In this document: in pieces, positions 1-64,000 of the stretch
Position numbering within the stretch: position 1 is the first letter of the stretch
Layout of the letters: the number at the start of each line of letters is the position of its first letter
NCBI GenBank assembly: GCA_028867785.1
Contig: JAGWFS010000008.1
Location: forward strand, 1-64,000
DNA from: Nitrososphaerota archaeon
Lineage (GTDB): Archaea > Thermoproteota > Nitrososphaeria > Nitrososphaerales > Nitrosopumilaceae
Length of the DNA: 64,000 nucleotides
Direction: 5' to 3'
Position numbers and translations under genes: made by a program
The notes under the pieces: model-generated
Seen by the model: the letters and a program-made list of their open reading frames with translations, nothing else
Told to the model about the DNA's origin: nothing
Database searches by the model: none

Positions 1-267
1 GCAGACAAGAAGAAGGTAGATGCACTTACTACAATTCTTGCCAACAAGCTTGCAGTCTTCAAGACTAGGCTAAACAAAGAGTATGATACCTATCTCTCAG
101 GCGGTGGGGCACTTGTAGAGGGACTATGCGAGTCCTTGCAGGCAAAGGTGACAGACAGTCTTAGAATAGTAAAAGATCCAATCTACTCTAATGCTGCTGG
201 ACTGTACAAGCTTGGCAAGATGATATCTAGTACTGGAGGTCAGAAAGAGACACACCAGTCATGCTGA
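1..267 (+). CDS. Actin-like ATPase (ParM/Alp-type), C-terminal end only
   Basis: The window opens inside this gene; 88 codons remain, ending in TGA. The fragment reads LSGGGALVEGL about 40 residues in and DPIYSNAAGLYKLGK near the end. In ParM, Alp and archaeal Ta0583-type actins the second phosphate-loop region is a GGGA segment followed about 30 residues later by a P-x-x-ANA-x-G-x-x-K/R helix, which fits well. Such proteins form filaments that segregate plasmids or organise cells. The gene converges on and overlaps the AbrB-type gene by about 40 bases. With two regulators and eroded genes next door, it may be part of an integrated plasmid-like element (inference). Family assignment is moderate because most of the protein is missing. 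Confidence 0.5.
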   Translation, partial: ADKKKVDALTTILANKLAVFKTRLNKEYDTYLSGGGALVEGLCESLQAKVTDSLRIVKDPIYSNAAGLYKLGKMISSTGGQKETHQSC

Positions 268-514
268 TATCCATCTTTTTTTCTTTTGTAGGCGCAATTG
301 ATTCAACTGTAGTGGTATTATCATTGCCATCTGTATGCTCAAATTTACTGTCTTTTGATACGGCAAACTTGTTCCCTTCAAGCTTGAAGTAGAGCATGTT
401 ACCTTTTTCAATTTGTAATGCATTGCAGATCTCCCTTGGAATGGTAACCATAAGTGAGTGTCGGGGCTCACGGCCCATCCTCATTACACTTCTTGCATGG
501 ATTTTTTGTATCAT
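227..514 (-). CDS. AbrB/SpoVT-type DNA-binding protein
   Basis: A 95-residue protein when started at the ATG at 514. A longer frame reaches 556, but that start would lie inside the operator-like repeats. Residues 1-50 fit the swapped-hairpin AbrB fold: HSLMVTIPREICNALQIEKG followed by LYFKLEGNKFAV, the usual SLMVTIPKE-x-C-x-x-L-x-I-x-K-G-D pattern. The remaining 40 residues are polar, Thr/Asp/Lys-rich and probably disordered. AbrB proteins act as transition-state regulators or antitoxins; no toxin-like partner is visible. Two tandem 17-bp repeats lie 34-73 bp upstream and suggest autoregulation. The 3' end overlaps the convergent actin-like gene. Confidence 0.75.
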   Translation of the reverse strand: MIQKIHARSVMRMGREPRHSLMVTIPREICNALQIEKGNMLYFKLEGNKFAVSKDSKFEHTDGNDNTTTVESIAPTKEKKMDISMTGVSLSDLQY

Positions 515-547
515 GGTACTAAAATTATACAATCCATAAAAGGCTGG

Positions 548-587
548 AAAAACCATAGGGTTTTGATATCAAAAACCATAGGGTTTT
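548..587. promoter_or_regulatory. Tandem operator-like repeats upstream of the AbrB gene
   Basis: Two identical 17-bp copies of AAAAACCATAGGGTTTT, at 548-564 and 571-587, with start-to-start spacing of 23 bp, about two helical turns. Each copy is nearly palindromic (AAAACC - 4 nt - GGTTTT). They lie just upstream of the AbrB-type gene. A diverged third copy, AAAACCATATAGTTTT, is at 807-822. Binding by the adjacent regulator is an inference. Confidence 0.55.
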
Positions 588-879
588 CCTTATTGCATCA
601 TGTATCTTTTGCGACAAATCACGGTATGCAGCCAAGAAAAATGTAAGGAAATCTGATGTCCACAAAGAGATCACGCGTAAAAATTTCCTTGTTTTTGTCA
701 AAAAAGCGCCTTACCGCCATATTATACGTATTTTATTTTTTCTTTTCTTTTTTTCTTTCTGTAGCTTGCGCAGCATCTTGCTTTCTTCCTAGTTTTCTGT
801 TACTTGAAAACCATATAGTTTTTAGATTGATTTTTCTGTTCTAGTTTTTAGACATTGTTTCTCTTGATTCAATTGTAAT
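588..879. other. Intergenic, AT-rich, no convincing gene
   Basis: T-rich stretches and the diverged third operator-like copy at 807-822 are the only structure seen. A 62-codon open frame at 656-844 (+) is mostly Phe/Leu from poly-T and is not credited as a gene. Confidence 0.5.
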
Positions 880-1101
880 CTATTGTTTATCATAATTTCT
901 TGATTCATCTCCATTCTGCTTTGCTTTTTCAATTATTTTTTCGATTCCGTCCTTTTTCTCAAATGACTTTTCTTTTTGCTCTTTCAACCCGACTTGCTCG
1001 CCTACGCAGTTTTCCAAATTTCTGGCGGTCAATCACTGCACAATACCACCTGACAACTCTTCAATTCGTTTCTTGAGATTCTGATCTTGCTATGCGATTC
1101 A
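880..1101 (-). pseudogene. Eroded Lys/Glu-rich 3' coding remnant
   Basis: Directly downstream of the zinc-finger gene's TGA, in the same reading frame, the sequence keeps coding-like composition through three stops (TGA, TAG, TGA). It reads DQNLKKRIEELSGGIVQ, stop, then a segment starting LTARNLENCVGEQVGLKEQ and ending NGDESRNYDKQ. The last 50 codons (1032 to 880) could be a separate small gene from a TTG at 1032. The mix of Lys, Glu and heptad-like Leu/Ile suggests a coiled coil. The simplest reading is a decayed C-terminal extension of the 1099-1692 gene; a small independent gene is the alternative. Confidence 0.4.
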
Positions 1102-1692
1102 TCTCAGATTCTCTGCCTCCTCCTCTGAGAGCATGTGCATATCCATACCAGTCTTCTTTTCCGGAGGATATCTTGTCGGCAGACTCACACGCCCTCTCCT
1201 GACCGTTTCAAGAGTACCGCTGCCTGAGTTTTGCAAACTTTCTTCCTCTCTTGTAAGCGGCTCAAGGGCATAGCAGTCATCTGTCCAACACTTGCGCATC
1301 TCTTTTGTTATTTCTTGCAGGAGTTGGGCAGCAGTGTTGCACCTTGTGCAATGAAATGTATACCGCCTCTCATCTGAGTCGAACTCGTACTCTAACTCCA
1401 TCCCGGTCCCGCATATCCTGCACCACCTCCTGAGGCATTTTGCAGGATCAAGATCAGAGTCTGCCATCTGAAATACTTTGCCAGTCCTAGGATATTCCCT
1501 AAATGTAGTCTCCCTCTCACACTCAGAGACCTGTTCCACTTCCTCTTCTTTTGTGAGCGGCTCAAGCACGCAGCCCATGAGCTTAAGTCTCTCCCTTGCA
1601 CGAGTCGATATTCCCTCAAATAGGCGGATCACAATACCGCAACCTGTACAGTAAAAGTCGTACACCCTGTCTTCGTCAGTAAAGTTAGTCAA
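1099..1692 (-). CDS. Tandem zinc-finger protein, 5' end frameshifted
   Basis: 197 codons from a TTG. The protein holds two related modules: YDFYCTGCG...CVLEPLTKEEE (residues 11-51) and YTFHCTRCN...CYALEPLTREEE (about 110-150). The second module is preceded by CLRRWCRICG, giving a four-Cys site (C-x5-C-x2-C ... C-x2-C). The matching N-terminal half of the first module is missing from this frame but is present immediately upstream in another frame (separate entry at 1685-1759). The gene therefore looks like an intact two-module zinc-binding protein broken by a small indel near 1690. I do not recognise the family; four-Cys ribbons bind nucleic acid or protein. It is the third gene in a minus-strand run with 2272-2400 and 1811-2287. 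Confidence 0.55.
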   Translation of the reverse strand: MTNFTDEDRVYDFYCTGCGIVIRLFEGISTRARERLKLMGCVLEPLTKEEEVEQVSECERETTFREYPRTGKVFQMADSDLDPAKCLRRWCRICGTGMELEYEFDSDERRYTFHCTRCNTAAQLLQEITKEMRKCWTDDCYALEPLTREEESLQNSGSGTLETVRRGRVSLPTRYPPEKKTGMDMHMLSEEEAENLR

Positions 1693-1759
1693 GCTTCATC
1701 TCCCTAATACATATGCGGCACCACCTCCTCAGGCATCTGTCAGGCAGGAATCCTGTCAT
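1685..1759 (-). pseudogene. Out-of-frame 5' part of the zinc-finger gene
   Basis: From an ATG at 1759, 24 codons read MTGFLPDRCLRRWCRICIRE then MKLD and TAA at 1685. DRCLRRWCRIC matches AKCLRRWCRIC in the second module of the downstream frame almost exactly. The spacing to the downstream YDFYCTGC equals the spacing in module two if two bases are restored. This marks a frameshift (two-base loss or one-base gain) rather than a separate gene. Programmed +1 frameshifting cannot be excluded from sequence alone. Confidence 0.55.
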
Positions 1760-1810
1760 GTATGATCCGCCGTCCGCTCTGCTGCGTATGACATCTGAGA
1801 ACTGTCATGC

Positions 1811-2287
1811 CTATCTGAGATTCAGGCCAGATCTCATGTAGGTCTTGATGGCATCCCGGTTCAAAGATATGTCAAGGCTTACCGCACTGTCCTGTATTTT
1901 CGATTCCATGTTATTGCACATGTTTTTCCAGATCACCGTATTGTATTCTGAGAGGAATACAGACCATTTTCTGCCGTACGTGTGCTCCAAGACAAGCCTC
2001 AGTCCATTTTCTGTGACTCCGTACCTGAAGCTGAACCAGCCGGCATACCTGTCAAACATCATGTAAAATTTTTCTATGACTGAGCTTGGATCGTTTGGCC
2101 TGCCGTGCAGCAGGTACATGATGGAGTCAAAGTTTCTTGTAGCAGACCTCCCTGCAACCTTTCGTATGTCACCGTCATGCAGCATCTCGAGGCAGAGGGG
2201 AAGGTCCAGTCCTGGGATATCTACATATCCTATCTTTGAGAGCGGGAAGTAGAACTGCGTCTCGCTTTTTACTATATCGTTGAGCAT
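1811..2287 (-). CDS. Hypothetical protein, 158 aa
   Basis: Family not recognised. Soluble, mixed alpha/beta composition, aromatic-rich in the middle (IEKFYMMFDRYAGWFSFRYG), no signal peptide or membrane segment. The ATG at 2287 overlaps the end of the preceding small gene by 16 bases in another frame, so the two are probably translationally coupled. It heads toward the zinc-finger gene with 119 bases between, part of which is that gene's displaced 5' end. Phe-Arg-Tyr-Gly and Tyr-Gly-Arg-Lys-Trp segments could contact nucleic acid, but this is speculation. Likely a cargo gene of the accessory region. Confidence 0.6.
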   Translation of the reverse strand: MLNDIVKSETQFYFPLSKIGYVDIPGLDLPLCLEMLHDGDIRKVAGRSATRNFDSIMYLLHGRPNDPSSVIEKFYMMFDRYAGWFSFRYGVTENGLRLVLEHTYGRKWSVFLSEYNTVIWKNMCNNMESKIQDSAVSLDISLNRDAIKTYMRSGLNLR

Positions 2288-2400
2288 CTCCTCTGCTCGA
2301 TTCCCTTGCTGTCTGCTTCCTTTACCAAAAATTCGGCAAACTCGTCTGATAGCGTAACAATCTTCTTGTCTTCGCGCTCGTCATCGGCATAAAATGACAT
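2272..2400 (-). CDS. Small acidic/basic protein, 42 aa
   Basis: ATG at 2400, TAG at 2272. The product starts MSFYADDEREDKKIVTLSDEF and continues AEFLVKEADSKGIEQRR. It overlaps the next gene's start by 16 bases in another frame, an operon-like arrangement. The KKIVTLSDEFAEFLVKEADSKG stretch resembles a short strand plus helix as in small ribbon-helix-helix or antitoxin-like proteins, but it is too short to assign. Codon composition is coding-like. It shares its upstream region with the divergent secreted gene at 2534, including the 10-bp iterons. Confidence 0.5.
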   Translation of the reverse strand: MSFYADDEREDKKIVTLSDEFAEFLVKEADSKGIEQRRCSTI

Positions 2401-2460
2401 ATGTCAATTGTCTGTTTTATGGCTAGATAAAATGTTCGCATCCTTCTACCAACTTGTCCC

Positions 2461-2490
2461 ACATTGTGGGACGTTGTGGAACATTGTAGA
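2461..2490. promoter_or_regulatory. Three 10-bp iterons, copy A
   Basis: Three head-to-tail decamers: ACATTGTGGG, ACGTTGTGGA, ACATTGTAGA. They begin inside a near-palindrome (TCCCACA-T-TGTGGGA, 2457-2471) and end just before a box A-like CTCTTTATCTAG at 2495-2506. A 10-bp period puts every copy on the same face of the helix, as for a protein that binds cooperatively. The array sits between the divergent genes at 2272-2400 (-) and 2534 (+). A four-copy version is at 5300-5339. Confidence 0.65.
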
Positions 2491-2553
2491 CATCCTCTTT
2501 ATCTAGATTGTTTGTTGTACCGTAAACAACAACATGAAAATACAGAACAACAA
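2472..2553 (+). repeat. Duplicated promoter + signal-peptide cassette, copy A
   Basis: About 80 bp nearly identical to 5321-5402. It covers the last iteron, the box A-like TTTATCTAG, the leader, the ATG and the first codons (MKIQNNK). The substitutions are scattered single bases, so this is an old or diverging duplication. It gives two different secreted proteins the same promoter and N-terminus. Confidence 0.75.
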
Positions 2554-3568
2554 GACAAAAACCTTGTCATTTCTAACCATATTGACAATTATGACATTGC
2601 TTGTATTTCCTTTGGAAAATCCGATTGATGTTAACGCTACTAATACAGCTACCTGTTCAGCAAGTTCAAGCCCTAAGGGTGACAGAATGGACAGCAGCTC
2701 TTCCAATGTTTGGATAGGGTTGTCTGGCAGTGGTCAGCTTGGTCACTCCTCAACTAGCAGTACTACCAGCTGTTCAGTAAGCGCTAACACTGCACAAAAT
2801 GACCCAACGAATATAGCATTTGCTGGCAATGGATATCTCGTATTCACCCAAAAAACGTCAGGAAGCTGTATCAGCTCCTACAATACGTCTACAGGTACCA
2901 TTGTGTTTTCAAACTGTACTCCAGGAGCAGGCGCCGATGATGTTGACACAGACCCATCAAATTCTAATGACGTCTGGTCAAGTTGGTACTACAATGGCTA
3001 TATAGGTCACTTTGTTACCAATACAGGCAGCTTGCTTACCTATACGCCTCCTAGCTGTGGTGTGACGTCGGAATTGGAGGGATTGAGAACAGATAGTAGT
3101 GGAAACGTTTGGGTAGCAGATGAAGCCTGTCACGTACTATGGAAGTATGTACCTTCATCAAATACTTGGACATCGTATACAATTGCAACTGGATTTACAC
3201 CTTGGTGGATAGCGGCTGATAGCAGTAATGGACAGATCTGGATCACGAGTACAAACAATAACGTAAATGCGTTAGGCGATTTTAACATCAGTACTGGAAC
3301 TTCAACTACTGTTGGATATCCGGGATCTGCACAGGCTGGTGATGAAGTATCTGTAGATCCTGCTAACCGAATAACTTTCGTTGCCTTCCAAAATGGCTAT
3401 GTAAATGACTATTCTAGCAGTTTGGGAAGCTGGGGATGTGCTAGTTCTGGAGACAGCTATCCAAACAGTACACCATTTGGAATTAGTTACACTCAGACAA
3501 CTGGCGGACCTGATTACTACTGGGCAACGCTATACGCAAACAGTCAGTTAGTAGTGGGACATTGTTAG
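2534..3568 (+). CDS. Secreted beta-propeller-like protein (Vgb/NHL type)
   Basis: 344 residues. A signal peptide (MKIQNNK, then a hydrophobic run LSFLTILTIMTLLVF) ends near residue 35. The mature part is rich in Ser, Thr, Asn, Gly and Cys and carries repeated strand units such as NVWIGLSGSGQLGH, GNVWVADEACHVLWKY and GQIWITSTNNNVNALGDF. These resemble the blades of streptogramin-lyase-like/NHL propellers (x-I/V-W-V/I-T/A-x repeats every 40-50 residues). It is probably an extracellular binding or surface protein, since lyase catalytic residues cannot be confirmed. Paired cysteines suggest disulfides. Transcription likely starts from the box A at 2497 under the iterons. The next gene follows after 12 bases, so they form an operon. 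Confidence 0.7.
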   Translation: MKIQNNKTKTLSFLTILTIMTLLVFPLENPIDVNATNTATCSASSSPKGDRMDSSSSNVWIGLSGSGQLGHSSTSSTTSCSVSANTAQNDPTNIAFAGNGYLVFTQKTSGSCISSYNTSTGTIVFSNCTPGAGADDVDTDPSNSNDVWSSWYYNGYIGHFVTNTGSLLTYTPPSCGVTSELEGLRTDSSGNVWVADEACHVLWKYVPSSNTWTSYTIATGFTPWWIAADSSNGQIWITSTNNNVNALGDFNISTGTSTTVGYPGSAQAGDEVSVDPANRITFVAFQNGYVNDYSSSLGSWGCASSGDSYPNSTPFGISYTQTTGGPDYYWATLYANSQLVVGHC

Positions 3569-3580
3569 GAGAGAATCTAA

Positions 3581-4315
3581 ATGACAAAAATTAAAAACAA
3601 GTTCAAATCTGGCAGCAAAATCCTGATGTTAGTACTACCAGTGCTAGTGATTCTTTCTGGACTTTCTCTATATCATCCATCACAGGTTCAGTCAAAGGAA
3701 CCAACAAATGAAGAAATAATGAACATGATGGGAAAAATGATAACTCCTTCTGTTAATGTAGTTGGTTCACTCGGTGAGTTAGGCGTACCTCTCACGGAAG
3801 TTCGTTCTTCAGATGATGGTGAAGCAATATCATCCAATGTAGGTTCGACTTTCCCGCAAGTTATACACGACAACAGTCACCTAAAGCTAACGCTCTATGA
3901 GGGAAAGTATCCAAATGGTACGAGAGTAATTGCAATCACCGCTACTAACATTGGCACACAACAACTGGTACTAGATCGATTGTACATTGGCGGTTCTATT
4001 CCGGGTTATGGCAAGGCAAACAGCACCATAAATGTATTACAGGCTCACACTGTAGGATGTACAACTGATTTCAATTTCGTAGAAAACGTAAAGAAAATTT
4101 ATCCTAACGGCACCAGCACGTTACATCCTGAAACAATGAAGTACATATGCCAGAATCCATCGGTATTAGGTAATACTACACTGAATCCAGGACAATCACT
4201 CAACGCCTACATCAAAGGTACTTTTGTAGCTTCCAATATGCCAATTAATATCTTTGGAGCCGATGCAGGATACATTGTAGAAGGTACAAATCGCCTTTTC
4301 CTAGTAGGATTCTAG
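3581..4315 (+). CDS. Membrane-anchored extracellular protein, 244 aa
   Basis: A basic N-terminus (MTKIKNKFKSGSK) is followed by a strong hydrophobic segment (residues 14-28, ILMLVLPVLVILSGL), i.e. a signal anchor or signal peptide. The rest is an exported beta-rich domain with about seven N-x-S/T sequons, two cysteines (in VGCTTDF and YICQNPS) that could form a disulfide, and an Ig/CARDB-like pattern (RVIAITATNIGTQQLVLDRLYIGG). No enzyme motif is visible. A GGAGAG Shine-Dalgarno-like sequence precedes the ATG, as expected for the second gene of a message started upstream of 2534. Probably works with the propeller protein at the cell surface. Confidence 0.65.
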   Translation: MTKIKNKFKSGSKILMLVLPVLVILSGLSLYHPSQVQSKEPTNEEIMNMMGKMITPSVNVVGSLGELGVPLTEVRSSDDGEAISSNVGSTFPQVIHDNSHLKLTLYEGKYPNGTRVIAITATNIGTQQLVLDRLYIGGSIPGYGKANSTINVLQAHTVGCTTDFNFVENVKKIYPNGTSTLHPETMKYICQNPSVLGNTTLNPGQSLNAYIKGTFVASNMPINIFGADAGYIVEGTNRLFLVGF

Positions 4316-4713
4316 CCTGTAACAAAATCTTCCACAATATTTTATCATCCATTTTATCTTTTTTATTTTGTTTTCTTTTTGGTGTTACCACCTTGTCTTT
4401 TTACTCTTGCTTGAAAGTCATATAGTTGAGACATGGGCATGCCCAAGGCTCATATAGTTTTTAATTTTTTTCATCAGCTGATTTCTATGTTTGATCACTT
4501 GTAATTTCTTTGTTCTAATTTACTTTTCAATATATTCCGCTCGGTTACAGTAGATGACAAAAAATCGTTATTTTGAGACGTGACCAAACACAAGGTGCTT
4601 AAACAAGCAGCAATCGTTTGCAATCTATTTTGCTCTATTGAAGTGCCAAATATCTGAAAATTACTGTCTTTAATATCCATATGATGCAAAAATACGCAAT
4701 CCTAAAATAGTTT
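4316..4713. other. Intergenic region with a 12-bp palindrome
   Basis: No convincing gene. The stretch holds a perfect palindrome TGGGCATGCCCA at 4434-4445, flanked by two copies of CATATAGTT (4419 and 4451) that resemble the variant repeat at 810. A 64-codon frame on the minus strand (4495-4689) lacks features that would support it. Confidence 0.4.
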
Positions 4714-5289
4714 GTGTACCGTACTGGTGATCTAGATGTAGCCATCATGGTAACAGAAAAGAACACAAACAGGCACAAAACTGTACATTGCTCATTTAGG
4801 GCAAATGAAAACACACTACTGGAACTAGAAAAAGAATCAGCAACAAGGAACATCCATACAAGCAGCCTGATAAACGAAATACTGGATGCATACGTCAGCC
4901 ATTCCAGGCATTTTGAACAGCTGGAATTTGTACCGGTACCTAAGGACTTTTTAAGAAAATGGATCCCTAGAATAAGCAAGATTGGCCTTGAAAAAGACGC
5001 AAGGGAACTTGGTGTCGTAATAGCAAGGGAGTACATATCGTATTTTTTTGAGGATGTCAATGGTCGGACACTTGCAGAATTTCTGGATGTGTGGCTTGGC
5101 CGTCTGGGACCTCACCAGCACAAAATAAAAGATGGGACACATTGGTACGCGGTCAACCACGACATTAACATGCAGTTTTCAATTCATCTGAAAGAATTTC
5201 TTTCTGCGTTAATTGAATCGATAACCATGAAACCCGTAAGATTCATTGAAGTAACGCCAAACGTTGTGACATTTTCTTTTGAAGTCTGA
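4714..5289 (+). CDS. Ribbon-helix-helix transcriptional regulator
   Basis: 191 residues, or 180 from the ATG at 4747, which is the likelier start because the RHH domain begins right after it. The N-terminal strand HKTVHCSFRANENTLLELEK followed by helices ESATRNIHTSSLINEILDAYV is the classic RHH/CopG layout. A second domain of about 130 residues (FLRKWIPRIS...LAEFLDVWLGRLGPHQHKI) is of unknown fold and is probably for dimerisation or sensing. The gene ends 11 bases before the four-copy 10-bp iteron array. RHH repressors commonly bind short tandem direct repeats, so it is the best candidate for the iteron-binding protein (inference). A truncated relative of its N-terminus is at 7990. Confidence 0.7.
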   Translation: MYRTGDLDVAIMVTEKNTNRHKTVHCSFRANENTLLELEKESATRNIHTSSLINEILDAYVSHSRHFEQLEFVPVPKDFLRKWIPRISKIGLEKDARELGVVIAREYISYFFEDVNGRTLAEFLDVWLGRLGPHQHKIKDGTHWYAVNHDINMQFSIHLKEFLSALIESITMKPVRFIEVTPNVVTFSFEV

Positions 5290-5299
5290 TTTCTGTTCC

Positions 5300-5339
5300 A
5301 CGTTGTGGGACAATGTGGGACATTGTCGAACATTGTAGA
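5300..5339. promoter_or_regulatory. Four 10-bp iterons, copy B
   Basis: Four head-to-tail decamers: ACGTTGTGGG, ACAATGTGGG, ACATTGTCGA, ACATTGTAGA, ending 4 bases before the box A-like CTCTTTATCTAG. The order and the last unit match the three-copy array at 2461-2490. The array lies immediately downstream of the RHH regulator gene and upstream of the secreted gene at 5383. Confidence 0.65.
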
Positions 5340-5402
5340 CATCCTCTTTATCTAGTTTGTATGTTGTACCGTAGACAATAACATGAAAATACAGAACAAC
5401 AA
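5321..5402 (+). repeat. Duplicated promoter + signal-peptide cassette, copy B
   Basis: Second copy of the 2472-2553 cassette. It has the same box A-like element, the same leader with a few substitutions, the same ATG context and the same first seven codons (MKIQNNK). Confidence 0.75.
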
Positions 5403-5646
5403 AAAAATTGCAACAACAATAACAGCTGCAATATTAATTGGTTTTATATTATTGACACCAATCACAATTTTGCCTACCATTAACGCCCAAGAAGATAGAC
5501 GTATAATACACCAAAAGGGTGTCCAATTGCCACTGCAGACAAACAAATCACATAGAGACAATCTTCTGCTTGGTGAAAGCATAGCCTCCATCAGTGGAGG
5601 CAACAAAACGCTGATAGATATGGAATATACTGTATCAAGTAACTAG
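5383..5646 (+). CDS. Secreted protein, N-terminal part (frame broken at about 5640)
   Basis: 87 codons. The signal peptide is MKIQNNKKIATTITAAILIG plus hydrophobic residues, with a likely cleavage at INAQED (about residue 35). The frame ends in TAG at 5644-5646, but coding continues without a break in the next frame from 5618, leading directly into the 5702-6259 segment (TSTWNSGCTSNCLVYEDAYF bridges the gap). The two pieces are almost certainly one gene split by a frameshift of one base (or two) near 5620-5650. No homopolymer lies at the break, so a slippage-type sequencing error is not obvious. The product would have been a secreted beta-rich protein of about 290 residues under the shared iteron promoter. 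Confidence 0.6.
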   Translation: MKIQNNKKIATTITAAILIGFILLTPITILPTINAQEDRRIIHQKGVQLPLQTNKSHRDNLLLGESIASISGGNKTLIDMEYTVSSN

Positions 5647-5701
5647 TACTTGGAATAGTGGTTGTACTTCAAACTGTCTCGTCTATGAAGACGCATATTT
5701 T

Positions 5702-6259
5702 GTGAATGGAGTAGGTACAGATAATTATTGGTATCAATGTGGCTTGATGGAATTACAGCCAAGCGGTAACTGGGTAATAAATCTAGAAGTATACAGTTCA
5801 TCGGGAGGACAAATTCAAAACACGGCTTCTAGCACGACTATTCCAGCAGGTACTAGTGTTACATTGAAGCTCAGTGTACCAAACTATTCAGGAGGTAGCA
5901 ATGTTCAATGTGAAGGTGATTGGGGCAGTACAGGTGTGGTTCTAGATGCAACAAATTCTCCACCTTCTGCATTTGTAGAGACTTCAGCTATTACTCCTGG
6001 TCCTGGTTTTCTAACTGGAGTAATATCTGAATATACAACAGGTGGTACTGGAGTAAGTTTGGGTACAATGCATTATAACAACCCGAAATTAATTGATTCA
6101 GGTAAAGTATCTCAATCCACAAGTACGGTGAATCTCAATACATACCCCGGACCTGGTTATACTATTACACAATCTGGTGTACAAAATATTCCATATACAT
6201 TCAATTCACAGACATACACCGTAAGCGTTGATTCTTCCGGTCAGGTATCGACAAGCTAA
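5702..6259 (+). CDS. Secreted beta-rich protein, C-terminal part of the split gene
   Basis: 185 codons from a GTG, although the open frame extends back to 5618. The content is strand-forming and Gly/Ser/Thr-rich (WYQCGLMELQPSGNWVINLEV, SSTTIPAGTSVTLKLSVPNY), with cysteines at YQC and VQCEGDW. The alternating pattern with a W-Y-Q-C-G start recalls concanavalin-like or eqolisin-like beta sandwiches, but I do not see diagnostic catalytic residues. It lacks its own signal peptide, which sits in the upstream frame (5383-5646). As it stands the C-terminal part is unlikely to be exported unless the frames are joined. Confidence 0.55.
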   Translation: MNGVGTDNYWYQCGLMELQPSGNWVINLEVYSSSGGQIQNTASSTTIPAGTSVTLKLSVPNYSGGSNVQCEGDWGSTGVVLDATNSPPSAFVETSAITPGPGFLTGVISEYTTGGTGVSLGTMHYNNPKLIDSGKVSQSTSTVNLNTYPGPGYTITQSGVQNIPYTFNSQTYTVSVDSSGQVSTS

Positions 6260-6385
6260 AACCAAAAATCCAATTTTTTTATTTGTATTAATTCAGAATG
6301 ATGTTTGATTGAAGAATTTTAAATCACACATTGACATGTTGCACCTATGATTTGTTTATAGAAATATTTTACATAATATTTTTTA

Positions 6386-6841
6386 ATGATGGTTTTCTAT
6401 CGAAGCAAAATGACAAATAAATATTATCTGTTTAATGTTTTGGCAATTCTACTGATTTTCATCAGTTTTTTTCCTGGGATTAATAATTCACTTGGGTATA
6501 CTTTTCAAACAACTAGGATAGCAACAGTGTCTAATGCTGCAACGTATGGTTCTCCAAGAATTGGGGATCAACTGTTTATAATAACTACCGTGCAAAATTT
6601 ATCTCCGCAACCAATGAATTTTTCGTATATTACAGAAGTTTTTAATGAGCAAGGGTCCGTTGTAAGTCTAAAATGGTTCAAGGATTATCTGAAAAGTATG
6701 GAAAAAAGAGATTTATCAAACAGTTGGATTCCTGACATGTCGGGTAATTATACCGCGGCATCATTTGTCTGGAAAGACGTTACAAATTCAGAGATCCCAC
6801 TAAGCAATTCACTTAGCATTCATATCAAAGTTAGACAATAA
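6386..6841 (+). CDS. Exported/membrane-anchored protein, 151 aa
   Basis: Start candidates are the ATGs at 6386, 6389 and 6410; the last (MTNKYYLFNVLAILLIFISF) gives the cleanest signal sequence. After the hydrophobic N-terminus comes one Ig/CARDB-like domain (GDQLFIITTVQNLSPQPMNF, a V/I-x-V-x-N-x-S-x-x-P pattern, and MSGNYTAASFVW) that in Nitrososphaerota occurs in many surface proteins. No cysteine pair and no catalytic motif. AT-rich upstream sequence (TTTATAGAAATATTTT, from 6354) supplies a box A. It stands alone between the split secreted gene and a decayed gene. Confidence 0.6.
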   Translation: MMVFYRSKMTNKYYLFNVLAILLIFISFFPGINNSLGYTFQTTRIATVSNAATYGSPRIGDQLFIITTVQNLSPQPMNFSYITEVFNEQGSVVSLKWFKDYLKSMEKRDLSNSWIPDMSGNYTAASFVWKDVTNSEIPLSNSLSIHIKVRQ

Positions 6842-7033
6842 TGAAATCGTATCATGCAGTAATCTAACGCATGTTTCATTGGATTAGTTTAGGAGAATAA
6901 ATTTCCACCATGATGGGTCTTACCCATCAAATGCGATCTAACTCTCTACCTTGATCCCATATACGCACAAGCTAACAAAAAAGATGTTGGTAATGCTCAT
7001 TGATCGACTAGAATTCAAAAATCCATGATTATC

Positions 7034-7348
7034 TCAAACTGTATGTAACATTAAAACCACGACTTGTGCGTGTTCTTTCTTATCTTTCAATTCCTTGGTT
7101 ATGTCTTCTGGTTTGATACTGTGACCTTTTGTAGCGTGTGAGGCGCATTGTGCAAGTATGTCTTCCTGCGTCTTTGTACTTGAATTTTAGCTACATGCTA
7201 ACCTGTAACATTGTAACAATTTCCAAACTTCCCTACTCTGTCCTATTTTGTATTCAAGACTTTGTATCTCGATCACCTGCTTGTAGACCTCTTCCATGCA
7301 TGACATGCAACTGTCAGTTCCGTCTGATGATATCATTACATGTACCAT
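7034..7348 (-). pseudogene. Small gene after the HTH regulator, interrupted by an in-frame TAA
   Basis: The start ATG at 7348 overlaps the stop of the HTH gene (TAATG), i.e. translational coupling. The first 53 codons include a C-x-x-C (DSCMSCMEEVYKQVIEIQS) and end in TAA at 7187. The same frame then continues with clear coding character, TKTQEDILAQCASHATKGHS followed by IKPEDITKELKDKKEHAQVVV, to a TGA at 7034. The full 104-residue protein is therefore probably interrupted by one nonsense mutation; alternatively only the 53-residue front is made. Family not recognised. The position suggests a partner of the regulator. Confidence 0.5.
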
Positions 7349-7812
7349 TACATGCATCTTGACATGAACCTGACAATTTCTTCCGGACTAAACTTTGAGC
7401 TTCGATACAGTATCTCTGCAGCCTTTAGCTTGCCTGTATTGGAAACCATCTCTTCCAGATCAAGTATGCATCTCTTGTAGACGAGGTTTCCAAATAGGGT
7501 TGTAGTGTATACTGGCGAACAATCCATGCCTTTCCTGCTCTCAGACATTTCCATCTTTTCCACCAGATTCAGATCTACCAGCTGCCTAAGCCTTGTATAG
7601 TACTGCTTTTTTGTCAGGCCTATTTCCGAGGGAGTACCGGTATTTGATCTCAGCCCCTTCCTTGCAAGAGAGAGGATCTTCAGCGCGTCAGGTCTTGACA
7701 GCAGAAAGAACAGTTCAAGCATACGCTGTGTAACTATATCTCCATCGATAGACGACATAACCTGTGTCGCACGCATTGAAAGCGGCTCGTTCATTGATTG
7801 TGTTTTACCCAA
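7348..7812 (-). CDS. Winged-helix transcriptional regulator
   Basis: 154 residues. The central region LFFLLSRPDALKILSLARKG, then LTKKQYYTRLRQLVDLNLVEKM and SPVYTTTLFGNLVYKRC, is a winged helix-turn-helix. The recognition helix is KKQYYTRLRQLVDLNLV and the wing is the SPVYTTT hairpin. This is the common Nitrososphaerota ArsR/DUF-type regulator layout with a C-terminal helical tail (ILDLEEMVSNTGKLKAAEIL). An interrupted small gene begins on its stop codon. It is divergent from the RHH fragment at 7990, and the 177-bp gap between them carries two inverted repeats. Confidence 0.7.
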   Translation of the reverse strand: MGKTQSMNEPLSMRATQVMSSIDGDIVTQRMLELFFLLSRPDALKILSLARKGLRSNTGTPSEIGLTKKQYYTRLRQLVDLNLVEKMEMSESRKGMDCSPVYTTTLFGNLVYKRCILDLEEMVSNTGKLKAAEILYRSSKFSPEEIVRFMSRCM

Positions 7813-7877
7813 ATCGCTACTACAGATCAGGTGTACCGGACTTGCATATTAACTTTAGCAAATTCGAGGGAGCCGAT

Positions 7878-7970
7878 ACCTGCGAGTTAGTAGCAGGTGA
7901 ATCATTTGCACTGGGTATGTAATAATTGAAAACATACGCCAGACTTAAGTAGAAGATGTCCCGTACGGGA
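7878..7970. promoter_or_regulatory. Inverted repeats between divergent regulator genes
   Basis: ACCTGC - 9 nt - GCAGGT at 7878-7898, and a perfect 12-bp palindrome TCCCGTACGGGA at 7959-7970, 20 bases before the ATG at 7990. Both lie in the gap between the winged-helix gene and the RHH fragment, where operators would be expected. Confidence 0.45.
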
Positions 7971-7989
7971 TCAACGATGATACGACATA

Positions 7990-8187
7990 ATGTCAGATGA
8001 CGATCTCAAAAGGACAGTCCACTATTCGTGCAGGTTAGGTGCAGACATATATCAAACACTGCATGCGGATGCAAAACAAAAGAACGTCTCTATGAACAAT
8101 ATTCTGAATCAAGTAGGAGTGGAACACTCACAAGCATCTATATCCCATACAGTACAGGCAGTGGCGAATATTACTTCGACAACATGA
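7990..8187 (+). CDS. Truncated ribbon-helix-helix protein, 65 aa
   Basis: Residues 1-41 match the RHH start of the 4714 regulator (KRTVHYSCRLGADIYQTLHA, then KQKNVSMNNILNQ): basic strand, helix, turn, helix. After residue 41 the sequence loses RHH character (VGVEHSQASISHTVQAVANI) and ends. The 4714 relative has a further C-terminal domain that is absent here. From 8118 another frame encodes a secreted-type tail. This looks like a regulator gene truncated by a deletion that fused it to the end of another gene. It might still make a DNA-binding domain, possibly acting at the adjacent palindrome. Confidence 0.45.
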   Translation: MSDDDLKRTVHYSCRLGADIYQTLHADAKQKNVSMNNILNQVGVEHSQASISHTVQAVANITSTT

Positions 8188-8291
8188 CAAATCCATATCC
8201 CCAGAACACATATCAGAATACAGTTGTTGGAATACCAACCAGCGGTGGAACATACTACACATTGTGGAATACAAGTCAAGGTACATATTAG
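8118..8291 (+). pseudogene. C-terminal remnant of a secreted protein
   Basis: Frame beginning SGTLTSIYIPYSTGSGEYYF and ending GGTYYTLWNTSQGTY, TAG at 8289. Strand-rich Gly/Ser/Thr/Tyr composition like the neighbouring secreted proteins, but with no start codon or signal peptide of its own. It overlaps the end of the truncated RHH frame, consistent with a deletion junction near 8115. Confidence 0.4.
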
Positions 8292-8395
8292 TACCTCCTT
8301 TACATCTTTTTATTTTAACGAAATAAGAATTAAGCCAGAACAAAGTCTGATGAAAATATACACCAATTTTAAATTGTAACAAAACGGTACAAAAC

Positions 8396-9460
8396 ATGTT
8401 GAGATCTAATCTGATTTTTTCTTTTATGATTCTAGTCTCAATGGTTTTTGCATGCATGTTGACAGTTACAAATGTGTCAGGAATGGATGATGTAAAAAAT
8501 GATATTTCGAACACACCCAAAGTGGATTCCAGAGTTTTGTTAGCAATTGAAAAAAGAGACACCACAAGTGATAATTTTTATACGCTAGTAGATGTAATCC
8601 TTGAAAACTCAAGTTATGCTTCACTTATGCCAAAAGATGTTGATATTATTTACTCAAAAAACAATATCATTGGAGTGACAGCAGACTACAGTCAAATCAT
8701 AAAACTTGCAACACTTAATTTTGTAGAACAAATAACAACTCCAAATGGTGTGTTTTCTAAAGATTCCAACGCTAGCATCTCAAACCCCCCATCCCCACTT
8801 GAACAGTATAAGGCTGGAATCATGCCAATTTACGTCAAATGCAAATACGGATTTGGTTTGTTAATACGGGAGAAGTTTAATGTTAGTGAATCGCATCTCG
8901 TTCCTGCCTGCTTCAAGGGAAATGATGAATCCAAAGCTCAGAATAGAGGAATAGGAAAGATTGTCAATAATCTGGTTAAGACCAAATATTGGGATCTTTA
9001 TGGTTTGCTTCCTTCACGTAAATCGTTTTTAATTGAATCAAATTCTACTGGACAAATCGTTGTAAAATATTACCCTTATTATAATAACAATGAAACAAGA
9101 CAGATAAAGCCGCAAGTTTTTCTTGATTATGGTACAAACGGTTCGCCAATAAATACATCGAATGTAGTCATATCTGCCATCCCTGACGCTGTTTCTGACA
9201 ATTTGGGACAAAACACTACTGTTGCCTATACAATAAAAACTTCAAACATAAAAGGCCTGTACTGGCTCCACATCCCACTGAATGGATGTAATGACGTATA
9301 TCCTCTAATAGTGGGTCTTGACCCAACTAGTATTTCAACCGCAGATATTTCTACATACATAGGTACAATACACTGTCCTTCAATAGATATGGGCGGCCAA
9401 ATAGAAAATACCTCAGGAATTTCTGTAAAATGGTTGTTAGCAGAACCATTTTTCAATTAA
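8396..9460 (+). CDS. Secreted protein, 354 aa, unknown family
   Basis: N-terminal signal peptide (MLRSNLIFSFMILVSMVFAC, cleavage near VSG, about residue 29). The mature part is long, with at least eight N-x-S/T sequons and a few cysteines (KCKYGFG, PACFKG, NGCNDVY, IHCPS). The segment IMPIYVKCKYGFGLLIREKF followed by VPACFKG resembles the K-x-x-DG-x-x-ACV-like C-terminal modules of other Nitrososphaerota exported proteins. The C-terminal 120 residues look like an Ig-type domain (VAYTIKTSNIKGLYWLHIPL). No anchor is visible at the C-terminus, so it may be released. Intact frame, unlike the genes on either side. Confidence 0.6.
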   Translation: MLRSNLIFSFMILVSMVFACMLTVTNVSGMDDVKNDISNTPKVDSRVLLAIEKRDTTSDNFYTLVDVILENSSYASLMPKDVDIIYSKNNIIGVTADYSQIIKLATLNFVEQITTPNGVFSKDSNASISNPPSPLEQYKAGIMPIYVKCKYGFGLLIREKFNVSESHLVPACFKGNDESKAQNRGIGKIVNNLVKTKYWDLYGLLPSRKSFLIESNSTGQIVVKYYPYYNNNETRQIKPQVFLDYGTNGSPINTSNVVISAIPDAVSDNLGQNTTVAYTIKTSNIKGLYWLHIPLNGCNDVYPLIVGLDPTSISTADISTYIGTIHCPSIDMGGQIENTSGISVKWLLAEPFFN

Positions 9461-9478
9461 TTCACACAAACATTGTAG

Positions 9479-9857
9479 AATACAATACAGCAGATACGAA
9501 TACAGGGCGGTGCACGACCAAGAACACGACCTGTTGCAGTTTATGTAGACAAGGCATTACGATTCAGACAAGATACGCAGCTTGATGCGACCTACACGGC
9601 ATTTCTCAATCTGGCATCGTTTCTGATTTACTGGAGGGTTTTGGGATGAGTTCTCGGTACAATTTGATAACAAACTGGAAACATATACTGGACGAGTAAA
9701 TGCTACTGTTACATTCAATTATGAGGTACTAGATAAAGCTGAAAGCCTCGTAACACACAAGGGATTTTTGGTACGACCAGCACCATTATTACACGAACAT
9801 CTAACCGGCTCCGTAGAAATCATCAACAATAAACAGGAAATTACACACATCCTGTGA
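9479..9857 (+). pseudogene. Frameshifted remnant gene
   Basis: Frame 1 (9479-9649) reads GGARPRTRPVAVYVDKALRF then RQDTQLDATYTAFLNLASF and runs into TGA. Frame 2 (9627-9857) continues FWDEFSVQFDNKLETYTGRV and then LDKAESLVTHKGFLVRPAPL to TGA at 9855. Together they would make about 120 residues with coding composition, broken near 9627. No start codon is present in the first frame. Family not recognised. Confidence 0.45.
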
Positions 9858-10014
9858 CAGTTGTACGCCAGTACACGATACAACAGTCAATGGTTGGACA
9901 TCGAACAATCCATTTAATCCCGCTGATGGCGATACCTCGTCAATCGATTGCGCTCTGACAATAACCACTGGCACAAATAACGCGGCTACAGATACAATGA
10001 ATTACTGCGGCTAG
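9838..10014 (+). pseudogene. C-terminal remnant of a Cys-containing secreted protein
   Basis: Open frame without a start, containing HTSCDSCTPVHDTTVNGWTS and ending with NAATDTMNYCG and TAG at 10012. The Thr/Asn/Gly composition with paired cysteines is like the secreted proteins at 2534 and 5702. Overlaps the tail of the preceding remnant in another frame. Confidence 0.4.
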
Positions 10015-10164
10015 GAATACCTACCTAAACTGCTGCAAGTACTCCCTTTTTATTTTATGATAAGTCATAAAGCAGATGGTGTATTGTTGTTCATCCACAG
10101 AATTTTTTGAGCAAAATAACACTGAACACTACGAACTTTTAAATGATCTTGACCTTATTATAAC

Positions 10165-10725
10165 GTGATATACATCATATCCGGTTTATTGATATTACTT
10201 TTAATTGGTGCTTTTTTACCAAACATATACGCAACAGGCATACCAATTGAACCTCAAACTATTTTTGGCAGACTGGATGATACCAAAGTGTCAAAACAAT
10301 CAATTAAGACGGGAGAGACTATGACTATAAGCGGAAATATTACTAGCATGACACCAAAAAATCTTACAGGCTGGTTTATGATACAGTCTGCGCCTGGCCC
10401 TATTGGAAGATTGGAGATAGAAAACGACTCTGCAAAAATGATGATCAATATTCCAGCCTTTTCAAGAATCCCATACTCTCTTACCATCAAGGCACTACAG
10501 CCAGGAATTTATCATCTATCTCCTCTTTTACACATTATTGAAACGAATCGCATATTTTCAATTTCCACAGATTCTAATCTGGAACCTGTAATTACTGTAA
10601 GAGGTAATCCTATATGCAGTCATGGATTTGTTTCCATAATCAAAGTTGACGACGGTTCTTCTGCCTGCGTAACACCTGACACTGCAAATATTTTGGTGGA
10701 ACGTGGCTGGAGTCATCTACCGTAA
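10165..10725 (+). CDS. AmoB-like exported protein lacking most copper-site histidines
   Basis: 186 residues from a GTG. Signal peptide 1-24. The mature part follows archaeal AmoB as I remember it: KQSIKTGETMTISGNITSMT...LTGW (44-70), IPAFSRIPYSLTIKALQPGI then YHL (96-118), i.e. the AmoB core of Q-S-I-K-T-G-x-T-x-T-I-x-G and I-P-Y-S-L-T-V-K-A-L-x-P-G-V-Y-H-V-H. Archaeal AmoB has His as the first mature residues (AHG) and H-x-H after Y; here these are ATG and HLS, so only one of three ligands (His117) remains. AmoB's final membrane helix is replaced by CSHGFVSIIKVDDGSSACVT...LVERGW (151-182), a module seen at the end of other exported Nitrososphaerota proteins. Probably a paralogue with a changed role. 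Similarity is from memory, not a search. Confidence 0.55.
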   Translation: MIYIISGLLILLLIGAFLPNIYATGIPIEPQTIFGRLDDTKVSKQSIKTGETMTISGNITSMTPKNLTGWFMIQSAPGPIGRLEIENDSAKMMINIPAFSRIPYSLTIKALQPGIYHLSPLLHIIETNRIFSISTDSNLEPVITVRGNPICSHGFVSIIKVDDGSSACVTPDTANILVERGWSHLP

Positions 10726-11111
10726 ATTAAAGACGAACTTTCCAGCCTTACGCTACGCTCGTCATCCATCCACTTATTCTCACACCATTAATTTACAAAA
10801 GGCCGATATTTTGAGACTTGAGAAGCATAAAGGGTATTGAAACAAGCGGAATTATTTTTTCCTTAGAACTTGAAATTCTTTAAAGTACAAACATCAGGTA
10901 ACAATTTTCATAAAACAATATAAGATCAAATTTCATTTCTACAATCATGCAGAAACAATTGCCTAAAAGGCGGATTTGAACTTTGCAAGGATGAGAACAA
11001 GTATTCTTGCCGTGTATGAAAAAAATTATTCATTGTGGGGTTCCAAAATGCTTATAGACCCCAAGGGCGCTTACACTTTTCTTTAACAATATGAAGTGAC
11101 AAATTGCCTTT
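10726..11111. other. Intergenic, boundary of accessory and core regions
   Basis: No credible gene. A short Cys-rich frame (about 10935-11022, LQSCRNNCLKGGFELC followed by KYSC) has no start codon and may be a relic. The convergent orientation of the flanking genes suggests terminators here; no clear hairpin plus T-run was found. Confidence 0.35.
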
Positions 11112-11924
11112 TTACACCCAATCTGACAAGTGCAATTTGTCGATTGTTTCATCAAGGATTTCTTGACTGGCAGCAGCAACAAAAGAGATTTTCTTGTCAT
11201 AGCTGAGATCGGAATCAAGACGGTTTGTATTCTTGTCAACTATGATGCCCCCTGCTTCTAGTGCTATGAGATATCCTGCAGCAACATCTGTTATTCTCAG
11301 TTTTCCCCTCAGGTCTACAAACAGGTCTACCAGACCGCGGGCAAACATGGCAAGCTCTAGCGCCACTGCACCAAAATGTCGGATGTGGTTTGATGCTGAA
11401 ATAATTGGTGCCAGCCTCTGCAAAGAATCAGGAGATATTCCGGACATGTCAACGCCTACCACAAAATAAAGGGGCTTTTCCTTGTGAACTGTAATTTTTT
11501 TTCCGTTCATAAAAGCTCCATGACCCTTTGATGCAGAATACAAGTCTCCGCTGTACAAATCAATTATCACCGCATCAGTAACAGAGCTAAGCTTGTCTCC
11601 AGTTGCAAATGCAAGGGAACAGCAGGAAAAAGGAATTCCTCTCACAGCATTTGTGGACCCGTCTACTGCATCCATTATTATGGAGCCTTCATAGTTTTCT
11701 AAAATCTCAACCCTGCCGCATTCTTCCCCTAGAACGACACATGGAAAACTGATATCTCTTAGATAATCCAAGACCGTCTTTTCTGCTACGATGTCTATAT
11801 TCCGTGATATGTCTCCTCCAGCACCCCTGCCAAAGTCTCCTGCCGACTCTTTTGTTCCCGGCAAATGTTTGACATTATCATAAACTCTCCTTGCAGCTTC
11901 TTCTAAAACCTCGATTTTTTTCAC
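11112..11924 (-). CDS. Inositol monophosphatase / fructose-1,6-bisphosphatase family protein
   Basis: 270 residues with the family's metal-binding motifs in order: GEE (66-68), DAVDGSTN (85-92, consensus D-P-x-D-G-T-x-N), and ITDVAAG around 205-211 (consensus W-D-x-A-A-G, here Thr for Trp). The enzyme hydrolyses inositol-1-phosphate or, in many archaea, fructose-1,6-bisphosphate using Mg2+. Archaeal dual-activity IMPase/FBPase is possible, but the sequence alone does not choose between them. Length is normal. Single gene, divergent from the conserved hypothetical at 12011. Confidence 0.85.
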   Translation of the reverse strand: MKKIEVLEEAARRVYDNVKHLPGTKESAGDFGRGAGGDISRNIDIVAEKTVLDYLRDISFPCVVLGEECGRVEILENYEGSIIMDAVDGSTNAVRGIPFSCCSLAFATGDKLSSVTDAVIIDLYSGDLYSASKGHGAFMNGKKITVHKEKPLYFVVGVDMSGISPDSLQRLAPIISASNHIRHFGAVALELAMFARGLVDLFVDLRGKLRITDVAAGYLIALEAGGIIVDKNTNRLDSDLSYDKKISFVAAASQEILDETIDKLHLSDWV

Positions 11925-12010
11925 AGGTTTTTTATTTTCGATCCTAATTTATTTCAAGTAATCTAGAAAACATCTCAATGAATAAATAGCAAAAGAAGTT
12001 GTGCCAATAT

Positions 12011-13129
12011 GTGAGCAGCAAAGACGAATCAATTTTCAGCAAGGAAGCATTGATGTCGACAAAGCCTGGCAAGGACATAGTAAAGCAAGCCTTGTTCAAG
12101 AGTAAGGGCTACAGACAGTTTGATAAATACAAAAAGGAAGCAGAAGACGAACTGCCAAAATTCACAAAGAGGTTCACTGAAGATCTGCTAAGACAAATAA
12201 AATCTGATACTGTCCCTCAAGAAACCCAGGAAAAGTTTGCATCCGAGGTGGGCTCAAGCGAGATAACTCTTGAGAAATCACAGATAGACTCGGTCAAAAA
12301 AAGGCTGGAGGATTATGATACGCTGCTTGACAGGGTTACAAGAATCCTCAATTCCAACTTTGTCAAAATGACATTTCCAGTATTTAGCGCTCTTTATGAT
12401 GCGTCGTCACAGCACTTTGGAGACGCGATTGATGCAAAAAAGAAGACCGACATAATAGACGGGCACATCATAGCAATCGATCTTAGCGAGCCCATGGACA
12501 GAATAATGGACAAGGATGAAGACATTGAATATCTTGATGATTACAAACTGATGAACCCGTACATCTTGCAGCTTGCCAGATCAAAGATTGGAAGTGGCGG
12601 ACCACAAGTATTGGAAGAATTCGAGAAAGGCTTCAAGGATGCCAGGATAGGCCAGTACGTCGATTTTAAACTGAAAATGAAACCAAAAGGCATAACAGAA
12701 GAGGCAATGATTGAATGTTATAAAAAATATAGGGCCGTAATGGGAACCGCTGGAAAAAACATGGCGCTTGGCCGTCTTCCGTTGGGAGAGATTTTCTATC
12801 TTGGAATGGCAAAAGCAGCAGAATCGGTGGGGTGCGGCAACGAGATTGAAGATTCTATAAAAAACAAGTTTGTCAAAGTGCCTTCTTGGCCGCTTTATTA
12901 TACAACGCTTACGAATAGTGTGCAGAAGGGATTTGAATTCACCATGAAAAAAAGCGAGGTATATCTAAGCGAAGCAAGACTTGCCTTGGAACTCTTGCCG
13001 GAAAGCTTTTCACACCGTGATTTTCTTGAATTTCTATTTCTCACTGTAGAGCACTACAATTCATTTTGGTTTAACCAGCTGCAAAAACAGAAACCCTGGT
13101 CAGAATTTGATTCAAAGCTACCGAAGTGA
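12011..13129 (+). CDS. Conserved Nitrososphaerota protein, 372 aa
   Basis: An open frame reaches back to a TTG at 11999. The GTG at 12011 (MSSKDESIFSKEALMSTKPG) is preferred as giving a compact N-terminus; the ATG at 12053 is also possible. Soluble, largely helical and charged, with no signal or membrane segment. Segments such as DIVKQALFKSKGYRQFDKYK and FPVFSALYDASSQHFGDAID are unfamiliar. It is followed 6 bases later by the clamp-loader gene, then by a zinc-finger gene overlapping that, so it probably belongs to a DNA replication/repair operon. Function unknown. Confidence 0.7.
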   Translation: MSSKDESIFSKEALMSTKPGKDIVKQALFKSKGYRQFDKYKKEAEDELPKFTKRFTEDLLRQIKSDTVPQETQEKFASEVGSSEITLEKSQIDSVKKRLEDYDTLLDRVTRILNSNFVKMTFPVFSALYDASSQHFGDAIDAKKKTDIIDGHIIAIDLSEPMDRIMDKDEDIEYLDDYKLMNPYILQLARSKIGSGGPQVLEEFEKGFKDARIGQYVDFKLKMKPKGITEEAMIECYKKYRAVMGTAGKNMALGRLPLGEIFYLGMAKAAESVGCGNEIEDSIKNKFVKVPSWPLYYTTLTNSVQKGFEFTMKKSEVYLSEARLALELLPESFSHRDFLEFLFLTVEHYNSFWFNQLQKQKPWSEFDSKLPK

Positions 13130-13135
13130 TGCAAG

Positions 13136-14296
13136 ATGATGTGGTCTGAAAAATATAGGCCAAAAAGCCTTCATGAAACAATTGGCAATGAAGAAGCAAA
13201 AGCATCGTTTGTCAAGTGGCTTGCCAAATGGATCAAGGGCACAAAACCCCTGTTGCTTGTTGGACCTCCCGGCATCGGAAAGACTACGATGGCACTGCTT
13301 GGTGCCAAACACTTTGGATACGATCTGATAAGCCTCAATGCAAGCGATGTCAGAAACAAACAACGCATCCAAGAAGTACTCAATCCGGCTCTTGGAAATA
13401 CGGGGCTTCTTGGAAAAATTATGATCTTCATAGATGAAGTGGATGGAATCCACGGAAGGTCTGATTTTGGAGGAGTTGGGGCTCTGGTAGACATCCTCAA
13501 GGAGCCAACAGTTCCAATAGTACTGGCTGCAAACTCTGACAATTCTGACAAAATGAAGGATATCAAAAAGGCCTCTACAACAATTAGGATGAAGCCTATA
13601 CCTCCACGATTGCTGCGATTCTACCTAGAGGCGGTTTTAAGAAAAGAAGGAGTCTCGCTTAAAATTGGAACCATGATAAAACTAGTACTTGATTCGCGAG
13701 GAGATATCAGATCCACCTTAAACTCTGCTCAAGTACTTGTATCTGGGTTTGAACCTCAGACCGACAAATCATTTGAAACAACGGATATAGAATCTGCAGT
13801 CAACTCCTTTTTCAAGGCCAAATCATCGGAAGAAGCCATGACAATACTCTATTCTTTAAGGATTGATCCGCAAGAAAAGATCAATGCATTTTATTCAAGC
13901 ATAATCACAAGCACGCTTCCAAAGGAAGACATGAAAGAAACGCTTGATGTAATTTCAGAGGCCGATATGTTGTATGGAAAAATAATGCGAGAACAACAGT
14001 GGAGGCTTTTGCGGTATCTGGATTCAATTCTTGTCAAGCTATACAGAGAAGGCATTCCAGTCAGGTATTCACAATATAATCTGCCTTGGCCCCTGATAAC
14101 AAGACTCAGATGGGACGGCAAAGCGATAAAGGAATTGGAAAAAAGCCTTGCAAAGAGAATGCATGTCTCTAGAAGCAGCTTTGCAACGTTCTATCTTCCC
14201 TATCTGTTGGCATGTGTGAAAAGAAAGACGTTAGAAATGGATCTAAACGAAACTGAAAATGAAATCATCCAAAAGGAGCTGGCTAGCATAAAATGA
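13136..14296 (+). CDS. rfcL: Replication factor C large subunit
   Basis: 386 residues. AAA+ clamp loader that opens the PCNA ring and loads it at primer junctions. Visible motifs: RFC box II-like MWSEKYRPKSLHETIGNEEA at the start, Walker A GPPGIGKTT (43-51), Walker B IFIDEVDG (D100, E101) and sensor-1 Asn in VLAANSDN (about 131). The lid and C-terminal collar follow (RSTLNSAQVLVSG and beyond). The acidic/PIP-box tail of many archaeal RfcL proteins is short or absent. A 4-base ATGA overlap couples it to the downstream zinc-finger gene. The small subunit is not in the window. Confidence 0.93.
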   Translation: MMWSEKYRPKSLHETIGNEEAKASFVKWLAKWIKGTKPLLLVGPPGIGKTTMALLGAKHFGYDLISLNASDVRNKQRIQEVLNPALGNTGLLGKIMIFIDEVDGIHGRSDFGGVGALVDILKEPTVPIVLAANSDNSDKMKDIKKASTTIRMKPIPPRLLRFYLEAVLRKEGVSLKIGTMIKLVLDSRGDIRSTLNSAQVLVSGFEPQTDKSFETTDIESAVNSFFKAKSSEEAMTILYSLRIDPQEKINAFYSSIITSTLPKEDMKETLDVISEADMLYGKIMREQQWRLLRYLDSILVKLYREGIPVRYSQYNLPWPLITRLRWDGKAIKELEKSLAKRMHVSRSSFATFYLPYLLACVKRKTLEMDLNETENEIIQKELASIK

Positions 14297-14604
14297 GCTG
14301 GCGTGCCATACCGATGAAATTTCCTGGAACCTGCACAGTTTGCAAGAAAAAAATTGAAGTAAACGAAGTAGCCCTGTGGGCAAAGGGACTTGGAGTAAAA
14401 CATCAGGCATGCGCTGAAGTTATAGAGTTGAAATGTGCTGTCTGTGGTGGCCCGGCAGGATGTCAACAATGTGAATTCATGGAAGACTGTGACAGAAACA
14501 AAGTCTCACAACTATGTATATGCAAAAAATGCTATGAAGTAAAGGATTCTTTTGCGCTCTATCAAAAGGCCATTTTGAAGCATTATCCGATCTTGAATTT
14601 GTAG
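14293..14604 (+). CDS. Small zinc-binding protein, 103 aa
   Basis: Overlaps rfcL by 4 bases. Cysteine pairs CTVCKKK (14-17 region), CAVCGGPAGCQQCEFMEDC, and CICKKC give eight or more cysteines in four pairs, a multi-zinc ribbon/treble-clef arrangement. The first part (MKFPGTCTVCKKKIEVNEVA then LWAKGLGVKHQAC) matches a PARP-type or generic DNA-interacting finger: C-x2-C-x(n)-H-x-x-C. The tight coupling to RfcL suggests a DNA-related role. Family not recognised beyond that. Confidence 0.7.
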   Translation: MSWRAIPMKFPGTCTVCKKKIEVNEVALWAKGLGVKHQACAEVIELKCAVCGGPAGCQQCEFMEDCDRNKVSQLCICKKCYEVKDSFALYQKAILKHYPILNL

Positions 14605-14666
14605 AATTGACTGCCACTTGTACAAAAGTAAAAAGTTAAAATTTACCCATAACCGGAGTGAAAGTG

Positions 14667-14936
14667 ATGACTAACGAAACTAAGATTGCTCCACTCGATC
14701 CCGCATTCCACGGGGAGTCAAACTATGAAGTGGGACTTGAAGCACTACTTGCCGAGACCCGGGAAAATGTTAGAAAACTGCAGTCTGATCCACACACGAC
14801 TGATGAGGTCTTGAAAGAAGCGGCTGAAAAATTGCAGGTCTTGGAGAGTTTGTGGGAGAATTATCATATGGGAATGAATGTTTTTAGAAACGCAAAGGGT
14901 GGGCGCGATGGTATTCGAGAAGTCAAACCTGAGTAA
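14667..14936 (+). CDS. Small conserved protein upstream of the carboxylase genes
   Basis: About 89 residues from the ATG at 14667; a GTG at 14658 is an alternative. Acidic, helical and soluble: NYEVGLEALLAETRENVRKL, then LQVLESLWENYHMGMNVFRN. No motif recognised. It lies 36 bases before the carboxyltransferase gene on the same strand with its own upstream AT-rich region (AAAGTTAAAATTTACCC), so it may lead the carboxylase transcript. Two helices forming a coiled coil or helical hairpin are likely. Confidence 0.6.
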   Translation: MTNETKIAPLDPAFHGESNYEVGLEALLAETRENVRKLQSDPHTTDEVLKEAAEKLQVLESLWENYHMGMNVFRNAKGGRDGIREVKPE

Positions 14937-14972
14937 ATTAATATAGGTTAGAAGTTGCTTCTAATTAAAAAC

Positions 14973-16520
14973 ATGCACTCTGAAAAATTGAAAAATTTTT
15001 TGCATAAGAAACGACAAGCAGAACAGAGTGGCGGTGAAGAAAGAATTCTTGCCCAGCATGAAAAGGGCAAGCTCACCGCGCGTGAAAGGATTGATCTTTT
15101 GCTGGACGAGGGCAGTTTTACCGAGATTGATGCTCTAGTAACTCATCATTATTACGAATTTGACATGCAAAATAAAAAATTCTTTGGAGATGGCGTAGTA
15201 ACTGGCTATGGAACAATAAACGGGCGCAAAGTTTTCCTTTTTGCCTATGATTTCACGGTTCTTGGCGGTACACTAAGCGAGATGGGTGCCAAAAAAATAA
15301 CCAAAGTCATGGACCACGCAATACGGGTGGGATGCCCGATAATTGGAATAGCTGACTCTGGGGGGGCAAGAATTCAGGAAGGCATACTGAGCCTTGACGG
15401 CTTTGCAAACATCTTTTATCATAATCAGCTTGCCTCTGGGGTAGTTCCTCAAATTACATGCAGCATGGGGCCTTCTGCCGGGGGAGCTGTGTATTCTCCT
15501 GCAATGACCGATTTTGTCATAATGGTAGACAAACTTGCAACCATGTTTGTGACAGGACCGGAGGTAGTCAAAACCGTTCTCGGGGAAGAAGTTTCATTTG
15601 ATGAACTTGGAGGTGCCATGTCTCATGGAAAAATTAGCGGCGTTTCTCATTTTGTAGCCAAGAATGAATATCATTGCATGGATATTGTCAAGTCATTATT
15701 GTCGTACATACCGCAAAATAGTACCGAGGAACCGCCTGTAGTAGACACTGGTGACGATCCTAACAGATTAGACAATAATCTGATAAACATAGTTCCAGAA
15801 AATCCATTGCAGCCCTATGATATGAAAGAAATAATTCACTCTATCGTAGATAACCATCAATTCTTTGAGATTCATGAATTGTTTGCATCAAACGTCATCG
15901 TGGGATTTGGCAGGTTTCATGGCAGAACTGTAGGAATTATCGCAAATCAACCCATGGTATTGGCGGGTGCGCTTGACATTGATTCGTCAAACAAGGCATC
16001 GAGATTTGTCAGATTCTGTGACTGCTACAATATTCCTATTGTTACACTGGTTGACACCCCGGGATACATGCCTGGAACCCACCAGGAACATGGGGGAATT
16101 ATCAGACATGGCAGCAAACTTTTGTATGCATACTGCGAGGCAACCGTGCCAAAAATCACCATCATAATTGGAAAAGCCTATGGAGGCGCCTATATCGCAA
16201 TGGGCAGCAAGAATCTAGGCACTGACATGAACTATGCATGGCCAACGGCACAGATTGCAGTGCTGGGCTCAGAGGCTGCAGTCAGAATAATGAATAGAAA
16301 AGAGATAGAGACTGCAAAGGATCCAGCTGCCTTGAAAAAACAACTTGTTGATAACTTTACTGAAAAATTTGCAAACCCCTATGTAGCCGCATCGTATGGC
16401 ACCATTGATACGGTCATTGATCCTGCGGAAACTAGGCCGGCCATCATTAGGGCTTTGGAAGGACTTGCAAATAAAAGAAAAAGAAGAATTCCACGTAAAC
16501 ACGGAAACATAAACCTCTGA
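14973..16520 (+). CDS. pccB: Acetyl/propionyl-CoA carboxylase, carboxyltransferase subunit
   Basis: 515 residues from ATG 14973 (the frame opens at a TTG at 14955). Transfers CO2 from carboxybiotin to acetyl-CoA or propionyl-CoA. In ammonia-oxidising archaea one bifunctional enzyme does both steps of the 3-hydroxypropionate/4-hydroxybutyrate carbon fixation cycle. Family motifs: LTARERIDLLLDEGSFTEID near the start, GIADSGGARIQEG, TCSMGPSAGGAVYSPAMTDF (first oxyanion hole), FCDCYNIPIVTLVDTPGYMP, and KAYGGAYIAMGSK (second oxyanion hole). Length is typical of PccB/AccD5. Followed after 6 bases by the biotin carboxylase and then by the biotin carrier, a complete three-subunit operon. Confidence 0.9.
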   Translation: MHSEKLKNFLHKKRQAEQSGGEERILAQHEKGKLTARERIDLLLDEGSFTEIDALVTHHYYEFDMQNKKFFGDGVVTGYGTINGRKVFLFAYDFTVLGGTLSEMGAKKITKVMDHAIRVGCPIIGIADSGGARIQEGILSLDGFANIFYHNQLASGVVPQITCSMGPSAGGAVYSPAMTDFVIMVDKLATMFVTGPEVVKTVLGEEVSFDELGGAMSHGKISGVSHFVAKNEYHCMDIVKSLLSYIPQNSTEEPPVVDTGDDPNRLDNNLINIVPENPLQPYDMKEIIHSIVDNHQFFEIHELFASNVIVGFGRFHGRTVGIIANQPMVLAGALDIDSSNKASRFVRFCDCYNIPIVTLVDTPGYMPGTHQEHGGIIRHGSKLLYAYCEATVPKITIIIGKAYGGAYIAMGSKNLGTDMNYAWPTAQIAVLGSEAAVRIMNRKEIETAKDPAALKKQLVDNFTEKFANPYVAASYGTIDTVIDPAETRPAIIRALEGLANKRKRRIPRKHGNINL

Positions 16521-16526
16521 TTTGAT

Positions 16527-18020
16527 ATGATCAAAAAAATTCTTATCGCAAACAGGGGAGAAATCGCCATTCGTGTAATCAAGGCATGTAATGCCTTGGG
16601 AATAAAATCTGTGGCAGTGTATTCTGATGAGGACGTAAACTCAAAACATGTCAAGATGGCGTCTGAATCATATCACATAGGTCCTCCCTCTCCTTCGCAA
16701 AGCTATCTTAACATGGAAAAGATAGTTGAGGCAGCGTTAAACTCTGGCGCTGATGCGGTTCATCCTGGATATGGATTCCTTTCAGAAAATGCTGATTTTG
16801 CTGATCTTTGTGAAAACAAGAAGATCAACTTCATAGGTCCTTCTGGAAAATCAATGAGACTCTGTGGAGACAAGATGCTGTGCAAGTCAGCAATGGCAAA
16901 AGCAAAAGTGCCTACGGTTCCAGGCAGTCCTGGAATAGTCGAGGAAGTGGAAAAAGCCCTTGATATAGCCAACAACATTGGATATCCAGTCTTGCTGAAA
17001 TCTGTGTTTGGCGGTGGTGGCAGGGGAATAAGACTTGTGCATAACGAATCAGAACTACGACAAGCATTTGAATTGGCATCAGGAGAATCAAAAGCTGCGT
17101 TTGGCAAGTCTGCACTCTTTGTTGAAAAATTCCTGCCAAAAATAAGACACATCGAGTTTCAGCTGGTCAGAGATAAACATGGAAACGCCGCGCATATTTT
17201 TGAAAGAGAATGCTCCATCCAGAGGCGGCATCAGAAATTAATTGAAATGTCCCCCTCTCCGGTGGTTGATCAAAAGACTCGTGACGAAATAGGCCAACTG
17301 GCCGTAAATGCAGCTGTTGCAGTAGACTATCATAATGCGGGTACTGCAGAATTTCTCAGACTCGATGACGGAACATTTTATTTTATTGAGATAAATGCCA
17401 GGCTACAAGTGGAGCATCCTGTAACGGAGTTTGTTTCCGGACTTGATCTTGTAAAGTTACAAATTGATATAGCCAATGGAGAACCGCTGCCATTCAAACA
17501 GAAAGATCTCAAGGTGAACGGTTGTGCAATAGAGTGCAGAATAAACGCCGAAGATACGTTTCTGGACTTTGCCCCGTCCACGGGAAGAATCTATGACGTC
17601 AATATTCCGTCAGGGCCCGGGGTGAGGGTTGACACCTATCTGTATCCGGGATGCAGTGTTTCTCCGTATTATGACTCGTTGATGGCAAAGCTAATCACAT
17701 GGGGTCAAAACTTTGAGGAAGCAAGACAAAGAATGCAAATTTCGCTTGCAGACTTTTACATAGAGGGGGTCGAGACTGCAATTCCGCTTTACAGGACAAT
17801 ACTGGATACCAAAGAATTCATTTCAGGAGATCTGTCCACCGATTTTCTTGACAGATTCAAGATTCTTGACAGGCTACGTGATGATCTTAAGAAAGAGGCA
17901 TCGCAGAAATCTGAAGCTGCACTGGCTGCTACGCTGGTACATTCCGAATTTCTCAAAAACAGAATCATGGCACATAAGGAACAAAGTCTTCGCTGGAAAG
18001 CGCAGTTGGACAGGAATTAA
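16527..18020 (+). CDS. accC: Biotin carboxylase subunit
   Basis: 497 residues. ATP-dependent carboxylation of the biotin carried by the downstream BCCP protein. ATP-grasp layout: N-terminal MIKKILIANRGEIAIRVIKA, HPGYGFLSENADFA (79-92), glycine-rich loop GGGGRGI (162-168), and the catalytic stretch EINARLQVEHPVTE (about 285-300) with the biotin/bicarbonate-binding Arg and Glu. The C-terminal region (FAPSTGRIYDVNIPSGPGVR) is normal for AccC. The separate biotin-carrier gene follows after 2 bases, the archaeal arrangement, unlike actinobacterial fused AccA. Confidence 0.92.
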   Translation: MIKKILIANRGEIAIRVIKACNALGIKSVAVYSDEDVNSKHVKMASESYHIGPPSPSQSYLNMEKIVEAALNSGADAVHPGYGFLSENADFADLCENKKINFIGPSGKSMRLCGDKMLCKSAMAKAKVPTVPGSPGIVEEVEKALDIANNIGYPVLLKSVFGGGGRGIRLVHNESELRQAFELASGESKAAFGKSALFVEKFLPKIRHIEFQLVRDKHGNAAHIFERECSIQRRHQKLIEMSPSPVVDQKTRDEIGQLAVNAAVAVDYHNAGTAEFLRLDDGTFYFIEINARLQVEHPVTEFVSGLDLVKLQIDIANGEPLPFKQKDLKVNGCAIECRINAEDTFLDFAPSTGRIYDVNIPSGPGVRVDTYLYPGCSVSPYYDSLMAKLITWGQNFEEARQRMQISLADFYIEGVETAIPLYRTILDTKEFISGDLSTDFLDRFKILDRLRDDLKKEASQKSEAALAATLVHSEFLKNRIMAHKEQSLRWKAQLDRN

Positions 18021-18022
18021 GC

Positions 18023-18535
18023 ATGAAATTCAAACTAGAAAACACTGATGAAACTTTGGATGGGACAATAGTAAAGTCGCTTGGAAACAATGAGTTTGTC
18101 ATAAAAATAAGAAATCATGAGCGAAATCTCAAGATCCTAAACATGAGCCATGAAAAAATTGAATTCATGTTGGATAACTCATTTCATATTGCAAAATACA
18201 CCGAAAACAGCACCTCAAAGATTACGGTTGTAGTGGACGGAGTCAAGATAACCTTCAACAAGCGTCCTGACCTGGATAATATAGTGTACAAAAACTCTGG
18301 CATGGAATCATCCACAGACTCGCAAATTAACCTGAAAAGCCAGATTCCAGGAAGGGTTGTTTCAATCAACGTATCACAAGGAGACAATATCAAGAAAGGG
18401 GATACTGTGTGTGTTTTAGAGTCCATGAAGATGCAGGTCTCAATTAAATCACATAAAGACGGCGTGGTCAAGTCCCTGAAAATAAAACAGGGTGCCTCGG
18501 TTGCAAAAAATGACGTACTTGCAGAAATAGAATGA
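18023..18535 (+). CDS. accB: Biotin carboxyl carrier protein
   Basis: 170 residues. Carries biotin between the carboxylase and the carboxyltransferase. The biotinylation motif ESMKMQ places the modified lysine at Lys136, in a C-terminal biotinyl domain (residues about 100-170) with the usual symmetric hammerhead, PGRVVSINVSQGDNIKKGDT before and KSLKIKQGASVAKNDVLAEI after. The N-terminal 95 residues form a linker/BT-like domain with no further motif. Last gene of the carboxylase operon; ends 37 bases from the convergent peroxiredoxin. Confidence 0.93.
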   Translation: MKFKLENTDETLDGTIVKSLGNNEFVIKIRNHERNLKILNMSHEKIEFMLDNSFHIAKYTENSTSKITVVVDGVKITFNKRPDLDNIVYKNSGMESSTDSQINLKSQIPGRVVSINVSQGDNIKKGDTVCVLESMKMQVSIKSHKDGVVKSLKIKQGASVAKNDVLAEIE

Positions 18536-18571
18536 ATGATCTTACCGTCAGAAAATAAAGTTTAGGAGAAA

Positions 18572-19042
18572 TTATTTTCCTTTCTTTAGAAAGTCGGTTA
18601 TCTCTTGGTAGTTTGGTTCAACCAGTGGATTATCAGAGACCCATTTGTATGCCACAACTCCTTTTTCGTCTACAATGAACACAGAACGCTTGGCTGCATC
18701 ATATCCTTTTACGTGCAATAGATCTGGCATTAGTATTCCATAATCTCGTATTGTCTGGCTTTTGTAGTCTCCAAGCACTGGAAAGTTGAGATGGTGCATT
18801 TCTGCAAATGCTTTATTTGCAAATGGGCCATCGTTACTTATGCCTATTACTTGAGCGCCAAGCTTTGAGATCTCATCCCAGCTATCTCTGAACGTACACA
18901 TCTCTTTTGTGCAGACTGGGGAACTTGCCGCAACAAAAAAAGACAGAACCACTTTTTTTCCTTTAAAGTCGTCCAAATTTCGCATCTTTAGGTCCGTGTC
19001 TACCAAGGTAAAGGGCGGTGCTTTGTCTCCAACGTTTACCAT
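18572..19042 (-). CDS. Peroxiredoxin (Bcp/AhpC-TSA family)
   Basis: 156 residues from ATG 19042 (MVNVGDKAPPFTLVDTDLKM). An open frame extends ten codons further to 19072, but the thioredoxin fold starts at the nearer ATG. The active site SSPVCTKEMC gives a peroxidatic Cys44 and a nearby Cys49, as in the V-C-T-K-E-x-C motif of Bcp/PrxQ-like enzymes that form an intrahelical disulfide. Reduces hydrogen peroxide and organic peroxides with electrons from a thioredoxin. Relevant in an ammonia oxidiser, many of which lack catalase (known trait; not shown here). Monocistronic, between convergent accB and divergent nuoA. Confidence 0.88.
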   Translation of the reverse strand: MVNVGDKAPPFTLVDTDLKMRNLDDFKGKKVVLSFFVAASSPVCTKEMCTFRDSWDEISKLGAQVIGISNDGPFANKAFAEMHHLNFPVLGDYKSQTIRDYGILMPDLLHVKGYDAAKRSVFIVDEKGVVAYKWVSDNPLVEPNYQEITDFLKKGK

Positions 19043-19213
19043 AAAGAGAGTTTTATTGTGGTCATATATCAATCATTTTCAAGAACGCCGGTAGTTGTTT
19101 AAATTTTTTTAGAAATTTCGATCTGATTAATCGATGAAGATTTTGATTAACTTATGGAAAATTGATGAAAAATTCCTTTCAAATTAAAATAATGATCGCA
19201 TAATGTGCATAGA

Positions 19214-19221
19214 TTTTTATA
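19214..19221 (+). promoter_or_regulatory. Box A of the nuo operon
   Basis: TTTTTATA, about 26-33 bases upstream of the proposed TTG start of nuoA at 19247. The spacing predicts a transcript starting at or just before the start codon, i.e. leaderless. This decides against the upstream GTG at 19205, which would lie before the box. Confidence 0.5.
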
Positions 19222-19246
19222 CTCTCCGATTGGCTTGTTAGCTACT

Positions 19247-19621
19247 TTGGTAGGAGAAGCTGCAAGTAGTTTTAGTCCAGTTTTACTAATGTTCGGATTT
19301 GCAGTTGTAGCAACAGGACCGGCACTGATTCTTTCTAGAATGATTGCACCCAAAAGAACCAGCAGTCCGGTAAAGTTTCTACCTATGGAATCAGGCCAAG
19401 TTCCAAAAGAGGAAGGCCGTACTCATTTCATGATGCAGTACTATTCCTATGTTTTGATGTTTGTTGTCTTTGATGTAATGTCGATTTTCCTATATGCGTG
19501 GGGTAGCAGCATACTTGGTTTACCAAAAGCGGCAACTCTGCCAATTATTGCCTTTCTAGGTGTAATGTTTGCAGCCTTTGCCTATGCTCTGTATCAAGCA
19601 GGAAGGAAGAACATTTGGTAA
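19247..19621 (+). CDS. nuoA: NADH-quinone oxidoreductase subunit A (complex I)
   Basis: About 124 residues from TTG 19247; a GTG at 19205 would add 14 residues that overlap the promoter box. Three membrane helices: SPVLLMFGFAVVATGPALIL, SYVLMFVVFDVMSIFLYAW and TLPIIAFLGVMFAAFAYAL. The loop K-F-x-P-M-E-S-G-Q-x-P carries the conserved Glu-Ser-Gly seen in NuoA, here MESGQVPKEEGRTHFMMQYY. It is a proton-pumping module subunit next to the quinone site. First gene of an eleven-gene operon nuoABCDHIJKMLN. Confidence 0.88.
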   Translation: MVGEAASSFSPVLLMFGFAVVATGPALILSRMIAPKRTSSPVKFLPMESGQVPKEEGRTHFMMQYYSYVLMFVVFDVMSIFLYAWGSSILGLPKAATLPIIAFLGVMFAAFAYALYQAGRKNIW

Positions 19622-19664
19622 CTTTTAAATCAAATATTGATAGCTTTCGAGGTAGGGGAGAGCA

Positions 19665-20192
19665 TTGTTAAAGGAATTCTTTAACCAGGAAACAGCACCG
19701 CACGCTACCAATGTCCTAGTTGGAAAACTAGGCGATATACTAGTGAGAGCTGTTGGTAAACCTCTGGACTATGCCATAAACTGGGGAAGAATTTGGTCTC
19801 TGTGGCCAGTACACCTTGAAACTGCATGCTGCAGTGTAGAGTTTGGAGCCGCATCAAGTCCTAGATATGATGTGGAAAGATTTGGAATTATCGAAGCGTT
19901 TGGTTCTCTCAGACAATGCGATCTCATTGTCGTAATGGGTACAATTACCAGAAAGATGGCACCACGATTAAGAATGGTATATGATCAGATGCCAGATCCA
20001 AAGTATGTGATAGCCATGGGGGCATGTGCAATTACCGGAGGGCTGTATTTTGATTCCTACAATGTACTTCCAGGTATAGATGGAGTGCTTCCAGTCGATA
20101 TCTACGTTCCAGGCTGTCCTCCCAGACCTGAAACCCTGATTCAAGGCTGCATGCTGCTACAAGAAAAGATCAAACGGATGAAAGGCGCATAA
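19665..20192 (+). CDS. nuoB: Complex I subunit B (N2 iron-sulfur subunit)
   Basis: 175 residues, TTG start preceded by GGGGAG. Holds the terminal 4Fe-4S cluster N2, which passes electrons to quinone. The four ligands are visible: adjacent Cys55-Cys56 in TACCSVEFGAA, Cys121 in GACAITGG, and Cys151 in VPGCPPRPE. The SPRYD motif follows the first pair. Normal length for NuoB. Sits between nuoA and nuoC with 2-43 base gaps. Confidence 0.95.
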   Translation: MLKEFFNQETAPHATNVLVGKLGDILVRAVGKPLDYAINWGRIWSLWPVHLETACCSVEFGAASSPRYDVERFGIIEAFGSLRQCDLIVVMGTITRKMAPRLRMVYDQMPDPKYVIAMGACAITGGLYFDSYNVLPGIDGVLPVDIYVPGCPPRPETLIQGCMLLQEKIKRMKGA

Positions 20193-20194
20193 TA

Positions 20195-20842
20195 ATGAGC
20201 TCGGAAAATGAAAAGGATGGGCAACCCAGTGAGACTGCGGCAGAGTCTTCCGAAGATGTCAAGTCTTTATCAAAAGATGAGGCCAAAAAATTTTATGAAG
20301 AAAAAGGCATAGATTTTTCTCCAGACGCGCCAGTTAACCCGCGGCCAATACCTCAATTTGAAAAGTCACTCTCCGACAAAATAGCTTCAAAGTTTGGTTC
20401 CAAAGTAAACATAGATTATGTACGCTCAAACAGGGTCCGTGTTTCGACAAAAAAGGAAGATATTTCCGATGTTGCCTATTTCATTCGAGACGAACTGGGA
20501 TACGACCACGCAGAGTCTGTTTCTGGTGTGGACTATCCAGACTCGAAAGAAATTGAGGTCGTATATCATCTAGGTTCTTACACTGATGAAAGACTTGCTA
20601 CTCAGGTTCTAACACTTGCAACTAGGGTGCCACGAGAGGAGATGCCAAACCCAGGAAAAGACAGTTCTAGAATGACATCGTTAAGAGAGGTTTTTTACAG
20701 CGTTGAATTTCATGAGAGAGAATGTTTTGAAATGTTTGGCGTATACTTTGAGGGTCATCCAGATAACAGGAGACTGCTTTTGCCGGAAGACTGGGCAGAC
20801 ATTCCACCATTTAGAAAAGATTTCAAGATAAAGGGAAGATAA
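20195..20842 (+). CDS. nuoC: Complex I subunit C (30 kDa)
   Basis: 215 residues. Peripheral-arm scaffold subunit. The first 60 residues are an acidic, low-complexity extension (NEKDGQPSETAAESSEDVKS). The conserved core is DIRDELGYDHAESVSGVDY-like (here YFIRDELGYDHAESVSGVDY), EVVYHLGSYTDERLA and the signature region REVFYSVEFHERECFEMFGV then HPDNRRLLLPEDW. Separate from nuoD, unlike the fused nuoCD of enterobacteria. Followed after 1 base by nuoD. Confidence 0.92.
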   Translation: MSSENEKDGQPSETAAESSEDVKSLSKDEAKKFYEEKGIDFSPDAPVNPRPIPQFEKSLSDKIASKFGSKVNIDYVRSNRVRVSTKKEDISDVAYFIRDELGYDHAESVSGVDYPDSKEIEVVYHLGSYTDERLATQVLTLATRVPREEMPNPGKDSSRMTSLREVFYSVEFHERECFEMFGVYFEGHPDNRRLLLPEDWADIPPFRKDFKIKGR

Positions 20843-20843
20843 G

Positions 20844-21977
20844 ATGGCAACACAACTACCTCCTGGAATCAGACTTGAGACCGTGGACGATAGGATAATG
20901 ACGCTCAACGTCGGGCCGCAACATCCGGGATCAGGCCATATGAGACTTATCATAAAAGTAGACGGAGATTACATTGTTTCATGCGATCCAGATCCAGGCT
21001 ATGTGCATCGAGGCGAGGAAAAAATGGCAGAGTACAGGAACTACATCCAAAACATTCCGCACTTGGAAAGACCTGTAATCCATGATTCGTCAAACATACT
21101 TTATCCGTATTGTCTTGCAGTGGAAGAACTGCTGGGAATCGAGGTGCCGGAAAGGGCAAAATACATCCGTGTAATAGCAGCAGAGCTTAACAGGTGTATC
21201 TATATCCTTTACTGGCTTGCCATCTATGGAATCTTTCTGGGACACTCTACTATGTTCATGTGGCCTGCGGGAGACCGTGAGCTGTTCATTGATCTTTTGG
21301 AGGCCATGTCGGGTGCTAGAGTGACTCATGCGTATCTTGTACCAGGTGGAGTACGAAATGATCTGCCGGCTAATTTTGAAGAAAGATGCCTCAGACAGGT
21401 GGATTATCTTGAAAAAAGACTCAAAGAGTATCTGGCCGTATTTTACAAAAACCCTATTTTGATAAGCAGGACTGAAGGAACTGGAATACTGTCAAGGACT
21501 GACGCCATACGACTTGGTACGACAGGTTCTGTCCTGAGAGCTTCAGGCGTTAACTTTGATATCAGGAAAAAAGAGCCATACGATGTCTACGAAAATCTGG
21601 ATTTTGAGACAGTAGTGATGAAAGAAGGCGATTCCTATGCTCGATCTTATGTTCCATACCTCGAGATGTTTGAAAGCTGCAGAATAATCCGCGATGCAAT
21701 CAGAAAGATGCCCAAGTCAGGCTCTGTGCGCACGAAACTAAAACCAAATCCTAAAGGCGGTAATGACGAAGTATACAAACGAGTCGAATCTGGAAGGGGC
21801 GCACTTGGATATTACATTGTATCAAACAACCGGCCAGAACCGTACAGAGTCAAGATCAGTGTCGGCTCATTTAGAAACCTGATTTGCATGCCATATCTAT
21901 TGAAAGGCGAATTGTTGGGCAACATGCCGGCTGTTTACTGGAGCCTTAATTACTGGCCAGTGGAGGCAGACAGGTAA
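20844..21977 (+). CDS. nuoD: Complex I subunit D (49 kDa)
   Basis: 377 residues. Forms the quinone-binding cavity together with NuoB. Family motifs: TLNVGPQHPGSGHMRLI near the N-terminus (the H-P-x-x-H-G region, here G-Q-H-P-G-S-G-H), GYVHRGEEKMAEYRNY, a hydrophobic helical core, TEGTGILSRTDA, and the C-terminal RVKISVGSFRNLICM. In NuoD of NADH-using complexes the last residues are D-x-V-x-G-E-x-D-R; here they read YWPVEADR. Abuts nuoH directly (TAA ATG). Confidence 0.93.
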   Translation: MATQLPPGIRLETVDDRIMTLNVGPQHPGSGHMRLIIKVDGDYIVSCDPDPGYVHRGEEKMAEYRNYIQNIPHLERPVIHDSSNILYPYCLAVEELLGIEVPERAKYIRVIAAELNRCIYILYWLAIYGIFLGHSTMFMWPAGDRELFIDLLEAMSGARVTHAYLVPGGVRNDLPANFEERCLRQVDYLEKRLKEYLAVFYKNPILISRTEGTGILSRTDAIRLGTTGSVLRASGVNFDIRKKEPYDVYENLDFETVVMKEGDSYARSYVPYLEMFESCRIIRDAIRKMPKSGSVRTKLKPNPKGGNDEVYKRVESGRGALGYYIVSNNRPEPYRVKISVGSFRNLICMPYLLKGELLGNMPAVYWSLNYWPVEADR

Positions 21978-23279
21978 ATGTCAACCATTGCACCACAGTT
22001 CAGGCTAAGCCGTTTTGTAGCTTCCCTGTTTGATATAATCTTCTGGGTCATACTGATATTTTCACTGGTCGGCCTTCCAATCGTCTTTATCATACTATTC
22101 TACATCAAGTTGCCTGTCATCAACAACCAACTGATGACACCATATCTGGCCATGACCTGGATGGCAGACCCTTCAGAGACCCTGCCTATAATCAAGAATC
22201 TTATTCATACGACGTTTTTCCACGTACTGGCCTTTCCAGGATTTGGGTTTGCGGCTCTACTTGCAGCAGCAACAATCTTTGTTGAGCGAAAATTCCTTGC
22301 CAAGATACAACTGAGGGTAGGACCGCTTTACTGCGGCAAGGTAGAAGGCATACTGCAGCTTATGGGCGATGGTCTGAAATTGATATCAAAGGAAATCATA
22401 ATTCCGGCCAAGGCAGACAAGCCGATTTTCTGGGTCGGGCCGCTGCTGTTTGTTGGTACTGCAGGCGCATTTGTTTCATTGATACCAGTTGCACGCGGGT
22501 GGGTTGTTGCAAATCCTGCTGTAGGGCTACTTGCGGTTTTCGCTACAATCGGCTTCTTTCCAATAATATCAGTTCTTACTGCTTGGGCTGCAAACAACAA
22601 ATGGACGTTCATTGGCGGTCTGCGCGCATTGCACCAAATGATTGCATTTGAGATCCCACTGATTCTGTCTCTGCTAAGCATTGTAATCATGACTGGTACT
22701 CTGAACCTTTCACAAATTGCCGAATCCCAGCAGCACTACTGGTGGATTGTCTTTGCACCAATCAGCGCCATAGTCTTTTTCATTTGTATTCTTGCCGAAC
22801 TTGAAAGAATACCGTTTGATCTTCCAGAAGCAGAAAGCGAGATCGTAGCCGGATGGCTAACCGAGTTCTCAGGAATGATGTATGGGCTCATCCAGCTTGG
22901 AACATATCTAAAATTATATGCATTTGCAGGACTGTTCACTGTACTGTTCCTCGGTGGATGGAATGGGCCAATGGTCTGGCCGCCTTTTCCGGCAGACATT
23001 GTAACTCAAGGAATCACGATAGGTCCAATAACTGCAAAGATAGCTGGTCTTCCTCTATTTGATCAGGATATGCTCAACGGAACCCTGTGGTTTGTAATAA
23101 AGACTGTCGGAGTCATACTTTTGATTCTATTGCCCCGTGGTGTATTTCCAAGAATCAGAATAGACATGTTGTTGCACACCGGTTGGTACAAACTAATTGG
23201 TCTTGCGTTCATTAACATCTTTATAGCTCTTGGATTGCTATACGCAGGTGTCTTGGGACCAGGAGGATTGATTCAATGA
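21978..23279 (+). CDS. nuoH: Complex I subunit H
   Basis: 433 residues with about eight to nine membrane helices. It links the quinone site to the proton pumps. Signature regions: FVERKFLAKIQLRVGPLYCG (the E-R-x-x-x-x-x-Q-x-R-x-G-P motif), DGLKLISKEIIIPAKADK and the charged LAELERIPFDLPEAESEIVA, with the invariant E-x-x-R-x-P-F-D-L-P-E-A-E-x-E-L. About 60-100 residues longer than bacterial NuoH because of an N-terminal extension and an insert around residues 325-350. Overlaps nuoI by 4 bases. Confidence 0.95.
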   Translation: MSTIAPQFRLSRFVASLFDIIFWVILIFSLVGLPIVFIILFYIKLPVINNQLMTPYLAMTWMADPSETLPIIKNLIHTTFFHVLAFPGFGFAALLAAATIFVERKFLAKIQLRVGPLYCGKVEGILQLMGDGLKLISKEIIIPAKADKPIFWVGPLLFVGTAGAFVSLIPVARGWVVANPAVGLLAVFATIGFFPIISVLTAWAANNKWTFIGGLRALHQMIAFEIPLILSLLSIVIMTGTLNLSQIAESQQHYWWIVFAPISAIVFFICILAELERIPFDLPEAESEIVAGWLTEFSGMMYGLIQLGTYLKLYAFAGLFTVLFLGGWNGPMVWPPFPADIVTQGITIGPITAKIAGLPLFDQDMLNGTLWFVIKTVGVILLILLPRGVFPRIRIDMLLHTGWYKLIGLAFINIFIALGLLYAGVLGPGGLIQ

Positions 23280-23773
23280 GCACTGCTGGCGGAATAATAA
23301 GGGCATTGAATTCTGGCGTAAAACATCTTGCCATTAGGAGATTTACACTACGCTATCCAGAACAAAAGCTAAAGTTTGTCGGTGATGGTTTCCAATTTAA
23401 TCCAGAGACTGGAGTAGGAATAGCTGGCCTGCGAGGACGTCATATACTGTACCACGAGCACTGCACTGGCTGCCAGCTTTGTTCTGTGGCATGTGAAGGA
23501 ATAGCAGAAGCCATAGGTATGGTCAAGGTAAACGAAACATGGAAACAAAACAAGAAAGCAATAATGCCGCAGATAGATTATGGCAAATGCGTATTTTGCG
23601 GTCTGTGTGTAGACGCATGCCCGTTTTATGCACTGTACATGACAAATGACTACGAGCTTTCATCCTTTACCAAGTCTGCCTTGATTTACACCCCGGCTCA
23701 ACTTGCCATCAAACCAAGAATCTCACAGGACGTAGAAATAAAAATAGACGACAGGGGTGCTGCACATGGTTGA
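23276..23773 (+). CDS. nuoI: Complex I subunit I (2x 4Fe-4S)
   Basis: 165 residues. Ferredoxin-like subunit with clusters N6a and N6b. First motif: CTGCQLCSVACEGIA (C-x2-C-x2-C-x3-C, with Glu in place of the usual Pro). Second motif: CVFCGLCVDACPFYAL. It conducts electrons from the input site to NuoB. Since NuoE/F/G are absent, the electron donor is probably reduced ferredoxin or, with reverse flow, quinol (inference from archaeal complexes). Overlaps nuoH by 4 and nuoJ by 17 bases. Confidence 0.95.
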   Translation: MSTAGGIIRALNSGVKHLAIRRFTLRYPEQKLKFVGDGFQFNPETGVGIAGLRGRHILYHEHCTGCQLCSVACEGIAEAIGMVKVNETWKQNKKAIMPQIDYGKCVFCGLCVDACPFYALYMTNDYELSSFTKSALIYTPAQLAIKPRISQDVEIKIDDRGAAHG

Positions 23774-24278
23774 CGCTGTATTCCTAGCTCTTTCCGTTCT
23801 GACAATCGGCAGCGCCATAGTGGCACTTGAAATACGCTCACTGATTTATGGATCCATAGCACTCATGCTGACATTATCTGGCATTGCAGGGTTCTTCTTG
23901 CTGCTTGATGCGCCTTTTGTAGCAATGTTCCAACTTTCAGTTTATGTGGGTTCCATTGCGGTACTCATTCTGTTTACTGTGATGCTAGTAAGACGCGAGC
24001 TGATATTCAACAAGATTGAGGACAAAAGAAGAAGATATGCAGGAATAGGATTGATGCTTGCATTAATGCTTGGAATCGGTATGATAATCATTGGCTCTGG
24101 CATGAAATCAATAGAGACAAACTCTCCATCAGTTGACTATAAGAAAATAGGCGAAGACTTTCTCACATATTATTCGCCAGCTCTTATAGTGATGGCATTG
24201 ATTTTGGCCTCGTCAGTGGTTGGCGCTTTGACTTTGGCAAGAAGGGAGGATATGACAAATGACCAACGGGCTGATTGA
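23757..24278 (+). CDS. nuoJ: Complex I subunit J
   Basis: 173 residues, five membrane helices. The third helix carries the conserved region LSVYVGSIAVLILFTVMLVR, including the pi-bulge-forming Y-x-G-A/S-I-x-V-L-F-x-F segment of NuoJ. The ATG at 23763 gives MVDAVFLALSVLTIGS and is the likelier start. Overlaps nuoK by 20 bases, typical of this operon. Confidence 0.9.
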   Translation: MLHMVDAVFLALSVLTIGSAIVALEIRSLIYGSIALMLTLSGIAGFFLLLDAPFVAMFQLSVYVGSIAVLILFTVMLVRRELIFNKIEDKRRRYAGIGLMLALMLGIGMIIIGSGMKSIETNSPSVDYKKIGEDFLTYYSPALIVMALILASSVVGALTLARREDMTNDQRAD

Positions 24279-24564
24279 TTTTGTCCTAGTTTCAGTGGCT
24301 CTTCTGGCCATTGGAATTTACGGATTATCTGTAAAGAGAAACGCAATTAGGATGCTGTTCGGGGTGGAAATGATAATCAATTCTGCAAACCTCAATCTGG
24401 TTGCATTTGCAAGATTCATACCAAACAGCCAAGGGCAAACTCTGGCCCTCTTTTCAATTGCAATCGCCGCTGCCGAAGTTGCGGTTGGACTTGCACTAGT
24501 CATTGTGGCATACAGGATGTACAAGAATATAGATATAGAAGACTTTAGGAGCCTGAAAGGATAA
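24259..24564 (+). CDS. nuoK: Complex I subunit K
   Basis: 101 residues, three membrane helices, exactly the usual NuoK length. Conserved Glu residues for proton transfer lie in FGVEMIINSANLNLVAFARF (Glu of G-x-E-x-x-x-N-A-x-N-L) and in FSIAIAAAEVAVGLALVIVA (Glu of A-A-A-E-x-A-x-G-L-A). Shares one base with the start of nuoM (TAATG). Confidence 0.93.
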   Translation: MTNGLIDFVLVSVALLAIGIYGLSVKRNAIRMLFGVEMIINSANLNLVAFARFIPNSQGQTLALFSIAIAAAEVAVGLALVIVAYRMYKNIDIEDFRSLKG

Positions 24565-26123
24565 TGCAGTATGTACTACTCCAGGCAATTTTCCTGCCTT
24601 TATTACTGTCTCCGGTAGCCTATTTACTCGGAAAAAGATTAGGACCAAATGCCGCAACATGGTTCACCTTTGGCATACTAGCTTACTGTACTGCAATAAT
24701 GACACTGGCGTCAGTATCTGGAACCTATGAAGAACATTATCCATGGACTCACCAGTTTGGAGAGTTTGGACTGGTGTTGGATGGACTTGCATCGCCTTTT
24801 GCAATAATAATCTATGTCATATCGACTGTAGTTGCCTTGTTTTCAAAGCCCTACATGGTTGCCAAGTTTACCGCACAATATGAGGAAAAAATGAGTGCAC
24901 AAAAGCAGGTGGTTGGAGACGGCCCCACTGCAATGGTAGAGTCGTCATCTCTGAAAACCTATGTGAACAGCCAGATTGGGATCTACTTTGCGCTTTATCT
25001 GGTCATGGCAATGGGCATGCTGGGTTCAGTACTTGCAACAAATCTGATAGAGTTCTATGTCTTCTTTGAGGTCATGCTAATTCCGGGATTCTTTATCATT
25101 GCATTGTGGGGTTATGAAGCAAAGCGAAGGGTTGCCCTGCTGTTCTTCTTCTGGACCCATGTTGGGGCGGTGATTCTGCTTCTTGGCTTTCTTGCAATAG
25201 GACTCAATGTAGGCAGCTTCAACTATGCCGACATTCATGAGCATGCAATACCGCATCGTATACTTGCACTTGCCGCAGTGGGTATAATCGTTGGACTTGG
25301 GGTAAAGATGGCTGCATTTGTGGTACACATATGGTTGCCACACACGTATAGGGCAGCTCCGACGCCGCTTAACGCATTATCATCTGGCGCGATGCTGGGT
25401 GTGGGGGCCTACGGCTTCTTTAGATTGCTGATAATGCTTTTGCCAGGCGAATACGGACATTTTGCCCTGTTTTTGAACCTGTGGGGAGTTGCAACCATGA
25501 TCTATGGAGGTATCATGGCGCTTGTACAAGATGATATCAAGAAATTCTTTGCTTATTCAAGTATAAGCCAGATGGGATATGTTCTCTTTGGAATAGGTAC
25601 TGCGTCAACTCTGGGTCTTTCTGGTTCTGAAATGTTATTTGTATCGCACAGCCTTGGCAAGGTGATTCTCTTCCTTATGGTAGGTGCAATCATACTACAG
25701 GTTGGAACCCGAAGCATCACAAAAATGGGAGGACTTGCGGGAAAAATGCCAATCACTGCAACTTGTGCAATGATTGGAGTGCTTACCATAGTTGGTATTC
25801 CTCCAACAAGTGGATTCATGGCAGAATGGACAATGTTCAACGGTGCGCTACAGACTGCAATTCAAGATGGTTCCACAGTTAGAATGGTTTCATTTGCCCT
25901 TGGGCTGATTGCAACTGTTATTACAATGGCATATTCTTTGTGGATGATAAAGCGAGTCTTCCTTGGAAAACTTCCGGAACACTTGGAAAAAACCAAGGAA
26001 GCAAGCTGGTACGTAACAGGCCCTATGATGGTACTGGCAGGGTTTACAATTGTTATTGGAATATATCCTGACATATTCTTCAACAAGATAATTCCTTTCA
26101 TGAAAGGACTGGTGGGAGTTTAA
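24564..26123 (+). CDS. nuoM: Complex I subunit M (antiporter-like)
   Basis: 519 residues with about 14 membrane helices. The antiporter-like core includes FFEVMLIPGFFIIALWGYEA (Glu of helix 5), VGLGVKMAAFVVHIWLPHTY (Lys of helix 7, then H-x-W-L-P-x-x-H/T-Y), DIKKFFAYSSISQMGYVLFG, and Glu/Lys residues in the discontinuous helix 12 (GIPPTSGFMAEWTMF). Proton-pumping subunit. Sits before nuoL; this M-L-N order differs from the bacterial L-M-N. Confidence 0.93.
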   Translation: MQYVLLQAIFLPLLLSPVAYLLGKRLGPNAATWFTFGILAYCTAIMTLASVSGTYEEHYPWTHQFGEFGLVLDGLASPFAIIIYVISTVVALFSKPYMVAKFTAQYEEKMSAQKQVVGDGPTAMVESSSLKTYVNSQIGIYFALYLVMAMGMLGSVLATNLIEFYVFFEVMLIPGFFIIALWGYEAKRRVALLFFFWTHVGAVILLLGFLAIGLNVGSFNYADIHEHAIPHRILALAAVGIIVGLGVKMAAFVVHIWLPHTYRAAPTPLNALSSGAMLGVGAYGFFRLLIMLLPGEYGHFALFLNLWGVATMIYGGIMALVQDDIKKFFAYSSISQMGYVLFGIGTASTLGLSGSEMLFVSHSLGKVILFLMVGAIILQVGTRSITKMGGLAGKMPITATCAMIGVLTIVGIPPTSGFMAEWTMFNGALQTAIQDGSTVRMVSFALGLIATVITMAYSLWMIKRVFLGKLPEHLEKTKEASWYVTGPMMVLAGFTIVIGIYPDIFFNKIIPFMKGLVGV

Positions 26124-26126
26124 AAA

Positions 26127-28205
26127 ATGGATTTTGGTTCTCTTGGTCTTAGTGCCGGGCCGTTAAATGTCTGGATGGTATGGATTCTGCCGTTTGTTGG
26201 GGCCCTGATAATTCCTGCAGCAGCGCGAGTCTCAAAAAACTCTTCAGGATATGTCGCAGTTGCATTTGCTCTGGCAAGTGCCGTTTCAGCTGCAACACTT
26301 ATCCCACTTGCATTACACAACCAGGAAATTCATAATCAGATTCCGTGGATATCGTCAATTGGATTAAAGGCTGGCATCTTGGCTGATCCGCTGGCAGCCA
26401 TAATGACCAATGTGGTTGCATGGATATCATTTCTGATCTTCGTGTACAGCTTGGGCTACATGAAAGGTGACAGGGATCTGATGAGGTTCTTCTTCTGGAT
26501 GTCTTTCTTTATCGGTTCCATGCAGCTAATCGTATTATCTGATAATTTTCTGCAACTCTTCTTTGGTTGGGAGGGTGTAGGCCTTGCATCGTATGCATTG
26601 GTCGGATTCTGGTACCGAGACAAGAAGAAAGACCATGTAGGAACAGAAGGACGTACTGTTCTTGGTCTGCTTGACTACTATTCTCCTACCCAGGCAGGAA
26701 TGAAGGCATTCATCATGACCAAAGTTGGCGATATCATGATGCTGGCTGGAATGTTCCTGATCTTTGCTTTTGCAGGAACTTTTGGGTTCAGGGAGCTTGC
26801 AGCAAACACAAGCTGGGCGACCGCAATGTCCTCGCAAAACCTCCTGATCCCTGCCGCAATTTTGTTATTTGGAGGAGCCATAGGCAAATCCGCTCAATTT
26901 CCACTAAACGAATGGTTGCTTGAAGCAATGACCGGACCTACCTCAGTTTCTGCGCTCATCCACGCAGCAACTATGGTAAAGGCAGGCGTATTCTTGGTTG
27001 CAAGACTAGGTCCGTTGTTCTTTGCCTTGGCAGCGGCCGGTCTTAACATGGACCAGTTCTTTGAGGTAGTGGCATGGGTTGGAGCAATCACTGCATTCCT
27101 GCTAGCTACTCAGGGAATGGTTCATACCGAGATAAAGAAAGTACTTGCATATTCAACGGGTTCACAAATCGGTTACATGATGATGGCTCTTGGCATTGCT
27201 GGTCTTTCGCGGCAATTTGTTGATGGTTATACTGCGGGCTTTTTCCATCTCATCTCGCACGCAATGTTCAAAGCTTCGCTATTCATGGCAGCAGGTTCGC
27301 TGTTGCATGTAGTTGGATCTAGATTTATGACTGACATGGGAGGACTTAGACGGCTCATGCCAAAGACCTACATCTTCATGTGGGCTGCAGGGCTGGGCTT
27401 GATGGGAGCTCCATTTATCACAACTGGCTTCTGGAGCAAGGATGCAATCTTTGGCGCCGTGTACCAGTCAGGCAATACCTGGGCCTTGCCAATATTTATC
27501 ATGGCAGTAATCACCGCTGTAATGACAACATTCTATACCACTAGAATGATCGGAATGGTCTTCTTTGGAAACAAGAGCAAACATGTGGAACACTTGGAAA
27601 AAGATGGGTATCATGTACACGAAGCAAGTCCAGTAATGTGGGTTCCGTATGGCATCCTGGCAGCTCTTACCATTGGAGTTGGCATTCTGGGATTGACCTT
27701 TGAGCATGAGATACACAATATATTCACAACATACTTGTCATCAACATTTGGAATCCAGTCCCAAGTAGGTGCAGTCGCTACAGAGTCTCAACAATTACTA
27801 GGCGGTTTTCTAGAAGGTGTCAATCCTATCGCATTGACAGCCTCTCTCTCTGCATTTGCAATTGGATTTGCACTGGGATATGTCTTCTATATTGGAAGAT
27901 TTGCAGACCCTGCCAAATTCGTAAACTCCAATATTGTCTTTTACGCAATACACAAGTTCTTCCTTAACAGGTGGTATCTTGACGCACTAATCAACTGGAC
28001 ATTTGTTGTAGGTCCGTTATATCTTGCAAGGGGAATATATCGATACTTTGAAGACAAGGTTATGGAGGGATTTAATCTGGTACCGGAAAAAACAATGGCA
28101 GGCGGAGCAAGAATATTGCAATCTACACAGACAGGAATCTCCCAGTCTTACTTGTATGTATTTGGAGCTGGCATCTTGATAGTGGTGCTATTGTTATTCA
28201 TTTAG
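26127..28205 (+). CDS. nuoL: Complex I subunit L (antiporter-like, long)
   Basis: 692 residues. The outermost pump. Motifs: LQLFFGWEGVGLASYALVGF (helix 5 Glu in G-W-E-G-V-G-L-x-S), GKSAQFPLNEWLLEAMTGPT (variant of K-S-A-Q-x-P-L-H-x-W-L-P-D-A-M, with Asn-Glu in place of His and Leu-Glu for Pro-Asp), SALIHAATMVKAGVFLVARL and TEIKKVLAYSTGSQIGYMMM. The extra C-terminal helices and long lateral helix of NuoL fit the last 200 residues. The substitution at the usual L-H-x-W-L-P-D motif is shared by F420H2- and some archaeal complexes. Begins 3 bases after nuoM. Confidence 0.93.
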   Translation: MDFGSLGLSAGPLNVWMVWILPFVGALIIPAAARVSKNSSGYVAVAFALASAVSAATLIPLALHNQEIHNQIPWISSIGLKAGILADPLAAIMTNVVAWISFLIFVYSLGYMKGDRDLMRFFFWMSFFIGSMQLIVLSDNFLQLFFGWEGVGLASYALVGFWYRDKKKDHVGTEGRTVLGLLDYYSPTQAGMKAFIMTKVGDIMMLAGMFLIFAFAGTFGFRELAANTSWATAMSSQNLLIPAAILLFGGAIGKSAQFPLNEWLLEAMTGPTSVSALIHAATMVKAGVFLVARLGPLFFALAAAGLNMDQFFEVVAWVGAITAFLLATQGMVHTEIKKVLAYSTGSQIGYMMMALGIAGLSRQFVDGYTAGFFHLISHAMFKASLFMAAGSLLHVVGSRFMTDMGGLRRLMPKTYIFMWAAGLGLMGAPFITTGFWSKDAIFGAVYQSGNTWALPIFIMAVITAVMTTFYTTRMIGMVFFGNKSKHVEHLEKDGYHVHEASPVMWVPYGILAALTIGVGILGLTFEHEIHNIFTTYLSSTFGIQSQVGAVATESQQLLGGFLEGVNPIALTASLSAFAIGFALGYVFYIGRFADPAKFVNSNIVFYAIHKFFLNRWYLDALINWTFVVGPLYLARGIYRYFEDKVMEGFNLVPEKTMAGGARILQSTQTGISQSYLYVFGAGILIVVLLLFI

Positions 28206-28215
28206 GTGAAAAAAT

Positions 28216-29703
28216 ATGCTAGACTTTACCTCAACCCCAATAATTCTAACTCTGACGCTGGGAGCAGTAGGTGTGATAATACCGGTAATCAGCGCGGCAA
28301 GAAAAGAAAAGAATGATTCTCTTTATGGCGGTATTGCCTTTGCCGCACTAGCTGCAGCAATAGGATTTGTCGCATATCAAATAATTTCAAAACATGTCCT
28401 GCCTGCAGCAATTTTCTCAAAGGGAGTGCTTGCAAACGACATGTTTGGATCTTTCTTTGCAATTGCAATGTTGATTGTTGGCATAATGACAACGGTCGGC
28501 TCCTTCAATTACATGAAGGGAAGGGCAAACCCGGCTGTTTACTATTCCCTGATAATTTTGTCGTCAATTGGGATGGTGCTGATTGCATATTCAACTGATC
28601 TGGTAATGCTGTTTGTCGCATGGGAACTGATGAGCATTCCAACCTATGTCCTGGCAGGATTTCTCAAAAAAGATCCAACCTCCAATGAGGCGGCCATCAA
28701 GTACTTTTTGTTTGGAGCCCTGTCTTCTGGAATAATAATCTGGGGCATCTCCTTGGCATACGGACTCACAGGTTCCACCAACATCGAGCAGGTGATAGCA
28801 GGATTTTCGCATCTAAGTCCTGACATGATGCCGCTTGCCATTCTTGCAGTAGGCATGTTTATAGCTGGATTTGGATTCAAGATTGGCCTTGTACCTTTCC
28901 ACATGTGGCTCCCAGATACGTACGAAGGGGCTCCGCCTACAATCTCGGCACTGCTTGCGGCAGGCACAAAAAAGGCCGGTTTTGCTGCAGCCCTGCGTGT
29001 AATAATAATGGGTGCTATAGCACTCAATCTGAACTGGTCACTTGCCCTTGCTGTAATAGCCGTCGTTACGATGACTTTTGGAAACTTGGCAGCCATAAGA
29101 CAGAAAAATCTCTCAAGAATGCTTGCATATTCCAGCATCGGCCATGCTGGCTACATCTTGATTGGTTTGAGCATTGCTCCATTTTCTGCAATTGGCATTG
29201 CAGCAGCACTATTCCATATTCTAAATCATGCAGTCATGAAGGCAGCAGCGTTCATAGCTGTAGCTGGAATAATTACAACCCTGTCCATATCTCACATTGA
29301 CAAACTTCGAGGACTTGGAAGAAGAATGCCCATTACTTCACTCGGGCTTGTCATATCACTCTTGGCTCTGGCAGGGGTTCCTCCACTCAACGGATTTTGG
29401 AGCAAACTAATGTTGTTTGGTTCTGCAATAAATGCTGGAGCGTCGGTTTCGTGGGCTCCGTATCTTGCAGTAGCTGGAGTGTTAAACAGCGCACTCTCGC
29501 TTGCATACTATGGTTGGATAATACGAAAGATGTACTTTGAAGAAGGCGAATCTGAAAAGAGAGTCAAAGAACCCAAGTCCATAATAGCTGTAATGATATT
29601 CTCCATAATCTTCATGGTCGGAATAGGAGTCTATCCAGATCCGTTTATCCAGTTTGCAAAATCAGCCGTTCCGGCCTTGACAAGCCTTTCTGCTATACAT
29701 TAA
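28216..29703 (+). CDS. nuoN: Complex I subunit N (antiporter-like)
   Basis: 495 residues, about 14 membrane helices. Motifs: LFVAWELMSIPTYVLAGFLK (helix 5 Glu), NEAAIKYFLFGALSSGIIIW, GFKIGLVPFHMWLPDTYEGA (helix 7/8 Lys, then P-F-H-x-W-x-P-D-x-Y-E-G-A-P), and RQKNLSRMLAYSSIGHAGYI. Third antiporter-like pump of the complex and last gene of the nuo operon. Its 3' end overlaps the convergent prenyl synthase gene by 11 bases, leaving no room for a separate terminator between them. Confidence 0.94.
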   Translation: MLDFTSTPIILTLTLGAVGVIIPVISAARKEKNDSLYGGIAFAALAAAIGFVAYQIISKHVLPAAIFSKGVLANDMFGSFFAIAMLIVGIMTTVGSFNYMKGRANPAVYYSLIILSSIGMVLIAYSTDLVMLFVAWELMSIPTYVLAGFLKKDPTSNEAAIKYFLFGALSSGIIIWGISLAYGLTGSTNIEQVIAGFSHLSPDMMPLAILAVGMFIAGFGFKIGLVPFHMWLPDTYEGAPPTISALLAAGTKKAGFAAALRVIIMGAIALNLNWSLALAVIAVVTMTFGNLAAIRQKNLSRMLAYSSIGHAGYILIGLSIAPFSAIGIAAALFHILNHAVMKAAAFIAVAGIITTLSISHIDKLRGLGRRMPITSLGLVISLLALAGVPPLNGFWSKLMLFGSAINAGASVSWAPYLAVAGVLNSALSLAYYGWIIRKMYFEEGESEKRVKEPKSIIAVMIFSIIFMVGIGVYPDPFIQFAKSAVPALTSLSAIH

Positions 29704-30544
29704 GCATAGTGAGATCTATCAGGCTCTCAAGCCTTCTTCTTGCCTGACTGTCGTTTATCTTTCTGAGCGCAGTCTTGGCTTTCTTTGAATAGCTGTTCAG
29801 CAGCATGTCCATGTGATCAAAGACATCACGGGGGTCAACGCTTTTCTTGATCAGGATGTTAAATAACTTGTCTTCATTGTTCCAATCCTGCAAGTCGTCA
29901 CGAATCTGGTATGCAATTCCCATGTTCTTGCCATATTCTGCAAATGCCATTATCTGCTCTTCGTTGCCATCCCCTAAAATGGCGCCAATCTTTGTTGCTG
30001 CCTCAAACGCAGTGGCAGTCTTGTATTCGATGACCTTGAGATAGTCATCAAATGTGATGTCCTCGCTTGATTCTAGTCTAGTTTCAATCATCTCGCCGTC
30101 GCTCATCATCATGGCTGTATTGGCAAGCTCCCTTGCTATTCTTGGATTGTCAAGACGCGACGATATGTTCAGAATTAACCCGAGAACAAAGTCGCCTGTC
30201 ATTATGCTGGTATTGTATCCATACTTGATGTGAAACGGATCCTTTCTTCTTCTTAGAATCTCGTTGTCAATTATGTCATCATGGATTACTGATTCGGTAT
30301 GCAGCAGCTCTACTGCGCAAGCTGCAATGAACGCATTCTCGTCACACTTGCCAACGCTTTCAGCAGCCAATACAAGTATGATGGGCCTTATTCTTTTTCC
30401 TCCCTCTAGTGCGTATTGCAAGGGTTCAAAAAATTCTGAAGCAGAGTAAAGGTCTAGTTCTTTTTTGAGCGCTTGATCTATAGAATCAATGTAGTTTTTG
30501 TAATCCTTGATTAGCGGGTTGATCTCAAAGTTTTTTCTATCCAA
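29693..30544 (-). CDS. idsA: Geranylgeranyl/polyprenyl diphosphate synthase
   Basis: 283 residues. Condenses isopentenyl diphosphate with allylic primers for archaeal lipid chains. First Asp-rich motif HDDIIDNEILRRR (D89-D90-x-x-D93, with the following Arg-rich helix), second motif QIRDDLQDW (D-D-x-x-D). GGKRIRPIILVLAAE (48-62) supplies the Lys and Arg that bind isopentenyl diphosphate. Somewhat shorter than most archaeal enzymes (about 320-350), missing part of the C-terminal helices. Product chain length cannot be read with certainty. Overlaps nuoN tail-to-tail; tRNA-Glu lies just upstream on the same strand. Confidence 0.88.
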   Translation of the reverse strand: MDRKNFEINPLIKDYKNYIDSIDQALKKELDLYSASEFFEPLQYALEGGKRIRPIILVLAAESVGKCDENAFIAACAVELLHTESVIHDDIIDNEILRRRKDPFHIKYGYNTSIMTGDFVLGLILNISSRLDNPRIARELANTAMMMSDGEMIETRLESSEDITFDDYLKVIEYKTATAFEAATKIGAILGDGNEEQIMAFAEYGKNMGIAYQIRDDLQDWNNEDKLFNILIKKSVDPRDVFDHMDMLLNSYSKKAKTALRKINDSQARRRLESLIDLTMLNV

Positions 30545-30598
30545 AAACTTGCACTAGCATGCGTGGGAAATAGTAAGAATATTAATGCTTTTGTAAGG

Positions 30599-30689
30599 TG
30601 CTCCAGCCGGGACTTTCATCATTTAGAATTTGAACCCGGGTCGTAGGATTGAAAGTCCCACATGCTTGACCGGTCTACACCACTGGAGC
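30599..30689 (-). tRNA. tRNA-Glu (anticodon TTC) with a 16-nt intron in the T loop
   Basis: Acceptor arms GCTCCAG/CTGGAGC with discriminator A (30599). D arm from 30680, anticodon stem TGGGA/TCCTA with loop CTTTCAA (anticodon TTC), T stem CCGGG/CCCGG. The T loop is interrupted: exon 1 is 30689-30629 and exon 2 is 30612-30599. The intron, TTCTAAATGATGAAAG (30628-30613), leaves a normal loop TTCAAAT when removed, between positions 59 and 60. The surrounding sequence makes a complete bulge-helix-bulge: outer helix = T stem, 4-bp helix TTCA/TGAA, 3-nt bulges AAT and AGT, and inner TC/GA. CCA is not encoded in full. The mature tRNA is 75 nt. Confidence 0.9.
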
Positions 30690-30772
30690 CCGACCTGCAT
30701 CCAGTTTCTTATCCATAAAATCCTTTTGAAGTCATTCCAAAGATTTTTTTAGTGCCGAATTTGATAAATCGC

Positions 30773-31408
30773 ATGAGTCCCCTAATTGAAAGAATTGATA
30801 AAATAATTGAAGAACAAAGCTTGCTCAAACATAAATTCTATGTAATGTGGAATGAAGGCAAGCTTTCTATTGAATCTCTCTGTGGTTATTCAAAAGAATA
30901 CTTTCAGCTAGTAAAGTCGGTCCCTTCCTTTGTCGGGGCAATTATGGAAAACAGTCCGTCTGATCTGCGTGAGAAGATATCTGCCAACCAAAAGGAAGAA
31001 TCTGAACACGTGGAGCCTTGGATAAAATTTTCAGGTTTTCTGGGTGTCTCACGGGAAGAGATGAAAAGCTACATGGGTCTTGACAAGACTAGGCAGGCAG
31101 TGTCAGGCCTTTCAGGGCTTATGACATCATTTGAAAAGGGAACAGTTGCCATGTATGCACTGGAACAAGAAATCCCAAAAATCAGCCTCTCAAAGATTGA
31201 TGGACTGAGAAAGTTCTATGGCGTAGCAGACGATGACGCAATTGAATATTTCAGAATTCACACCGAAGCCGACATACGACACGCAGCACTCTGGAGACGA
31301 GTTATTGAAAATTCCAGCATGCCAGAAAGCGAATTAATTGACGTTGCATCCAAGTCTCTTGCAGCTCAGAATCTATTACTGGACAGCTGCTATGAGGCAT
31401 ACTGCTAG
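30773..31408 (+). CDS. Haem-oxygenase-like diiron protein (TenA/PqqC/CADD fold)
   Basis: 211 residues from ATG 30773; the frame also offers GTG 30752, whose numbering is used here. All-helical, with the ligand pattern of haem-oxygenase-like diiron oxidases: E82/E83 and His86 (KEESEHVEPW), E138 or E140 (YALEQEIP), and His170-x3-Asp174-x2-His177 (HTEADIRH). The H-x3-D-x2-H block is the clearest signature and matches CADD, the chlamydial enzyme that makes p-aminobenzoate from its own tyrosine. Spacing of the first Glu-His pair is shorter (E-x2/3-H) than in CADD. TenA's active-site Cys is not evident. A role in folate/methanopterin precursor synthesis is possible but unproven. Lies between two tRNA genes. 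Confidence 0.65.
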   Translation: MSPLIERIDKIIEEQSLLKHKFYVMWNEGKLSIESLCGYSKEYFQLVKSVPSFVGAIMENSPSDLREKISANQKEESEHVEPWIKFSGFLGVSREEMKSYMGLDKTRQAVSGLSGLMTSFEKGTVAMYALEQEIPKISLSKIDGLRKFYGVADDDAIEYFRIHTEADIRHAALWRRVIENSSMPESELIDVASKSLAAQNLLLDSCYEAYC

Positions 31409-31451
31409 CCCTATACAATTTTTATACTGCATGCCAAATTGTTCTGTCGTT

Positions 31452-31525
31452 GGGCCCATAACTCAGCTTGGTAGAGTAACCGGCTCATAACCGGTGAGCC
31501 AAGGGATCGAAGCCCTTTGGGCCCA
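31452..31525 (+). tRNA. tRNA with CAT anticodon (elongator Met or Ile2)
   Basis: 74 nt: acceptor GGGCCCA/TGGGCCC, discriminator A, D arm with CAGCTTGGTAGAG, anticodon stem ACCGG/CCGGT with loop CTCATAA, T arm AGGGATCGAAGCCCT. No intron. The anticodon stem lacks the three G-C pairs of initiator tRNA. CAT can be elongator Met or the tRNA-Ile whose C34 becomes agmatidine; the GGGCCC acceptor is closer to isoleucine tRNAs. CCA not encoded. Confidence 0.88.
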
Positions 31526-31796
31526 CTCCAATTAATTTTCTATTTGTATGACTGAAAAGATGCTTCTCGCGTTTACCTTGATAACAGCTAACGTTCTGTT
31601 CGTAAAACCAATTTTAAAATAATCAGTTAACTATTTTGATTTGGCTGCAATGAGGAATCAGAGTTATGGCTGAAATAATGATGTGAAGGCATTTGTCTGA
31701 GCTGCCGAAAATCTACAAAAGATTTGATAAATTTGACACGGAGCATCAATACAAAACGGTACAGAGTATATATAAAACCAGTATATAAAGACCAGA
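31526..31796. other. Intergenic region upstream of TBP
   Basis: No firm gene. A 24-codon hydrophobic frame (31548-31622, MTEKMLLAFTLITANVLFVK) could be a small membrane peptide but has no support beyond being open. The distal part holds the TBP promoter. Confidence 0.35.
31767..31789 (+). promoter_or_regulatory. Tandem TATA boxes of the TBP gene
   Basis: TATATATAAAA at 31767-31777 and TATATAAA at 31782-31789. The first is centred about 26 bases before the ATG (31797), so it predicts a leaderless message. The second is too close to the start to direct that transcript and would place TBP over the start site, which suggests negative autoregulation (inference). Confidence 0.6.
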
Positions 31797-32360
31797 ATGC
31801 CTCAGACAAAACCAATTGTCAGTATTGAAAATGTTGTGGCATCAGCTTCTGTTGATCAACGCATTGATCTTAACGTAATCACGCAAACTTTTCCAGACGT
31901 TGAATATCATCCTGATCAATTTCCCGGTCTAGTTTTTAGATTGAAATCCCCAAAGACTGCGACACTGATTTTCAGCTCAGGCAAGATGGTCTGCACCGGG
32001 GCAAAATCTGAAGAACAAGCAATCAAAGCTGTTCGAAGCGTAGTTCAAAAATTAAGGAAAGGAGGAATCAAGATCAAAAAGGATGCGGTTATAGTCATTC
32101 AAAACATAGTAGCATCAGCAAGCCTTGGGGGAAAAATACACTTGGAACAAGCAGCAAGAGGACTTCCAAGAAGCATGTACGAACCGGAACAGTTTCCGGG
32201 ACTGATACACAGAATGCTAGATCCAAAGACTGTCATCCTGTTATTCGCATCAGGAAAACTGGTCTGTACAGGTGCAAAGAAGGAATCTGAGGTATACAGG
32301 GCAGTACATAATCTGCATACGTTGCTTGAAGAAAAAGAACTAATGATCTACGAGAGCTAG
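31797..32360 (+). CDS. tbp: TATA-box-binding protein
   Basis: 187 residues in two pseudo-symmetric halves: PIVSIENVVASASVDQRIDL...FPGLVFRLKSPKTATLIFSS then GKMVCTGAKSEEQA, and AVIVIQNIVASASLGGKIHL...FPGLIHRMLDPKTVILLFAS then GKLVCTGAKKESE. The paired intercalating Phe residues and the Q/P-F-P-G-L strands are intact. Binds box A and recruits TFB and RNA polymerase. The acidic C-terminal tail (LLEEKELMIYES) is short. Single-gene transcript behind the tandem TATA boxes; convergent with pyrE. Confidence 0.96.
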   Translation: MPQTKPIVSIENVVASASVDQRIDLNVITQTFPDVEYHPDQFPGLVFRLKSPKTATLIFSSGKMVCTGAKSEEQAIKAVRSVVQKLRKGGIKIKKDAVIVIQNIVASASLGGKIHLEQAARGLPRSMYEPEQFPGLIHRMLDPKTVILLFASGKLVCTGAKKESEVYRAVHNLHTLLEEKELMIYES

Positions 32361-32375
32361 TCTTTAATCTTGACT

Positions 32376-32984
32376 CTAGGCACTGGCCATCTGTTTTTTA
32401 ATTCGTCCAAAAGTCTGCTCATCAAGTAGTTTTTCTCTGTATAATATATCTGATATTTTCATCACGTCTGTTACATCGTGCAATCTGACCCCTTCTAATC
32501 CCAAGACTTCTCTTGCACCCTCAAGTCTGTTCACTATCACAAATGCATCTGTAACAGACATCTTCGCATCCTTTAGCGCTTTAATGGCCTTGACCAGAGA
32601 TTGTCCGGTGGTCCCTACGTCATCAACAAGCAGAACTTTTGATCCCTCCTTCATCTTTCCCTCAATGAGGCTGCCTGTGCCATAGTCCTTTGGTTTCTGT
32701 CTGATATACACCAGGGGCTTGGCTGTCTCTATTGCCAGGGCAGAAGCTATCACAAGCCCAGATGTTGGTACTGATGCAATGCAATCAAAACCATCAAGAC
32801 CGATATTCTCAGATATGATACCTTGAAGATGTTTTGTCATTTTTCTGAACTGATGGGGAAAACTTGGCACTAACCGAAGATCTACATAGTATGCACTTTC
32901 TTTTCCACTGGAGAGCCTGAAATTTCCAAACTTTATGGCACCGCTTACCTGCAAAAATATTGCAAATTCTTTGACAAAATCCAC
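32376..32984 (-). CDS. pyrE: Orotate phosphoribosyltransferase
   Basis: 202 residues. Converts orotate and PRPP to orotidine 5'-phosphate in pyrimidine synthesis. The PRPP-binding motif KVLLVDDVGTTGQSLVKAIK is complete. Earlier parts also match: FRLSSGKESAYYVDLRLVPS (orotate site) and YIRQKPKDYGTGSLIEGKMK (catalytic flexible loop with the Lys/Arg). Length is normal. pyrF is not adjacent. Divergent from the LarA-like gene at 33034. Confidence 0.93.
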   Translation of the reverse strand: MDFVKEFAIFLQVSGAIKFGNFRLSSGKESAYYVDLRLVPSFPHQFRKMTKHLQGIISENIGLDGFDCIASVPTSGLVIASALAIETAKPLVYIRQKPKDYGTGSLIEGKMKEGSKVLLVDDVGTTGQSLVKAIKALKDAKMSVTDAFVIVNRLEGAREVLGLEGVRLHDVTDVMKISDILYREKLLDEQTFGRIKKQMASA

Positions 32985-33033
32985 AGCAAAATTTACCGAA
33001 CTAGATTTATTTTAACTGTCCCATCGGTACTGT

Positions 33034-34122
33034 ATGCCAGAAATTTGGCTCAGCTATGGTCCGACAGAGGTTGTATTGGATATAAAGGCTGAAAACCTTG
33101 AAAGGCAGATAGAATCAGAAGGCCAAAGCCTGAACGATTCTGAGCTTGTTTTGAAGTTGCAATCCGTGGATCTTACAAAACCGACAGAGATAGTTATTCT
33201 GGAATCAACCCATGCCGTCAAAAAAGTCATCTCTGTATTGCTGGAAACCTGCAATCAAAAATCTCTTCCAAAACCGAAAATTCTTGTAGATAAATCAAAC
33301 CTGCATCTTGTCAAAAACATGTTTTCCGATCCCACTATATCAATTTCCGAATTTGACAATTCCCAGTTAACAAATGCAAATCTTGTGTTTGTAGGAGAGG
33401 TGGAATTTGACGGGCTGTTTGGATATGACACAGTATCCACTAAACTGTTGAGAAGATTTGGAAAAGAACAGATGCTGGAAGCATATGAAAAAAAGAACGG
33501 AAATCTACCTCATCCAGGGGAAGACGTATCAGCAATTGAGGTGGCAAAAAAATTCACGGACGGATTCGAGATATCTGCACTAGAAATAGCAGCAAACTCG
33601 TCAGGAGTGATTGATGTGTCAATTGGTCACCCCTCTTCCACGATGACGCTTTCAAGATCACTGTCTTCTATGGCAACAATTGATGCGGGAAAACACAGAA
33701 TCTTGTTTATCAGCACCGGCAAGGAATCAAGCAATGAGACACTGAACAAGTCCCTTTCTGCCCTGTGGAACTGTGCAGGGGCTGTAAAAGAGGAAGGTCT
33801 TGCAATACTCTTGACTGAATGCAAGAATGGTCTAGGATCGGAATCCCTACTCCAGTACGCGGAAGGCAGAATGAGTCTTGATAGGCTGAAAAATCCTGCC
33901 AAATATGTTGACGGCATGGAGAGTCTTCTCTTTTTAACTGAGCTCCAAAAGCAATTCCAAATTGGGATTGTTTCAATATTGCCACATTACTACACAAAAG
34001 ACAAACTCGGGCTGATTCCATTTGGCGGAACAAAAGAGTCCATGGAATATGTTCTAAAGACGTATGGTGAGAGGCAAAAAGCCGTTATAGTGTCAGACGG
34101 CTCGCGCGTTCTATTGAGGTAG
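33034..34122 (+). CDS. LarA-like (DUF2088-related) protein
   Basis: 362 residues, soluble. The C-terminal stretch AGAVKEEGLAILLTECKNGL and following GSESLLQYAEG matches the LarA pattern (A-x-x-V-K-x-G-G-x-I-I-x-x-x-E-C-x-D-G-x-G-x-x-x-F) of nickel-pincer lactate racemases. The N-terminus MPEIWLSYGPTEVVLDIKAE fits the start of the same fold (Y-G-x-x-x-x-x-x-x-I). The cofactor-bearing Lys and the HDAxD-type histidine motif of true LarA cannot be located with confidence, so catalytic activity is doubtful. Conserved-hypothetical status in Nitrososphaerota is likely. Overlaps the convergent protease gene by 12 bases. Confidence 0.45.
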   Translation: MPEIWLSYGPTEVVLDIKAENLERQIESEGQSLNDSELVLKLQSVDLTKPTEIVILESTHAVKKVISVLLETCNQKSLPKPKILVDKSNLHLVKNMFSDPTISISEFDNSQLTNANLVFVGEVEFDGLFGYDTVSTKLLRRFGKEQMLEAYEKKNGNLPHPGEDVSAIEVAKKFTDGFEISALEIAANSSGVIDVSIGHPSSTMTLSRSLSSMATIDAGKHRILFISTGKESSNETLNKSLSALWNCAGAVKEEGLAILLTECKNGLGSESLLQYAEGRMSLDRLKNPAKYVDGMESLLFLTELQKQFQIGIVSILPHYYTKDKLGLIPFGGTKESMEYVLKTYGERQKAVIVSDGSRVLLR

Positions 34123-35193
34123 TATGGAAAATGGAAGCGGAGCACAAAGAAAAGCCAGGATCATAACAAGCACGAACATCTTTTTTCTTGTAGGGGAAAG
34201 CGGTGATATGTCATCAAGAGGTTTTACGTCGCGACTTCTCATGCTGAACATCAATACAAAAAGTGCCATGATGAAATATCCTGTAGCGGCAAGTATCCCT
34301 ATGCTTACAAATGTAAGTATCCTGTGCCACTTTATTCCAACCGTTGCACGCGCCATGTGTCCCCCATCAAGTTGCCATGCCGGAAGTAGATTCAAAAAAG
34401 TAATGAGAAACCCAAACCACGCCGCTAGCAAAACTGGCGACATGACAATCTCTTTTCCCGGCACGTGTTTTCCTGCAAGATCAATTGTGGCATCCATGAG
34501 AATGCTCGAATGTATCTCCACAAGACCCTGATTTGCAGAAAGATCTTGAGCTACTGAACTTGGTATCAAAGGTGACAGGTAAGCGCCATAAGCCGATACA
34601 ACTATGGCAACAGCAAGACCTGCAATGGGTCCTGATATTCCGACATCAAATAACATGTTTTTGTTTACAATGAGCCCACGCGACATGATTAGAGCACCAA
34701 ACGTGGGAATGAAACCGACCACTGGGATTCCTGGGATGAAATATGGCCAGCTTACTCTGAGTTTGTGCTTTTTTGATGCAATGATATGGCCCAACTCATG
34801 AATGCCAAGAATTCCAAGCAAGGATATTGTATAGAAAATCGCTATGAATAGTGGGTCGCCAACCTTTGCAATGGAATTTGTTGCTACCGCACGATAGTAG
34901 CCGTCTGTCATGACAGTTGCAATGGTTCCAGCAAACAATGCCCTGGGAATCCATGCTCTTCTAGATGTCGGAGGTTGAAATCTGGATATCGTGATAAATG
35001 TGCCGCTGTAATTTTTCTCTAGTCTTGCAACAAGATTTTTTTGTTCAATGTTTTGTGCAAGATTTTGGAATCTCACTGCTACATTTGTTTCGCTTATCTC
35101 GATTTCCAGAGACTTGGCGGTTTGGTTTATCCCTTTTATGGTAAAAAAAGTCGAAACAATGTCTATTACTTCGTTTGCGGTCGGTACGCTCAA
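34111..35193 (-). CDS. Site-2-type membrane metalloprotease (M50)
   Basis: 360 residues, TTG start. A soluble N-terminal domain of about 100 residues is followed by six or so membrane helices. The zinc-binding H-E-x-x-H is in GILGIHELGHIIASKKHKLR, and the third ligand Asp is in NLLPAWQLDGGHMARATVG (N-x-x-P-x-x-x-L-D-G-G-H). Typical of archaeal S2P-like enzymes that cut membrane-spanning substrates in regulated proteolysis. Substrate unknown. Divergent from the RimI-type gene at 35277. Confidence 0.9.
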   Translation of the reverse strand: MSVPTANEVIDIVSTFFTIKGINQTAKSLEIEISETNVAVRFQNLAQNIEQKNLVARLEKNYSGTFITISRFQPPTSRRAWIPRALFAGTIATVMTDGYYRAVATNSIAKVGDPLFIAIFYTISLLGILGIHELGHIIASKKHKLRVSWPYFIPGIPVVGFIPTFGALIMSRGLIVNKNMLFDVGISGPIAGLAVAIVVSAYGAYLSPLIPSSVAQDLSANQGLVEIHSSILMDATIDLAGKHVPGKEIVMSPVLLAAWFGFLITFLNLLPAWQLDGGHMARATVGIKWHRILTFVSIGILAATGYFIMALFVLMFSMRSRDVKPLDDISPLSPTRKKMFVLVMILAFLCAPLPFSILPQ

Positions 35194-35276
35194 GCAATGT
35201 TCCTGAGGGTCAATTACATTAATTCTTTTATTTACTGCTTTAAAGTTAAATAATTAATAATTCTAGTATTCTCGGA

Positions 35277-35777
35277 ATGCAGGTGGCTCTAAGAGAGGTT
35301 GGTAACTGTGTAATTCGAAGGTGTGATCCTTCTGATATTATTCCGGTAATGGAGATTAACCTGAAGACGTTGCCAGAACATTATTCTGATTACTTTTATG
35401 AAAGTCTGCTTGCTGAACTGCCTGAAGCGTTTCTGGTAGCTGAAGTTGAAAAAAGACTGGTTGGATACATAATGTGCAAAATAGAATATGGATTTTCAAA
35501 CTTCAAAAAACTAGGATTTGTAAAAAAAAGCCATGTTGTCTCTATCGCAGTCTTGCCGGATTACAGGCAGAAGGGAATTGGCAGGGCCCTTGTTGAAGAA
35601 TCCATGGCAGGTGTAAAACTAAAGAAATCCGACGAGCTGTACCTAGAGGTAAGATGTAGCAATAATGAAGCAATAAGGCTGTATGAAAAAATCGGTTTTA
35701 TAATAAAACAGAGGCTAAAGGCATACTATCGAGATGGTGAGGACGCTTATCTCATGGCAATTGAATTCTCTTACTAG
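35277..35777 (+). CDS. rimI: N-terminal acetyltransferase, RimI/GNAT family
   Basis: 166 residues. The acetyl-CoA-binding motif A is VVSIAVLPDYRQKGIGRALV (R/Q-x-x-G-x-G/A), followed by YLEVRCSNNEAIRLYEKIGF, where N-x-x-A-x-x-L-Y-x-x-x-G-F is typical of RimI/ArdA-type Nt-acetyltransferases. Archaeal members acetylate Ser, Ala, Met or Thr N-termini. Two catalytic Glu/Tyr residues near the C-terminus (YYRDGEDAYLM) are present. A membrane-protein gene follows 36 bases later. Confidence 0.9.
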   Translation: MQVALREVGNCVIRRCDPSDIIPVMEINLKTLPEHYSDYFYESLLAELPEAFLVAEVEKRLVGYIMCKIEYGFSNFKKLGFVKKSHVVSIAVLPDYRQKGIGRALVEESMAGVKLKKSDELYLEVRCSNNEAIRLYEKIGFIIKQRLKAYYRDGEDAYLMAIEFSY

Positions 35778-35813
35778 ATTAAAATAAATAAGTCTGCAAA
35801 AGTGTTTAGCGTT

Positions 35814-36038
35814 ATGACAAAGCGACGTACTGTTGGAACGATGATCTTTGTTTTATCTATTGGAGGATTCTTCGTATATGCATACCTGTTGATGCTTTCA
35901 GAATGGAGTCCTATAGTGCTACAGCTTTCTGTGCTGATGGCAGTAGGGGGCATTTTGGGTGTGATATCGTGGATAGGCTATAACATGGCAACATCAAAAC
36001 CATCGCCTTCTTCATTCATCACTGATGACAAGAAATAA
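35814..36038 (+). CDS. Small two-helix membrane protein
   Basis: 74 residues from ATG 35814 (a GTG at 35802 would add four). Two hydrophobic helices: TMIFVLSIGGFFVYAYLLML and VLQLSVLMAVGGILGVISWI, joined by a short loop, with a polar tail SKPSPSSFITDDKK. An AT-rich TAAAATAAATAA (from 35778) lies upstream. Function unknown; one of the many short conserved membrane proteins of this phylum. Abuts the convergent trm5 end to end with no gap. Confidence 0.7.
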   Translation: MTKRRTVGTMIFVLSIGGFFVYAYLLMLSEWSPIVLQLSVLMAVGGILGVISWIGYNMATSKPSPSSFITDDKK

Positions 36039-36875
36039 TCACTTGTATAGCATTACGTCTACCACAGCTTGATAGAATCGCGGGCCTATCGGCCTGACAA
36101 TTTTTGATCCCAGTATTTCTGATCTGACATTTACGACAGACATGAAATGACTGGCAGATACTTCGGAAACTTGGTTTTTTTTGTCCGAGTGTATGTGGCA
36201 ATAGTAGTGTAGTATTCCTTTTTGCTTTAGTGCCTTTATGGCGGAGTGTAGGAATTCGTCTGATCTTTCGGGAAGAAGCATTAAAACTCTGTCGCCTACT
36301 CCGTCCAGTTTTTTTTCTATGATTTCTGATGCGTCTCCCTCTATTGACTCGACAGTGCCTTTCATCTTGTTGAGGCCAATATTTTCCGAGCAAAGTTTTG
36401 CAGCATGCGGATTGATGTCTATGTTGTAGACATGACATTTTTTCTTTTTTGCAGCAACAATGGAAAACATTCCTACGCCGCCAAACATGTTGATGATTGT
36501 CTCGCCGTCATTTACCAGGTCTGCTATTCGAAGCCGTTCTGTTGCAAGCCTTGGAGAGAAAAATGTCTTTTCCACATCTACCATGAACCTACACCCGTGT
36601 TCTTTGTACTCTGTCTCTGTATTCTCCTTGCCAGCAAGCAACTCGAGCTGACGTATGCGATAATCTCCCTCTACTGGGGATGACTGGTAAAATACGGATT
36701 CAGCGGTTTTTACTTTTTCTAGGAGCACTTTGCCTATCAGTTTTTTTTTGGAAAGTAAGGAGTCTGGAATTCTCAGTATTATTTTGCTTCCTATTTGATC
36801 AAAAGCCCCGTACATCTCTTCAGATTCCTCTGGTGTCAGTATGCTCGCCATTGCTTGTTTTAGCATCTTTGTCAA
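36039..36875 (-). CDS. trm5: tRNA (guanine-37-N1)-methyltransferase Trm5
   Basis: 278 residues. Methylates G37 next to the anticodon using S-adenosylmethionine, which prevents frameshifting. The SAM-binding region is VNDGETIINMFGGVGMFSIV (class I motif I, D/E-x-F-G-G-V-G), the acidic motif II is VYNIDINPHAAKLCSENIGL, and motif IV is DRVLMLLPERSDEFLHSAI (consensus N-L-P, here L-L-P). The preceding region RFMVDVEKTFFSPRLATERL (V-D-x-x-K-x-F-F-S-P-R) is diagnostic of Trm5/Tyw2. The N-terminal D1 domain seems short. Shares 4 bases with the ABCE1 gene, so they are co-transcribed. Confidence 0.88.
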   Translation of the reverse strand: MTKMLKQAMASILTPEESEEMYGAFDQIGSKIILRIPDSLLSKKKLIGKVLLEKVKTAESVFYQSSPVEGDYRIRQLELLAGKENTETEYKEHGCRFMVDVEKTFFSPRLATERLRIADLVNDGETIINMFGGVGMFSIVAAKKKKCHVYNIDINPHAAKLCSENIGLNKMKGTVESIEGDASEIIEKKLDGVGDRVLMLLPERSDEFLHSAIKALKQKGILHYYCHIHSDKKNQVSEVSASHFMSVVNVRSEILGSKIVRPIGPRFYQAVVDVMLYK

Positions 36876-38656
36876 TTTCTATAATAGAAATGCCCCGTCT
36901 GCTTCTGTCCCCTGTCCAGTCTGCTCTCAGACTTGTTTACCCGCGGTCTCATGCTTGTCTCGTCTCTTCTGTATGTGATGTCAAGTGATTTCAAAAATTG
37001 ATTCATTCCTTCTGCTTTTGACATGGGGGAAGTCGCATGGCCTTCCCTGCCGGGGTTGCCATGAAAAATTACGAGTGAATCTGAAATCAAGTCCATCAAC
37101 TGTATGTCATGGTCAATTATTATTGCTGATTTTCCATAGGAACGGACGAATCTTTGAATCAGTTTTGCTATGGCAATTCTATCCTCCACATCAAGAAATG
37201 CGGAAGGCTCGTCAAGTGCGTAGAGGTCCACCTTCTGCAGGAGGCATGTGGCAATTGCTATTTTTTGAAGTTCCCCTCCTGACAAGTTTCTAACCGACTT
37301 GTTGTATAGTTTTTTTATTTTCATGGGATGAACAATGAGATCTTCCTCTGTGGTACCTTCTATTCCGCCATTGTTTACTTTCTCTAACAACGAGATGACA
37401 TCTACATCATAGTCGTTTGAGAGATACTGTGGCTTGTATGCTATCTTGATCTTGGCATCCATTGTTCCGGAATCTGGTTTTTCAACACCGGCTATCATCT
37501 TCATCATGGTTGTCTTTCCTAGTGCATTGGCACCTACTATCCCGAGGACTTCGCTTTTTCGCACTCTGCCTGCATCAATTGTTACAGAAAAATTAGAAAA
37601 CCTCTTCTCCAAAGCGGGATAGTCAACTATGTTTTCAGCCATGACAAACTCATCCGTTGAGGTAGATGCATCAAACCTGAACGCTACATCTCTGAATCTT
37701 ACGTTTTCGTTGGGAAGATAGCCGTCCAAAAATACGTTTATTCCAACTTTTGTTGAAAGAACACCTGCAACTATGCCGTATGCGGAAGGCTCGCCGTAAA
37801 TGATCTCAATGAAGTCACTTAGATAATCAAGCAGGGTAAGGTCATGCTCAACCACCATGACGCTTTTCCCAATCTTTGCAAGATCCTGAATAACACGTGC
37901 TACTCCCATTCTCTGGAAAACGTCATTATAAGAAGACGGCTCGTCAAAAAAGTAGAAATCGGATTCCCTTGATGCCGCTACTGCCACTGCAATTCTCTGC
38001 AGTTCTCCGCCGCTCAAGTCTGCAAGTCTTGTGTCAAGCGCATTTTTCAAGCCCAAGCTCTCCACCAGTTCGGGAATCTTGTTTCGTTCATCGTACTTTT
38101 CAAGCAGCTCCTTTGCAGTACCGTCAAAGGCCTTTGTAAGATTGTACACTTGCTGCGGCTTGATGGACGCTTTCAAATCCTTGTTTGAAATTTTTTCAAA
38201 ATGCGACTTTAGTTCTGTGCCGTGAAAATGTTTCAAAATGTCTTCCCATTCTGGAGGCGATGAATAGCTGCCCAAATTTGGTTTAAGGTTTCCAGACAAA
38301 ATGCCAACCACGGTGCTTTTTCCTATGCCGTTTCTTCCAAGCAGGCCCATTACTTGGCCTTTCTTTAGGCTAGGAATTCGGTACAGTCTAAATGAGTTTA
38401 ATCCATACTGGTGAATCTTGTCTGATTTTAGTTCCTCTGCAAGATTGACGATTGTTATTGCGTCAAAAGGACAAACCTTGACGCAGATGCCACATCCATT
38501 GCATATGTTCTCATCGATCTGGGCCTTTGCCGTCTCTTCGTTCAGTATTATGCAATCTGCCCCTGATTTGTTTACTGGGCAGTACTTGATACACTCTAGT
38601 CCGCATTTTTTCGTCTGACAGGCTTCCTTATCAAGAACTGCTACCCGATGAGTCAT
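36872..38656 (-). CDS. rli1: ABCE1/Rli1 ribosome-recycling ATPase
   Basis: 594 residues. Splits ribosomes after termination. Two N-terminal 4Fe-4S sites: CQTKKCGLECIKYCPVNKSG and CNGCGICVKVCPFDAI. Two ABC ATPase domains follow: Walker A GLLGRNGIGKST and signature LSGGELQRIAVAVA in the first; Walker A GIVGANALGKTT and signature LSGGELQKIAIATC in the second. Both Walker B motifs (YFFDEPSSYND and YALDEPSAFLD) and the hinge are present. Operon with trm5. Confidence 0.96.
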   Translation of the reverse strand: MTHRVAVLDKEACQTKKCGLECIKYCPVNKSGADCIILNEETAKAQIDENICNGCGICVKVCPFDAITIVNLAEELKSDKIHQYGLNSFRLYRIPSLKKGQVMGLLGRNGIGKSTVVGILSGNLKPNLGSYSSPPEWEDILKHFHGTELKSHFEKISNKDLKASIKPQQVYNLTKAFDGTAKELLEKYDERNKIPELVESLGLKNALDTRLADLSGGELQRIAVAVAASRESDFYFFDEPSSYNDVFQRMGVARVIQDLAKIGKSVMVVEHDLTLLDYLSDFIEIIYGEPSAYGIVAGVLSTKVGINVFLDGYLPNENVRFRDVAFRFDASTSTDEFVMAENIVDYPALEKRFSNFSVTIDAGRVRKSEVLGIVGANALGKTTMMKMIAGVEKPDSGTMDAKIKIAYKPQYLSNDYDVDVISLLEKVNNGGIEGTTEEDLIVHPMKIKKLYNKSVRNLSGGELQKIAIATCLLQKVDLYALDEPSAFLDVEDRIAIAKLIQRFVRSYGKSAIIIDHDIQLMDLISDSLVIFHGNPGREGHATSPMSKAEGMNQFLKSLDITYRRDETSMRPRVNKSESRLDRGQKQTGHFYYRN

Positions 38657-38732
38657 AGCTAAACTACTTCCATTCTTAATTTATATCTCTGTCAAGCAAG
38701 ATTAATACGTGACATTATTGGGTGAAATAATC

Positions 38733-38853
38733 AAGCCGGCCATAGCGTTGGGGTCCGACCCGGTCCCATTCCGAACCCGGAAGTCAAACCCAATGTCGCT
38801 ACTGTGTTACTAAGGTGCGAGAGCCCTTGGGAAGCAGTAGTGCTGGCGCCTTT
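38733..38853 (+). rRNA. rrf: 5S ribosomal RNA
   Basis: About 121 nt. Recognised by the conserved core CGTTGGGGTCCGACCCGGTC then CCATTCCGAACCCGGAAGTC and AAACCC (loops B-C), and by GGTGCGAGAGCCCTTGGGAA in the loop D/E arm. The 5' GCCGGC and 3' GCTGGCGC ends form helix I. Not linked to 16S/23S in the window, the usual state in Nitrososphaerota. Exact ends are estimates; the 3' end touches the stop codon of the convergent gene at 38854. Confidence 0.9.
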
Positions 38854-39111
38854 CTATTCCAAAGCAACTGAATTGGGAGAGCCTTTCCATATTGTCTGTA
38901 TTGCGATGTCTTTGCCTATGCCCCTTTTCTGGGCATCGTCAGGAAAACTTTCCACATATTCTGATATCAAGGTTCTTATGGTTTGGTCTACTTTTTCGAC
39001 TGAAACTATGTCAGTGAAGAGATATGGTATCTCGCTACAGCCTACCACATACCCATTGACGCTAGGAGTGATGGTAAAGGTCAGTTTAGGCAACTTTCGA
39101 ATGCTTGCCAT
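38854..39111 (-). CDS. Small conserved protein, HicB-like in outline
   Basis: 85 residues. The pattern LPKLTFTITPSVNGYVVGCS followed by EIPYLFTDIVSVEKVDQTIR resembles HicB-type partial RNase H folds (x-V-x-x-x-x-x-G-Y-V-V-x-C-x-E-L-P-x-x-x-T-x-x-x-T-x-E-E-A). There is no neighbouring HicA toxin and no DNA-binding tail, so an orphan role is likely. Its stop meets the 3' end of 5S rRNA. Divergent from the zinc-finger gene at 39168 across about 55 bases. Confidence 0.55.
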   Translation of the reverse strand: MASIRKLPKLTFTITPSVNGYVVGCSEIPYLFTDIVSVEKVDQTIRTLISEYVESFPDDAQKRGIGKDIAIQTIWKGSPNSVALE

Positions 39112-39167
39112 ACCATAATCTATATCGTAACAAAGCCTAAAAAGATCTTGTTTATCTCTAAGATCTA

Positions 39168-39296
39168 TTGACTAACTGCGCAATCTGCGGTGAGAAATTT
39201 ACTGATGACATACGGTTCCTAAACCACATGATGGAAAAACATGGCTTTAGGAATCCAAGTACCGGTACTCCTGACAGGAACAGCAGGGGATACTAG
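39168..39296 (+). CDS. C2H2 zinc-finger miniprotein, 42 aa
   Basis: TTG start. The sequence MTNCAICGEKFTDDIRFLNH then MMEKHGF gives C-x2-C-x12-H-x4-H, a complete classical zinc finger, with Phe and Leu at the structural core positions. A basic tail (GFRNPSTGTPDRNSRGY) follows. A TTTATCTCTA box (39151-39160) is 8-17 bases upstream. Such single-finger miniproteins are common in archaea and often bind DNA or RNA. Short but highly patterned, so likely real. Confidence 0.7.
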   Translation: MTNCAICGEKFTDDIRFLNHMMEKHGFRNPSTGTPDRNSRGY

Positions 39297-39316
39297 TCAA
39301 TACGCAGAACTGAGAA

Positions 39317-39703
39317 TTACTTTAATGGTATCTTTTGACTGTTTGAAAGAAGCGTTTTTGTTCTTATGAAAAATGACCTTGCACTCTTGCAGTCATTTCC
39401 ATGTATTAGGGGAACGTCTTTCAAGGGCGTCTTTCTAGATTTATGCTTTAAGACTGACAGAAGCAGAGGCAAAACTCCCGCCCTGCCTCCATATGCTACC
39501 CTGTCTGTGACAAACCAAAACATCCGTGTTGAATCATAGTCTTTTTGGAAGATCCTTGATTTGATCTCCTTGCCAATATCTGTATAATGGCCTACAATTA
39601 GTATGTTCTTTCCTGCAATGGACTTGACAATGCCGGCAAACTTTGAGCAGTGATAGCAACTGTCATCATAAATCAATATCGGCAAGAGTTCCCTAATGTC
39701 CAT
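39317..39703 (-). CDS. DCC-type thiol-disulfide oxidoreductase (DUF393)
   Basis: 128 residues. The N-terminal LPILIYDDSCYHCSKFAGIV fits the DUF393 signature (x-x-x-Y-D-G/D-x-C-x-x-C), a thioredoxin-like active site with Cys-Tyr-His-Cys. The usual following motif with R-x-G-A-V-L is partly present (YGGRAGVLPLLLSV). Redox role in the cytoplasm likely; partner unknown. Downstream cysteine in GNDCKSARSF could resolve disulfides. Monocistronic, convergent with the zinc-finger miniprotein. Confidence 0.75.
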   Translation of the reverse strand: MDIRELLPILIYDDSCYHCSKFAGIVKSIAGKNILIVGHYTDIGKEIKSRIFQKDYDSTRMFWFVTDRVAYGGRAGVLPLLLSVLKHKSRKTPLKDVPLIHGNDCKSARSFFIRTKTLLSNSQKIPLK

Positions 39704-39830
39704 GTCTCTTGTTAGCTTGTTTGGAATTAAAATTTTGTGAAAATAACTTTTTATTGTCTACAAATACGATAAAATTCATGAATTTGAGTCCATGCCACGA
39801 TTGTCTAGAAATTCAAATTTTTGAACGGAT

Positions 39831-41498
39831 ATGGGCCTAAACTACTATCGTATTCTCAAAAGAGTACGAGAAGCCAGAAAACTCGTCATAAAAGGGACAA
39901 CCGCAGCCGGATCTGGACATCCCGGCGGATCATTTTCCATGGCAGAAATTCTGGGCTGCATGTATTCCAAGTTCTTACGATACGATTCGAAAAATCCTCT
40001 CTGGGAGGACAGGGACAGGCTGGTTCTATCCAAGGGACATGCGTCTCCGGGACTTTTCTCTAATTTGGCAGTTGCAGGATACTTTGACAAATCTGAAATT
40101 GAAACTTTAAGAAAATTTGGCAGTAAACTGCAAGGCCATCCTGATTTCAAATGTCCTGGGGTAGAATTTTGCGGAGGCTCGCTTGGATTGGGTTTGTCGT
40201 TTTCAATTGGCATTGCGCTTGCGGCAAAAATGGATGGCAAGAACCACCACGTTTACACTATAATTGGAGATGGGGAATCTGATGAAGGACAAGTATGGGA
40301 AGCAGCCATGGCTGGCTCGAAGTTCAGGCTTGATAACTTGACTGTCTTCTTGGACAGGAACTTTATCCAGCAAGATGATTATACTGAGCGTGTCATGCCT
40401 CTTGACGAAGAGCTAATCGGCGATGAAATCTCTGAAATGTGGAAAAATGCAGCAAGATGGAAAGTAGGTGATAAATGGAGATCTTTTGGCTGGAATGTAC
40501 TTGAAATTGATGGCCACCGCATAGAGCAAATTGCAAGGGCAATAAACTCTGTATTACAAACCAAGGGTACGCCGTCTATAATTGTGGCACGTACCATAAA
40601 AGGAAAATCTGTCGAACATATGGAAGATAATCCAAAATGGCACGGCGTTGCCCCAAATCCGCAAATTTCTCCCATAATAGAACTCGAAATTGATTGCCAG
40701 TCACTCATAGCTCCGTCTATTATTGCGGGAGATCTGAACAATCTGGAAAACGAGGTAAAAAGAGCCGCTCATGGACGAGCTGATTTTATTCATCTTGATG
40801 TCATGGATGGACAGTTTGTTCCCAACAAGACATTTGATCATGAAAAAATAAAACAACTCAGACCGGTTACTCCAATACCATTTGACACTCATCTTATGAT
40901 AAATGAGCCTGCAAAGCATGTCAGGGATTATGTCAATGCGGGCAGTGACATTATCACGGTTCATGCCGAGGTCTGTGACGAATCAAGCTTTGGGGAGATC
41001 CATGACGCATTGCGTGCCAATGAAGTAAGCGTGGGCCTAGCGATTAATCCTGACACAGAACTTCCGTCTTGGGCTGAAAAATTCATTCCGGATCTTGACC
41101 AGCTGATAATAATGTCGGTTGTACCGGGAAAGTCAGGCCAAAAATACATCGAGTCCACCCACGAAAAAACCAGAAGAATATCGAAACTTCTTGCAGAAAA
41201 GAATTTTCAGGGGCTGATTGAGGCTGACGGGGGAGTGGATCTGACAAACATCGAGTCATGCTTTTTAGATGGCGCACGAGTGTTTGTTGGTGGCAGCGCC
41301 ATAATAGGCCAGAAGGATGTGCGACTCACTATAACGGAATTTAGAAAACGACTAATGCATGCAAGAAGAACGCTCTTGATAAATAAGGCTCATAGCCTTG
41401 GCGGGGCCGAACTTGTAAACAAATGGATAGATCTGCATGAAGTGGGCAAGAAAAAGTCTGAGCTTGTCCAGATTGCAAAGGAGGCTGGCTTTGTATGA
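39831..41498 (+). CDS. Transketolase N-terminal half fused to ribulose-phosphate 3-epimerase
   Basis: 555 residues. Residues 1-285 are the thiamine-diphosphate half of transketolase: TTAAGSGHPGGSFSMAEILG, RLVLSKGHASPGLFSNLAVA, GSLGLGLSFSIGIALA and the ThDP motif IIGDGESDEGQVWEAAMAGS. Residues 290-500 are a TIM-barrel epimerase: LIAPSIIAGDLNNLENEVKR, ADFIHLDVMDGQFVPNKTFD (catalytic Asp), FDTHLMINEPAKHVRDYVNA, ITVHAE, MSVVPGKSGQKYI (M-x-V-x-P-G) and IEADGGVDLTNIES with VGGSAII. A helical tail of about 55 residues follows. One polypeptide thus makes xylulose-5-phosphate and uses it. The transketolase C half follows with a 4-base overlap, so the active transketolase is a heteromer. Confidence 0.92.
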   Translation: MGLNYYRILKRVREARKLVIKGTTAAGSGHPGGSFSMAEILGCMYSKFLRYDSKNPLWEDRDRLVLSKGHASPGLFSNLAVAGYFDKSEIETLRKFGSKLQGHPDFKCPGVEFCGGSLGLGLSFSIGIALAAKMDGKNHHVYTIIGDGESDEGQVWEAAMAGSKFRLDNLTVFLDRNFIQQDDYTERVMPLDEELIGDEISEMWKNAARWKVGDKWRSFGWNVLEIDGHRIEQIARAINSVLQTKGTPSIIVARTIKGKSVEHMEDNPKWHGVAPNPQISPIIELEIDCQSLIAPSIIAGDLNNLENEVKRAAHGRADFIHLDVMDGQFVPNKTFDHEKIKQLRPVTPIPFDTHLMINEPAKHVRDYVNAGSDIITVHAEVCDESSFGEIHDALRANEVSVGLAINPDTELPSWAEKFIPDLDQLIIMSVVPGKSGQKYIESTHEKTRRISKLLAEKNFQGLIEADGGVDLTNIESCFLDGARVFVGGSAIIGQKDVRLTITEFRKRLMHARRTLLINKAHSLGGAELVNKWIDLHEVGKKKSELVQIAKEAGFV

Positions 41499-42463
41499 CC
41501 GAGTTTGCAGACATGAGAACAGTTTATGGTGATGCCTTGATCAAGATGGGGGAAGCAAATCCAAACATAGTCGTGGTAGGAGCCGATACCACTGATTCGC
41601 TCAAAACAAAGCCGTTTGGGAAAAAATTCCCAAATAGATTCTTCAACGTGGGAATTGCAGAGGGAAATCTGATAACAATTGCGGCAGGCCTTGCCAACGA
41701 GGGAAAAACTGTTTTTGCCAGCACATATGCAGCATTTCTGCCTGGAAGATGTGTTGATCAGATACGAAATGCGATTGCGTATCCCACAAGAAACGGTAAA
41801 GATGGGCTAAATGTGAAGATGGTTGTTTCCCATGGGGGATTAAGTGTTGGCGCTGATGGCGGCTCACACCAACAAATTGAAGACATTGCAATAATGCGAG
41901 CCATTCCAAACATCCGGGTTTTAATTCCTGCAGATACAGTTGCAGTCGAAAAACTCATACGACTAATTTCTCAACTATACGGTCCGTTTTACATGAGGCT
42001 GGCTAGGTCAAAAACCCCCATTATACACTCGCAATCGCAAGAATTCCAAATCGGTAAAGGGATTGTATTGCGAGACGGTTCTGATTGTACTATTGTGGCA
42101 TGTGGAATCACAGTGCAGATGGCACTTGACGCTGCTTATGCTTTGAAGCAAGAGGGAATATCATGCAGAGTAATAGACACGTTCTCAATAAAGCCGATAG
42201 ACTCTGATCTTTTGGAAAAAGCAGCTCGTGAGACGGGAGGGATTGTTACATGTGAAGAACACAACATAATGGCGGGCTTGGGCTCTGCAGTATCTGAGGT
42301 TGTATCTGAGAAATATCCGGTGCTGATGAGACGAATAGGGGCACAAGACCGCTTCGGCGAATCTGCCAGAGATGGTGAGATTCCGCTTTTGTTAGAAAAA
42401 CACGGCATAACATCAATTCATATATCTAATGCTGTCAAAGATATCAGGAGTAAGAAACAATGA
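41495..42463 (+). CDS. Transketolase C-terminal half
   Basis: 322 residues. Pyrimidine-binding and C-terminal domains: NIVVVGADTTDSLKTKPFGK, RFFNVGIAEGNLITIAAGLA (catalytic Glu for ThDP activation), FAAFLPGRCVDQIRNAIAYP-like stretch, VSHGGLSVGADGGSHQQIED (H-G-G-x-x-x-G-x-D-G-x-T-H) and VIDTFSIKPIDSDLLEKAAR. Pairs with the N half encoded just upstream; overlaps both neighbours by 4 bases, favouring balanced co-translation. Non-oxidative pentose phosphate pathway, source of ribose 5-phosphate and erythrose 4-phosphate. Confidence 0.93.
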   Translation: MTEFADMRTVYGDALIKMGEANPNIVVVGADTTDSLKTKPFGKKFPNRFFNVGIAEGNLITIAAGLANEGKTVFASTYAAFLPGRCVDQIRNAIAYPTRNGKDGLNVKMVVSHGGLSVGADGGSHQQIEDIAIMRAIPNIRVLIPADTVAVEKLIRLISQLYGPFYMRLARSKTPIIHSQSQEFQIGKGIVLRDGSDCTIVACGITVQMALDAAYALKQEGISCRVIDTFSIKPIDSDLLEKAARETGGIVTCEEHNIMAGLGSAVSEVVSEKYPVLMRRIGAQDRFGESARDGEIPLLLEKHGITSIHISNAVKDIRSKKQ

Positions 42464-43125
42464 AAATATTCCTTGATACTGCAAATCTTGCTTCGATAAA
42501 ACTGTACAATGACATGGGTCTTGTGGACGGTATTACAACCAATCCGTCACTTTTAGCAAAAGAAGGAGGAGACCCGCAAAAAGCAATGGAAGAGATTGTA
42601 AGAATTGTAAAAGGAGATGTCAGTCTGGAAGTGGTAAGTACAGAAACCTCTGGAATGTTAGAGGAAGGAAAACGACTCCGAAAATATGGCAGCAATGTTG
42701 TTGTAAAATGCCCGTTAACCGCAGATGGTCTCAAGGCATGCAAGCTTCTAACCTCTGAGGGAATTCCGGTTAATGTAACCCTGTGCTTTTCTGTAAATCA
42801 GGCTATATTGGCTGCAAAAGCGGGAGCAAAATATGTAAGCCCATTCATAGGGAGACTGGACGATAACGGGCAAGACGGCATTCATTTAATCAGGGAGATT
42901 CACGAAGTGTTCAAAAATTACAAGTTTGGTACGCAAATTCTAGTTGCAAGTGTAAGACACCCCATGCATGTTGTAGAGGCAGCAAAAATTGGAGCAGACG
43001 TAGTCACTTTGCCTCCAGATGTGCTAGGCAAGATGCTAAAGCACCCACTGACTGACATTGGGCTCAAGAACTTTCTAGCAGACTGGGAAAAGCTCAAAAA
43101 AGAAAACCCCAGCATCAGGATCTAG
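42460..43125 (+). CDS. tal: Transaldolase (TalC/FSA-like short type)
   Basis: 221 residues, the short family that includes fructose-6-phosphate aldolase. It starts MKIFLDTANLASIKLYNDMG (Asp of F-L-D-T-A), then GITTNPSLLAKEGGDPQKAM, and the Schiff-base lysine is in VVVKCPLTADGLKACKLLTS (N/V-V-K-x-P). NVTLCFSVNQAILAAKAGAK and VSPFIGRLDDNGQDGIHLIR match well. Could act as a transaldolase or an aldolase; context with transketolase and epimerase favours transaldolase. Last gene of the operon. Confidence 0.92.
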   Translation: MKIFLDTANLASIKLYNDMGLVDGITTNPSLLAKEGGDPQKAMEEIVRIVKGDVSLEVVSTETSGMLEEGKRLRKYGSNVVVKCPLTADGLKACKLLTSEGIPVNVTLCFSVNQAILAAKAGAKYVSPFIGRLDDNGQDGIHLIREIHEVFKNYKFGTQILVASVRHPMHVVEAAKIGADVVTLPPDVLGKMLKHPLTDIGLKNFLADWEKLKKENPSIRI

Positions 43126-43141
43126 GCCTATCAAAAGATAT

Positions 43142-43597
43142 TCAATGCTTCCCAATCCATTGATATCTGTGCTCTTCATCAAACAACTCTGCACTGATCT
43201 CGTTGTGGTTTATCTTTTTGCTCAGTTTGGCCTCGAAAAAACCCAATCTGCCCTTATACGGGATTGGAACTCTGAGCTTTTTCGGATTTTTCAGAAGAAA
43301 TCCGTATCTGTGATCAAAAAATTCTCTGCTTGCCAAATGTTTATTATAGTCTGATTTTACCTCGTCTAAAGTTTTGTATGCTTTGACATCATAAAGTTCG
43401 GCCCTTCCTATTATTACGCCGGTTTCTATCTTTTCTTCATCAATTCCTAGCTTCTTACATGCCTTGGTTTTTATTTTGAGGGGCGCATGTACCAAAAACT
43501 CTCCCCTGAACTTGGTATTCCATGTTCTCAACTCGATGGTTTTTTTCCCTTGCATTATTAGATTCGCATATGGTTGGGAGACTGACAGGCACTTCAT
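43142..43597 (-). CDS. ASCH-domain protein
   Basis: 151 residues. Starts MKCLSVSQPYANLIMQGKKT followed by IELRTWNTKFRGEFLVHA, the ASCH signature (S-I/V-x-x-P-x-x-x-x-I-x-x-G-x-K-x-x-E-x-R). The fold is PUA-like and is linked to RNA binding or modified-nucleoside hydrolysis (the E. coli YqfB ASCH protein is an N4-acetylcytidine amidohydrolase). Which of these applies here is unknown. Sits head-to-tail after the VWA gene with a 1-base gap, so it may be the last gene of that operon; convergent with transaldolase. Confidence 0.82.
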   Translation of the reverse strand: MKCLSVSQPYANLIMQGKKTIELRTWNTKFRGEFLVHAPLKIKTKACKKLGIDEEKIETGVIIGRAELYDVKAYKTLDEVKSDYNKHLASREFFDHRYGFLLKNPKKLRVPIPYKGRLGFFEAKLSKKINHNEISAELFDEEHRYQWIGKH

Positions 43598-43598
43598 A

Positions 43599-45167
43599 CT
43601 AGTCTGTTCCTAGTACATTTAAGACCCTTTTTGGGATCTCGTTTAATCTGCTCACCGCAAGGGTGCGTTCATAGCCCAGCCGCCTCAAGTTGTTTGCTAT
43701 TGTAACTGCACCCCCAGTGTCAGGACCAACGCCTATGGCAACCATCTTTATACCTAAAAGTTTGAGATCCCGCATTACTGCTCTTACGGCATCAGGATCT
43801 GATGGTTCCCCGTCTGTCAGTGTGAGAAAAATATCTGGCTTTTTTGAGCGTAAAGTTGGAAGTAAGAGATCGTACACCTCAGCCAGAGGAGTGCTGCCGT
43901 TTGCTTTTATTTGTGCAAGCCTTTTTGTTGACGAGTTATTCCATTGCAAATTTTCAGGTTTTATCAACCAACACGTCACATGTTTTTGTTCCGTGTTAAA
44001 TGCATATACTGAAAACTTGACTTTCAGGAAATCTAAAACTTCACAAAGAGCAAGTGTTGCTTTTTTGTACTGTGTTTCCTGTTCTGCTATGCTTGAAGAA
44101 TGATCAAGCAAGATGAATATTCTTGTTTTTATTGCTATTTTTTTATCCGTGATGAACGGTTTGTGGCCCTCCATGTACGTTTCTTGATCAAATTCATCCC
44201 CTGAATCCACATGCTGCTCTTTCCAACCCGATTTCCATTCTTTGAATTTGGCCTTCAAGTTGTTAATCAAATCCATGTCGTAGATCTTGGTTTCGTCCAC
44301 ATTTGTCAGGTTGGGTATGCTAATTCCAATTATTTCTGTTACAAGGCCCTTGTTTTCACTCCTTTTTGTTTCCTCAAGCAATACCTTGAATTCGTCAAAC
44401 ACCTGCTTTCCCTCATTAATTTTTGTTGGGTCCAGCTCTCCAAAGTCGCTCTCTCTATACTTTGCAATCTTGTTCAATGTCCTCATAAAATCCTGTTCAG
44501 ACATGGCAACACCAGAAGTAATCTTTGGCATGGAGATGGGTATGGTGAGAAGCGGGTCGATTTCCAAAACTCTGATGATCTCAGAAACTTTCTTTTCGAG
44601 CCAGTCTATTCCGTGTTTTTTCTCTACTGATTCCTTTACTGCCTCATTGGCTATTGCAACCGCTTTCTGAATTTTTTCAAATGCGCTTGGCTGTATCTCG
44701 CCTTTGATGTCTCCAAGCAGAAAATACTGGGTAAATCCTTCCACAATTCTATTGTACCCATATAGGGAATTGAGCAGGGGTCTGTACAGCCACGCAAATC
44801 CGTAGTTGAATATTATCTCCTCATTCATTCCCTGCCAGTATTCCCTGCCGATTGTTTCTATTCTTCTTGTATCGAGTGTATTTAGAATAAACCCAAATGC
44901 ATGATCGTTGCTCAAAATTTTTCCAGAATGTTTTATTCTCATTGACTCGTACCACAGCGCAGTTCTAAACTGCCTGTATTTTTGAAAGTCTGTACCGTGA
45001 TACTTGTCTAGGGGAAACATTGTAACTTTGTTTTCCCGCAGCTTTGTCTGGATCTCTTTTTGGTCTTTGATGCTTAGGGTAATCTCTTCTTTTCCAGACC
45101 ATCGTCTGACCAGAAAGGTGCCTATCTCAAGTAACGCGTCGTTTCTTAGTTGTATTGAACGCATCAA
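43599..45167 (-). CDS. VWA-domain protein, partner of MoxR-type ATPase
   Basis: 522 residues. The C-terminal von Willebrand A domain carries a MIDAS: FILLDHSSSIAEQETQYKKA (D-x-S-x-S), a Thr in the middle and FLTLTDGEPSDPDAVRAVMR (T-D-G-x-x-x-D). The N-terminal 300 residues are helical and charged. Companion of the MoxR-type ATPase encoded upstream with a 4-base overlap. Such pairs act as chaperones that insert metals or remodel partner enzymes (cobaltochelatase, CbbQ/CbbO, NorQ/NorD). The client here is unknown; copper or nickel enzymes would fit an ammonia oxidiser but this is speculation. Confidence 0.85.
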   Translation of the reverse strand: MMRSIQLRNDALLEIGTFLVRRWSGKEEITLSIKDQKEIQTKLRENKVTMFPLDKYHGTDFQKYRQFRTALWYESMRIKHSGKILSNDHAFGFILNTLDTRRIETIGREYWQGMNEEIIFNYGFAWLYRPLLNSLYGYNRIVEGFTQYFLLGDIKGEIQPSAFEKIQKAVAIANEAVKESVEKKHGIDWLEKKVSEIIRVLEIDPLLTIPISMPKITSGVAMSEQDFMRTLNKIAKYRESDFGELDPTKINEGKQVFDEFKVLLEETKRSENKGLVTEIIGISIPNLTNVDETKIYDMDLINNLKAKFKEWKSGWKEQHVDSGDEFDQETYMEGHKPFITDKKIAIKTRIFILLDHSSSIAEQETQYKKATLALCEVLDFLKVKFSVYAFNTEQKHVTCWLIKPENLQWNNSSTKRLAQIKANGSTPLAEVYDLLLPTLRSKKPDIFLTLTDGEPSDPDAVRAVMRDLKLLGIKMVAIGVGPDTGGAVTIANNLRRLGYERTLAVSRLNEIPKRVLNVLGTD

Positions 45168-45961
45168 TTTCCAAACATCGATGTTATGATATCATTTACC
45201 TTTTGGTATTCGACATTACCCCACTGGGAATATACATTTGCAAATACAATGTCCGCAGCTTGTCTTGGTTTCATACCGGAATCAAGTATCTTACCGAATG
45301 CTATTGTCTCACGCAGGCTTGGGGAATAATACAGCTCTTCTACTGCCGCGGCCTGTCTCAAAGTGTTTGCAAGCCTGATTCCCTGAACAAGTTCATTCTC
45401 ATGAGGCTGGTTGACGTGTTTTTTTACTATCTCCATCTCTATCTCTTCTGGCGGATAGTCCAATCTGATTCTAACGGGAAACCTGCTGAGAAGCTGGGGA
45501 GGAAGCTCTTTGGTACCAACATGAGATAGTGGGTTTATGGTTGCAATCACAAACCATCCCTTTGCGGCCTCGATTAGTTCGCCACCTGACTCTTTGAGCA
45601 CCAGCTGTCTTCTGTCATCTAATGCTTCATCTAATCTAAGCAAGACATCAGCCTCTGCGGAATTTATCTCGTCAAGATAGAGCATACTGCCCTCCTTCAT
45701 GGATTTTACCAGTATTCCCTCTTCGAAATCAATCGTTCCGTTGTCAAGAGTTTTGGAGCCTACAAGATGGCTTTCGCGAGTTCTCAAGCTAAAGTTGATT
45801 GATTCTAATTTTTTTCCTTTTCTTGCAGCAAACTCTCTTACAAGAGTAGTCTTTCCAGTGCCCTTTGGACCTATTACGAGAACAAAGAGGCCCGATTCAT
45901 AGGCCTTGTCTAAAACTTCAAAAGAATTATTCCAATCAATGTACAGAGATTCTGCCAGCAT
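45164..45961 (-). CDS. MoxR/CbbQ-type AAA+ ATPase
   Basis: 265 residues. Walker A LVIGPKGTGKTTLVREFAAR, Walker B GSMLYLDEINSAEADVLLRL, sensor 1 FVIATINPLSHVGTKELPPQ and the arginine-rich LLSRFPVRIRLDYPP. Closest in style to CbbQ/NorQ/GvpN members of the MoxR class. Hexameric remodelling ATPase acting with the downstream VWA protein. Its message starts near the ATG at 45961, divergent from nothing; the next gene upstream (46016) runs the same way 54 bases away. Confidence 0.88.
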   Translation of the reverse strand: MLAESLYIDWNNSFEVLDKAYESGLFVLVIGPKGTGKTTLVREFAARKGKKLESINFSLRTRESHLVGSKTLDNGTIDFEEGILVKSMKEGSMLYLDEINSAEADVLLRLDEALDDRRQLVLKESGGELIEAAKGWFVIATINPLSHVGTKELPPQLLSRFPVRIRLDYPPEEIEMEIVKKHVNQPHENELVQGIRLANTLRQAAAVEELYYSPSLRETIAFGKILDSGMKPRQAADIVFANVYSQWGNVEYQKVNDIITSMFGN

Positions 45962-46015
45962 AATCTAGTTAGCGGTTTTTCCTTAATTTAAGACTGTCTG
46001 GTTCTGTATGACCGA

Positions 46016-47473
46016 TTAATTTCCAAGCCTTGCATAAGACTCGTCTAAAATATTGTGTAATGTCTTCTGCCAAGCACTAAAACCATCGGGGGTTTTTGGA
46101 AAATTATAATAATGATCTGTCAAAATCTTGTTTTGCTGTGCGGTAAATCTGAGCCCATCTGCCAACTTTTTGTTCAATGCCCCCCTGATCATCATACCTA
46201 ATTTTCCAACTGTTCCAAAATCCGGATGCTCTCCCTTGCTGATTGCCTCCACATCCATCTTTGACAAAAAGTGCTTCATGCCATAGTTTATCTGATCATT
46301 TGTAAGAGTCTGGAGCATCCTTCGGAAGATCTCAAGCCCGGCAGTCTTGTAACCGTAATCGTTAATGAAGTCTATGTTGTACTGCCATAATCCTTTTTCG
46401 CTTACATCTCCTGCCTCTATTGCTTTAACTGCGTTCTTTCCAATTATGGTTGCTGCAACTATCGCAGGCCCTATGCCTCCTGCATCAAGCGGCTTTGGCA
46501 TCCAGGCTGAATCGCCTACCAGCATGTATCCGTTTGCAACGAGACAGTCATTCTGTCTTCGCACAGAGACCTGCCAATTGCCAGTGACATTTACTGAGTC
46601 ACTAGAGTCGTCTGACAGTTTTGGGTTTTTCATCGCCTTGTTTATCTTGACATAGTCATTTATCAGCTTGGTAACATCGTCATTCTTTCCCAGTCTTTGG
46701 TTTCTTTTGTGAAGCTCTTTTTGCTGGACCCCGAGACCTATGTTTACCTTGTTTTGACCCTTGGGAAAGACCCAGCCATATCCGCCAGGGGCAATGTCTT
46801 GATCTAAATGTATGATGCAGTAATCCGGATCAAAATCTGTTTTATCGACTGACCCCTGCTCGAATTTCATGATATGCCTTCCTGTGGATTCCAGATCGTC
46901 GCGGTCGATCTTTTTCTCAATTTTCGAGCTTATGGCAAGTCCATTTCTGAGCATTGAGGTAACACCGGTAGCATCAATCACTATTTTTGCAGTCTTTCTG
47001 AACGGTTCGTTGGTGATGAGGTTGGTCCCTTCTACACCGACAACAGAGCCGTTTTCATATATGAGATTTCTTAGTGCTACTGAATACTGTATGTTGACTC
47101 CCATCTTCTTTGAATCGCTGAGTTGACGCTTTGGAAGTTGCTGTCTGTTTAACATGTATCCGTCGCCATCAAAAGGAATGGAGGTTTCTCTGTCTGGAGA
47201 AAATGCCATGACTCCTTTAACAGGATGCTCAATCTCTGGATTTCCCCAGCTGATCTTTATCCTCTCTGTCATGTAATCAACGGTGTTCTTGCCCACCGCG
47301 TCACCGCAAATCCAACCGTTTATGGTTTTTTTGCCAACAGTTGGTTCTTGATTTCTGTCAACAACTAGAATTGATAATTTTTGATTGGAGTAGAACGCGG
47401 CTGACTGTGCCGAGATCATTCCGGCCAGGCCTCCTCCTGCTACTATTATGTCGTAATCCGTTTTCACAGCCAA
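46016..47473 (-). CDS. Geranylgeranyl reductase family FAD enzyme
   Basis: 485 residues. The N-terminal FAD motif is DIIVAGGGLAGMISAQSAAF (G-x-G-x-x-G, here G-G-G-L-A-G), and the second is MLVGDSAWMPKPLDAGGIGP (G-D-A-A/S). PGGYGWVFPKGQNKVNIGLG matches geranylgeranyl reductases (P-x-G-Y-x-W-x-F-P-x-G). These enzymes saturate the isoprenoid chains of archaeal lipids or menaquinone side chains. A longer C-terminus than archaeal GGR of Sulfolobus/Thermoplasma type. Function in membrane lipid saturation is likely but the exact substrate is not readable. Confidence 0.85.
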   Translation of the reverse strand: MAVKTDYDIIVAGGGLAGMISAQSAAFYSNQKLSILVVDRNQEPTVGKKTINGWICGDAVGKNTVDYMTERIKISWGNPEIEHPVKGVMAFSPDRETSIPFDGDGYMLNRQQLPKRQLSDSKKMGVNIQYSVALRNLIYENGSVVGVEGTNLITNEPFRKTAKIVIDATGVTSMLRNGLAISSKIEKKIDRDDLESTGRHIMKFEQGSVDKTDFDPDYCIIHLDQDIAPGGYGWVFPKGQNKVNIGLGVQQKELHKRNQRLGKNDDVTKLINDYVKINKAMKNPKLSDDSSDSVNVTGNWQVSVRRQNDCLVANGYMLVGDSAWMPKPLDAGGIGPAIVAATIIGKNAVKAIEAGDVSEKGLWQYNIDFINDYGYKTAGLEIFRRMLQTLTNDQINYGMKHFLSKMDVEAISKGEHPDFGTVGKLGMMIRGALNKKLADGLRFTAQQNKILTDHYYNFPKTPDGFSAWQKTLHNILDESYARLGN

Positions 47474-47572
47474 AAAACAGGATCTACTCTATTTAAAGGA
47501 AGCACTTATAATTTCTGGTTCCCAATGAACAAAACTTGATCCCTTCTTTTTTACTAAAATATGAAATTATGA

Positions 47573-47695
47573 CACTTCGTCGGCCTTCTAGGTGTTAGTT
47601 CTGAGAAATTTGAGGCTGGTCTACTGGAAGGTCTAGTTCTAGGCATTCATGTGTCATCAGATGAAAAAGTCGATCATGTTTTTATTTTAGAATGA
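47573..47695 (+). pseudogene. Short coding remnant
   Basis: An open frame with no start, HFVGLLGVSSEKFEAGLLEG then LVLGIHVSSDEKVDHVFILE, TGA at 47693. Amino acid pattern is coding-like. Probably the 3' end of a lost gene at the edge of the second accessory block. Confidence 0.35.
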
Positions 47696-47710
47696 CCACA
47701 ATACGCTACA

Positions 47711-48063
47711 ATGAAGCCCATACTTGTAGGAATGGTGTGGGGGTGTCCTGTCAATAGTTGCACTGATTACAACATAACAATATCTCAGGGCGGCAAGACC
47801 GTATTCAACCAAAAGTTCCACACCTATAACGGCAACCTTGCCATTGTCTTTACTCCTTCTGCAGGACAAGTCAGCATGACTGGAGGACTCAGATTCGGCA
47901 AACACTAACCGAATCCTTTTACATCCGCGGCTCTGTCTTTGGTAGTGCGGGCAGCTACGACGTTACGGCCGATATCGTTGGGGTTGACTTTAGCCCAGTA
48001 ACTCTGCTTGAGGACAAGTTCACAGTACAGGCAGCTCCAGAATTTGGACAGGTACGATTGTAA
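47711..48063 (+). pseudogene. Frameshifted remnant of a PEFG-signal surface protein
   Basis: Frame 1 from ATG 47711: MKPILVGMVWGCPVNSCTDY, then ITISQGGKTVFNQKFHTYNG and SAGQVSMTGGLRFGKH with TAA at 47906. Frame 2 continues from about 47890: TLTESFYIRGSVFGSAGSYD and then LLEDKFTVQAAPEFGQVRL with TAA at 48061. The joined product ends in A-P-E-F-G, the start of the PEFG-type C-terminal sorting signal of Nitrososphaerota, but the membrane helix and basic tail that should follow are gone. Signal peptide also lacking. A dead relative of the surface proteins next door. Confidence 0.5.
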
Positions 48064-48108
48064 TTCAGATAGTCATCCATTTTAAAAAAGACTCTTAAGG
48101 GTCTCATA

Positions 48109-48594
48109 TCAGCAGTTTAAGATTTTATTTCTTGCAGACAAGGCCACTATTGAAACAATGGATAACACAAGTATCATAGGCGCTGTTGAAGTAAATTCTG
48201 GTACGGTGGCTGTCGTAGTTATCATTTTTGTGTTTGTTGCAGTGCTTCCGTCGATGTTTGCGCTTGCTGTGATGCCATAATTTCCTGTCTTTGCAGTGGA
48301 AGGCAGTTTGAATGTTAATTCGAAATTTCCTATCTCGTCAGTCTTGACTGTTCTTACTAGCAACGTTCCCCCGCTTGGATCTTTTACCTGTACTGCAACA
48401 AGCTTGTCTGGAGAATCTGCTACGTTTCCTTTCACGTCTACGAGATCTCCGGGACCGTAAGAATCTTTTGGTGTATCAAGTGATATAGTTATTTGCTCAA
48501 ATGACTGTTGTAACAACAAATTCGAATTCACAAGAAAAACTAGTAATATTGCAATACTCTCTTTTTGAAAAAAAGAAGGAAGTCTGCGGGTCAT
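48109..48594 (-). CDS. Surface protein with PEF-type C-terminal sorting signal
   Basis: 161 residues. N-terminal signal (basic MTRRLPSFFQKES, then IAILLVFLVNSNLLL). One Ig-like/MG2-type domain: DSYGPGDLVDVKGNVADSPD then VQVKDPSGGTLLVRTVKTDE, the Y-x-x-G-D-x-V-x-x-x-G repeat common in archaeal S-layer-associated proteins. The C-terminus is VPEFTSTAPMILVLSIVSIV plus a short basic end (ARNKILNC), i.e. PEF motif, membrane helix, basic tail, as recognised by archaeosortases. Begins 2 bases after the 48597 gene and probably shares its transcript. Confidence 0.72.
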   Translation of the reverse strand: MTRRLPSFFQKESIAILLVFLVNSNLLLQQSFEQITISLDTPKDSYGPGDLVDVKGNVADSPDKLVAVQVKDPSGGTLLVRTVKTDEIGNFELTFKLPSTAKTGNYGITASANIDGSTATNTKMITTTATVPEFTSTAPMILVLSIVSIVALSARNKILNC

Positions 48595-48596
48595 GC

Positions 48597-49733
48597 CTAC
48601 TGGATCTCCACAGAGCTTGAGACTTCATCAGTTAGCGGTGTACCGTTGTTGCTTGGCCAGTCCGAGAAAGCATCTCCATAGATGTTGGCAGTACCTACTA
48701 CCGCATTCTGCGGAATGTAGAATGACACTATCATCTGGGACTCTCCTGCGCCAAGGTTTGTCTTGACAGATCCTACGCCAAGACTTACAGAGTTTGCATC
48801 AAAGAGGTCGGTTGTAATCAGTGCCGTCTGGTTGGAGTCTGTAGAGACAGTTATCTTTGCATATCCTGTTGAGCCTCTGCTAAATGAGGAGACCGGATTA
48901 CCGTTCTGATCGGTTGCTTCCACTGATACTATAGTAAAGTGTGGGATGGTCCCTTCGATGGAAAACTGTGCTGTGCCTTTGTATGTCATGCCTCCCGCGT
49001 CCGCAGTTGCAGTCACATCGTAGGTTCCATCGATATAGCTGTCAGGGATCTTGAACTGCACTTGTGCAACTCCATTCTGATCGGTCTGCACTGCTCGTGA
49101 CAGTATCACGGTCCCATTTGGATCAGATGCTGTAATGCCAATGTCGTTTCCTTGACCATAGCTACCAAATGTTGCACTGATTGTTGCGGTATCCCCATGA
49201 TGGTACGATGACTGATCTGTTGTGACCGACAGAGTTGACTTTGCAGTACCTATCTGTAGGTTGATCACATCCCCAATAGGCCCTATCCAATGCTGCTGGT
49301 CGTAGGGAAGACCTATTCCAAGTATGGTAACTTGAACGTTGACAGGATCGTCGGTCGTAAGTGGTGGTGTGTTGTGCTGTGTCATTCCCTTGTTGAGGAA
49401 TACGTGTGGCAGTGAGAATATCTGGTTTCCGTCTTGTTCTGCTGTTATTGAATAGTGCATTTCATCTATCTCTGTCCCGTTAGAATAGGTAAAGTACAGC
49501 ACCATCGGCAGAGACTGGTTTGCAGTTGGAGTCTTGGATGCAATATTGACAACCACAGAGCCATCGGTTGATGTTCCATTGACGTATACATCGCCTGAAT
49601 TGTCTGTATTGTTGGTACCGGAATCGTCTGCAAATGCCATAAATGATAACGAGCCTGTGTTCATCAGGACAGGTGACATAGACAGCATTGCAGAGACTGC
49701 GATTGCAAATACCAATGTTGTATTTTTTGTCAT
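48597..49733 (-). CDS. Secreted protein with Ig-like repeats
   Basis: 378 residues. Signal peptide (MTKNTTLVFAIAVSAMLSMS, cleavage around AFADD, residue 36). After a Thr/Asn-rich linker come three beta-sandwich units; the second has the MG2-like YHHGDTATISATFGSYGQGN and ITASDPNGTVILSRAVQTDQ, close to the domain of the downstream 48109 protein, and the third IVSVEATDQNGNPVSSFSRG. No membrane anchor of its own, so it may bind the PEF-signal partner encoded next. Probably a cell-envelope component. Upstream AT-rich region with AATAAAAG and a T-rich tract. Confidence 0.72.
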   Translation of the reverse strand: MTKNTTLVFAIAVSAMLSMSPVLMNTGSLSFMAFADDSGTNNTDNSGDVYVNGTSTDGSVVVNIASKTPTANQSLPMVLYFTYSNGTEIDEMHYSITAEQDGNQIFSLPHVFLNKGMTQHNTPPLTTDDPVNVQVTILGIGLPYDQQHWIGPIGDVINLQIGTAKSTLSVTTDQSSYHHGDTATISATFGSYGQGNDIGITASDPNGTVILSRAVQTDQNGVAQVQFKIPDSYIDGTYDVTATADAGGMTYKGTAQFSIEGTIPHFTIVSVEATDQNGNPVSSFSRGSTGYAKITVSTDSNQTALITTDLFDANSVSLGVGSVKTNLGAGESQMIVSFYIPQNAVVGTANIYGDAFSDWPSNNGTPLTDEVSSSVEIQ

Positions 49734-49860
49734 TGATGGCTTGTAATGAAATTTTGAATAAAAGACGTTTGGAAAAAAGTTCTATTGTAAAATTATTTTT
49801 AGAGAATTTTATGCTGAACAATTTTCCAAATTACTTTTTATTTTTGAATATCTTGTTATA

Positions 49861-50595
49861 ATGATGCGAGCAAAAAATATAGTTTCAATTTCACTTGTGT
49901 TACTTGTAGTAATTTCAGTCATCTTGTATGCAAACACTGCATTTGCACAAACAATGTCGTCTCAATTATTGACTACAGATTATGCAAAACAGAAGATTTT
50001 CAAGTCAGACACTGTTGTCATATATCCAATATTTACACAGGCAGCCTATGGAATCAATGGCTTTTACTTTTATTATTCAAAACTCTGCAACACTAAGTGT
50101 CTAACTGTTCCCATACCGACAGAGAAATTTCCTGCATATGTTTCCTCTGAGCAAGCCTATCTTAGATTAATGTCCCGTAGTTTCGATGTTTTGACGGACA
50201 TTGATGTGGACAAAAATCCTGGTATCATAAAAGTCTACAAGAATGTGATTGTATTACACAACGAGTATGTCACAAAAAAAGAGTTTGAAGCAATAACAAG
50301 TCATTCAAATGTAATCTATCTATATCCAAATGCCCTGTACACACAGGTTAAGGTAGATTATGGTACGGGCCAGGTTCAACTAGTGAGAGGACACGAGTAT
50401 CCGTTGCCAACTATTTCAAATGGATTTGGATGGAAGTTTGACAATTCAAGATATGAATACAATATTCAGTGTTCCAATTCGAACTTTTATAGGATAGCAA
50501 ACGGCTGGATGTTAAACTGTTATCCAGAACTGGTAATCTCTAACAACACGGGTTTGATGGATTCTCTAGAAGAAATGGTTTCATTAAAAGCCTGA
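49861..50595 (+). CDS. Conserved secreted Nitrososphaerota protein, 244 aa
   Basis: Signal peptide (MMRAKNIVSISLVLLVVISV, cleavage after NTAFAQ, residue 30). The core KNVIVLHNEYVTKKEFEAIT then SNVIYLYPNALYTQVKVDYG is a strongly patterned block I associate with a conserved exported protein of ammonia-oxidising archaea; its fold looks like a Rossmann/GATase-type sandwich. Four cysteines (LCNTKC, IQCSNS, LNCYPE) may form disulfides. Function unknown. Box A CTTTTTATTTTT is 27-38 bases before the ATG. Convergent overlap of 12 bases with the next surface gene. Confidence 0.65.
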   Translation: MMRAKNIVSISLVLLVVISVILYANTAFAQTMSSQLLTTDYAKQKIFKSDTVVIYPIFTQAAYGINGFYFYYSKLCNTKCLTVPIPTEKFPAYVSSEQAYLRLMSRSFDVLTDIDVDKNPGIIKVYKNVIVLHNEYVTKKEFEAITSHSNVIYLYPNALYTQVKVDYGTGQVQLVRGHEYPLPTISNGFGWKFDNSRYEYNIQCSNSNFYRIANGWMLNCYPELVISNNTGLMDSLEEMVSLKA

Positions 50596-51486
50596 TTTTC
50601 GCCTAGAGTATATTTGTATCAACGAAATTAACAAGATCAGGGAAGCAGCAAGAATCACAGGAGTCGAGAAAAACTCCGGTACAGTGGTCGTACCGATTAT
50701 CTCGACAGTACCGCTTGAGGAAGGATCTATTCTCATCCATGAATCCGTTGCATTTTGATAATAATACTTGATATGAGTCGCGTTACCGTTCAGAGTGACT
50801 GCATACTGGTCACCAAGCAAACTTTTTGGCAAAATTACTAGAATTGGCGCATCTTTATCTAGCGTGAAGCTTAGATTATTTACTTTATGGTCATAGTTGA
50901 AATTTTCGATTTTTGACGCAGTGATTACAGCCACACTGTAGCTTGTCCCATTCCATTTTGTTGTAAAGACATGCTCGCTGACAGTTCTTGTAACATAGCT
51001 TAATGAAACCTGACCCGAAGGCAATGAAACAGTATCTCCGGAAATATCATTTGGAATATTGTTGACTGAAACTATTTCCGATGCGGGTGGAAGAACAAGA
51101 GTGGAATTGATATCTACACTATTATAGTTGACAGTTGAAACTCCTGAACTTTTAGTTACTATGTTGGCATCGTAAGTAAGAGTTACATGGGATGCGCCAA
51201 GTGTATCGATTGTTACTGTATTTCCCTCATGGGATGTTGCAAGTACTACATTGTGTTCATCAACTGCCAGAACATGAGATATCTCAGGCGAGATGGCCTG
51301 GATTGTAATAGTTGATATCGTAGTCCTTGTGTTTATCTGCTCAGTTACTCTTGCCTTGTCTTGAAGGATGGAAACAATCATGTCTAGTTCTTTGTATTCT
51401 GCATGTGCTGAATGGTTTAATGGTTGTAAGGCAATCAAAAGAAATGTCAGCAGTATGCCCCCGATTAGTTTACGGCCTCTGCTCAT
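50584..51486 (-). CDS. Surface protein with PEF-type C-terminal sorting signal
   Basis: 300 residues. Signal peptide (MSRGRKLIGGILLTFLLIAL, cleavage after SAHA, residue 29). The mature domain is beta-rich and contains several repeats of ISHVLAVDEHNVVLATSHEG/SLPSGQVSLSYVTRTVSEHV type. The end reads TTTVPEFFSTPVILAASLIL, then more hydrophobic residues and YSRRKSGF: PEF motif, helix, basic tail. Its upstream region carries the same GAATT(T)AGGAACGAA element as the 52066 gene. A co-regulated envelope protein (inference). Confidence 0.72.
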   Translation of the reverse strand: MSRGRKLIGGILLTFLLIALQPLNHSAHAEYKELDMIVSILQDKARVTEQINTRTTISTITIQAISPEISHVLAVDEHNVVLATSHEGNTVTIDTLGASHVTLTYDANIVTKSSGVSTVNYNSVDINSTLVLPPASEIVSVNNIPNDISGDTVSLPSGQVSLSYVTRTVSEHVFTTKWNGTSYSVAVITASKIENFNYDHKVNNLSFTLDKDAPILVILPKSLLGDQYAVTLNGNATHIKYYYQNATDSWMRIDPSSSGTVEIIGTTTVPEFFSTPVILAASLILLISLIQIYSRRKSGF

Positions 51487-51518
51487 CCACTACTAATAAA
51501 ACCAGAAATTCTTAAGGG

Positions 51519-51533
51519 TTCGTTCCTAAATTC
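51519..51533 (-). promoter_or_regulatory. Shared AGGAACGAA upstream element
   Basis: On the minus strand GAATTTAGGAACGAA, 33-47 bases upstream of the 50584-51486 gene. A near-identical GAATTAGGAACGAA is at 53571-53584, upstream of the 52066-53517 gene. Confidence 0.5.
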
Positions 51534-51541
51534 GTAACGGG

Positions 51542-51826
51542 CTAGGAAGTAAAAAGACCTAAGGTTGAAAGTACTGATTCAAATTCTTCGTATTTTGAAA
51601 GATATGACATGCCTTTCTCTGTCAGTACATAGGCCTTGTTCTCGCTGTAGATTTGTACCACTTTTATGAGACCTGAATGGAGCAACCTGCCTATAAATCC
51701 CTGATATGTCTTGTAAGACAGGTTTGCCTTGGTAAGTAGTCTTGATGCGTTTGCACCCTCCATGCCATGTTCATGGACCACTTCCAAGATATCGCCGATG
51801 ATTTGAAGGGTGTTTCTGTATGCCAT
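51542..51826 (-). CDS. Winged-helix regulator, 94 aa
   Basis: MAYRNTLQIIGDILEVVHEH, then GANASRLLTKANLSYKTYQG and FIGRLLHSGLIKVVQIYSEN followed by KAYVLTEKGMSYLSKY. This is a compact winged helix with the recognition helix SYKTYQGFIGRLLHSGLI and the wing KAYVLTEKG, a form common in archaea. Its promoter contains TCGAAATCCTTCCTTATCTA, almost the same as the promoter of the 52066 gene, and both lie near TTCGA palindromes. The likely regulator of the surrounding surface genes, perhaps also of itself. Confidence 0.8.
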   Translation of the reverse strand: MAYRNTLQIIGDILEVVHEHGMEGANASRLLTKANLSYKTYQGFIGRLLHSGLIKVVQIYSENKAYVLTEKGMSYLSKYEEFESVLSTLGLFTS

Positions 51827-51850
51827 CCTAGGGATATGTTATTTCACTAA

Positions 51851-51871
51851 TTAGATAAGGAAGGATTTCGA
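51851..51871 (-). promoter_or_regulatory. Promoter of the winged-helix gene, shared element
   Basis: On the minus strand TCGAAATCCTTCCTTATCTA, 25-45 bases upstream of the ATG (51826). The CTTATCTA part is in box A position. The 52066 gene has TCGAAATCCTTGCTTATATA at 53559-53540 at the same relative position. Confidence 0.6.
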
Positions 51872-51921
51872 GCATTGCCTGAAACTCTTTCGAAATGATA
51901 GATTTTTGTGCTTGATTTTCA

Positions 51922-51937
51922 GTTCGAAAGGTCGAAC
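51922..51937. promoter_or_regulatory. Palindrome GTTCGA-N4-TCGAAC
   Basis: GTTCGAAAGGTCGAAC, arms of six with a four-base spacer, about 100 bases upstream of the winged-helix gene. Its partner GGTTCGAACTATCGAACC is at 53597-53614, on the other side of the 52066 gene. Confidence 0.5.
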
Positions 51938-52065
51938 CAAAGGTTTTGGACCAAAAATAACTATTTTTCAATTTTCAAATTTGCAAATAGCATTTCCCTG
52001 CTTCAATATTGTAAAGAATAGGAAACGTAGGATTTGAATCGTATCAACTATTCAGGTATTGATTT

Positions 52066-53517
52066 TTAGCTGGTCGAATTATCGTTGGTAGGATATGTAC
52101 TGTTTGATTGATCTGTGCTATTTGTTGAATTGTTGGTTGATTCAGTAGCATTAGTCATATTGTCGCTCGACTGTGGTTGACTGTTGCTAGTACTATTGGT
52201 CGAATTGGAGCTTTGAATCGGATTGCCTGACTGTTGGTTAGAACCATTCAAGGTATCGCTCATACCATTTAAGATATTTTCTGCGTTGGAAAGGCTATCC
52301 CTTGCTGATTTTAAATCATCTGCGGATGTAGCGTTGATTACCGTAGAATATGCACTGTCAAATAGCTGGTTTGCCTGTTCGATATCATCCATAGAAACGG
52401 AGCCATTTTCTATCTGGGCCTTATTCTGGAGCATTTGTGAGGTATTTCTATCAGTGTTAATTTCTTGCACTACTGGTGCTGCACCATTTACCACATCATT
52501 CATACTTGATAGTAGAGAATATTCTTGGTCCAGTTCAGATGCCGCATCGTCGGTTTGACCGTTTATCATCTTTTGTTTTATGTCAGCAAGCATCTGAGAG
52601 AGAAGTGTAAGCCCTGTGAATTGCAAATTGTGCTGTGCCGCTAGACCTTGCAACACATTTATCTTGTGTTCTATATTTGATGATTCTTTATCAAAATTAA
52701 CCAAGATCTGATTGTCATACTGATCTGTGGCGTTCTGAAGTTGACTTGATTGGTTTGTGGCGTCTATTATTTGACTTGTGGTCTTGGAAGCCTCCAGTCT
52801 GTCAAGTTCAGTTTGAAGTGCATTTATCGTAGATTGGTCAAGGGCAGAAGATTTGGCATTTTCTATCATTTGTAAGAGAACGTTCTCGCTGGTATTGCGG
52901 AACGTACTTGCTCTAGAATTAACGGCTGCTTGTGCCTGATCTTGTAATTGTTGATATATCTTATCAAGCAAGCCTTGAGCAATGAAAATTTGCTGCTTTG
53001 CAGATTGGAAATCGCCACTTGCAATGGCTGTATTTGCCGCATTTATTGCATCTTCATACCCTTTGAAGACGGAGTCAGGCATTCTATTTGCCTCTACAAG
53101 TTCCCAAATCTGCGCCTCGCTGTTTTGAGAATCTTCAATGTTTTGTACTAGTGTGGATGTCTGATTTACCTCACTTGTGGCATTACCTTGGTTCTCAACC
53201 ATCTGTATTGTATTTGTGAACAGATTCATTGCCTTTAGTGCGTGTATCTTTGACTCTTGAAAATTGGTATTTGCTAGGCTCAAAGCAGTTTGGTACTCTG
53301 CAAGACCTTGAGAATAGGTGGAATTAGCAGAATCTGGCACCTTCATACCAGCATTTTGAGTTTCGACAATCTTCTGGTCTGCGGCTGATTTTGACTGATT
53401 AAGAACCAGTTCTAGAGTAGAACTTCCACCGTCGGTAGCAAGTACGCTAATGTTATCAAATAAGCTCGAACCCAAAAACAGTGATACAGTTAGTATGGCC
53501 AGTATTCTTTTTTCCAT
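52066..53517 (-). CDS. Large secreted coiled-coil protein with glycosylatable tail
   Basis: 483 residues. Signal peptide (MEKRILAILTVSLFLGSSLF, cleavage near LATDG, residue 28). Residues 35-420 are almost wholly helical with repeated AxxxA and QAxxx patterns (YQTALSLANTNFQESKIHAL, ANTAIASGDFQSAKQQIFIA, ASELDQEYSLLSSMNDVVNG), i.e. helical hairpins resembling TPR-like or DUF-type stalks. The last 55 residues are Ser/Asn/Thr/Gln repeats (NSTNSTSNSQPQSSDNMTNA) with many N-x-S/T sites, likely heavily glycosylated. No anchor. Leaderless start: box A TTATATAGG is 22-30 bases upstream. Shares promoter elements with the winged-helix gene. Confidence 0.75.
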   Translation of the reverse strand: MEKRILAILTVSLFLGSSLFDNISVLATDGGSSTLELVLNQSKSAADQKIVETQNAGMKVPDSANSTYSQGLAEYQTALSLANTNFQESKIHALKAMNLFTNTIQMVENQGNATSEVNQTSTLVQNIEDSQNSEAQIWELVEANRMPDSVFKGYEDAINAANTAIASGDFQSAKQQIFIAQGLLDKIYQQLQDQAQAAVNSRASTFRNTSENVLLQMIENAKSSALDQSTINALQTELDRLEASKTTSQIIDATNQSSQLQNATDQYDNQILVNFDKESSNIEHKINVLQGLAAQHNLQFTGLTLLSQMLADIKQKMINGQTDDAASELDQEYSLLSSMNDVVNGAAPVVQEINTDRNTSQMLQNKAQIENGSVSMDDIEQANQLFDSAYSTVINATSADDLKSARDSLSNAENILNGMSDTLNGSNQQSGNPIQSSNSTNSTSNSQPQSSDNMTNATESTNNSTNSTDQSNSTYPTNDNSTS

Positions 53518-53539
53518 GCTTTTGCCTTTTCTTACAACC

Positions 53540-53614
53540 TATATAAGCAAGGATTTCGAACATCTCGATTTTCGTTCCTAATTCAGATATGGGTTTGGTT
53601 CGAACTATCGAACC
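53540..53614 (-). promoter_or_regulatory. Promoter of the coiled-coil surface gene
   Basis: In minus-strand order: palindrome GGTTCGATAGTTCGAACC (53614-53597), GAATTAGGAACGAA (53584-53571), then TCGAAATCCTTGCTTATATA (53559-53540) ending in the box A. It combines the three elements that occur separately near 51486, 51826 and 51922. Confidence 0.6.
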
Positions 53615-53622
53615 ACGAAATT

Positions 53623-54741
53623 CTACTTGTCTTGGGTAATCTCTTCTTTCAGTTTGGCATGCCTTTGTAAGGAAAGGATGCCGGAGGACTGAAACGTGTC
53701 GAGTTTCTCAATGGATTTTTGGAATATGTATGCAGAAAGTTCCTTTGTATAGACATCATCTACTTGATCGGTTTTAATGGGTTTTATCTCTACTCGCTCC
53801 AGTACTTTCTCATTTGATTCTGTCTTGGATTGGACGGAAACTCCTCGTCTGCGCTTTCTGAAGATAATAATTCCCACAGTGCTACCTACGATAATGGCCC
53901 CAGTAACTATGATTGGACTATAATCTGTCTTCCATACGGCAGTAAACACTCTTGGAGAGTTCACTACTATATCAATTGAATTTGAAGAATTCTCAATTCC
54001 TTGCCATCCTTCAAAGGTATGTCCTACTGGAAAGTCTTGGGTTGGCTTGACAGATATTGTCGCCGTAGTTCCTGAATCATACCACCCAGTCCCCTCTATG
54101 TGACCAAACTCGGAAATTACGTTGACATAGTATTGCGGATTATAGATAAAATCTATCGAGTGCGGTCCTGACACGTGTATCGGAGTGGTAGTAAAGGTGC
54201 CATTATCTTGCGTTGTAATTTGACTTGACGAACCATCGTCAACTGACCAGCCTTCAAGTTGCTCCCTATAATGTTGGCCCAGTTCCATTGTATAAGGAGT
54301 TGATATTTTGATATCAGAACCCTCATCAAACCAGTTATCGCTTGTTGGCGATGTCGGGTTAAAGATCGCACCACTTGTTCCATTTACCTCGATTGGATAC
54401 TGTGGAACTGCAATAAACGCTATAGAGTGGCTTGTATCTGTAGGAACATCAAGTGTAAAGTTTCCTCTTGAAACCCTATCTATAGGCTGGTAAGGTCCAT
54501 TATCCATTGAATAAGACTGTAGGTTGAATCTGCTATTCTGGTCTCTTACCCATGAATAACTCTGTGACAGAGTGTATGTCTCTTGTGGATTTAATGATAT
54601 AGTATATGGTTGATCCGTATCATTTGCAAAGCTCACCTTTATAGCAATCTCGTTTTTGGATGTAGTTTGACCATAAGAGTGGATCGGCAGAAGTAGGATG
54701 ACAGATACAGAAAGGAATAACAGAAATAATATCGGTTTCAA
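53623..54741 (-). CDS. Surface protein with InlB-like repeats and one membrane anchor
   Basis: 372 residues. Signal peptide (MKPILFLLFLSVSVILLLPI, cleavage after SYGQ). Extracellular part has two or three B-repeat-like units: NWFDEGSDIKISTPYTMELG then REQLEGWSVDDGSSSQITTQ, and GWYDSGTTATISVKPTQDFP then GHTFEGWQGIENSSNSIDIV (pattern W-Y/F-x-x-G-x-x-x-x-I ... F-x-G-W). A membrane helix (SPIIVTGAIIVGSTVGIIIF) is followed by RKRRRG and an 80-residue charged cytoplasmic tail ending in helices. So the protein spans the membrane and could report an outside signal inward, possibly to the helical protein encoded 1 base upstream. Confidence 0.75.
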   Translation of the reverse strand: MKPILFLLFLSVSVILLLPIHSYGQTTSKNEIAIKVSFANDTDQPYTISLNPQETYTLSQSYSWVRDQNSRFNLQSYSMDNGPYQPIDRVSRGNFTLDVPTDTSHSIAFIAVPQYPIEVNGTSGAIFNPTSPTSDNWFDEGSDIKISTPYTMELGQHYREQLEGWSVDDGSSSQITTQDNGTFTTTPIHVSGPHSIDFIYNPQYYVNVISEFGHIEGTGWYDSGTTATISVKPTQDFPVGHTFEGWQGIENSSNSIDIVVNSPRVFTAVWKTDYSPIIVTGAIIVGSTVGIIIFRKRRRGVSVQSKTESNEKVLERVEIKPIKTDQVDDVYTKELSAYIFQKSIEKLDTFQSSGILSLQRHAKLKEEITQDK

Positions 54742-54742
54742 C

Positions 54743-55366
54743 TTATTCCCCTATCACGTCTTCTAATTCGGCATACTTGGCTTCTATCTTTTTTGTAAAA
54801 CGGCTTAGGTTCTCGTTCATGGTATGCAATAAGATCTCGTAGGATCCTTTTGGTAATTTGCCAGCATCATAGTCAGAGTTGATCTTCTTTAATGCCTGAG
54901 ATAGTCCCTCTTTTTTTGCTTGGAGGATAAAGTATTCGTCTGGTATGGGCCACGTAGATCTCGGCAGCTCAAGAATATTTCCAACTGGTTCGCCAGTATC
55001 TCCTCTGAAGCTCTCAATCTTCCTTGTTTTCTGAAATCTGTATCCTGTCAGGATATATCGCACATCATTTGGTGCATAACGTAATTTTTCCACTATGCCA
55101 CATTTTAGAAGTGTCTTCTCTATTGTGAGTCTAATGTTGTCTTGTTTGGCTTTGTCCGAAATGGAAAATATGTCCTGTGCTATCTCGCCAAGCTTTACCG
55201 GTCCCATCTTTTCTGAGGATAGTTTTGCAATGGAGAAGATAAGGCGGTTTGCCAGCATTTCCTGTGAGGAATTTTCGAGATACTTGAAACATTCTTCACG
55301 AATATTCCTTACTTTTGTAATCCTATTCATGAGATCTTCTTGACTTAACACCGTAGCATCAACCAA
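54743..55366 (-). CDS. Helical cytoplasmic protein with winged-helix-like part
   Basis: 207 residues, no signal. ECFKYLENSSQEMLANRLIF then KLGEIAQDIFSISDKAKQDN followed by KTLLKCGIVEKLRYAPNDVR and YILTGYRFQKTRK looks like a winged helix of Nitrososphaerota type with a C-terminal helical domain (SQALKKINSDYDAGKLPKGS and then SRFTKKIEAKYAELEDV). One base separates it from the InlB-like surface protein, whose cytoplasmic tail makes a functional pairing plausible (inference). Confidence 0.6.
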   Translation of the reverse strand: MVDATVLSQEDLMNRITKVRNIREECFKYLENSSQEMLANRLIFSIAKLSSEKMGPVKLGEIAQDIFSISDKAKQDNIRLTIEKTLLKCGIVEKLRYAPNDVRYILTGYRFQKTRKIESFRGDTGEPVGNILELPRSTWPIPDEYFILQAKKEGLSQALKKINSDYDAGKLPKGSYEILLHTMNENLSRFTKKIEAKYAELEDVIGE

Positions 55367-55443
55367 CGAGATATCATTCCATCACCTTTCCATATTGAAG
55401 ATGACTGGTTTTATTAATAGCTGTGATTGTTATGCCCAAAAAA

Positions 55444-55495
55444 TTGTCACACATATTTGTCATACCAAAATTGTCATTATCTAGGTATATAATAT
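55444..55495 (+). promoter_or_regulatory. Three TTGTCA repeats plus TATA box
   Basis: TTGTCA at 55444, 55457 and 55471 (start-to-start 13 and 14 bases), followed by a box A TATATAATA at 55487-55495. The gene's ATG at 55551 is about 60 bases downstream, so a leader of about 30 bases is expected. The repeats sit where an activator would bind. Confidence 0.5.
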
Positions 55496-55550
55496 CATTA
55501 TAGAACTTTTTTCCAAACATGTTTTATAGAAAATTTGCTGTATCTCATCG

Positions 55551-56252
55551 ATGAGGCAACCCAAAATCTTAAGCAATACAACTCAATTTGTGAGTACAAA
55601 GTTATCCATACCTCAGACCATCCACACTAAAGATTTTGCAATCTTGTGTCTTGCTGCAGTTGGCATAATAATCCTAGTAACAGAAGGAACAAATTTAGCT
55701 CTTGCCCAGTCCGAGCTGTTTCATGCACACTCCTTGACTGCCGATGAAATAAAGAACAATATTCTCGCACAAAAAATTCTAAGTGAGATCGAATTATTCA
55801 AGAAGCACGCATCGCAGATCCAACAAGATCAGATTAATACTGATGCCTATACGACTCAAGTTGATCAGAATCGCACTTTGGCTGCAACCCTAGAGCAAGA
55901 GGCATTGGTTGCGTTGGAAAATCAGAATGTACCCCACACATCAAAGGCATCATTTGCAAGTTTTGTATCTTCAATAAATGATACCACTGCCCAGAATATC
56001 TTCTGGGGGCAGTTTGATTACATGTCAGAAAAGGTTAACGAAGGAAATGCGGTCATGAAGCAAGTTCTTGACAATGGTGGTACATGGGAAGAGGCCATCC
56101 AAGCATTTTCAAAGTACGCGGCAATAACGCGAGCTGATATGGTACGAGTAAACGAGGACTTGAACATACAATATGGAGCAGCAGATCCTACCGTTCAGAG
56201 TAACTTTAATTCGAATGGAACACTGCCAGACAACTACATAAAACTACCCTAA
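55551..56252 (+). CDS. Membrane-anchored helical protein, 233 aa
   Basis: A 30-residue polar N-terminus is followed by a hydrophobic helix (FAILCLAAVGIIILVTEGTN) and a long, mostly helical, soluble part (DEIKNNILAQKILSEIELFK, QVDQNRTLAATLEQEALVAL, MSEKVNEGNAVMKQVLDNGG). It ends YIKLP without an anchor. The helix fits a signal anchor or a long signal peptide cut after LALAQ. No cysteines in the outside domain. Function unknown; the tandem TTGTCA elements upstream suggest specific control. Confidence 0.6.
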   Translation: MRQPKILSNTTQFVSTKLSIPQTIHTKDFAILCLAAVGIIILVTEGTNLALAQSELFHAHSLTADEIKNNILAQKILSEIELFKKHASQIQQDQINTDAYTTQVDQNRTLAATLEQEALVALENQNVPHTSKASFASFVSSINDTTAQNIFWGQFDYMSEKVNEGNAVMKQVLDNGGTWEEAIQAFSKYAAITRADMVRVNEDLNIQYGAADPTVQSNFNSNGTLPDNYIKLP

Positions 56253-56614
56253 CAGCACGTTCAATCATGAATTATCTTTTGAAAACCACTTGGCTATATT
56301 CTTCTTGCAGTTTTCATACTTGCGCTTGTGTGGTGTATGTCATCAGGTACAGTTGCTATATGGATCTCTTTCATACATCATGCGGATTCTGAACAAAATT
56401 AAAACGCGTTAATTTTGTTCATTGAAAACCGGTCTCCATGCATATGTCTATTTAAAAGAACAGTATCAACATGGATCAGGTTTTTGGGTCGGTTCGTCGC
56501 GGCTTCCTCACAGCGTGTGCTCAGACTGGAGCGGCAAAAATATTACCTCATTCCCTTCTATCTTTGGTCTTTGAATATTATTAAACTATCCTCCGGTCCG
56601 ATTAATTTTCTAAT
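56253..56614. other. Intergenic region with a perfect 12-bp inverted repeat
   Basis: No credible gene; the only strong structure is the hairpin at 56391-56420, listed separately. Confidence 0.4.
56391..56420. repeat. Perfect inverted repeat, 12-bp arms
   Basis: GAACAAAATTAA - AACGCG - TTAATTTTGTTC. Twelve perfect pairs with a six-base loop, no T-run after it. About 140 bases after the 55551 gene's stop. Could be an RNA hairpin that ends or stabilises the message, or a DNA operator; not decided. Confidence 0.55.
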
Positions 56615-57037
56615 TTAGTTTCTCAATAGTTCGGTATATGTTCTTGTAATGTCGTCTTTTTTGTAAATTGGTACTTTGATTCTGATCTTTATTGCATTAT
56701 TCTGTTGCAAGCTGACCATCTTGTTTACAATCTCACCCTTTCCTATTCTGAGAAATAGGGAGGAATCTTCAAAGTACATGCCGATGTTCTCAAGAACCTC
56801 ATCCAACTGCTTCTGTGAAGTCTTGGAAACCAGAGTCCGTACAAACTCCTCAGCTCTTTTCTTTGCAAGCGTGGTTTTGAAAAACAAGATGGGATTTCCA
56901 TGATGGCCGGAGGTCCTCTCTTGCGAAAACTCTTCTTCTTTTACCTGAAACAATTCTGCGAGGGGATCAAAAATTTTCCTGCTATCTTCTGTGGCATGAA
57001 CTATTACTTCTATGGTTATTTCCATCTGGTTTGCCAT
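56615..57037 (-). CDS. RNA-binding protein of the DUF54 / exosome-associated type
   Basis: 140 residues. ITIEVIVHATEDSRKIFDPL then TSGHHGNPILFFKTTLAKKR and DSSLFLRIGKGEIVNKMVSL match the archaeal COG1325-type family (x-x-H-A-T-E-D-x-x-K-V ... G-H-x-G-N-P-I), annotated as an exosome-linked or 5S-RNA-binding-like fold. Conserved H-G-N-P motif intact. Lies between S3Ae and the accessory block; 29 bases downstream of S3Ae on the same strand, so likely co-transcribed with it. Confidence 0.8.
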   Translation of the reverse strand: MANQMEITIEVIVHATEDSRKIFDPLAELFQVKEEEFSQERTSGHHGNPILFFKTTLAKKRAEEFVRTLVSKTSQKQLDEVLENIGMYFEDSSLFLRIGKGEIVNKMVSLQQNNAIKIRIKVPIYKKDDITRTYTELLRN

Positions 57038-57066
57038 AGAATTGAATATGCTGTATGACGATTAAA

Positions 57067-57684
57067 CTATTTGGCTTGCAACAGAACAGTTTCGGCTTCT
57101 GCCGTTCTGATTAGTTTTGCCTTTTCGATTCCTATGTGTCTTACGTGAATTATTTTTTTGACTGCAGCCATTATGTCGGAGTTTATCTTGCCAAATGCTG
57201 TGGCCTGGATAAATTGATCAATTGTCATCTCGGGTACTGTCCTTGTCATTACGTTCTTTGCAATCAATCTCAGTGCGTGCTTTCTTGACGTATTGAGTTT
57301 TTTCTGTGTTAGTGCAATGATCTTGATCCTGAAAAGATAGCCATCTTTAGTTCTCACGTCTCCGATGAAATTAATCAAAGAAGAGCCGCGTCTTACAAGG
57401 CTTCTGAGAAACTCTTTGGCATATTCGTATCGCTTAAAGATTGAAGTCGCCGTCTCGCCGTCAACCTTGCTTATCTGGAAATATAGTTTGAATTGATGTT
57501 GGGAAGGATCGCCTTTTACGATATCAAATAAGGTGACTTCTACTACTCTGCCAATAGCACTTTCGTCATCAGTTATTGGTATGTATGCAATAGGCACGCT
57601 ATTGAATGCTGCAGGAGCAAGAACGGTAACCCATTTTTTCTCTCTCCACTTGTCTTTGACCCTTGCGGTCTTTTGGCGAGCCAA
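57067..57684 (-). CDS. rps3ae: Ribosomal protein eS1 (S3Ae)
   Basis: 205 residues, archaeal/eukaryotic small-subunit protein. Begins MARQKTARVKDKWREKKWVT, a basic rRNA-binding start, and continues ISKVDGETATSIFKRYEYAK, DVRTKDGYLFRIKIIALTQK, and MTIDQFIQATAFGKINSDIM (characteristic C-terminal block). Box A ACTTATATTTT lies about 20-30 bases upstream of the ATG. Divergent from the cupredoxin gene at 57980. Confidence 0.94.
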   Translation of the reverse strand: MARQKTARVKDKWREKKWVTVLAPAAFNSVPIAYIPITDDESAIGRVVEVTLFDIVKGDPSQHQFKLYFQISKVDGETATSIFKRYEYAKEFLRSLVRRGSSLINFIGDVRTKDGYLFRIKIIALTQKKLNTSRKHALRLIAKNVMTRTVPEMTIDQFIQATAFGKINSDIMAAVKKIIHVRHIGIEKAKLIRTAEAETVLLQAK

Positions 57685-57979
57685 CTAAAACCAACCTTTG
57701 AAGCCAAAATATAAGTTATGTCAATGTAATTGGGCCCTAAAACTCAACTACACCAAACACTTTCATCTTTAATTTTCTACCTTGGCACAATCCAAACACT
57801 ATTTTAGACCCCTTTTTACTTTCTGCGAAAAGTGGACCGTATTGGCAGAATACAAAACCCGCTCTCGACAAACATTGGCGTAGTCTAGGTTCACTGCGGG
57901 AATTACTCAAAAACATATCATTTTGTTCTGATGAAAATCTGCGCCGGTTTTTTATATTAACATGTACGATCTTTATCAA

Positions 57980-58597
57980 ATGAAATTTAGGTGGTGGTAT
58001 GTTTCAATGGGTGTTACTGCGGCACTCGTGCTTGGAGGCATGATGTATCTTGGCAACACGCTGTGTGTTCCAGTAGAACAGATGTCTTGTACCTCGTTTC
58101 TACCACTTGAGGGACAGATGGTAAAAGCCGCATCCACTGACAACAGTAATGTTATAGTTCCAACACCTGTTCCGTCAACCACCAAAACAAGCACAGTTCC
58201 TGCGGGAACTGGGGGAACCGTACCTCCAAACGGAAACAAGATGGAATATGCACTCTCATTTCAAATATCATCCGATTTCTCAAAATATGGGTTCAATTCC
58301 ACAATCGGATCTCCTGGCGCAAATCCTGACATCACTGTGCACTCGGGTGATACGGTGACTGTACACCTGAGCAACCCGTCCAAATCGTTTCATGCTTTTG
58401 GCATAGTAATAGACCCGCAGAACCCAAGCTCGGTTCTTTGGAACTCGGCCTTCAAGACCCCTGATAACCCGATGAAGCCCGGCGAGTCAGGCAAGGTGAC
58501 ATTCGTTGCTGGAACTCCCGGACTATACCATTACATCTGTACAGTTCCCGGACATGCAGAACTTGGGATGGATGGAAACTTTATCGTAGAAAAGTAG
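57980..58597 (+). CDS. Blue copper (cupredoxin) protein
   Basis: 205 residues from ATG 57980. An ATG at 57962 would lie only a few bases from the box A TTTTTTATATTAA (57947-57959), so the nearer start, giving a leaderless message, is preferred. A signal anchor (MGVTAALVLGGMMYLGNTLC) is followed by a Thr/Pro/Ser linker and a C-terminal cupredoxin: PSKSFHAFGIVIDP (first His ligand) and YHYICTVPGHAELGM (Cys, His, Met). A type 1 copper site is thus complete. Ammonia-oxidising archaea use such plastocyanin-like carriers instead of cytochrome c to move electrons from ammonia oxidation. Membrane-bound, facing outward. Confidence 0.9.
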   Translation: MKFRWWYVSMGVTAALVLGGMMYLGNTLCVPVEQMSCTSFLPLEGQMVKAASTDNSNVIVPTPVPSTTKTSTVPAGTGGTVPPNGNKMEYALSFQISSDFSKYGFNSTIGSPGANPDITVHSGDTVTVHLSNPSKSFHAFGIVIDPQNPSSVLWNSAFKTPDNPMKPGESGKVTFVAGTPGLYHYICTVPGHAELGMDGNFIVEK

Positions 58598-58630
58598 TCC
58601 TCCATAACTAAACTGTAGTTGTATGACCTT

Positions 58631-59893
58631 TTAGATCGTGTTTGATCCGATATATTTCTGCAGAGCATGCGGTATGGACACATGCCCGTCTTTTGTTTGA
58701 AAGTTTTCTAATATTGCAACCATTGTTCTTGTAGTTGCGACAAGAGTGCTGTTTAACGTATGCAAGTATTGTGGCTGCTCGTCAGTTCTATCGCGGAATC
58801 TTATCTTAAGTCTCCTTGCCTGGAACTCGAGACAATTAGAACATGAAGTGATCTCTCTGTAGCTATTCTGTCCTGCCATCCATGCCTCCAAATCATATGT
58901 CTTTGCAGAAATCTTTCCAGTATCTCCGCTTGAAAGCAGCATGATTCTGTACGGTATCCCAATTTTTTGATAAAACTCCTCGACTAGGGACAGCATTCTC
59001 TCATGTTCATTCCAAGATTCTTCAGGCCTTGAAAATACGAATTGCTCCACCTTGTCGAATTGATGCACTCGAAATATTCCCTTCTGGTCCCTACCGTGGG
59101 CACCAGCTTCTTTTCTAAAACATGAGCTAACCCCTGCATATCTCAGGGGCAGGCTCTTTCCTTCAATTATTTCGTCGCAGTACATGGAGGCAATTGCATG
59201 CTCGGATGTTCCGATTAGGTACAGATCTTCGCCCTCAACTTTGTAAATGACATCCTCAAAATCTTGTGCTATTATTGCCCCTTCCATTGAATTTCGATTT
59301 ATCATGTATGGGGTTTGAATAGGCGTATAGTTTTTTTCAGACAAAAAGTCTAACGCAAATTGAATTAACGCTTGGTTTAGCCTGACAAGCTGATTTTTCA
59401 GATAATAGAATCTTGCACCAGACACTTTTGCGGCCCGCTCCAAGTCCACTAGACCCAGATTCTGTGTCAAGTCTATGTGATCCAGTATTTTGAAATCAAA
59501 CGTGGGTTTGTTTCCCCATTTTTTTATTTCCTTGTTCGCAGTTTCATCTTTTCCTATGGGGACAGATTCATGGATCAAGTTAGGCAGAGTCAGAGAAAGT
59601 TTTTTGTAAGCATCTTCTGCCTTTTCCTGGGACTCTTCCAGCCTCTGTAGTTCCTGTGAGACTGACTGCATTTGTCCTATGAGTCCAGACGTGTCTTCGT
59701 TTGATTTCTTTTTTCTTGCAATCTCGACTGATATCTGATTCTTTGTCTTTCTAAGCTCATCTGTTTTTATTATCAGTTCTCTTCTTTCCTTGTCTAATTT
59801 TATGAAATCATCCATTGAAAAATCAAGGGCTCTTGCTTTGAGCATCTCTCTTATTTTTTCTGGATTGTCTCGAATGAGTTTTGGGTCAAGCAT
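58631..59893 (-). CDS. serS: Seryl-tRNA synthetase
   Basis: 420 residues. N-terminal coiled-coil arm (LRKTKNQISVEIARKKKSNE and the following helix) that grips the long variable arm of tRNA-Ser. Class II core: motif 2 RYAGVSSCFRKEAGAHGRDQ with GIFRVHQFDKVEQFVF, and motif 3 near the C-terminus LNSTLVATTRTMVAILENFQ. It is the common, not the methanogenic, SerRS type. Last gene of the S15-RecJ-Pcc1-SerS run, sharing one base with pcc1. Confidence 0.95.
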   Translation of the reverse strand: MLDPKLIRDNPEKIREMLKARALDFSMDDFIKLDKERRELIIKTDELRKTKNQISVEIARKKKSNEDTSGLIGQMQSVSQELQRLEESQEKAEDAYKKLSLTLPNLIHESVPIGKDETANKEIKKWGNKPTFDFKILDHIDLTQNLGLVDLERAAKVSGARFYYLKNQLVRLNQALIQFALDFLSEKNYTPIQTPYMINRNSMEGAIIAQDFEDVIYKVEGEDLYLIGTSEHAIASMYCDEIIEGKSLPLRYAGVSSCFRKEAGAHGRDQKGIFRVHQFDKVEQFVFSRPEESWNEHERMLSLVEEFYQKIGIPYRIMLLSSGDTGKISAKTYDLEAWMAGQNSYREITSCSNCLEFQARRLKIRFRDRTDEQPQYLHTLNSTLVATTRTMVAILENFQTKDGHVSIPHALQKYIGSNTI

Positions 59894-60135
59894 TAGTCAG
59901 TCACTTTGAGAATAACCTGCGTCTGTTCAAGAACTTCATCAATAGTAGAGATTAGCGTTCGTATATTTCCTTTGCCTTCAAATGTGAAAACTAGCGACTC
60001 GCCGCTTTTTTTGATTTCAAAGGAGAGGTCTTTTGGAAAGTCTACGTTGTCAGGTTCTAAAGCTTTGCAGATGGCCTCGGCTTTTTTTTCTGATATGCTA
60101 TTTAGAAACACTTGCACTTTGCATTCTAGAGACAT
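59893..60135 (-). CDS. pcc1: KEOPS complex subunit Pcc1
   Basis: 80 residues. KAEAICKALEPDNVDFPKDL followed by VFTFEGKGNIRTLISTIDEV is the Pcc1/CTAG pattern (A-x-x-x-x-x-A-L-x-P-E/D-N ... I-x-x-x-D-x-x-x-S/R-L-R-x-x-x-D). In the KEOPS complex Pcc1 is the dimerisation subunit that helps bind tRNA during threonylcarbamoyl-adenosine synthesis. The start overlaps the RecJ-like gene by 38 bases. Kae1 and Bud32 are not in the window. Confidence 0.85.
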   Translation of the reverse strand: MSLECKVQVFLNSISEKKAEAICKALEPDNVDFPKDLSFEIKKSGESLVFTFEGKGNIRTLISTIDEVLEQTQVILKVTD

Positions 60136-61516
60136 TTTCTTCTAGATAGTCAAGAAACTCGTCTAATTTATCCTTGGTAATTCTAGCGCCTGCAGCAGCG
60201 TCATGTCCGCCTCCAACTCCTGACACTTTGGAGGCGCATTCTCTCATGAGCAGCCCCAAGTTCACATCTGATTTGCATCCTGTTGACTTTCGCGAAGAGA
60301 ACTTGATGGTGCCCTCCTCGCCGTTTGTTCTAAGTATTATTATCTTTCCCGTGTTTTTCTGCGAGCCACCAAGAAGTGAGGACACTGCACCTGTCATGTT
60401 CTCAGGCACTAACCCTTCGCCATTTACCAGGATGTATGGGCCATTGTCTGTTGTTCTCCATCTCTCGCTTGAGAGCGTATTCATGTATGTTCTCAAAAAC
60501 GTTCTGTATTCTACCAAGATATTTTCTCCCTCTTGCAACATCCTGGTTCTGTCTCCCATGCAAATGGCAACACCTACTCCAGCCCTGCGTATTCTTCCAC
60601 ACGAGTTTAACATTGTGGAAAACTCCCGTCCATCACGCAGGAAGCTTCGTTTGTCCTCTCCTACCAATGTATAGGTATATCCTACAAGATCGTCTATAAC
60701 GTCACTGGCATTTTTGTTTGGAATGAACTTGGAAATGGTCTGCAAGAGCGTTCTTTTTTCATCTTCGTCAAGCTCAGCTGGCACTCTCCACCTGCCGCCA
60801 TTCTTTAGCTTTATTCCAGATGAATTCAACAATGAAAGGCAGGCATCGCGGTTCCATGTGAGACCCTCTATGAAAGGCTGTGAGGTAAAGGCAAGCGCGT
60901 CGGGAAGTGGTCTTGTCTCTCTTCCTACAAGAAGTATGTCAAGGTCAATCTCTAACTGACGATTCTTTTTTGCCGTAGTGGCAATTTCCACATTCACTCC
61001 AGTAAATGATTTCTTTTCGCCTCTGTCTTGTCTATCGCCCAATGCGGCTACAACTGCAATCCATGCCAAGTCTGTGTTTTCAATGTGTAGTGCATTTGAC
61101 ACTAGATATGCCATGCCACCAGCTGATACATCCAGTCCTCCATCGAGACCATATTTCCAGGCATTGATGACCCTGTCATTGTCAAATTCTTCCTGTGGAA
61201 TCTGGTGATGATCTACAACTACCCAGTTATCATCTAATGCGTTGTCCAAGTCTTTTGCAAATCCTCCTCCAAGATCAGTTATGATGTGAAATTGTCTGGA
61301 ATCATTTTTGAGCCTGTCAATCAGGTTTTTGCCAAACTCATTTACAGTTTTGACAGTACATTTAGCCCCTGATCTGATGAGTGCTTTTGTAACTATGCTC
61401 CCAGCTGTAATCCCGTCGCAGTCTAGATGAGTTATTACTGAGATATTTTTACCGGACTTGATGCAGTCAGAAACTTTATCGTGAAAATAGGATAATGCTT
61501 GGTCACGATTGCCCAT
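60098..61516 (-). CDS. DHH-family exonuclease (archaeal RecJ-like)
   Basis: 472 residues. NISVITHLDCDGITAGSIVT (first metal motif, D-x-D), HIITDLGGGFAKDLDNALDD, WVVVDHHQIPQEEFDN (DHH), and the DHHA1 end VGGGHDAAAGARITKDKLDE (G-G-G-H-x-x-A-A-G). Related to archaeal RecJ/GAN proteins, which bind the replisome helicase (GINS/Cdc45-like) or digest single strands. In this order (S15, RecJ, Pcc1) it is a conserved archaeal neighbourhood. Overlaps both neighbours. Confidence 0.9.
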   Translation of the reverse strand: MGNRDQALSYFHDKVSDCIKSGKNISVITHLDCDGITAGSIVTKALIRSGAKCTVKTVNEFGKNLIDRLKNDSRQFHIITDLGGGFAKDLDNALDDNWVVVDHHQIPQEEFDNDRVINAWKYGLDGGLDVSAGGMAYLVSNALHIENTDLAWIAVVAALGDRQDRGEKKSFTGVNVEIATTAKKNRQLEIDLDILLVGRETRPLPDALAFTSQPFIEGLTWNRDACLSLLNSSGIKLKNGGRWRVPAELDEDEKRTLLQTISKFIPNKNASDVIDDLVGYTYTLVGEDKRSFLRDGREFSTMLNSCGRIRRAGVGVAICMGDRTRMLQEGENILVEYRTFLRTYMNTLSSERWRTTDNGPYILVNGEGLVPENMTGAVSSLLGGSQKNTGKIIILRTNGEEGTIKFSSRKSTGCKSDVNLGLLMRECASKVSGVGGGHDAAAGARITKDKLDEFLDYLEENVSRMQSASVSK

Positions 61517-61965
61517 TACTCAAGTTGAGCAATGACTGCCTTATATTTCCAAGTTTTAGGAATGCGCCCAATCTGTTTGTAGTATGATGACAGTCTGTGG
61601 ACTTTGGCCTCTAGCAACTCAAGCGATCTAACGTTTCTTTTGTCAGATTTGTTAGCCCTCAGATGTTTTTGCAGGCCTAGAGCCTTTGTAACAAGATTGT
61701 TAAGGTCTTCTGGCATCTCTGGGTTTATTCCCTTCTGTACCAAAATCTGCACCATTGACTTTTTGACAATCTGTTTGGTGAGTGGGATTGCATACTGATC
61801 TCGCAACTTTACTCCTATCTCGCTTGGCCTGAGTCCCTCTTTTGCATATTTTACAACGAGTTCCTCTATCTCGTCTGGACTTTGCTTTACCCAAGTTGGT
61901 GCACTGGGTGTAACAGGTCTTATAGAATGAGATTTTCCATGTCTGTGTGAATGGAGTCGGCCCAC
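61516..61965 (-). CDS. rps15: Ribosomal protein uS15
   Basis: 149 residues from the GTG at 61965, giving MGRLHSHRHGKSHSIRPVTP, the normal archaeal S15 start. An ATG at 62043 would add 26 unrelated residues. The core motif LRDQYAIPLTKQIVKKSMVQ is followed by LQKHLRANKSDKRNVRSLEL and RLSSYYKQIGRIPKTWKYKA, the 16S rRNA-binding helices. Shares one base with the RecJ gene. First gene of the operon. Confidence 0.94.
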   Translation of the reverse strand: MGRLHSHRHGKSHSIRPVTPSAPTWVKQSPDEIEELVVKYAKEGLRPSEIGVKLRDQYAIPLTKQIVKKSMVQILVQKGINPEMPEDLNNLVTKALGLQKHLRANKSDKRNVRSLELLEAKVHRLSSYYKQIGRIPKTWKYKAVIAQLE

Positions 61966-62071
61966 GAAGCGCTTCTTTTTCAAGCAAACATAAATGTTAC
62001 TTGCAGATCGGGAATCTTGATTTGCATAAGAGTTAAATACCAACTAGAGACATTTTGAGATAGGTGCTAAA

Positions 62072-62383
62072 ATGAACAAACCAATAATTATTGGAGCCGC
62101 ATTACTTGGTCTCTTCGTGGCATCATCGTTTGCTCCATTTGCTGCGGCACAGTACGCAGGTGTGGGCGGCGGCGGTACGATCACATTAGAAGAGCAATTA
62201 AAGCTAGCACGTTCAAGAATTGCCGATGTACAGGCAAATCCACACGCTGGTTCTGGTACACCATATCTTGACGCCAACGGTGTCATTGGTGCAACAATCA
62301 TTTCTGGCGCGATCTTTGGCGGAATCTTCATTGCTTTCGTCGTAAGAGCAAAACAAGTGGAAAAAGCAAGAAAACAACGCTAG
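62072..62383 (+). CDS. Small membrane protein, possible AmoY-type AMO subunit
   Basis: 103 residues. N-terminal hydrophobic signal/helix (IIIGAALLGLFVASSFAPFA, then AAQY), a Gly-rich stretch GVGGGGTITLEEQLKLARSR, a loop, and a second helix GVIGATIISGAIFGGIFIAF before a basic tail (RAKQVEKARKQR). Two membrane segments with the loop outside. Copied next to another small membrane protein and strongly conserved in style with ammonia-oxidising archaea. Recent work named AmoX, AmoY and AmoZ as extra ammonia monooxygenase subunits, the last two being adjacent small membrane proteins; identity here is a hypothesis from size, topology and pairing. Confidence 0.5.
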   Translation: MNKPIIIGAALLGLFVASSFAPFAAAQYAGVGGGGTITLEEQLKLARSRIADVQANPHAGSGTPYLDANGVIGATIISGAIFGGIFIAFVVRAKQVEKARKQR

Positions 62384-62450
62384 ATCTTCTCCTTTTCTTA
62401 TTTTATTATTCAGTACTTGGATCCCACTTTGACCAAATCTCACAGAAATG

Positions 62451-62458
62451 TATATATC
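62451..62458 (+). promoter_or_regulatory. Box A of the second small membrane gene
   Basis: TATATATC, about 22-29 bases before the ATG at 62480, predicting a leaderless message of its own, separate from the 62072 gene. Confidence 0.5.
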
Positions 62459-62479
62459 GTACGTAAATTGTTCTGAATA

Positions 62480-62752
62480 ATGATGAGCGCGATATTTGCT
62501 ATGCTCGTAGGCGTACTGTCAAATTTTGCAGGTCAAATAGGTCCAAACTATGACCCGTTATTCTACGACGTCATGACCTACATATTTGCAACCATCATGT
62601 TCGCAGTATTCCTGCTTGGCGTCATTGCTTTCTGGATCCGAGCACACGGCTTGGGTCAAAGCGCTGTACGGGAAAGATGGGTATCTGAACTCGATAAGCA
62701 CTTTGAAAGAGAAGGCATTGGTCTGATACCAGACAACGGAAAATACTGGTAA
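62480..62752 (+). CDS. Small membrane protein, possible AmoZ-type AMO subunit
   Basis: 90 residues. First helix SAIFAMLVGVLSNFAGQIGP is moderately hydrophobic, then an extracellular NYDPLFYDVMTY segment, then the strong helix IFATIMFAVFLLGVIAFWIR and a 40-residue charged tail AHGLGQSAVRERWVSELDKH. Intact frame with its own promoter. Pairing with the preceding small membrane protein suggests both belong to one complex; the AMO candidate role is a hypothesis. Other respiratory small subunits are possible. Confidence 0.5.
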   Translation: MMSAIFAMLVGVLSNFAGQIGPNYDPLFYDVMTYIFATIMFAVFLLGVIAFWIRAHGLGQSAVRERWVSELDKHFEREGIGLIPDNGKYW

Positions 62753-62839
62753 GACTCCATCCTTTTTCCTTCTTTTTACTTAAACACTACAGTTATTGTA
62801 AAGAATTGACGTTTTACCTGTATTTTAGCTGTATATCTA

Positions 62840-63355
62840 CTAGTTAGGAGGCGTGAAACTTGGTGCGCCTTCGCTGTTTTTTGATACGAATTCAGCTCTG
62901 TAATGAGCCCCGTCCTGCAAAAGCGTGTGTATGAAGGTTGGTGATTCCATGCCGTTGACATAGATCTTTGATTTTGCATCGTCCATACTATGCAAGTCAA
63001 AACCCGCTATCCACAGGAACTGCCCTACCTCGAACGGGTACTCTTTTGTCCATCCGGCATGAATGACTCCGTCATTTGTTAACGTATACAGCGACCGTTG
63101 ACAGTCTTTTGTAATGCCAACATTGGCAGGTATGTCTTGTTTTACTCCGTCTACATAAACTTCCAAAGTGGCAGATAACTGATACTTTATGTCGCGCCCG
63201 TTTAAGCACTGGTAGAGAGGATCGTCTGCCTTTACTATCTTCTGTATGACTACGGTATTGAGCAATGCCACTCCTATTCCTATCGCGGCAGTAATTATGA
63301 GGTATCTGATGGTCTTTTTTCGTTTGGAGGGATCTCCCATCCCAGGCCAGATCAT
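62840..63355 (-). CDS. Membrane-anchored extracellular protein
   Basis: 171 residues from ATG 63355 (MIWPGMGDPSKRKKTIRYLI). The frame opens at 63400, but a box A TATATATA (63380-63387) is inside that extension, so the leaderless start is better. One hydrophobic helix (TIRYLIITAAIGIGVALLNT), then an outside domain with YQLSATLEVYVDGVKQDIPA, VGITKDCQRSLYTLTNDGVI and the HAGWTKEYPFEVGQFLWIAG pattern of a family widespread in this phylum (D/G-x-I-H-x-E ... F-x-L-G-x-F-F-x-x-W). Two cysteines. Function unknown. Confidence 0.65.
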   Translation of the reverse strand: MIWPGMGDPSKRKKTIRYLIITAAIGIGVALLNTVVIQKIVKADDPLYQCLNGRDIKYQLSATLEVYVDGVKQDIPANVGITKDCQRSLYTLTNDGVIHAGWTKEYPFEVGQFLWIAGFDLHSMDDAKSKIYVNGMESPTFIHTLLQDGAHYRAEFVSKNSEGAPSFTPPN

Positions 63356-63433
63356 AGTCTTGCTTGGACTGCTCGAGTTATATATATTGACATAGCACAC
63401 GCTAGGGATTTGTTTGAAAATAGTAAAAGAAAT

Positions 63434-63775
63434 TTAGAGTGAAGACTCGCCGCGTTTTTTAGTTCCTACGTCAATGGCGTCATCCACACTGTAGATGAAT
63501 ATTTTGCCTTCTCCTATCATGCCAGTACTTGCGTGAGACGTAATAGCATCAACGACTTTGTCCACCATGTTATCGTGCACCACAACATAGATGTTCACAT
63601 TCACGTTATAGACAGATTGAAATCGTCCGCCTCTTCCGGATGCAACCATCTCTCTTGGTCTCTTTCCTCTGCCCTTTGCTGTGAAATACGTAAAGCCACC
63701 GATGTCTAATTGCGTTAATGCGCTAAAGACTGGGTCCAATTTGTCTTCTGGAATTACAGCTTCTATTTTTTTCAT
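63434..63775 (-). CDS. glnK: P-II nitrogen regulatory protein
   Basis: 113 residues. MKKIEAVIPEDKLDPVFSAL (P-II start), the T-loop region TAKGRGKRPREMVASGRGGR, the core strand NVNIYVVVHDNMVDKVVDAI and GMIGEGKIFIYSVDDAIDVG (K/R-x-G-x-I-F-V-x-x-x-x-x-A), the ATP-binding B-loop being STGMIGEGK. The uridylylated Tyr51 of bacterial GlnB is not present at the usual T-loop position. It senses ATP/ADP and 2-oxoglutarate; the targets here are unknown, and no amtB gene is adjacent. Ammonia-oxidising archaea commonly have several copies. Confidence 0.92.
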   Translation of the reverse strand: MKKIEAVIPEDKLDPVFSALTQLDIGGFTYFTAKGRGKRPREMVASGRGGRFQSVYNVNVNIYVVVHDNMVDKVVDAITSHASTGMIGEGKIFIYSVDDAIDVGTKKRGESSL

Positions 63776-63912
63776 GGCTTGGATTCAGTGCAACTATGGG
63801 GCGGTTTTATTAAAATTATTGCTTAGAAGTATATTGAAGAAGGAATAATATCATAGAAACGTGATTTTGGGATAAAATACCTTTTATAGATCAAAAACCG
63901 CTTTTTCAAAGA

Positions 63913-64000
63913 ATGACCGAATCTAAAACAAAAAAGGTTCGAATCGTGGAAAAAGTCCAGGAGAAGTTAAAGCAAGGAATCGATAATTACCGAGCAGCAA
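63913..64000 (+). CDS. Start of an unidentified gene, runs off the window
   Basis: 29 codons: MTESKTKKVRIVEKVQEKLK then QGIDNYRAA. Highly basic helix. A box A CTTTTATAG (63881-63889) is 24-32 bases upstream, so the message is leaderless or nearly so. Too little to identify. Confidence 0.6.
   Translation, partial: MTESKTKKVRIVEKVQEKLKQGIDNYRAA

Follow-up and report, generated by a model that had tools for sequence, protein, structure and literature searches.

AmoB is a subunit of the ammonia monooxygenase (AMO) complex and is usually encoded in a single copy in ammonia-oxidizing archaea (AOA). The window analyzed here, a stretch of 64,000 nucleotides, contains a 186-codon gene whose product resembles AmoB but differs from it at copper ligand positions and at the C terminus. 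The locus raises the question of whether this product is AmoB in function or in descent only and, if the latter, what kind of protein it has become.

A gene for an AmoB-like protein lies in a variable region

Contig C316, which contains the window, is part of a 2.5-Mb genome that most likely belongs to "Candidatus Nitrosotalea," an ammonia-oxidizing archaeon of acid soil. The description of "Ca. N. bavarica" (PMC5767755) does not match this genome, as no RuBisCO was found in it. Contig C316 also encodes an intact AmoB at about 69925-70497 (-), outside the window and ~59 kb away from the gene studied here. The features of the locus are as follows.

4714..11060, strand not given: variable region containing the AmoB-like gene; right edge placed by genome comparison, left edge provisional
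8396..9460, +: neighboring gene for a probable exported protein with a degenerate WING-49 at residues 134-187
10136..10144, +: TATA-like CTTTTAAAT, some 25 nt ahead of the GTG start
10165..10725, +: AmoB-like/WING-49 gene; GTG start, 186 aa plus stop
10165..10233, +: predicted signal peptide, residues 1-23; hydrophobic N terminus, putative cleavage
10234..10608, +: AmoB-like beta-sandwich, residues 24-148, from sequence matches, the AlphaFold model and Foldseek
10234..10236, +: Thr24 codon, aligned with the copper-binding N-terminal His of AmoB
10513..10515, +: His117 codon; the first of the two H-x-H His of AmoB, retained in this protein
10519..10521, +: Ser119 codon; replaces the other H-x-H His, which no family member retains
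10615..10710, +: WING-49 core, Cys151-Trp182; predicted beta-beta-alpha, NF058652 match

In the compared Nitrosotalea genomes, homology to the window ends at 11061 or slightly rightward, next to conserved genes; the genes that follow the variable region there (FBPase/IMPase-like gene, 11999 frame) are jointly conserved in other genomes of the genus. The AmoB-like gene is flanked by the gene for a WING protein and the FBPase/IMPase-like gene, and no amo genes adjoin it. The position of the TATA-like box suggests that its transcript is leaderless. The N terminus of the product is hydrophobic and forms a helix at residues 2-15 in the AlphaFold2 model, and we infer that the protein is exported; its signal start has no Lys or Arg, and its relatives begin MKTL.

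The product is related to AmoB by descent

A first-pass annotation, made from the sequence of the window, had claimed that residues 44-118 follow archaeal AmoB. The similarity in fact spans about residues 3-152, as BLASTP aligned the product with the AmoB of its own genome at 34% identity over 159 columns (residues 3-152, E 4e-26). The best PDB sequence match of the 186-aa product by phmmer was archaeal AmoB (4o65, E 2.4e-5), and Pfam Monooxygenase_B (PF04744) matched at E 8.7e-4, which is under the curated cutoff. Run against the PDB, a profile of the relatives, which contained no AmoB rows, gave E values of 2.5e-18 for 4o65 and 0.005 for pMMO subunit B. The AlphaFold2 model (mean pLDDT 81.6, pTM 0.66) comprised a beta-sandwich followed by a beta-beta-alpha unit. 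The annotation had also suggested a structural comparison; with Foldseek, ranks 1 to 10 against the PDB were all AmoB or PmoB, and Ig-like folds stood lower in the list. This fold result depends in part on the sequence result, because AmoB rows were present in the alignment from which the model was built. These data demonstrate that the 186-aa product is a true relative of AmoB by descent.

We searched genome contigs for further members; the single protein gave no match, and the alignment recovered the relatives. Eleven near-complete members plus one fragment were found in 7 of 37 "Ca. Nitrosotalea" genomes and none in the other 30, which are ammonia oxidizers too. Among 250 Nitrosopumilaceae genomes, no match outside Nitrosotalea scored clearly above true AmoBs, and one 191-aa frame of another genus scored right at the true-AmoB level. 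In the tree, the members formed one lineage separate from all AmoBs (support 100/97), with the longest branch (0.92) leading to the 186-aa protein. The private changes of its gene amounted to 0.27, 0.24 and 0.43 at codon positions 1, 2 and 3, similar to those of the relatives. Pairwise NG86 dN/dS values were roughly 0.3 to 0.5, on a long branch with synonymous sites near saturation. Separately, a Nitrososphaerales-type AmoB with masked stretches was seen on a "Candidatus Bathyarchaeota" contig (L062:4527-5144, +), probably through a binning error.

The copper ligand set is incomplete in every family member

The AmoB ligands H34, H129 and H131 were invariant in nine aligned AmoBs. In the 186-aa product, the corresponding columns contain T24 (N-terminal His) and H117 and S119 (H-x-H), as had been proposed for Thr24 and Ser119. 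Comparison with the family separated the two replacements. All 11 members, and the fragment too, have lost the second His of H-x-H, the members carrying Ser, Ala or Glu instead; this is the loss common to the family in the alignment. The N-terminal His, in contrast, was kept in nine members, the exceptions being Thr24 here and Ile in one other, so the Thr24 replacement holds for this protein but is not a mark of the family. The first His of H-x-H was kept in three members and was Lys, Arg or Tyr in the other eight. No member had all three copper His together. Judging from these residues, the AmoB-like domain probably binds no copper; because 9 of 11 members keep the N-terminal His, residual metal binding could occur in the family.

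Two additional Cys are present in each of the ten other members, within H-G-V-C and N-G-C in most, at positions where the 186-aa protein has Pro and Ser. Cys27 lies after the old N-terminal ligand and Cys138 after the old H-x-H strand, which suggests that in the relatives a disulfide between them may replace the tether formerly made by copper. The 186-aa protein would lack such a bond.

WING-49 takes the place of the membrane helix

The first-pass annotation had described the last AmoB membrane helix as replaced by a D-G-S-x-A-C-V/V-E-R-G-W module. The helix is indeed absent from the 186-aa product, and the module that replaces it is NCBIfam WING-49 (NF058652), matched at E 2.9e-11 and 43.3 bits (cutoff, 22) over profile positions 15-48 of 49. 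WING-49 begins at the point where the AmoB membrane segment would begin, and the protein stops four residues past the WING-49 core (SHLP), with no tail module. We counted 45 WING-49 matches in the host genome and found WING-49 in 59 of 398 genomes sampled from the phylum, all but one within the same family.

Several other WING proteins are of interest in their own right. A WING protein with an unrelated head (L106:1242-2273, +) ends RGWGHLP directly after WING, compared with RGWSHLP in the AmoB-like protein. Another WING-49 protein (L033:3724-4476, -) has an AmoB-like start (signal, HGVQ) that runs directly into WING, with no sandwich domain. An intergenic element, TTTAGACCAC[TC]G[GT]ATTGCAGTTGACTAAAAAACATT, is conserved between WING-49 genes in several genomes (L033, L034, L039, L042, L043, L045, L094 and L100) and was not seen in the window; it sits in a longer segment, about 110 nt, that is also conserved, and is perhaps a shared promoter or operator.

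Heads and tails re-assort at WING

We divided each WING protein from the host genome and the relatives' loci at WING and compared N sides and C sides separately. Among 36 two-sided proteins, the N sides were alike in 37 pairs and the C sides in 57; both were alike in only 2 pairs, compared with 3.3 expected at random. In a control, the Jaccard index was 0.68 for N-side halves, 0.29 for C-side halves and 0.02 for N versus C. Because the proteins from outside the host genome had been chosen for their AmoB-like head, the host genome was also tested alone, giving 9 N-side, 38 C-side and 1 both-side pairs (1.0 expected). N- and C-modules were thus no more linked than under random re-assortment, and the same N-module stood mostly with unrelated C-modules, and vice versa.

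At the DNA level, identity of 91 to 96% ends within WING or at its edge. One pair of relatives was 91% identical to nucleotide 566 of the open reading frame and then different (WING, 460-555), and a second was 96% identical through 638 (WING, 583-678). In pairs alike on the C side, likeness starts inside WING (at 1218, with WING at 1183-1278, and at 1162, with WING at 1117-1212). Pair counts and DNA breakpoints together mark WING as the site of head and tail exchange. These sequence comparisons demonstrate that heads and tails have re-assorted at WING and that several heads, the AmoB-like domain among them, are interchangeable; the others include PQQ, NHL and BNR-type propellers and Ig/PKD-like domains. 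The C-module of the neighboring protein (8396..9460, +) is related to those of other WING proteins. We claim no function for the tails, as the tail module of one relative was modeled with a pLDDT under 50. The suggestion of a stand-alone cupredoxin-like domain therefore gives way to that of a head in a two-module protein belonging to a re-assorting WING-49 repertoire.

Elsewhere in the window, positions 6560-6820 (+), in frame 6386-6841, are 30% identical over 90 aa to the head of a WING protein (L098:1267-2586). The frame has no WING and is perhaps a loose head.

A proposed origin and its alternatives

We consider it probable that a duplicated AmoB soluble domain, having lost its copper chemistry, was recruited as the non-catalytic exported head of a WING-49 protein. 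The soluble beta-sandwich of AmoB, together with the signal peptide, would have been duplicated and joined to WING-49 just past the last strand (V-x-G-x-P), where AmoB continues into its membrane helix. Decay of the copper site would then have followed, with the fold retained. Homologous recombination within the WING segment would be the means by which heads and tails are swapped, and the product would probably act outside the cell as a non-catalytic beta-sandwich head for binding or structure. Ancestry, ligand loss, the module boundary and re-assortment are the observed parts of this account; the first-pass annotation had arrived at the first two and at the replacement of the anchor, which sequence, profile, tree and fold comparisons support. 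A non-catalytic exported protein is what we infer as the best reading of the product, and the AmoB-like protein is probably AmoB by descent and not by function. The propellers and Ig-like folds of the other heads suggest, by analogy, a recognition, binding or structural role outside the cell.

Features peculiar to this member weigh against the proposed recruitment. Its branch is the longest in the tree, it lacks the Cys pair of its relatives and its signal peptide starts uncharged, all of which could reflect early decay. The gene might then be a decaying pseudogene, a formerly functional WING-49 protein drifting in the variable region, and the loss of the N-terminal His and the absence of a tail module fit the same reading. 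However, the 186-codon frame is open with a codon-position pattern like that of its relatives, the WING and sandwich core are intact, the TATA-like box stands at a suitable distance, and L106, a WING protein of the same genome, ends alike. We therefore consider decay to a pseudogene unlikely.

The domain could also serve as an AMO accessory protein or a copper carrier, docking on AMO or handling copper via a partial site made of the N-terminal His, the first His of H-x-H and Cys. Descent from an AMO subunit, the N-terminal His of nine members and the H117 retained here are consistent with such a role. The 186-aa product, however, has neither the N-terminal His nor the Cys pair, and only three members have the first His. 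Furthermore, 30 of the 37 Nitrosotalea genomes, themselves from ammonia oxidizers, yielded no family member; the tails of the family are swapped, and its genes lie in WING arrays, away from amo genes. An accessory or copper-carrying role thus appears quite improbable.

A divergent AmoB isoform that works in particular circumstances, comparable to the second AmoB of "Ca. Nitrosopumilus piranensis," would have a precedent in the divergent second amoB copy reported in that AOA in a passage of PMC5767755 citing Bayer 2016. The second AmoB that we found in G099 keeps A-H, H-I-H and the membrane helix, whereas the full ligand set and the helix are missing throughout the AmoB-like family; we rejected a working isoform on this basis as very improbable. 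An unrelated Ig-like beta-sandwich that came to resemble AmoB by convergence, for which one could cite the occurrence of Ig-like folds in other heads and at lower Foldseek ranks, was rejected as scarcely credible given E values of 4e-26 to AmoB and 2.5e-18 for the relatives' profile to 4o65 and motifs colinear with AmoB, K-A-L-x-P-G-x-Y-H among them.

Implications and comparison with known systems

Returning to the recruitment of a copper-stripped AmoB domain, we tentatively raise a broader idea, which is of rather low probability: WING-49 could be a dedicated recombination joint that diversifies exported recognition proteins in Nitrosopumilaceae, above all in Nitrosotalea, with the AmoB domain as one head. 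If so, the AmoB-derived head could serve in encounters with, for instance, viruses or rival cells. A copper-less AmoB family would mean that the fold is able to leave its enzyme complex, and non-enzymes may enter automated amoB annotations and gene tallies for acid-soil archaea. The re-assortment of head, WING and tail offers a concrete and testable example of how exported proteins of archaea exchange domains in new combinations. In the open-license papers that we searched, we found no copper-less AmoB relatives, no head and tail shuffling of this kind in AOA and no mention of WING-49.

The Thermococcales hypervariable Ig-domain module, as outlined in PMC8416519, likewise involves variable beta-sandwich proteins in archaeal gene modules; it belongs to another lineage, has another layout, and is likened here by description only. 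With "Ca. N. piranensis," as reported in the passage noted above, the host shares a divergent extra AmoB copy in an AOA. The second AmoB of G099 (L092:1343-1909, -), which is probably "Ca. N. piranensis," differs in retaining the three His and a membrane helix with a Lys/Arg-rich end. With other WING-49 proteins (NF058652), the AmoB-like protein shares a C-terminal module above the cutoff and putative export, and its genome has many WING-49 copies, several of them arrayed; the AmoB-like head and the role of WING as a joint for re-assortment are not described in the literature searched. With archaeal AmoB (4O65; PF04744), it shares a probable signal peptide, the AmoB-type beta-sandwich and the motifs F-x-R-x-D-D, T-G-x-T, K-A-L-x-P-G-x-Y-H and V-x-G-x-P. 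Unlike archaeal AmoB, it is encoded outside the amo cluster, matches below the Pfam cutoff, lacks the CuB ligand set and has WING-49 in place of the membrane helix.
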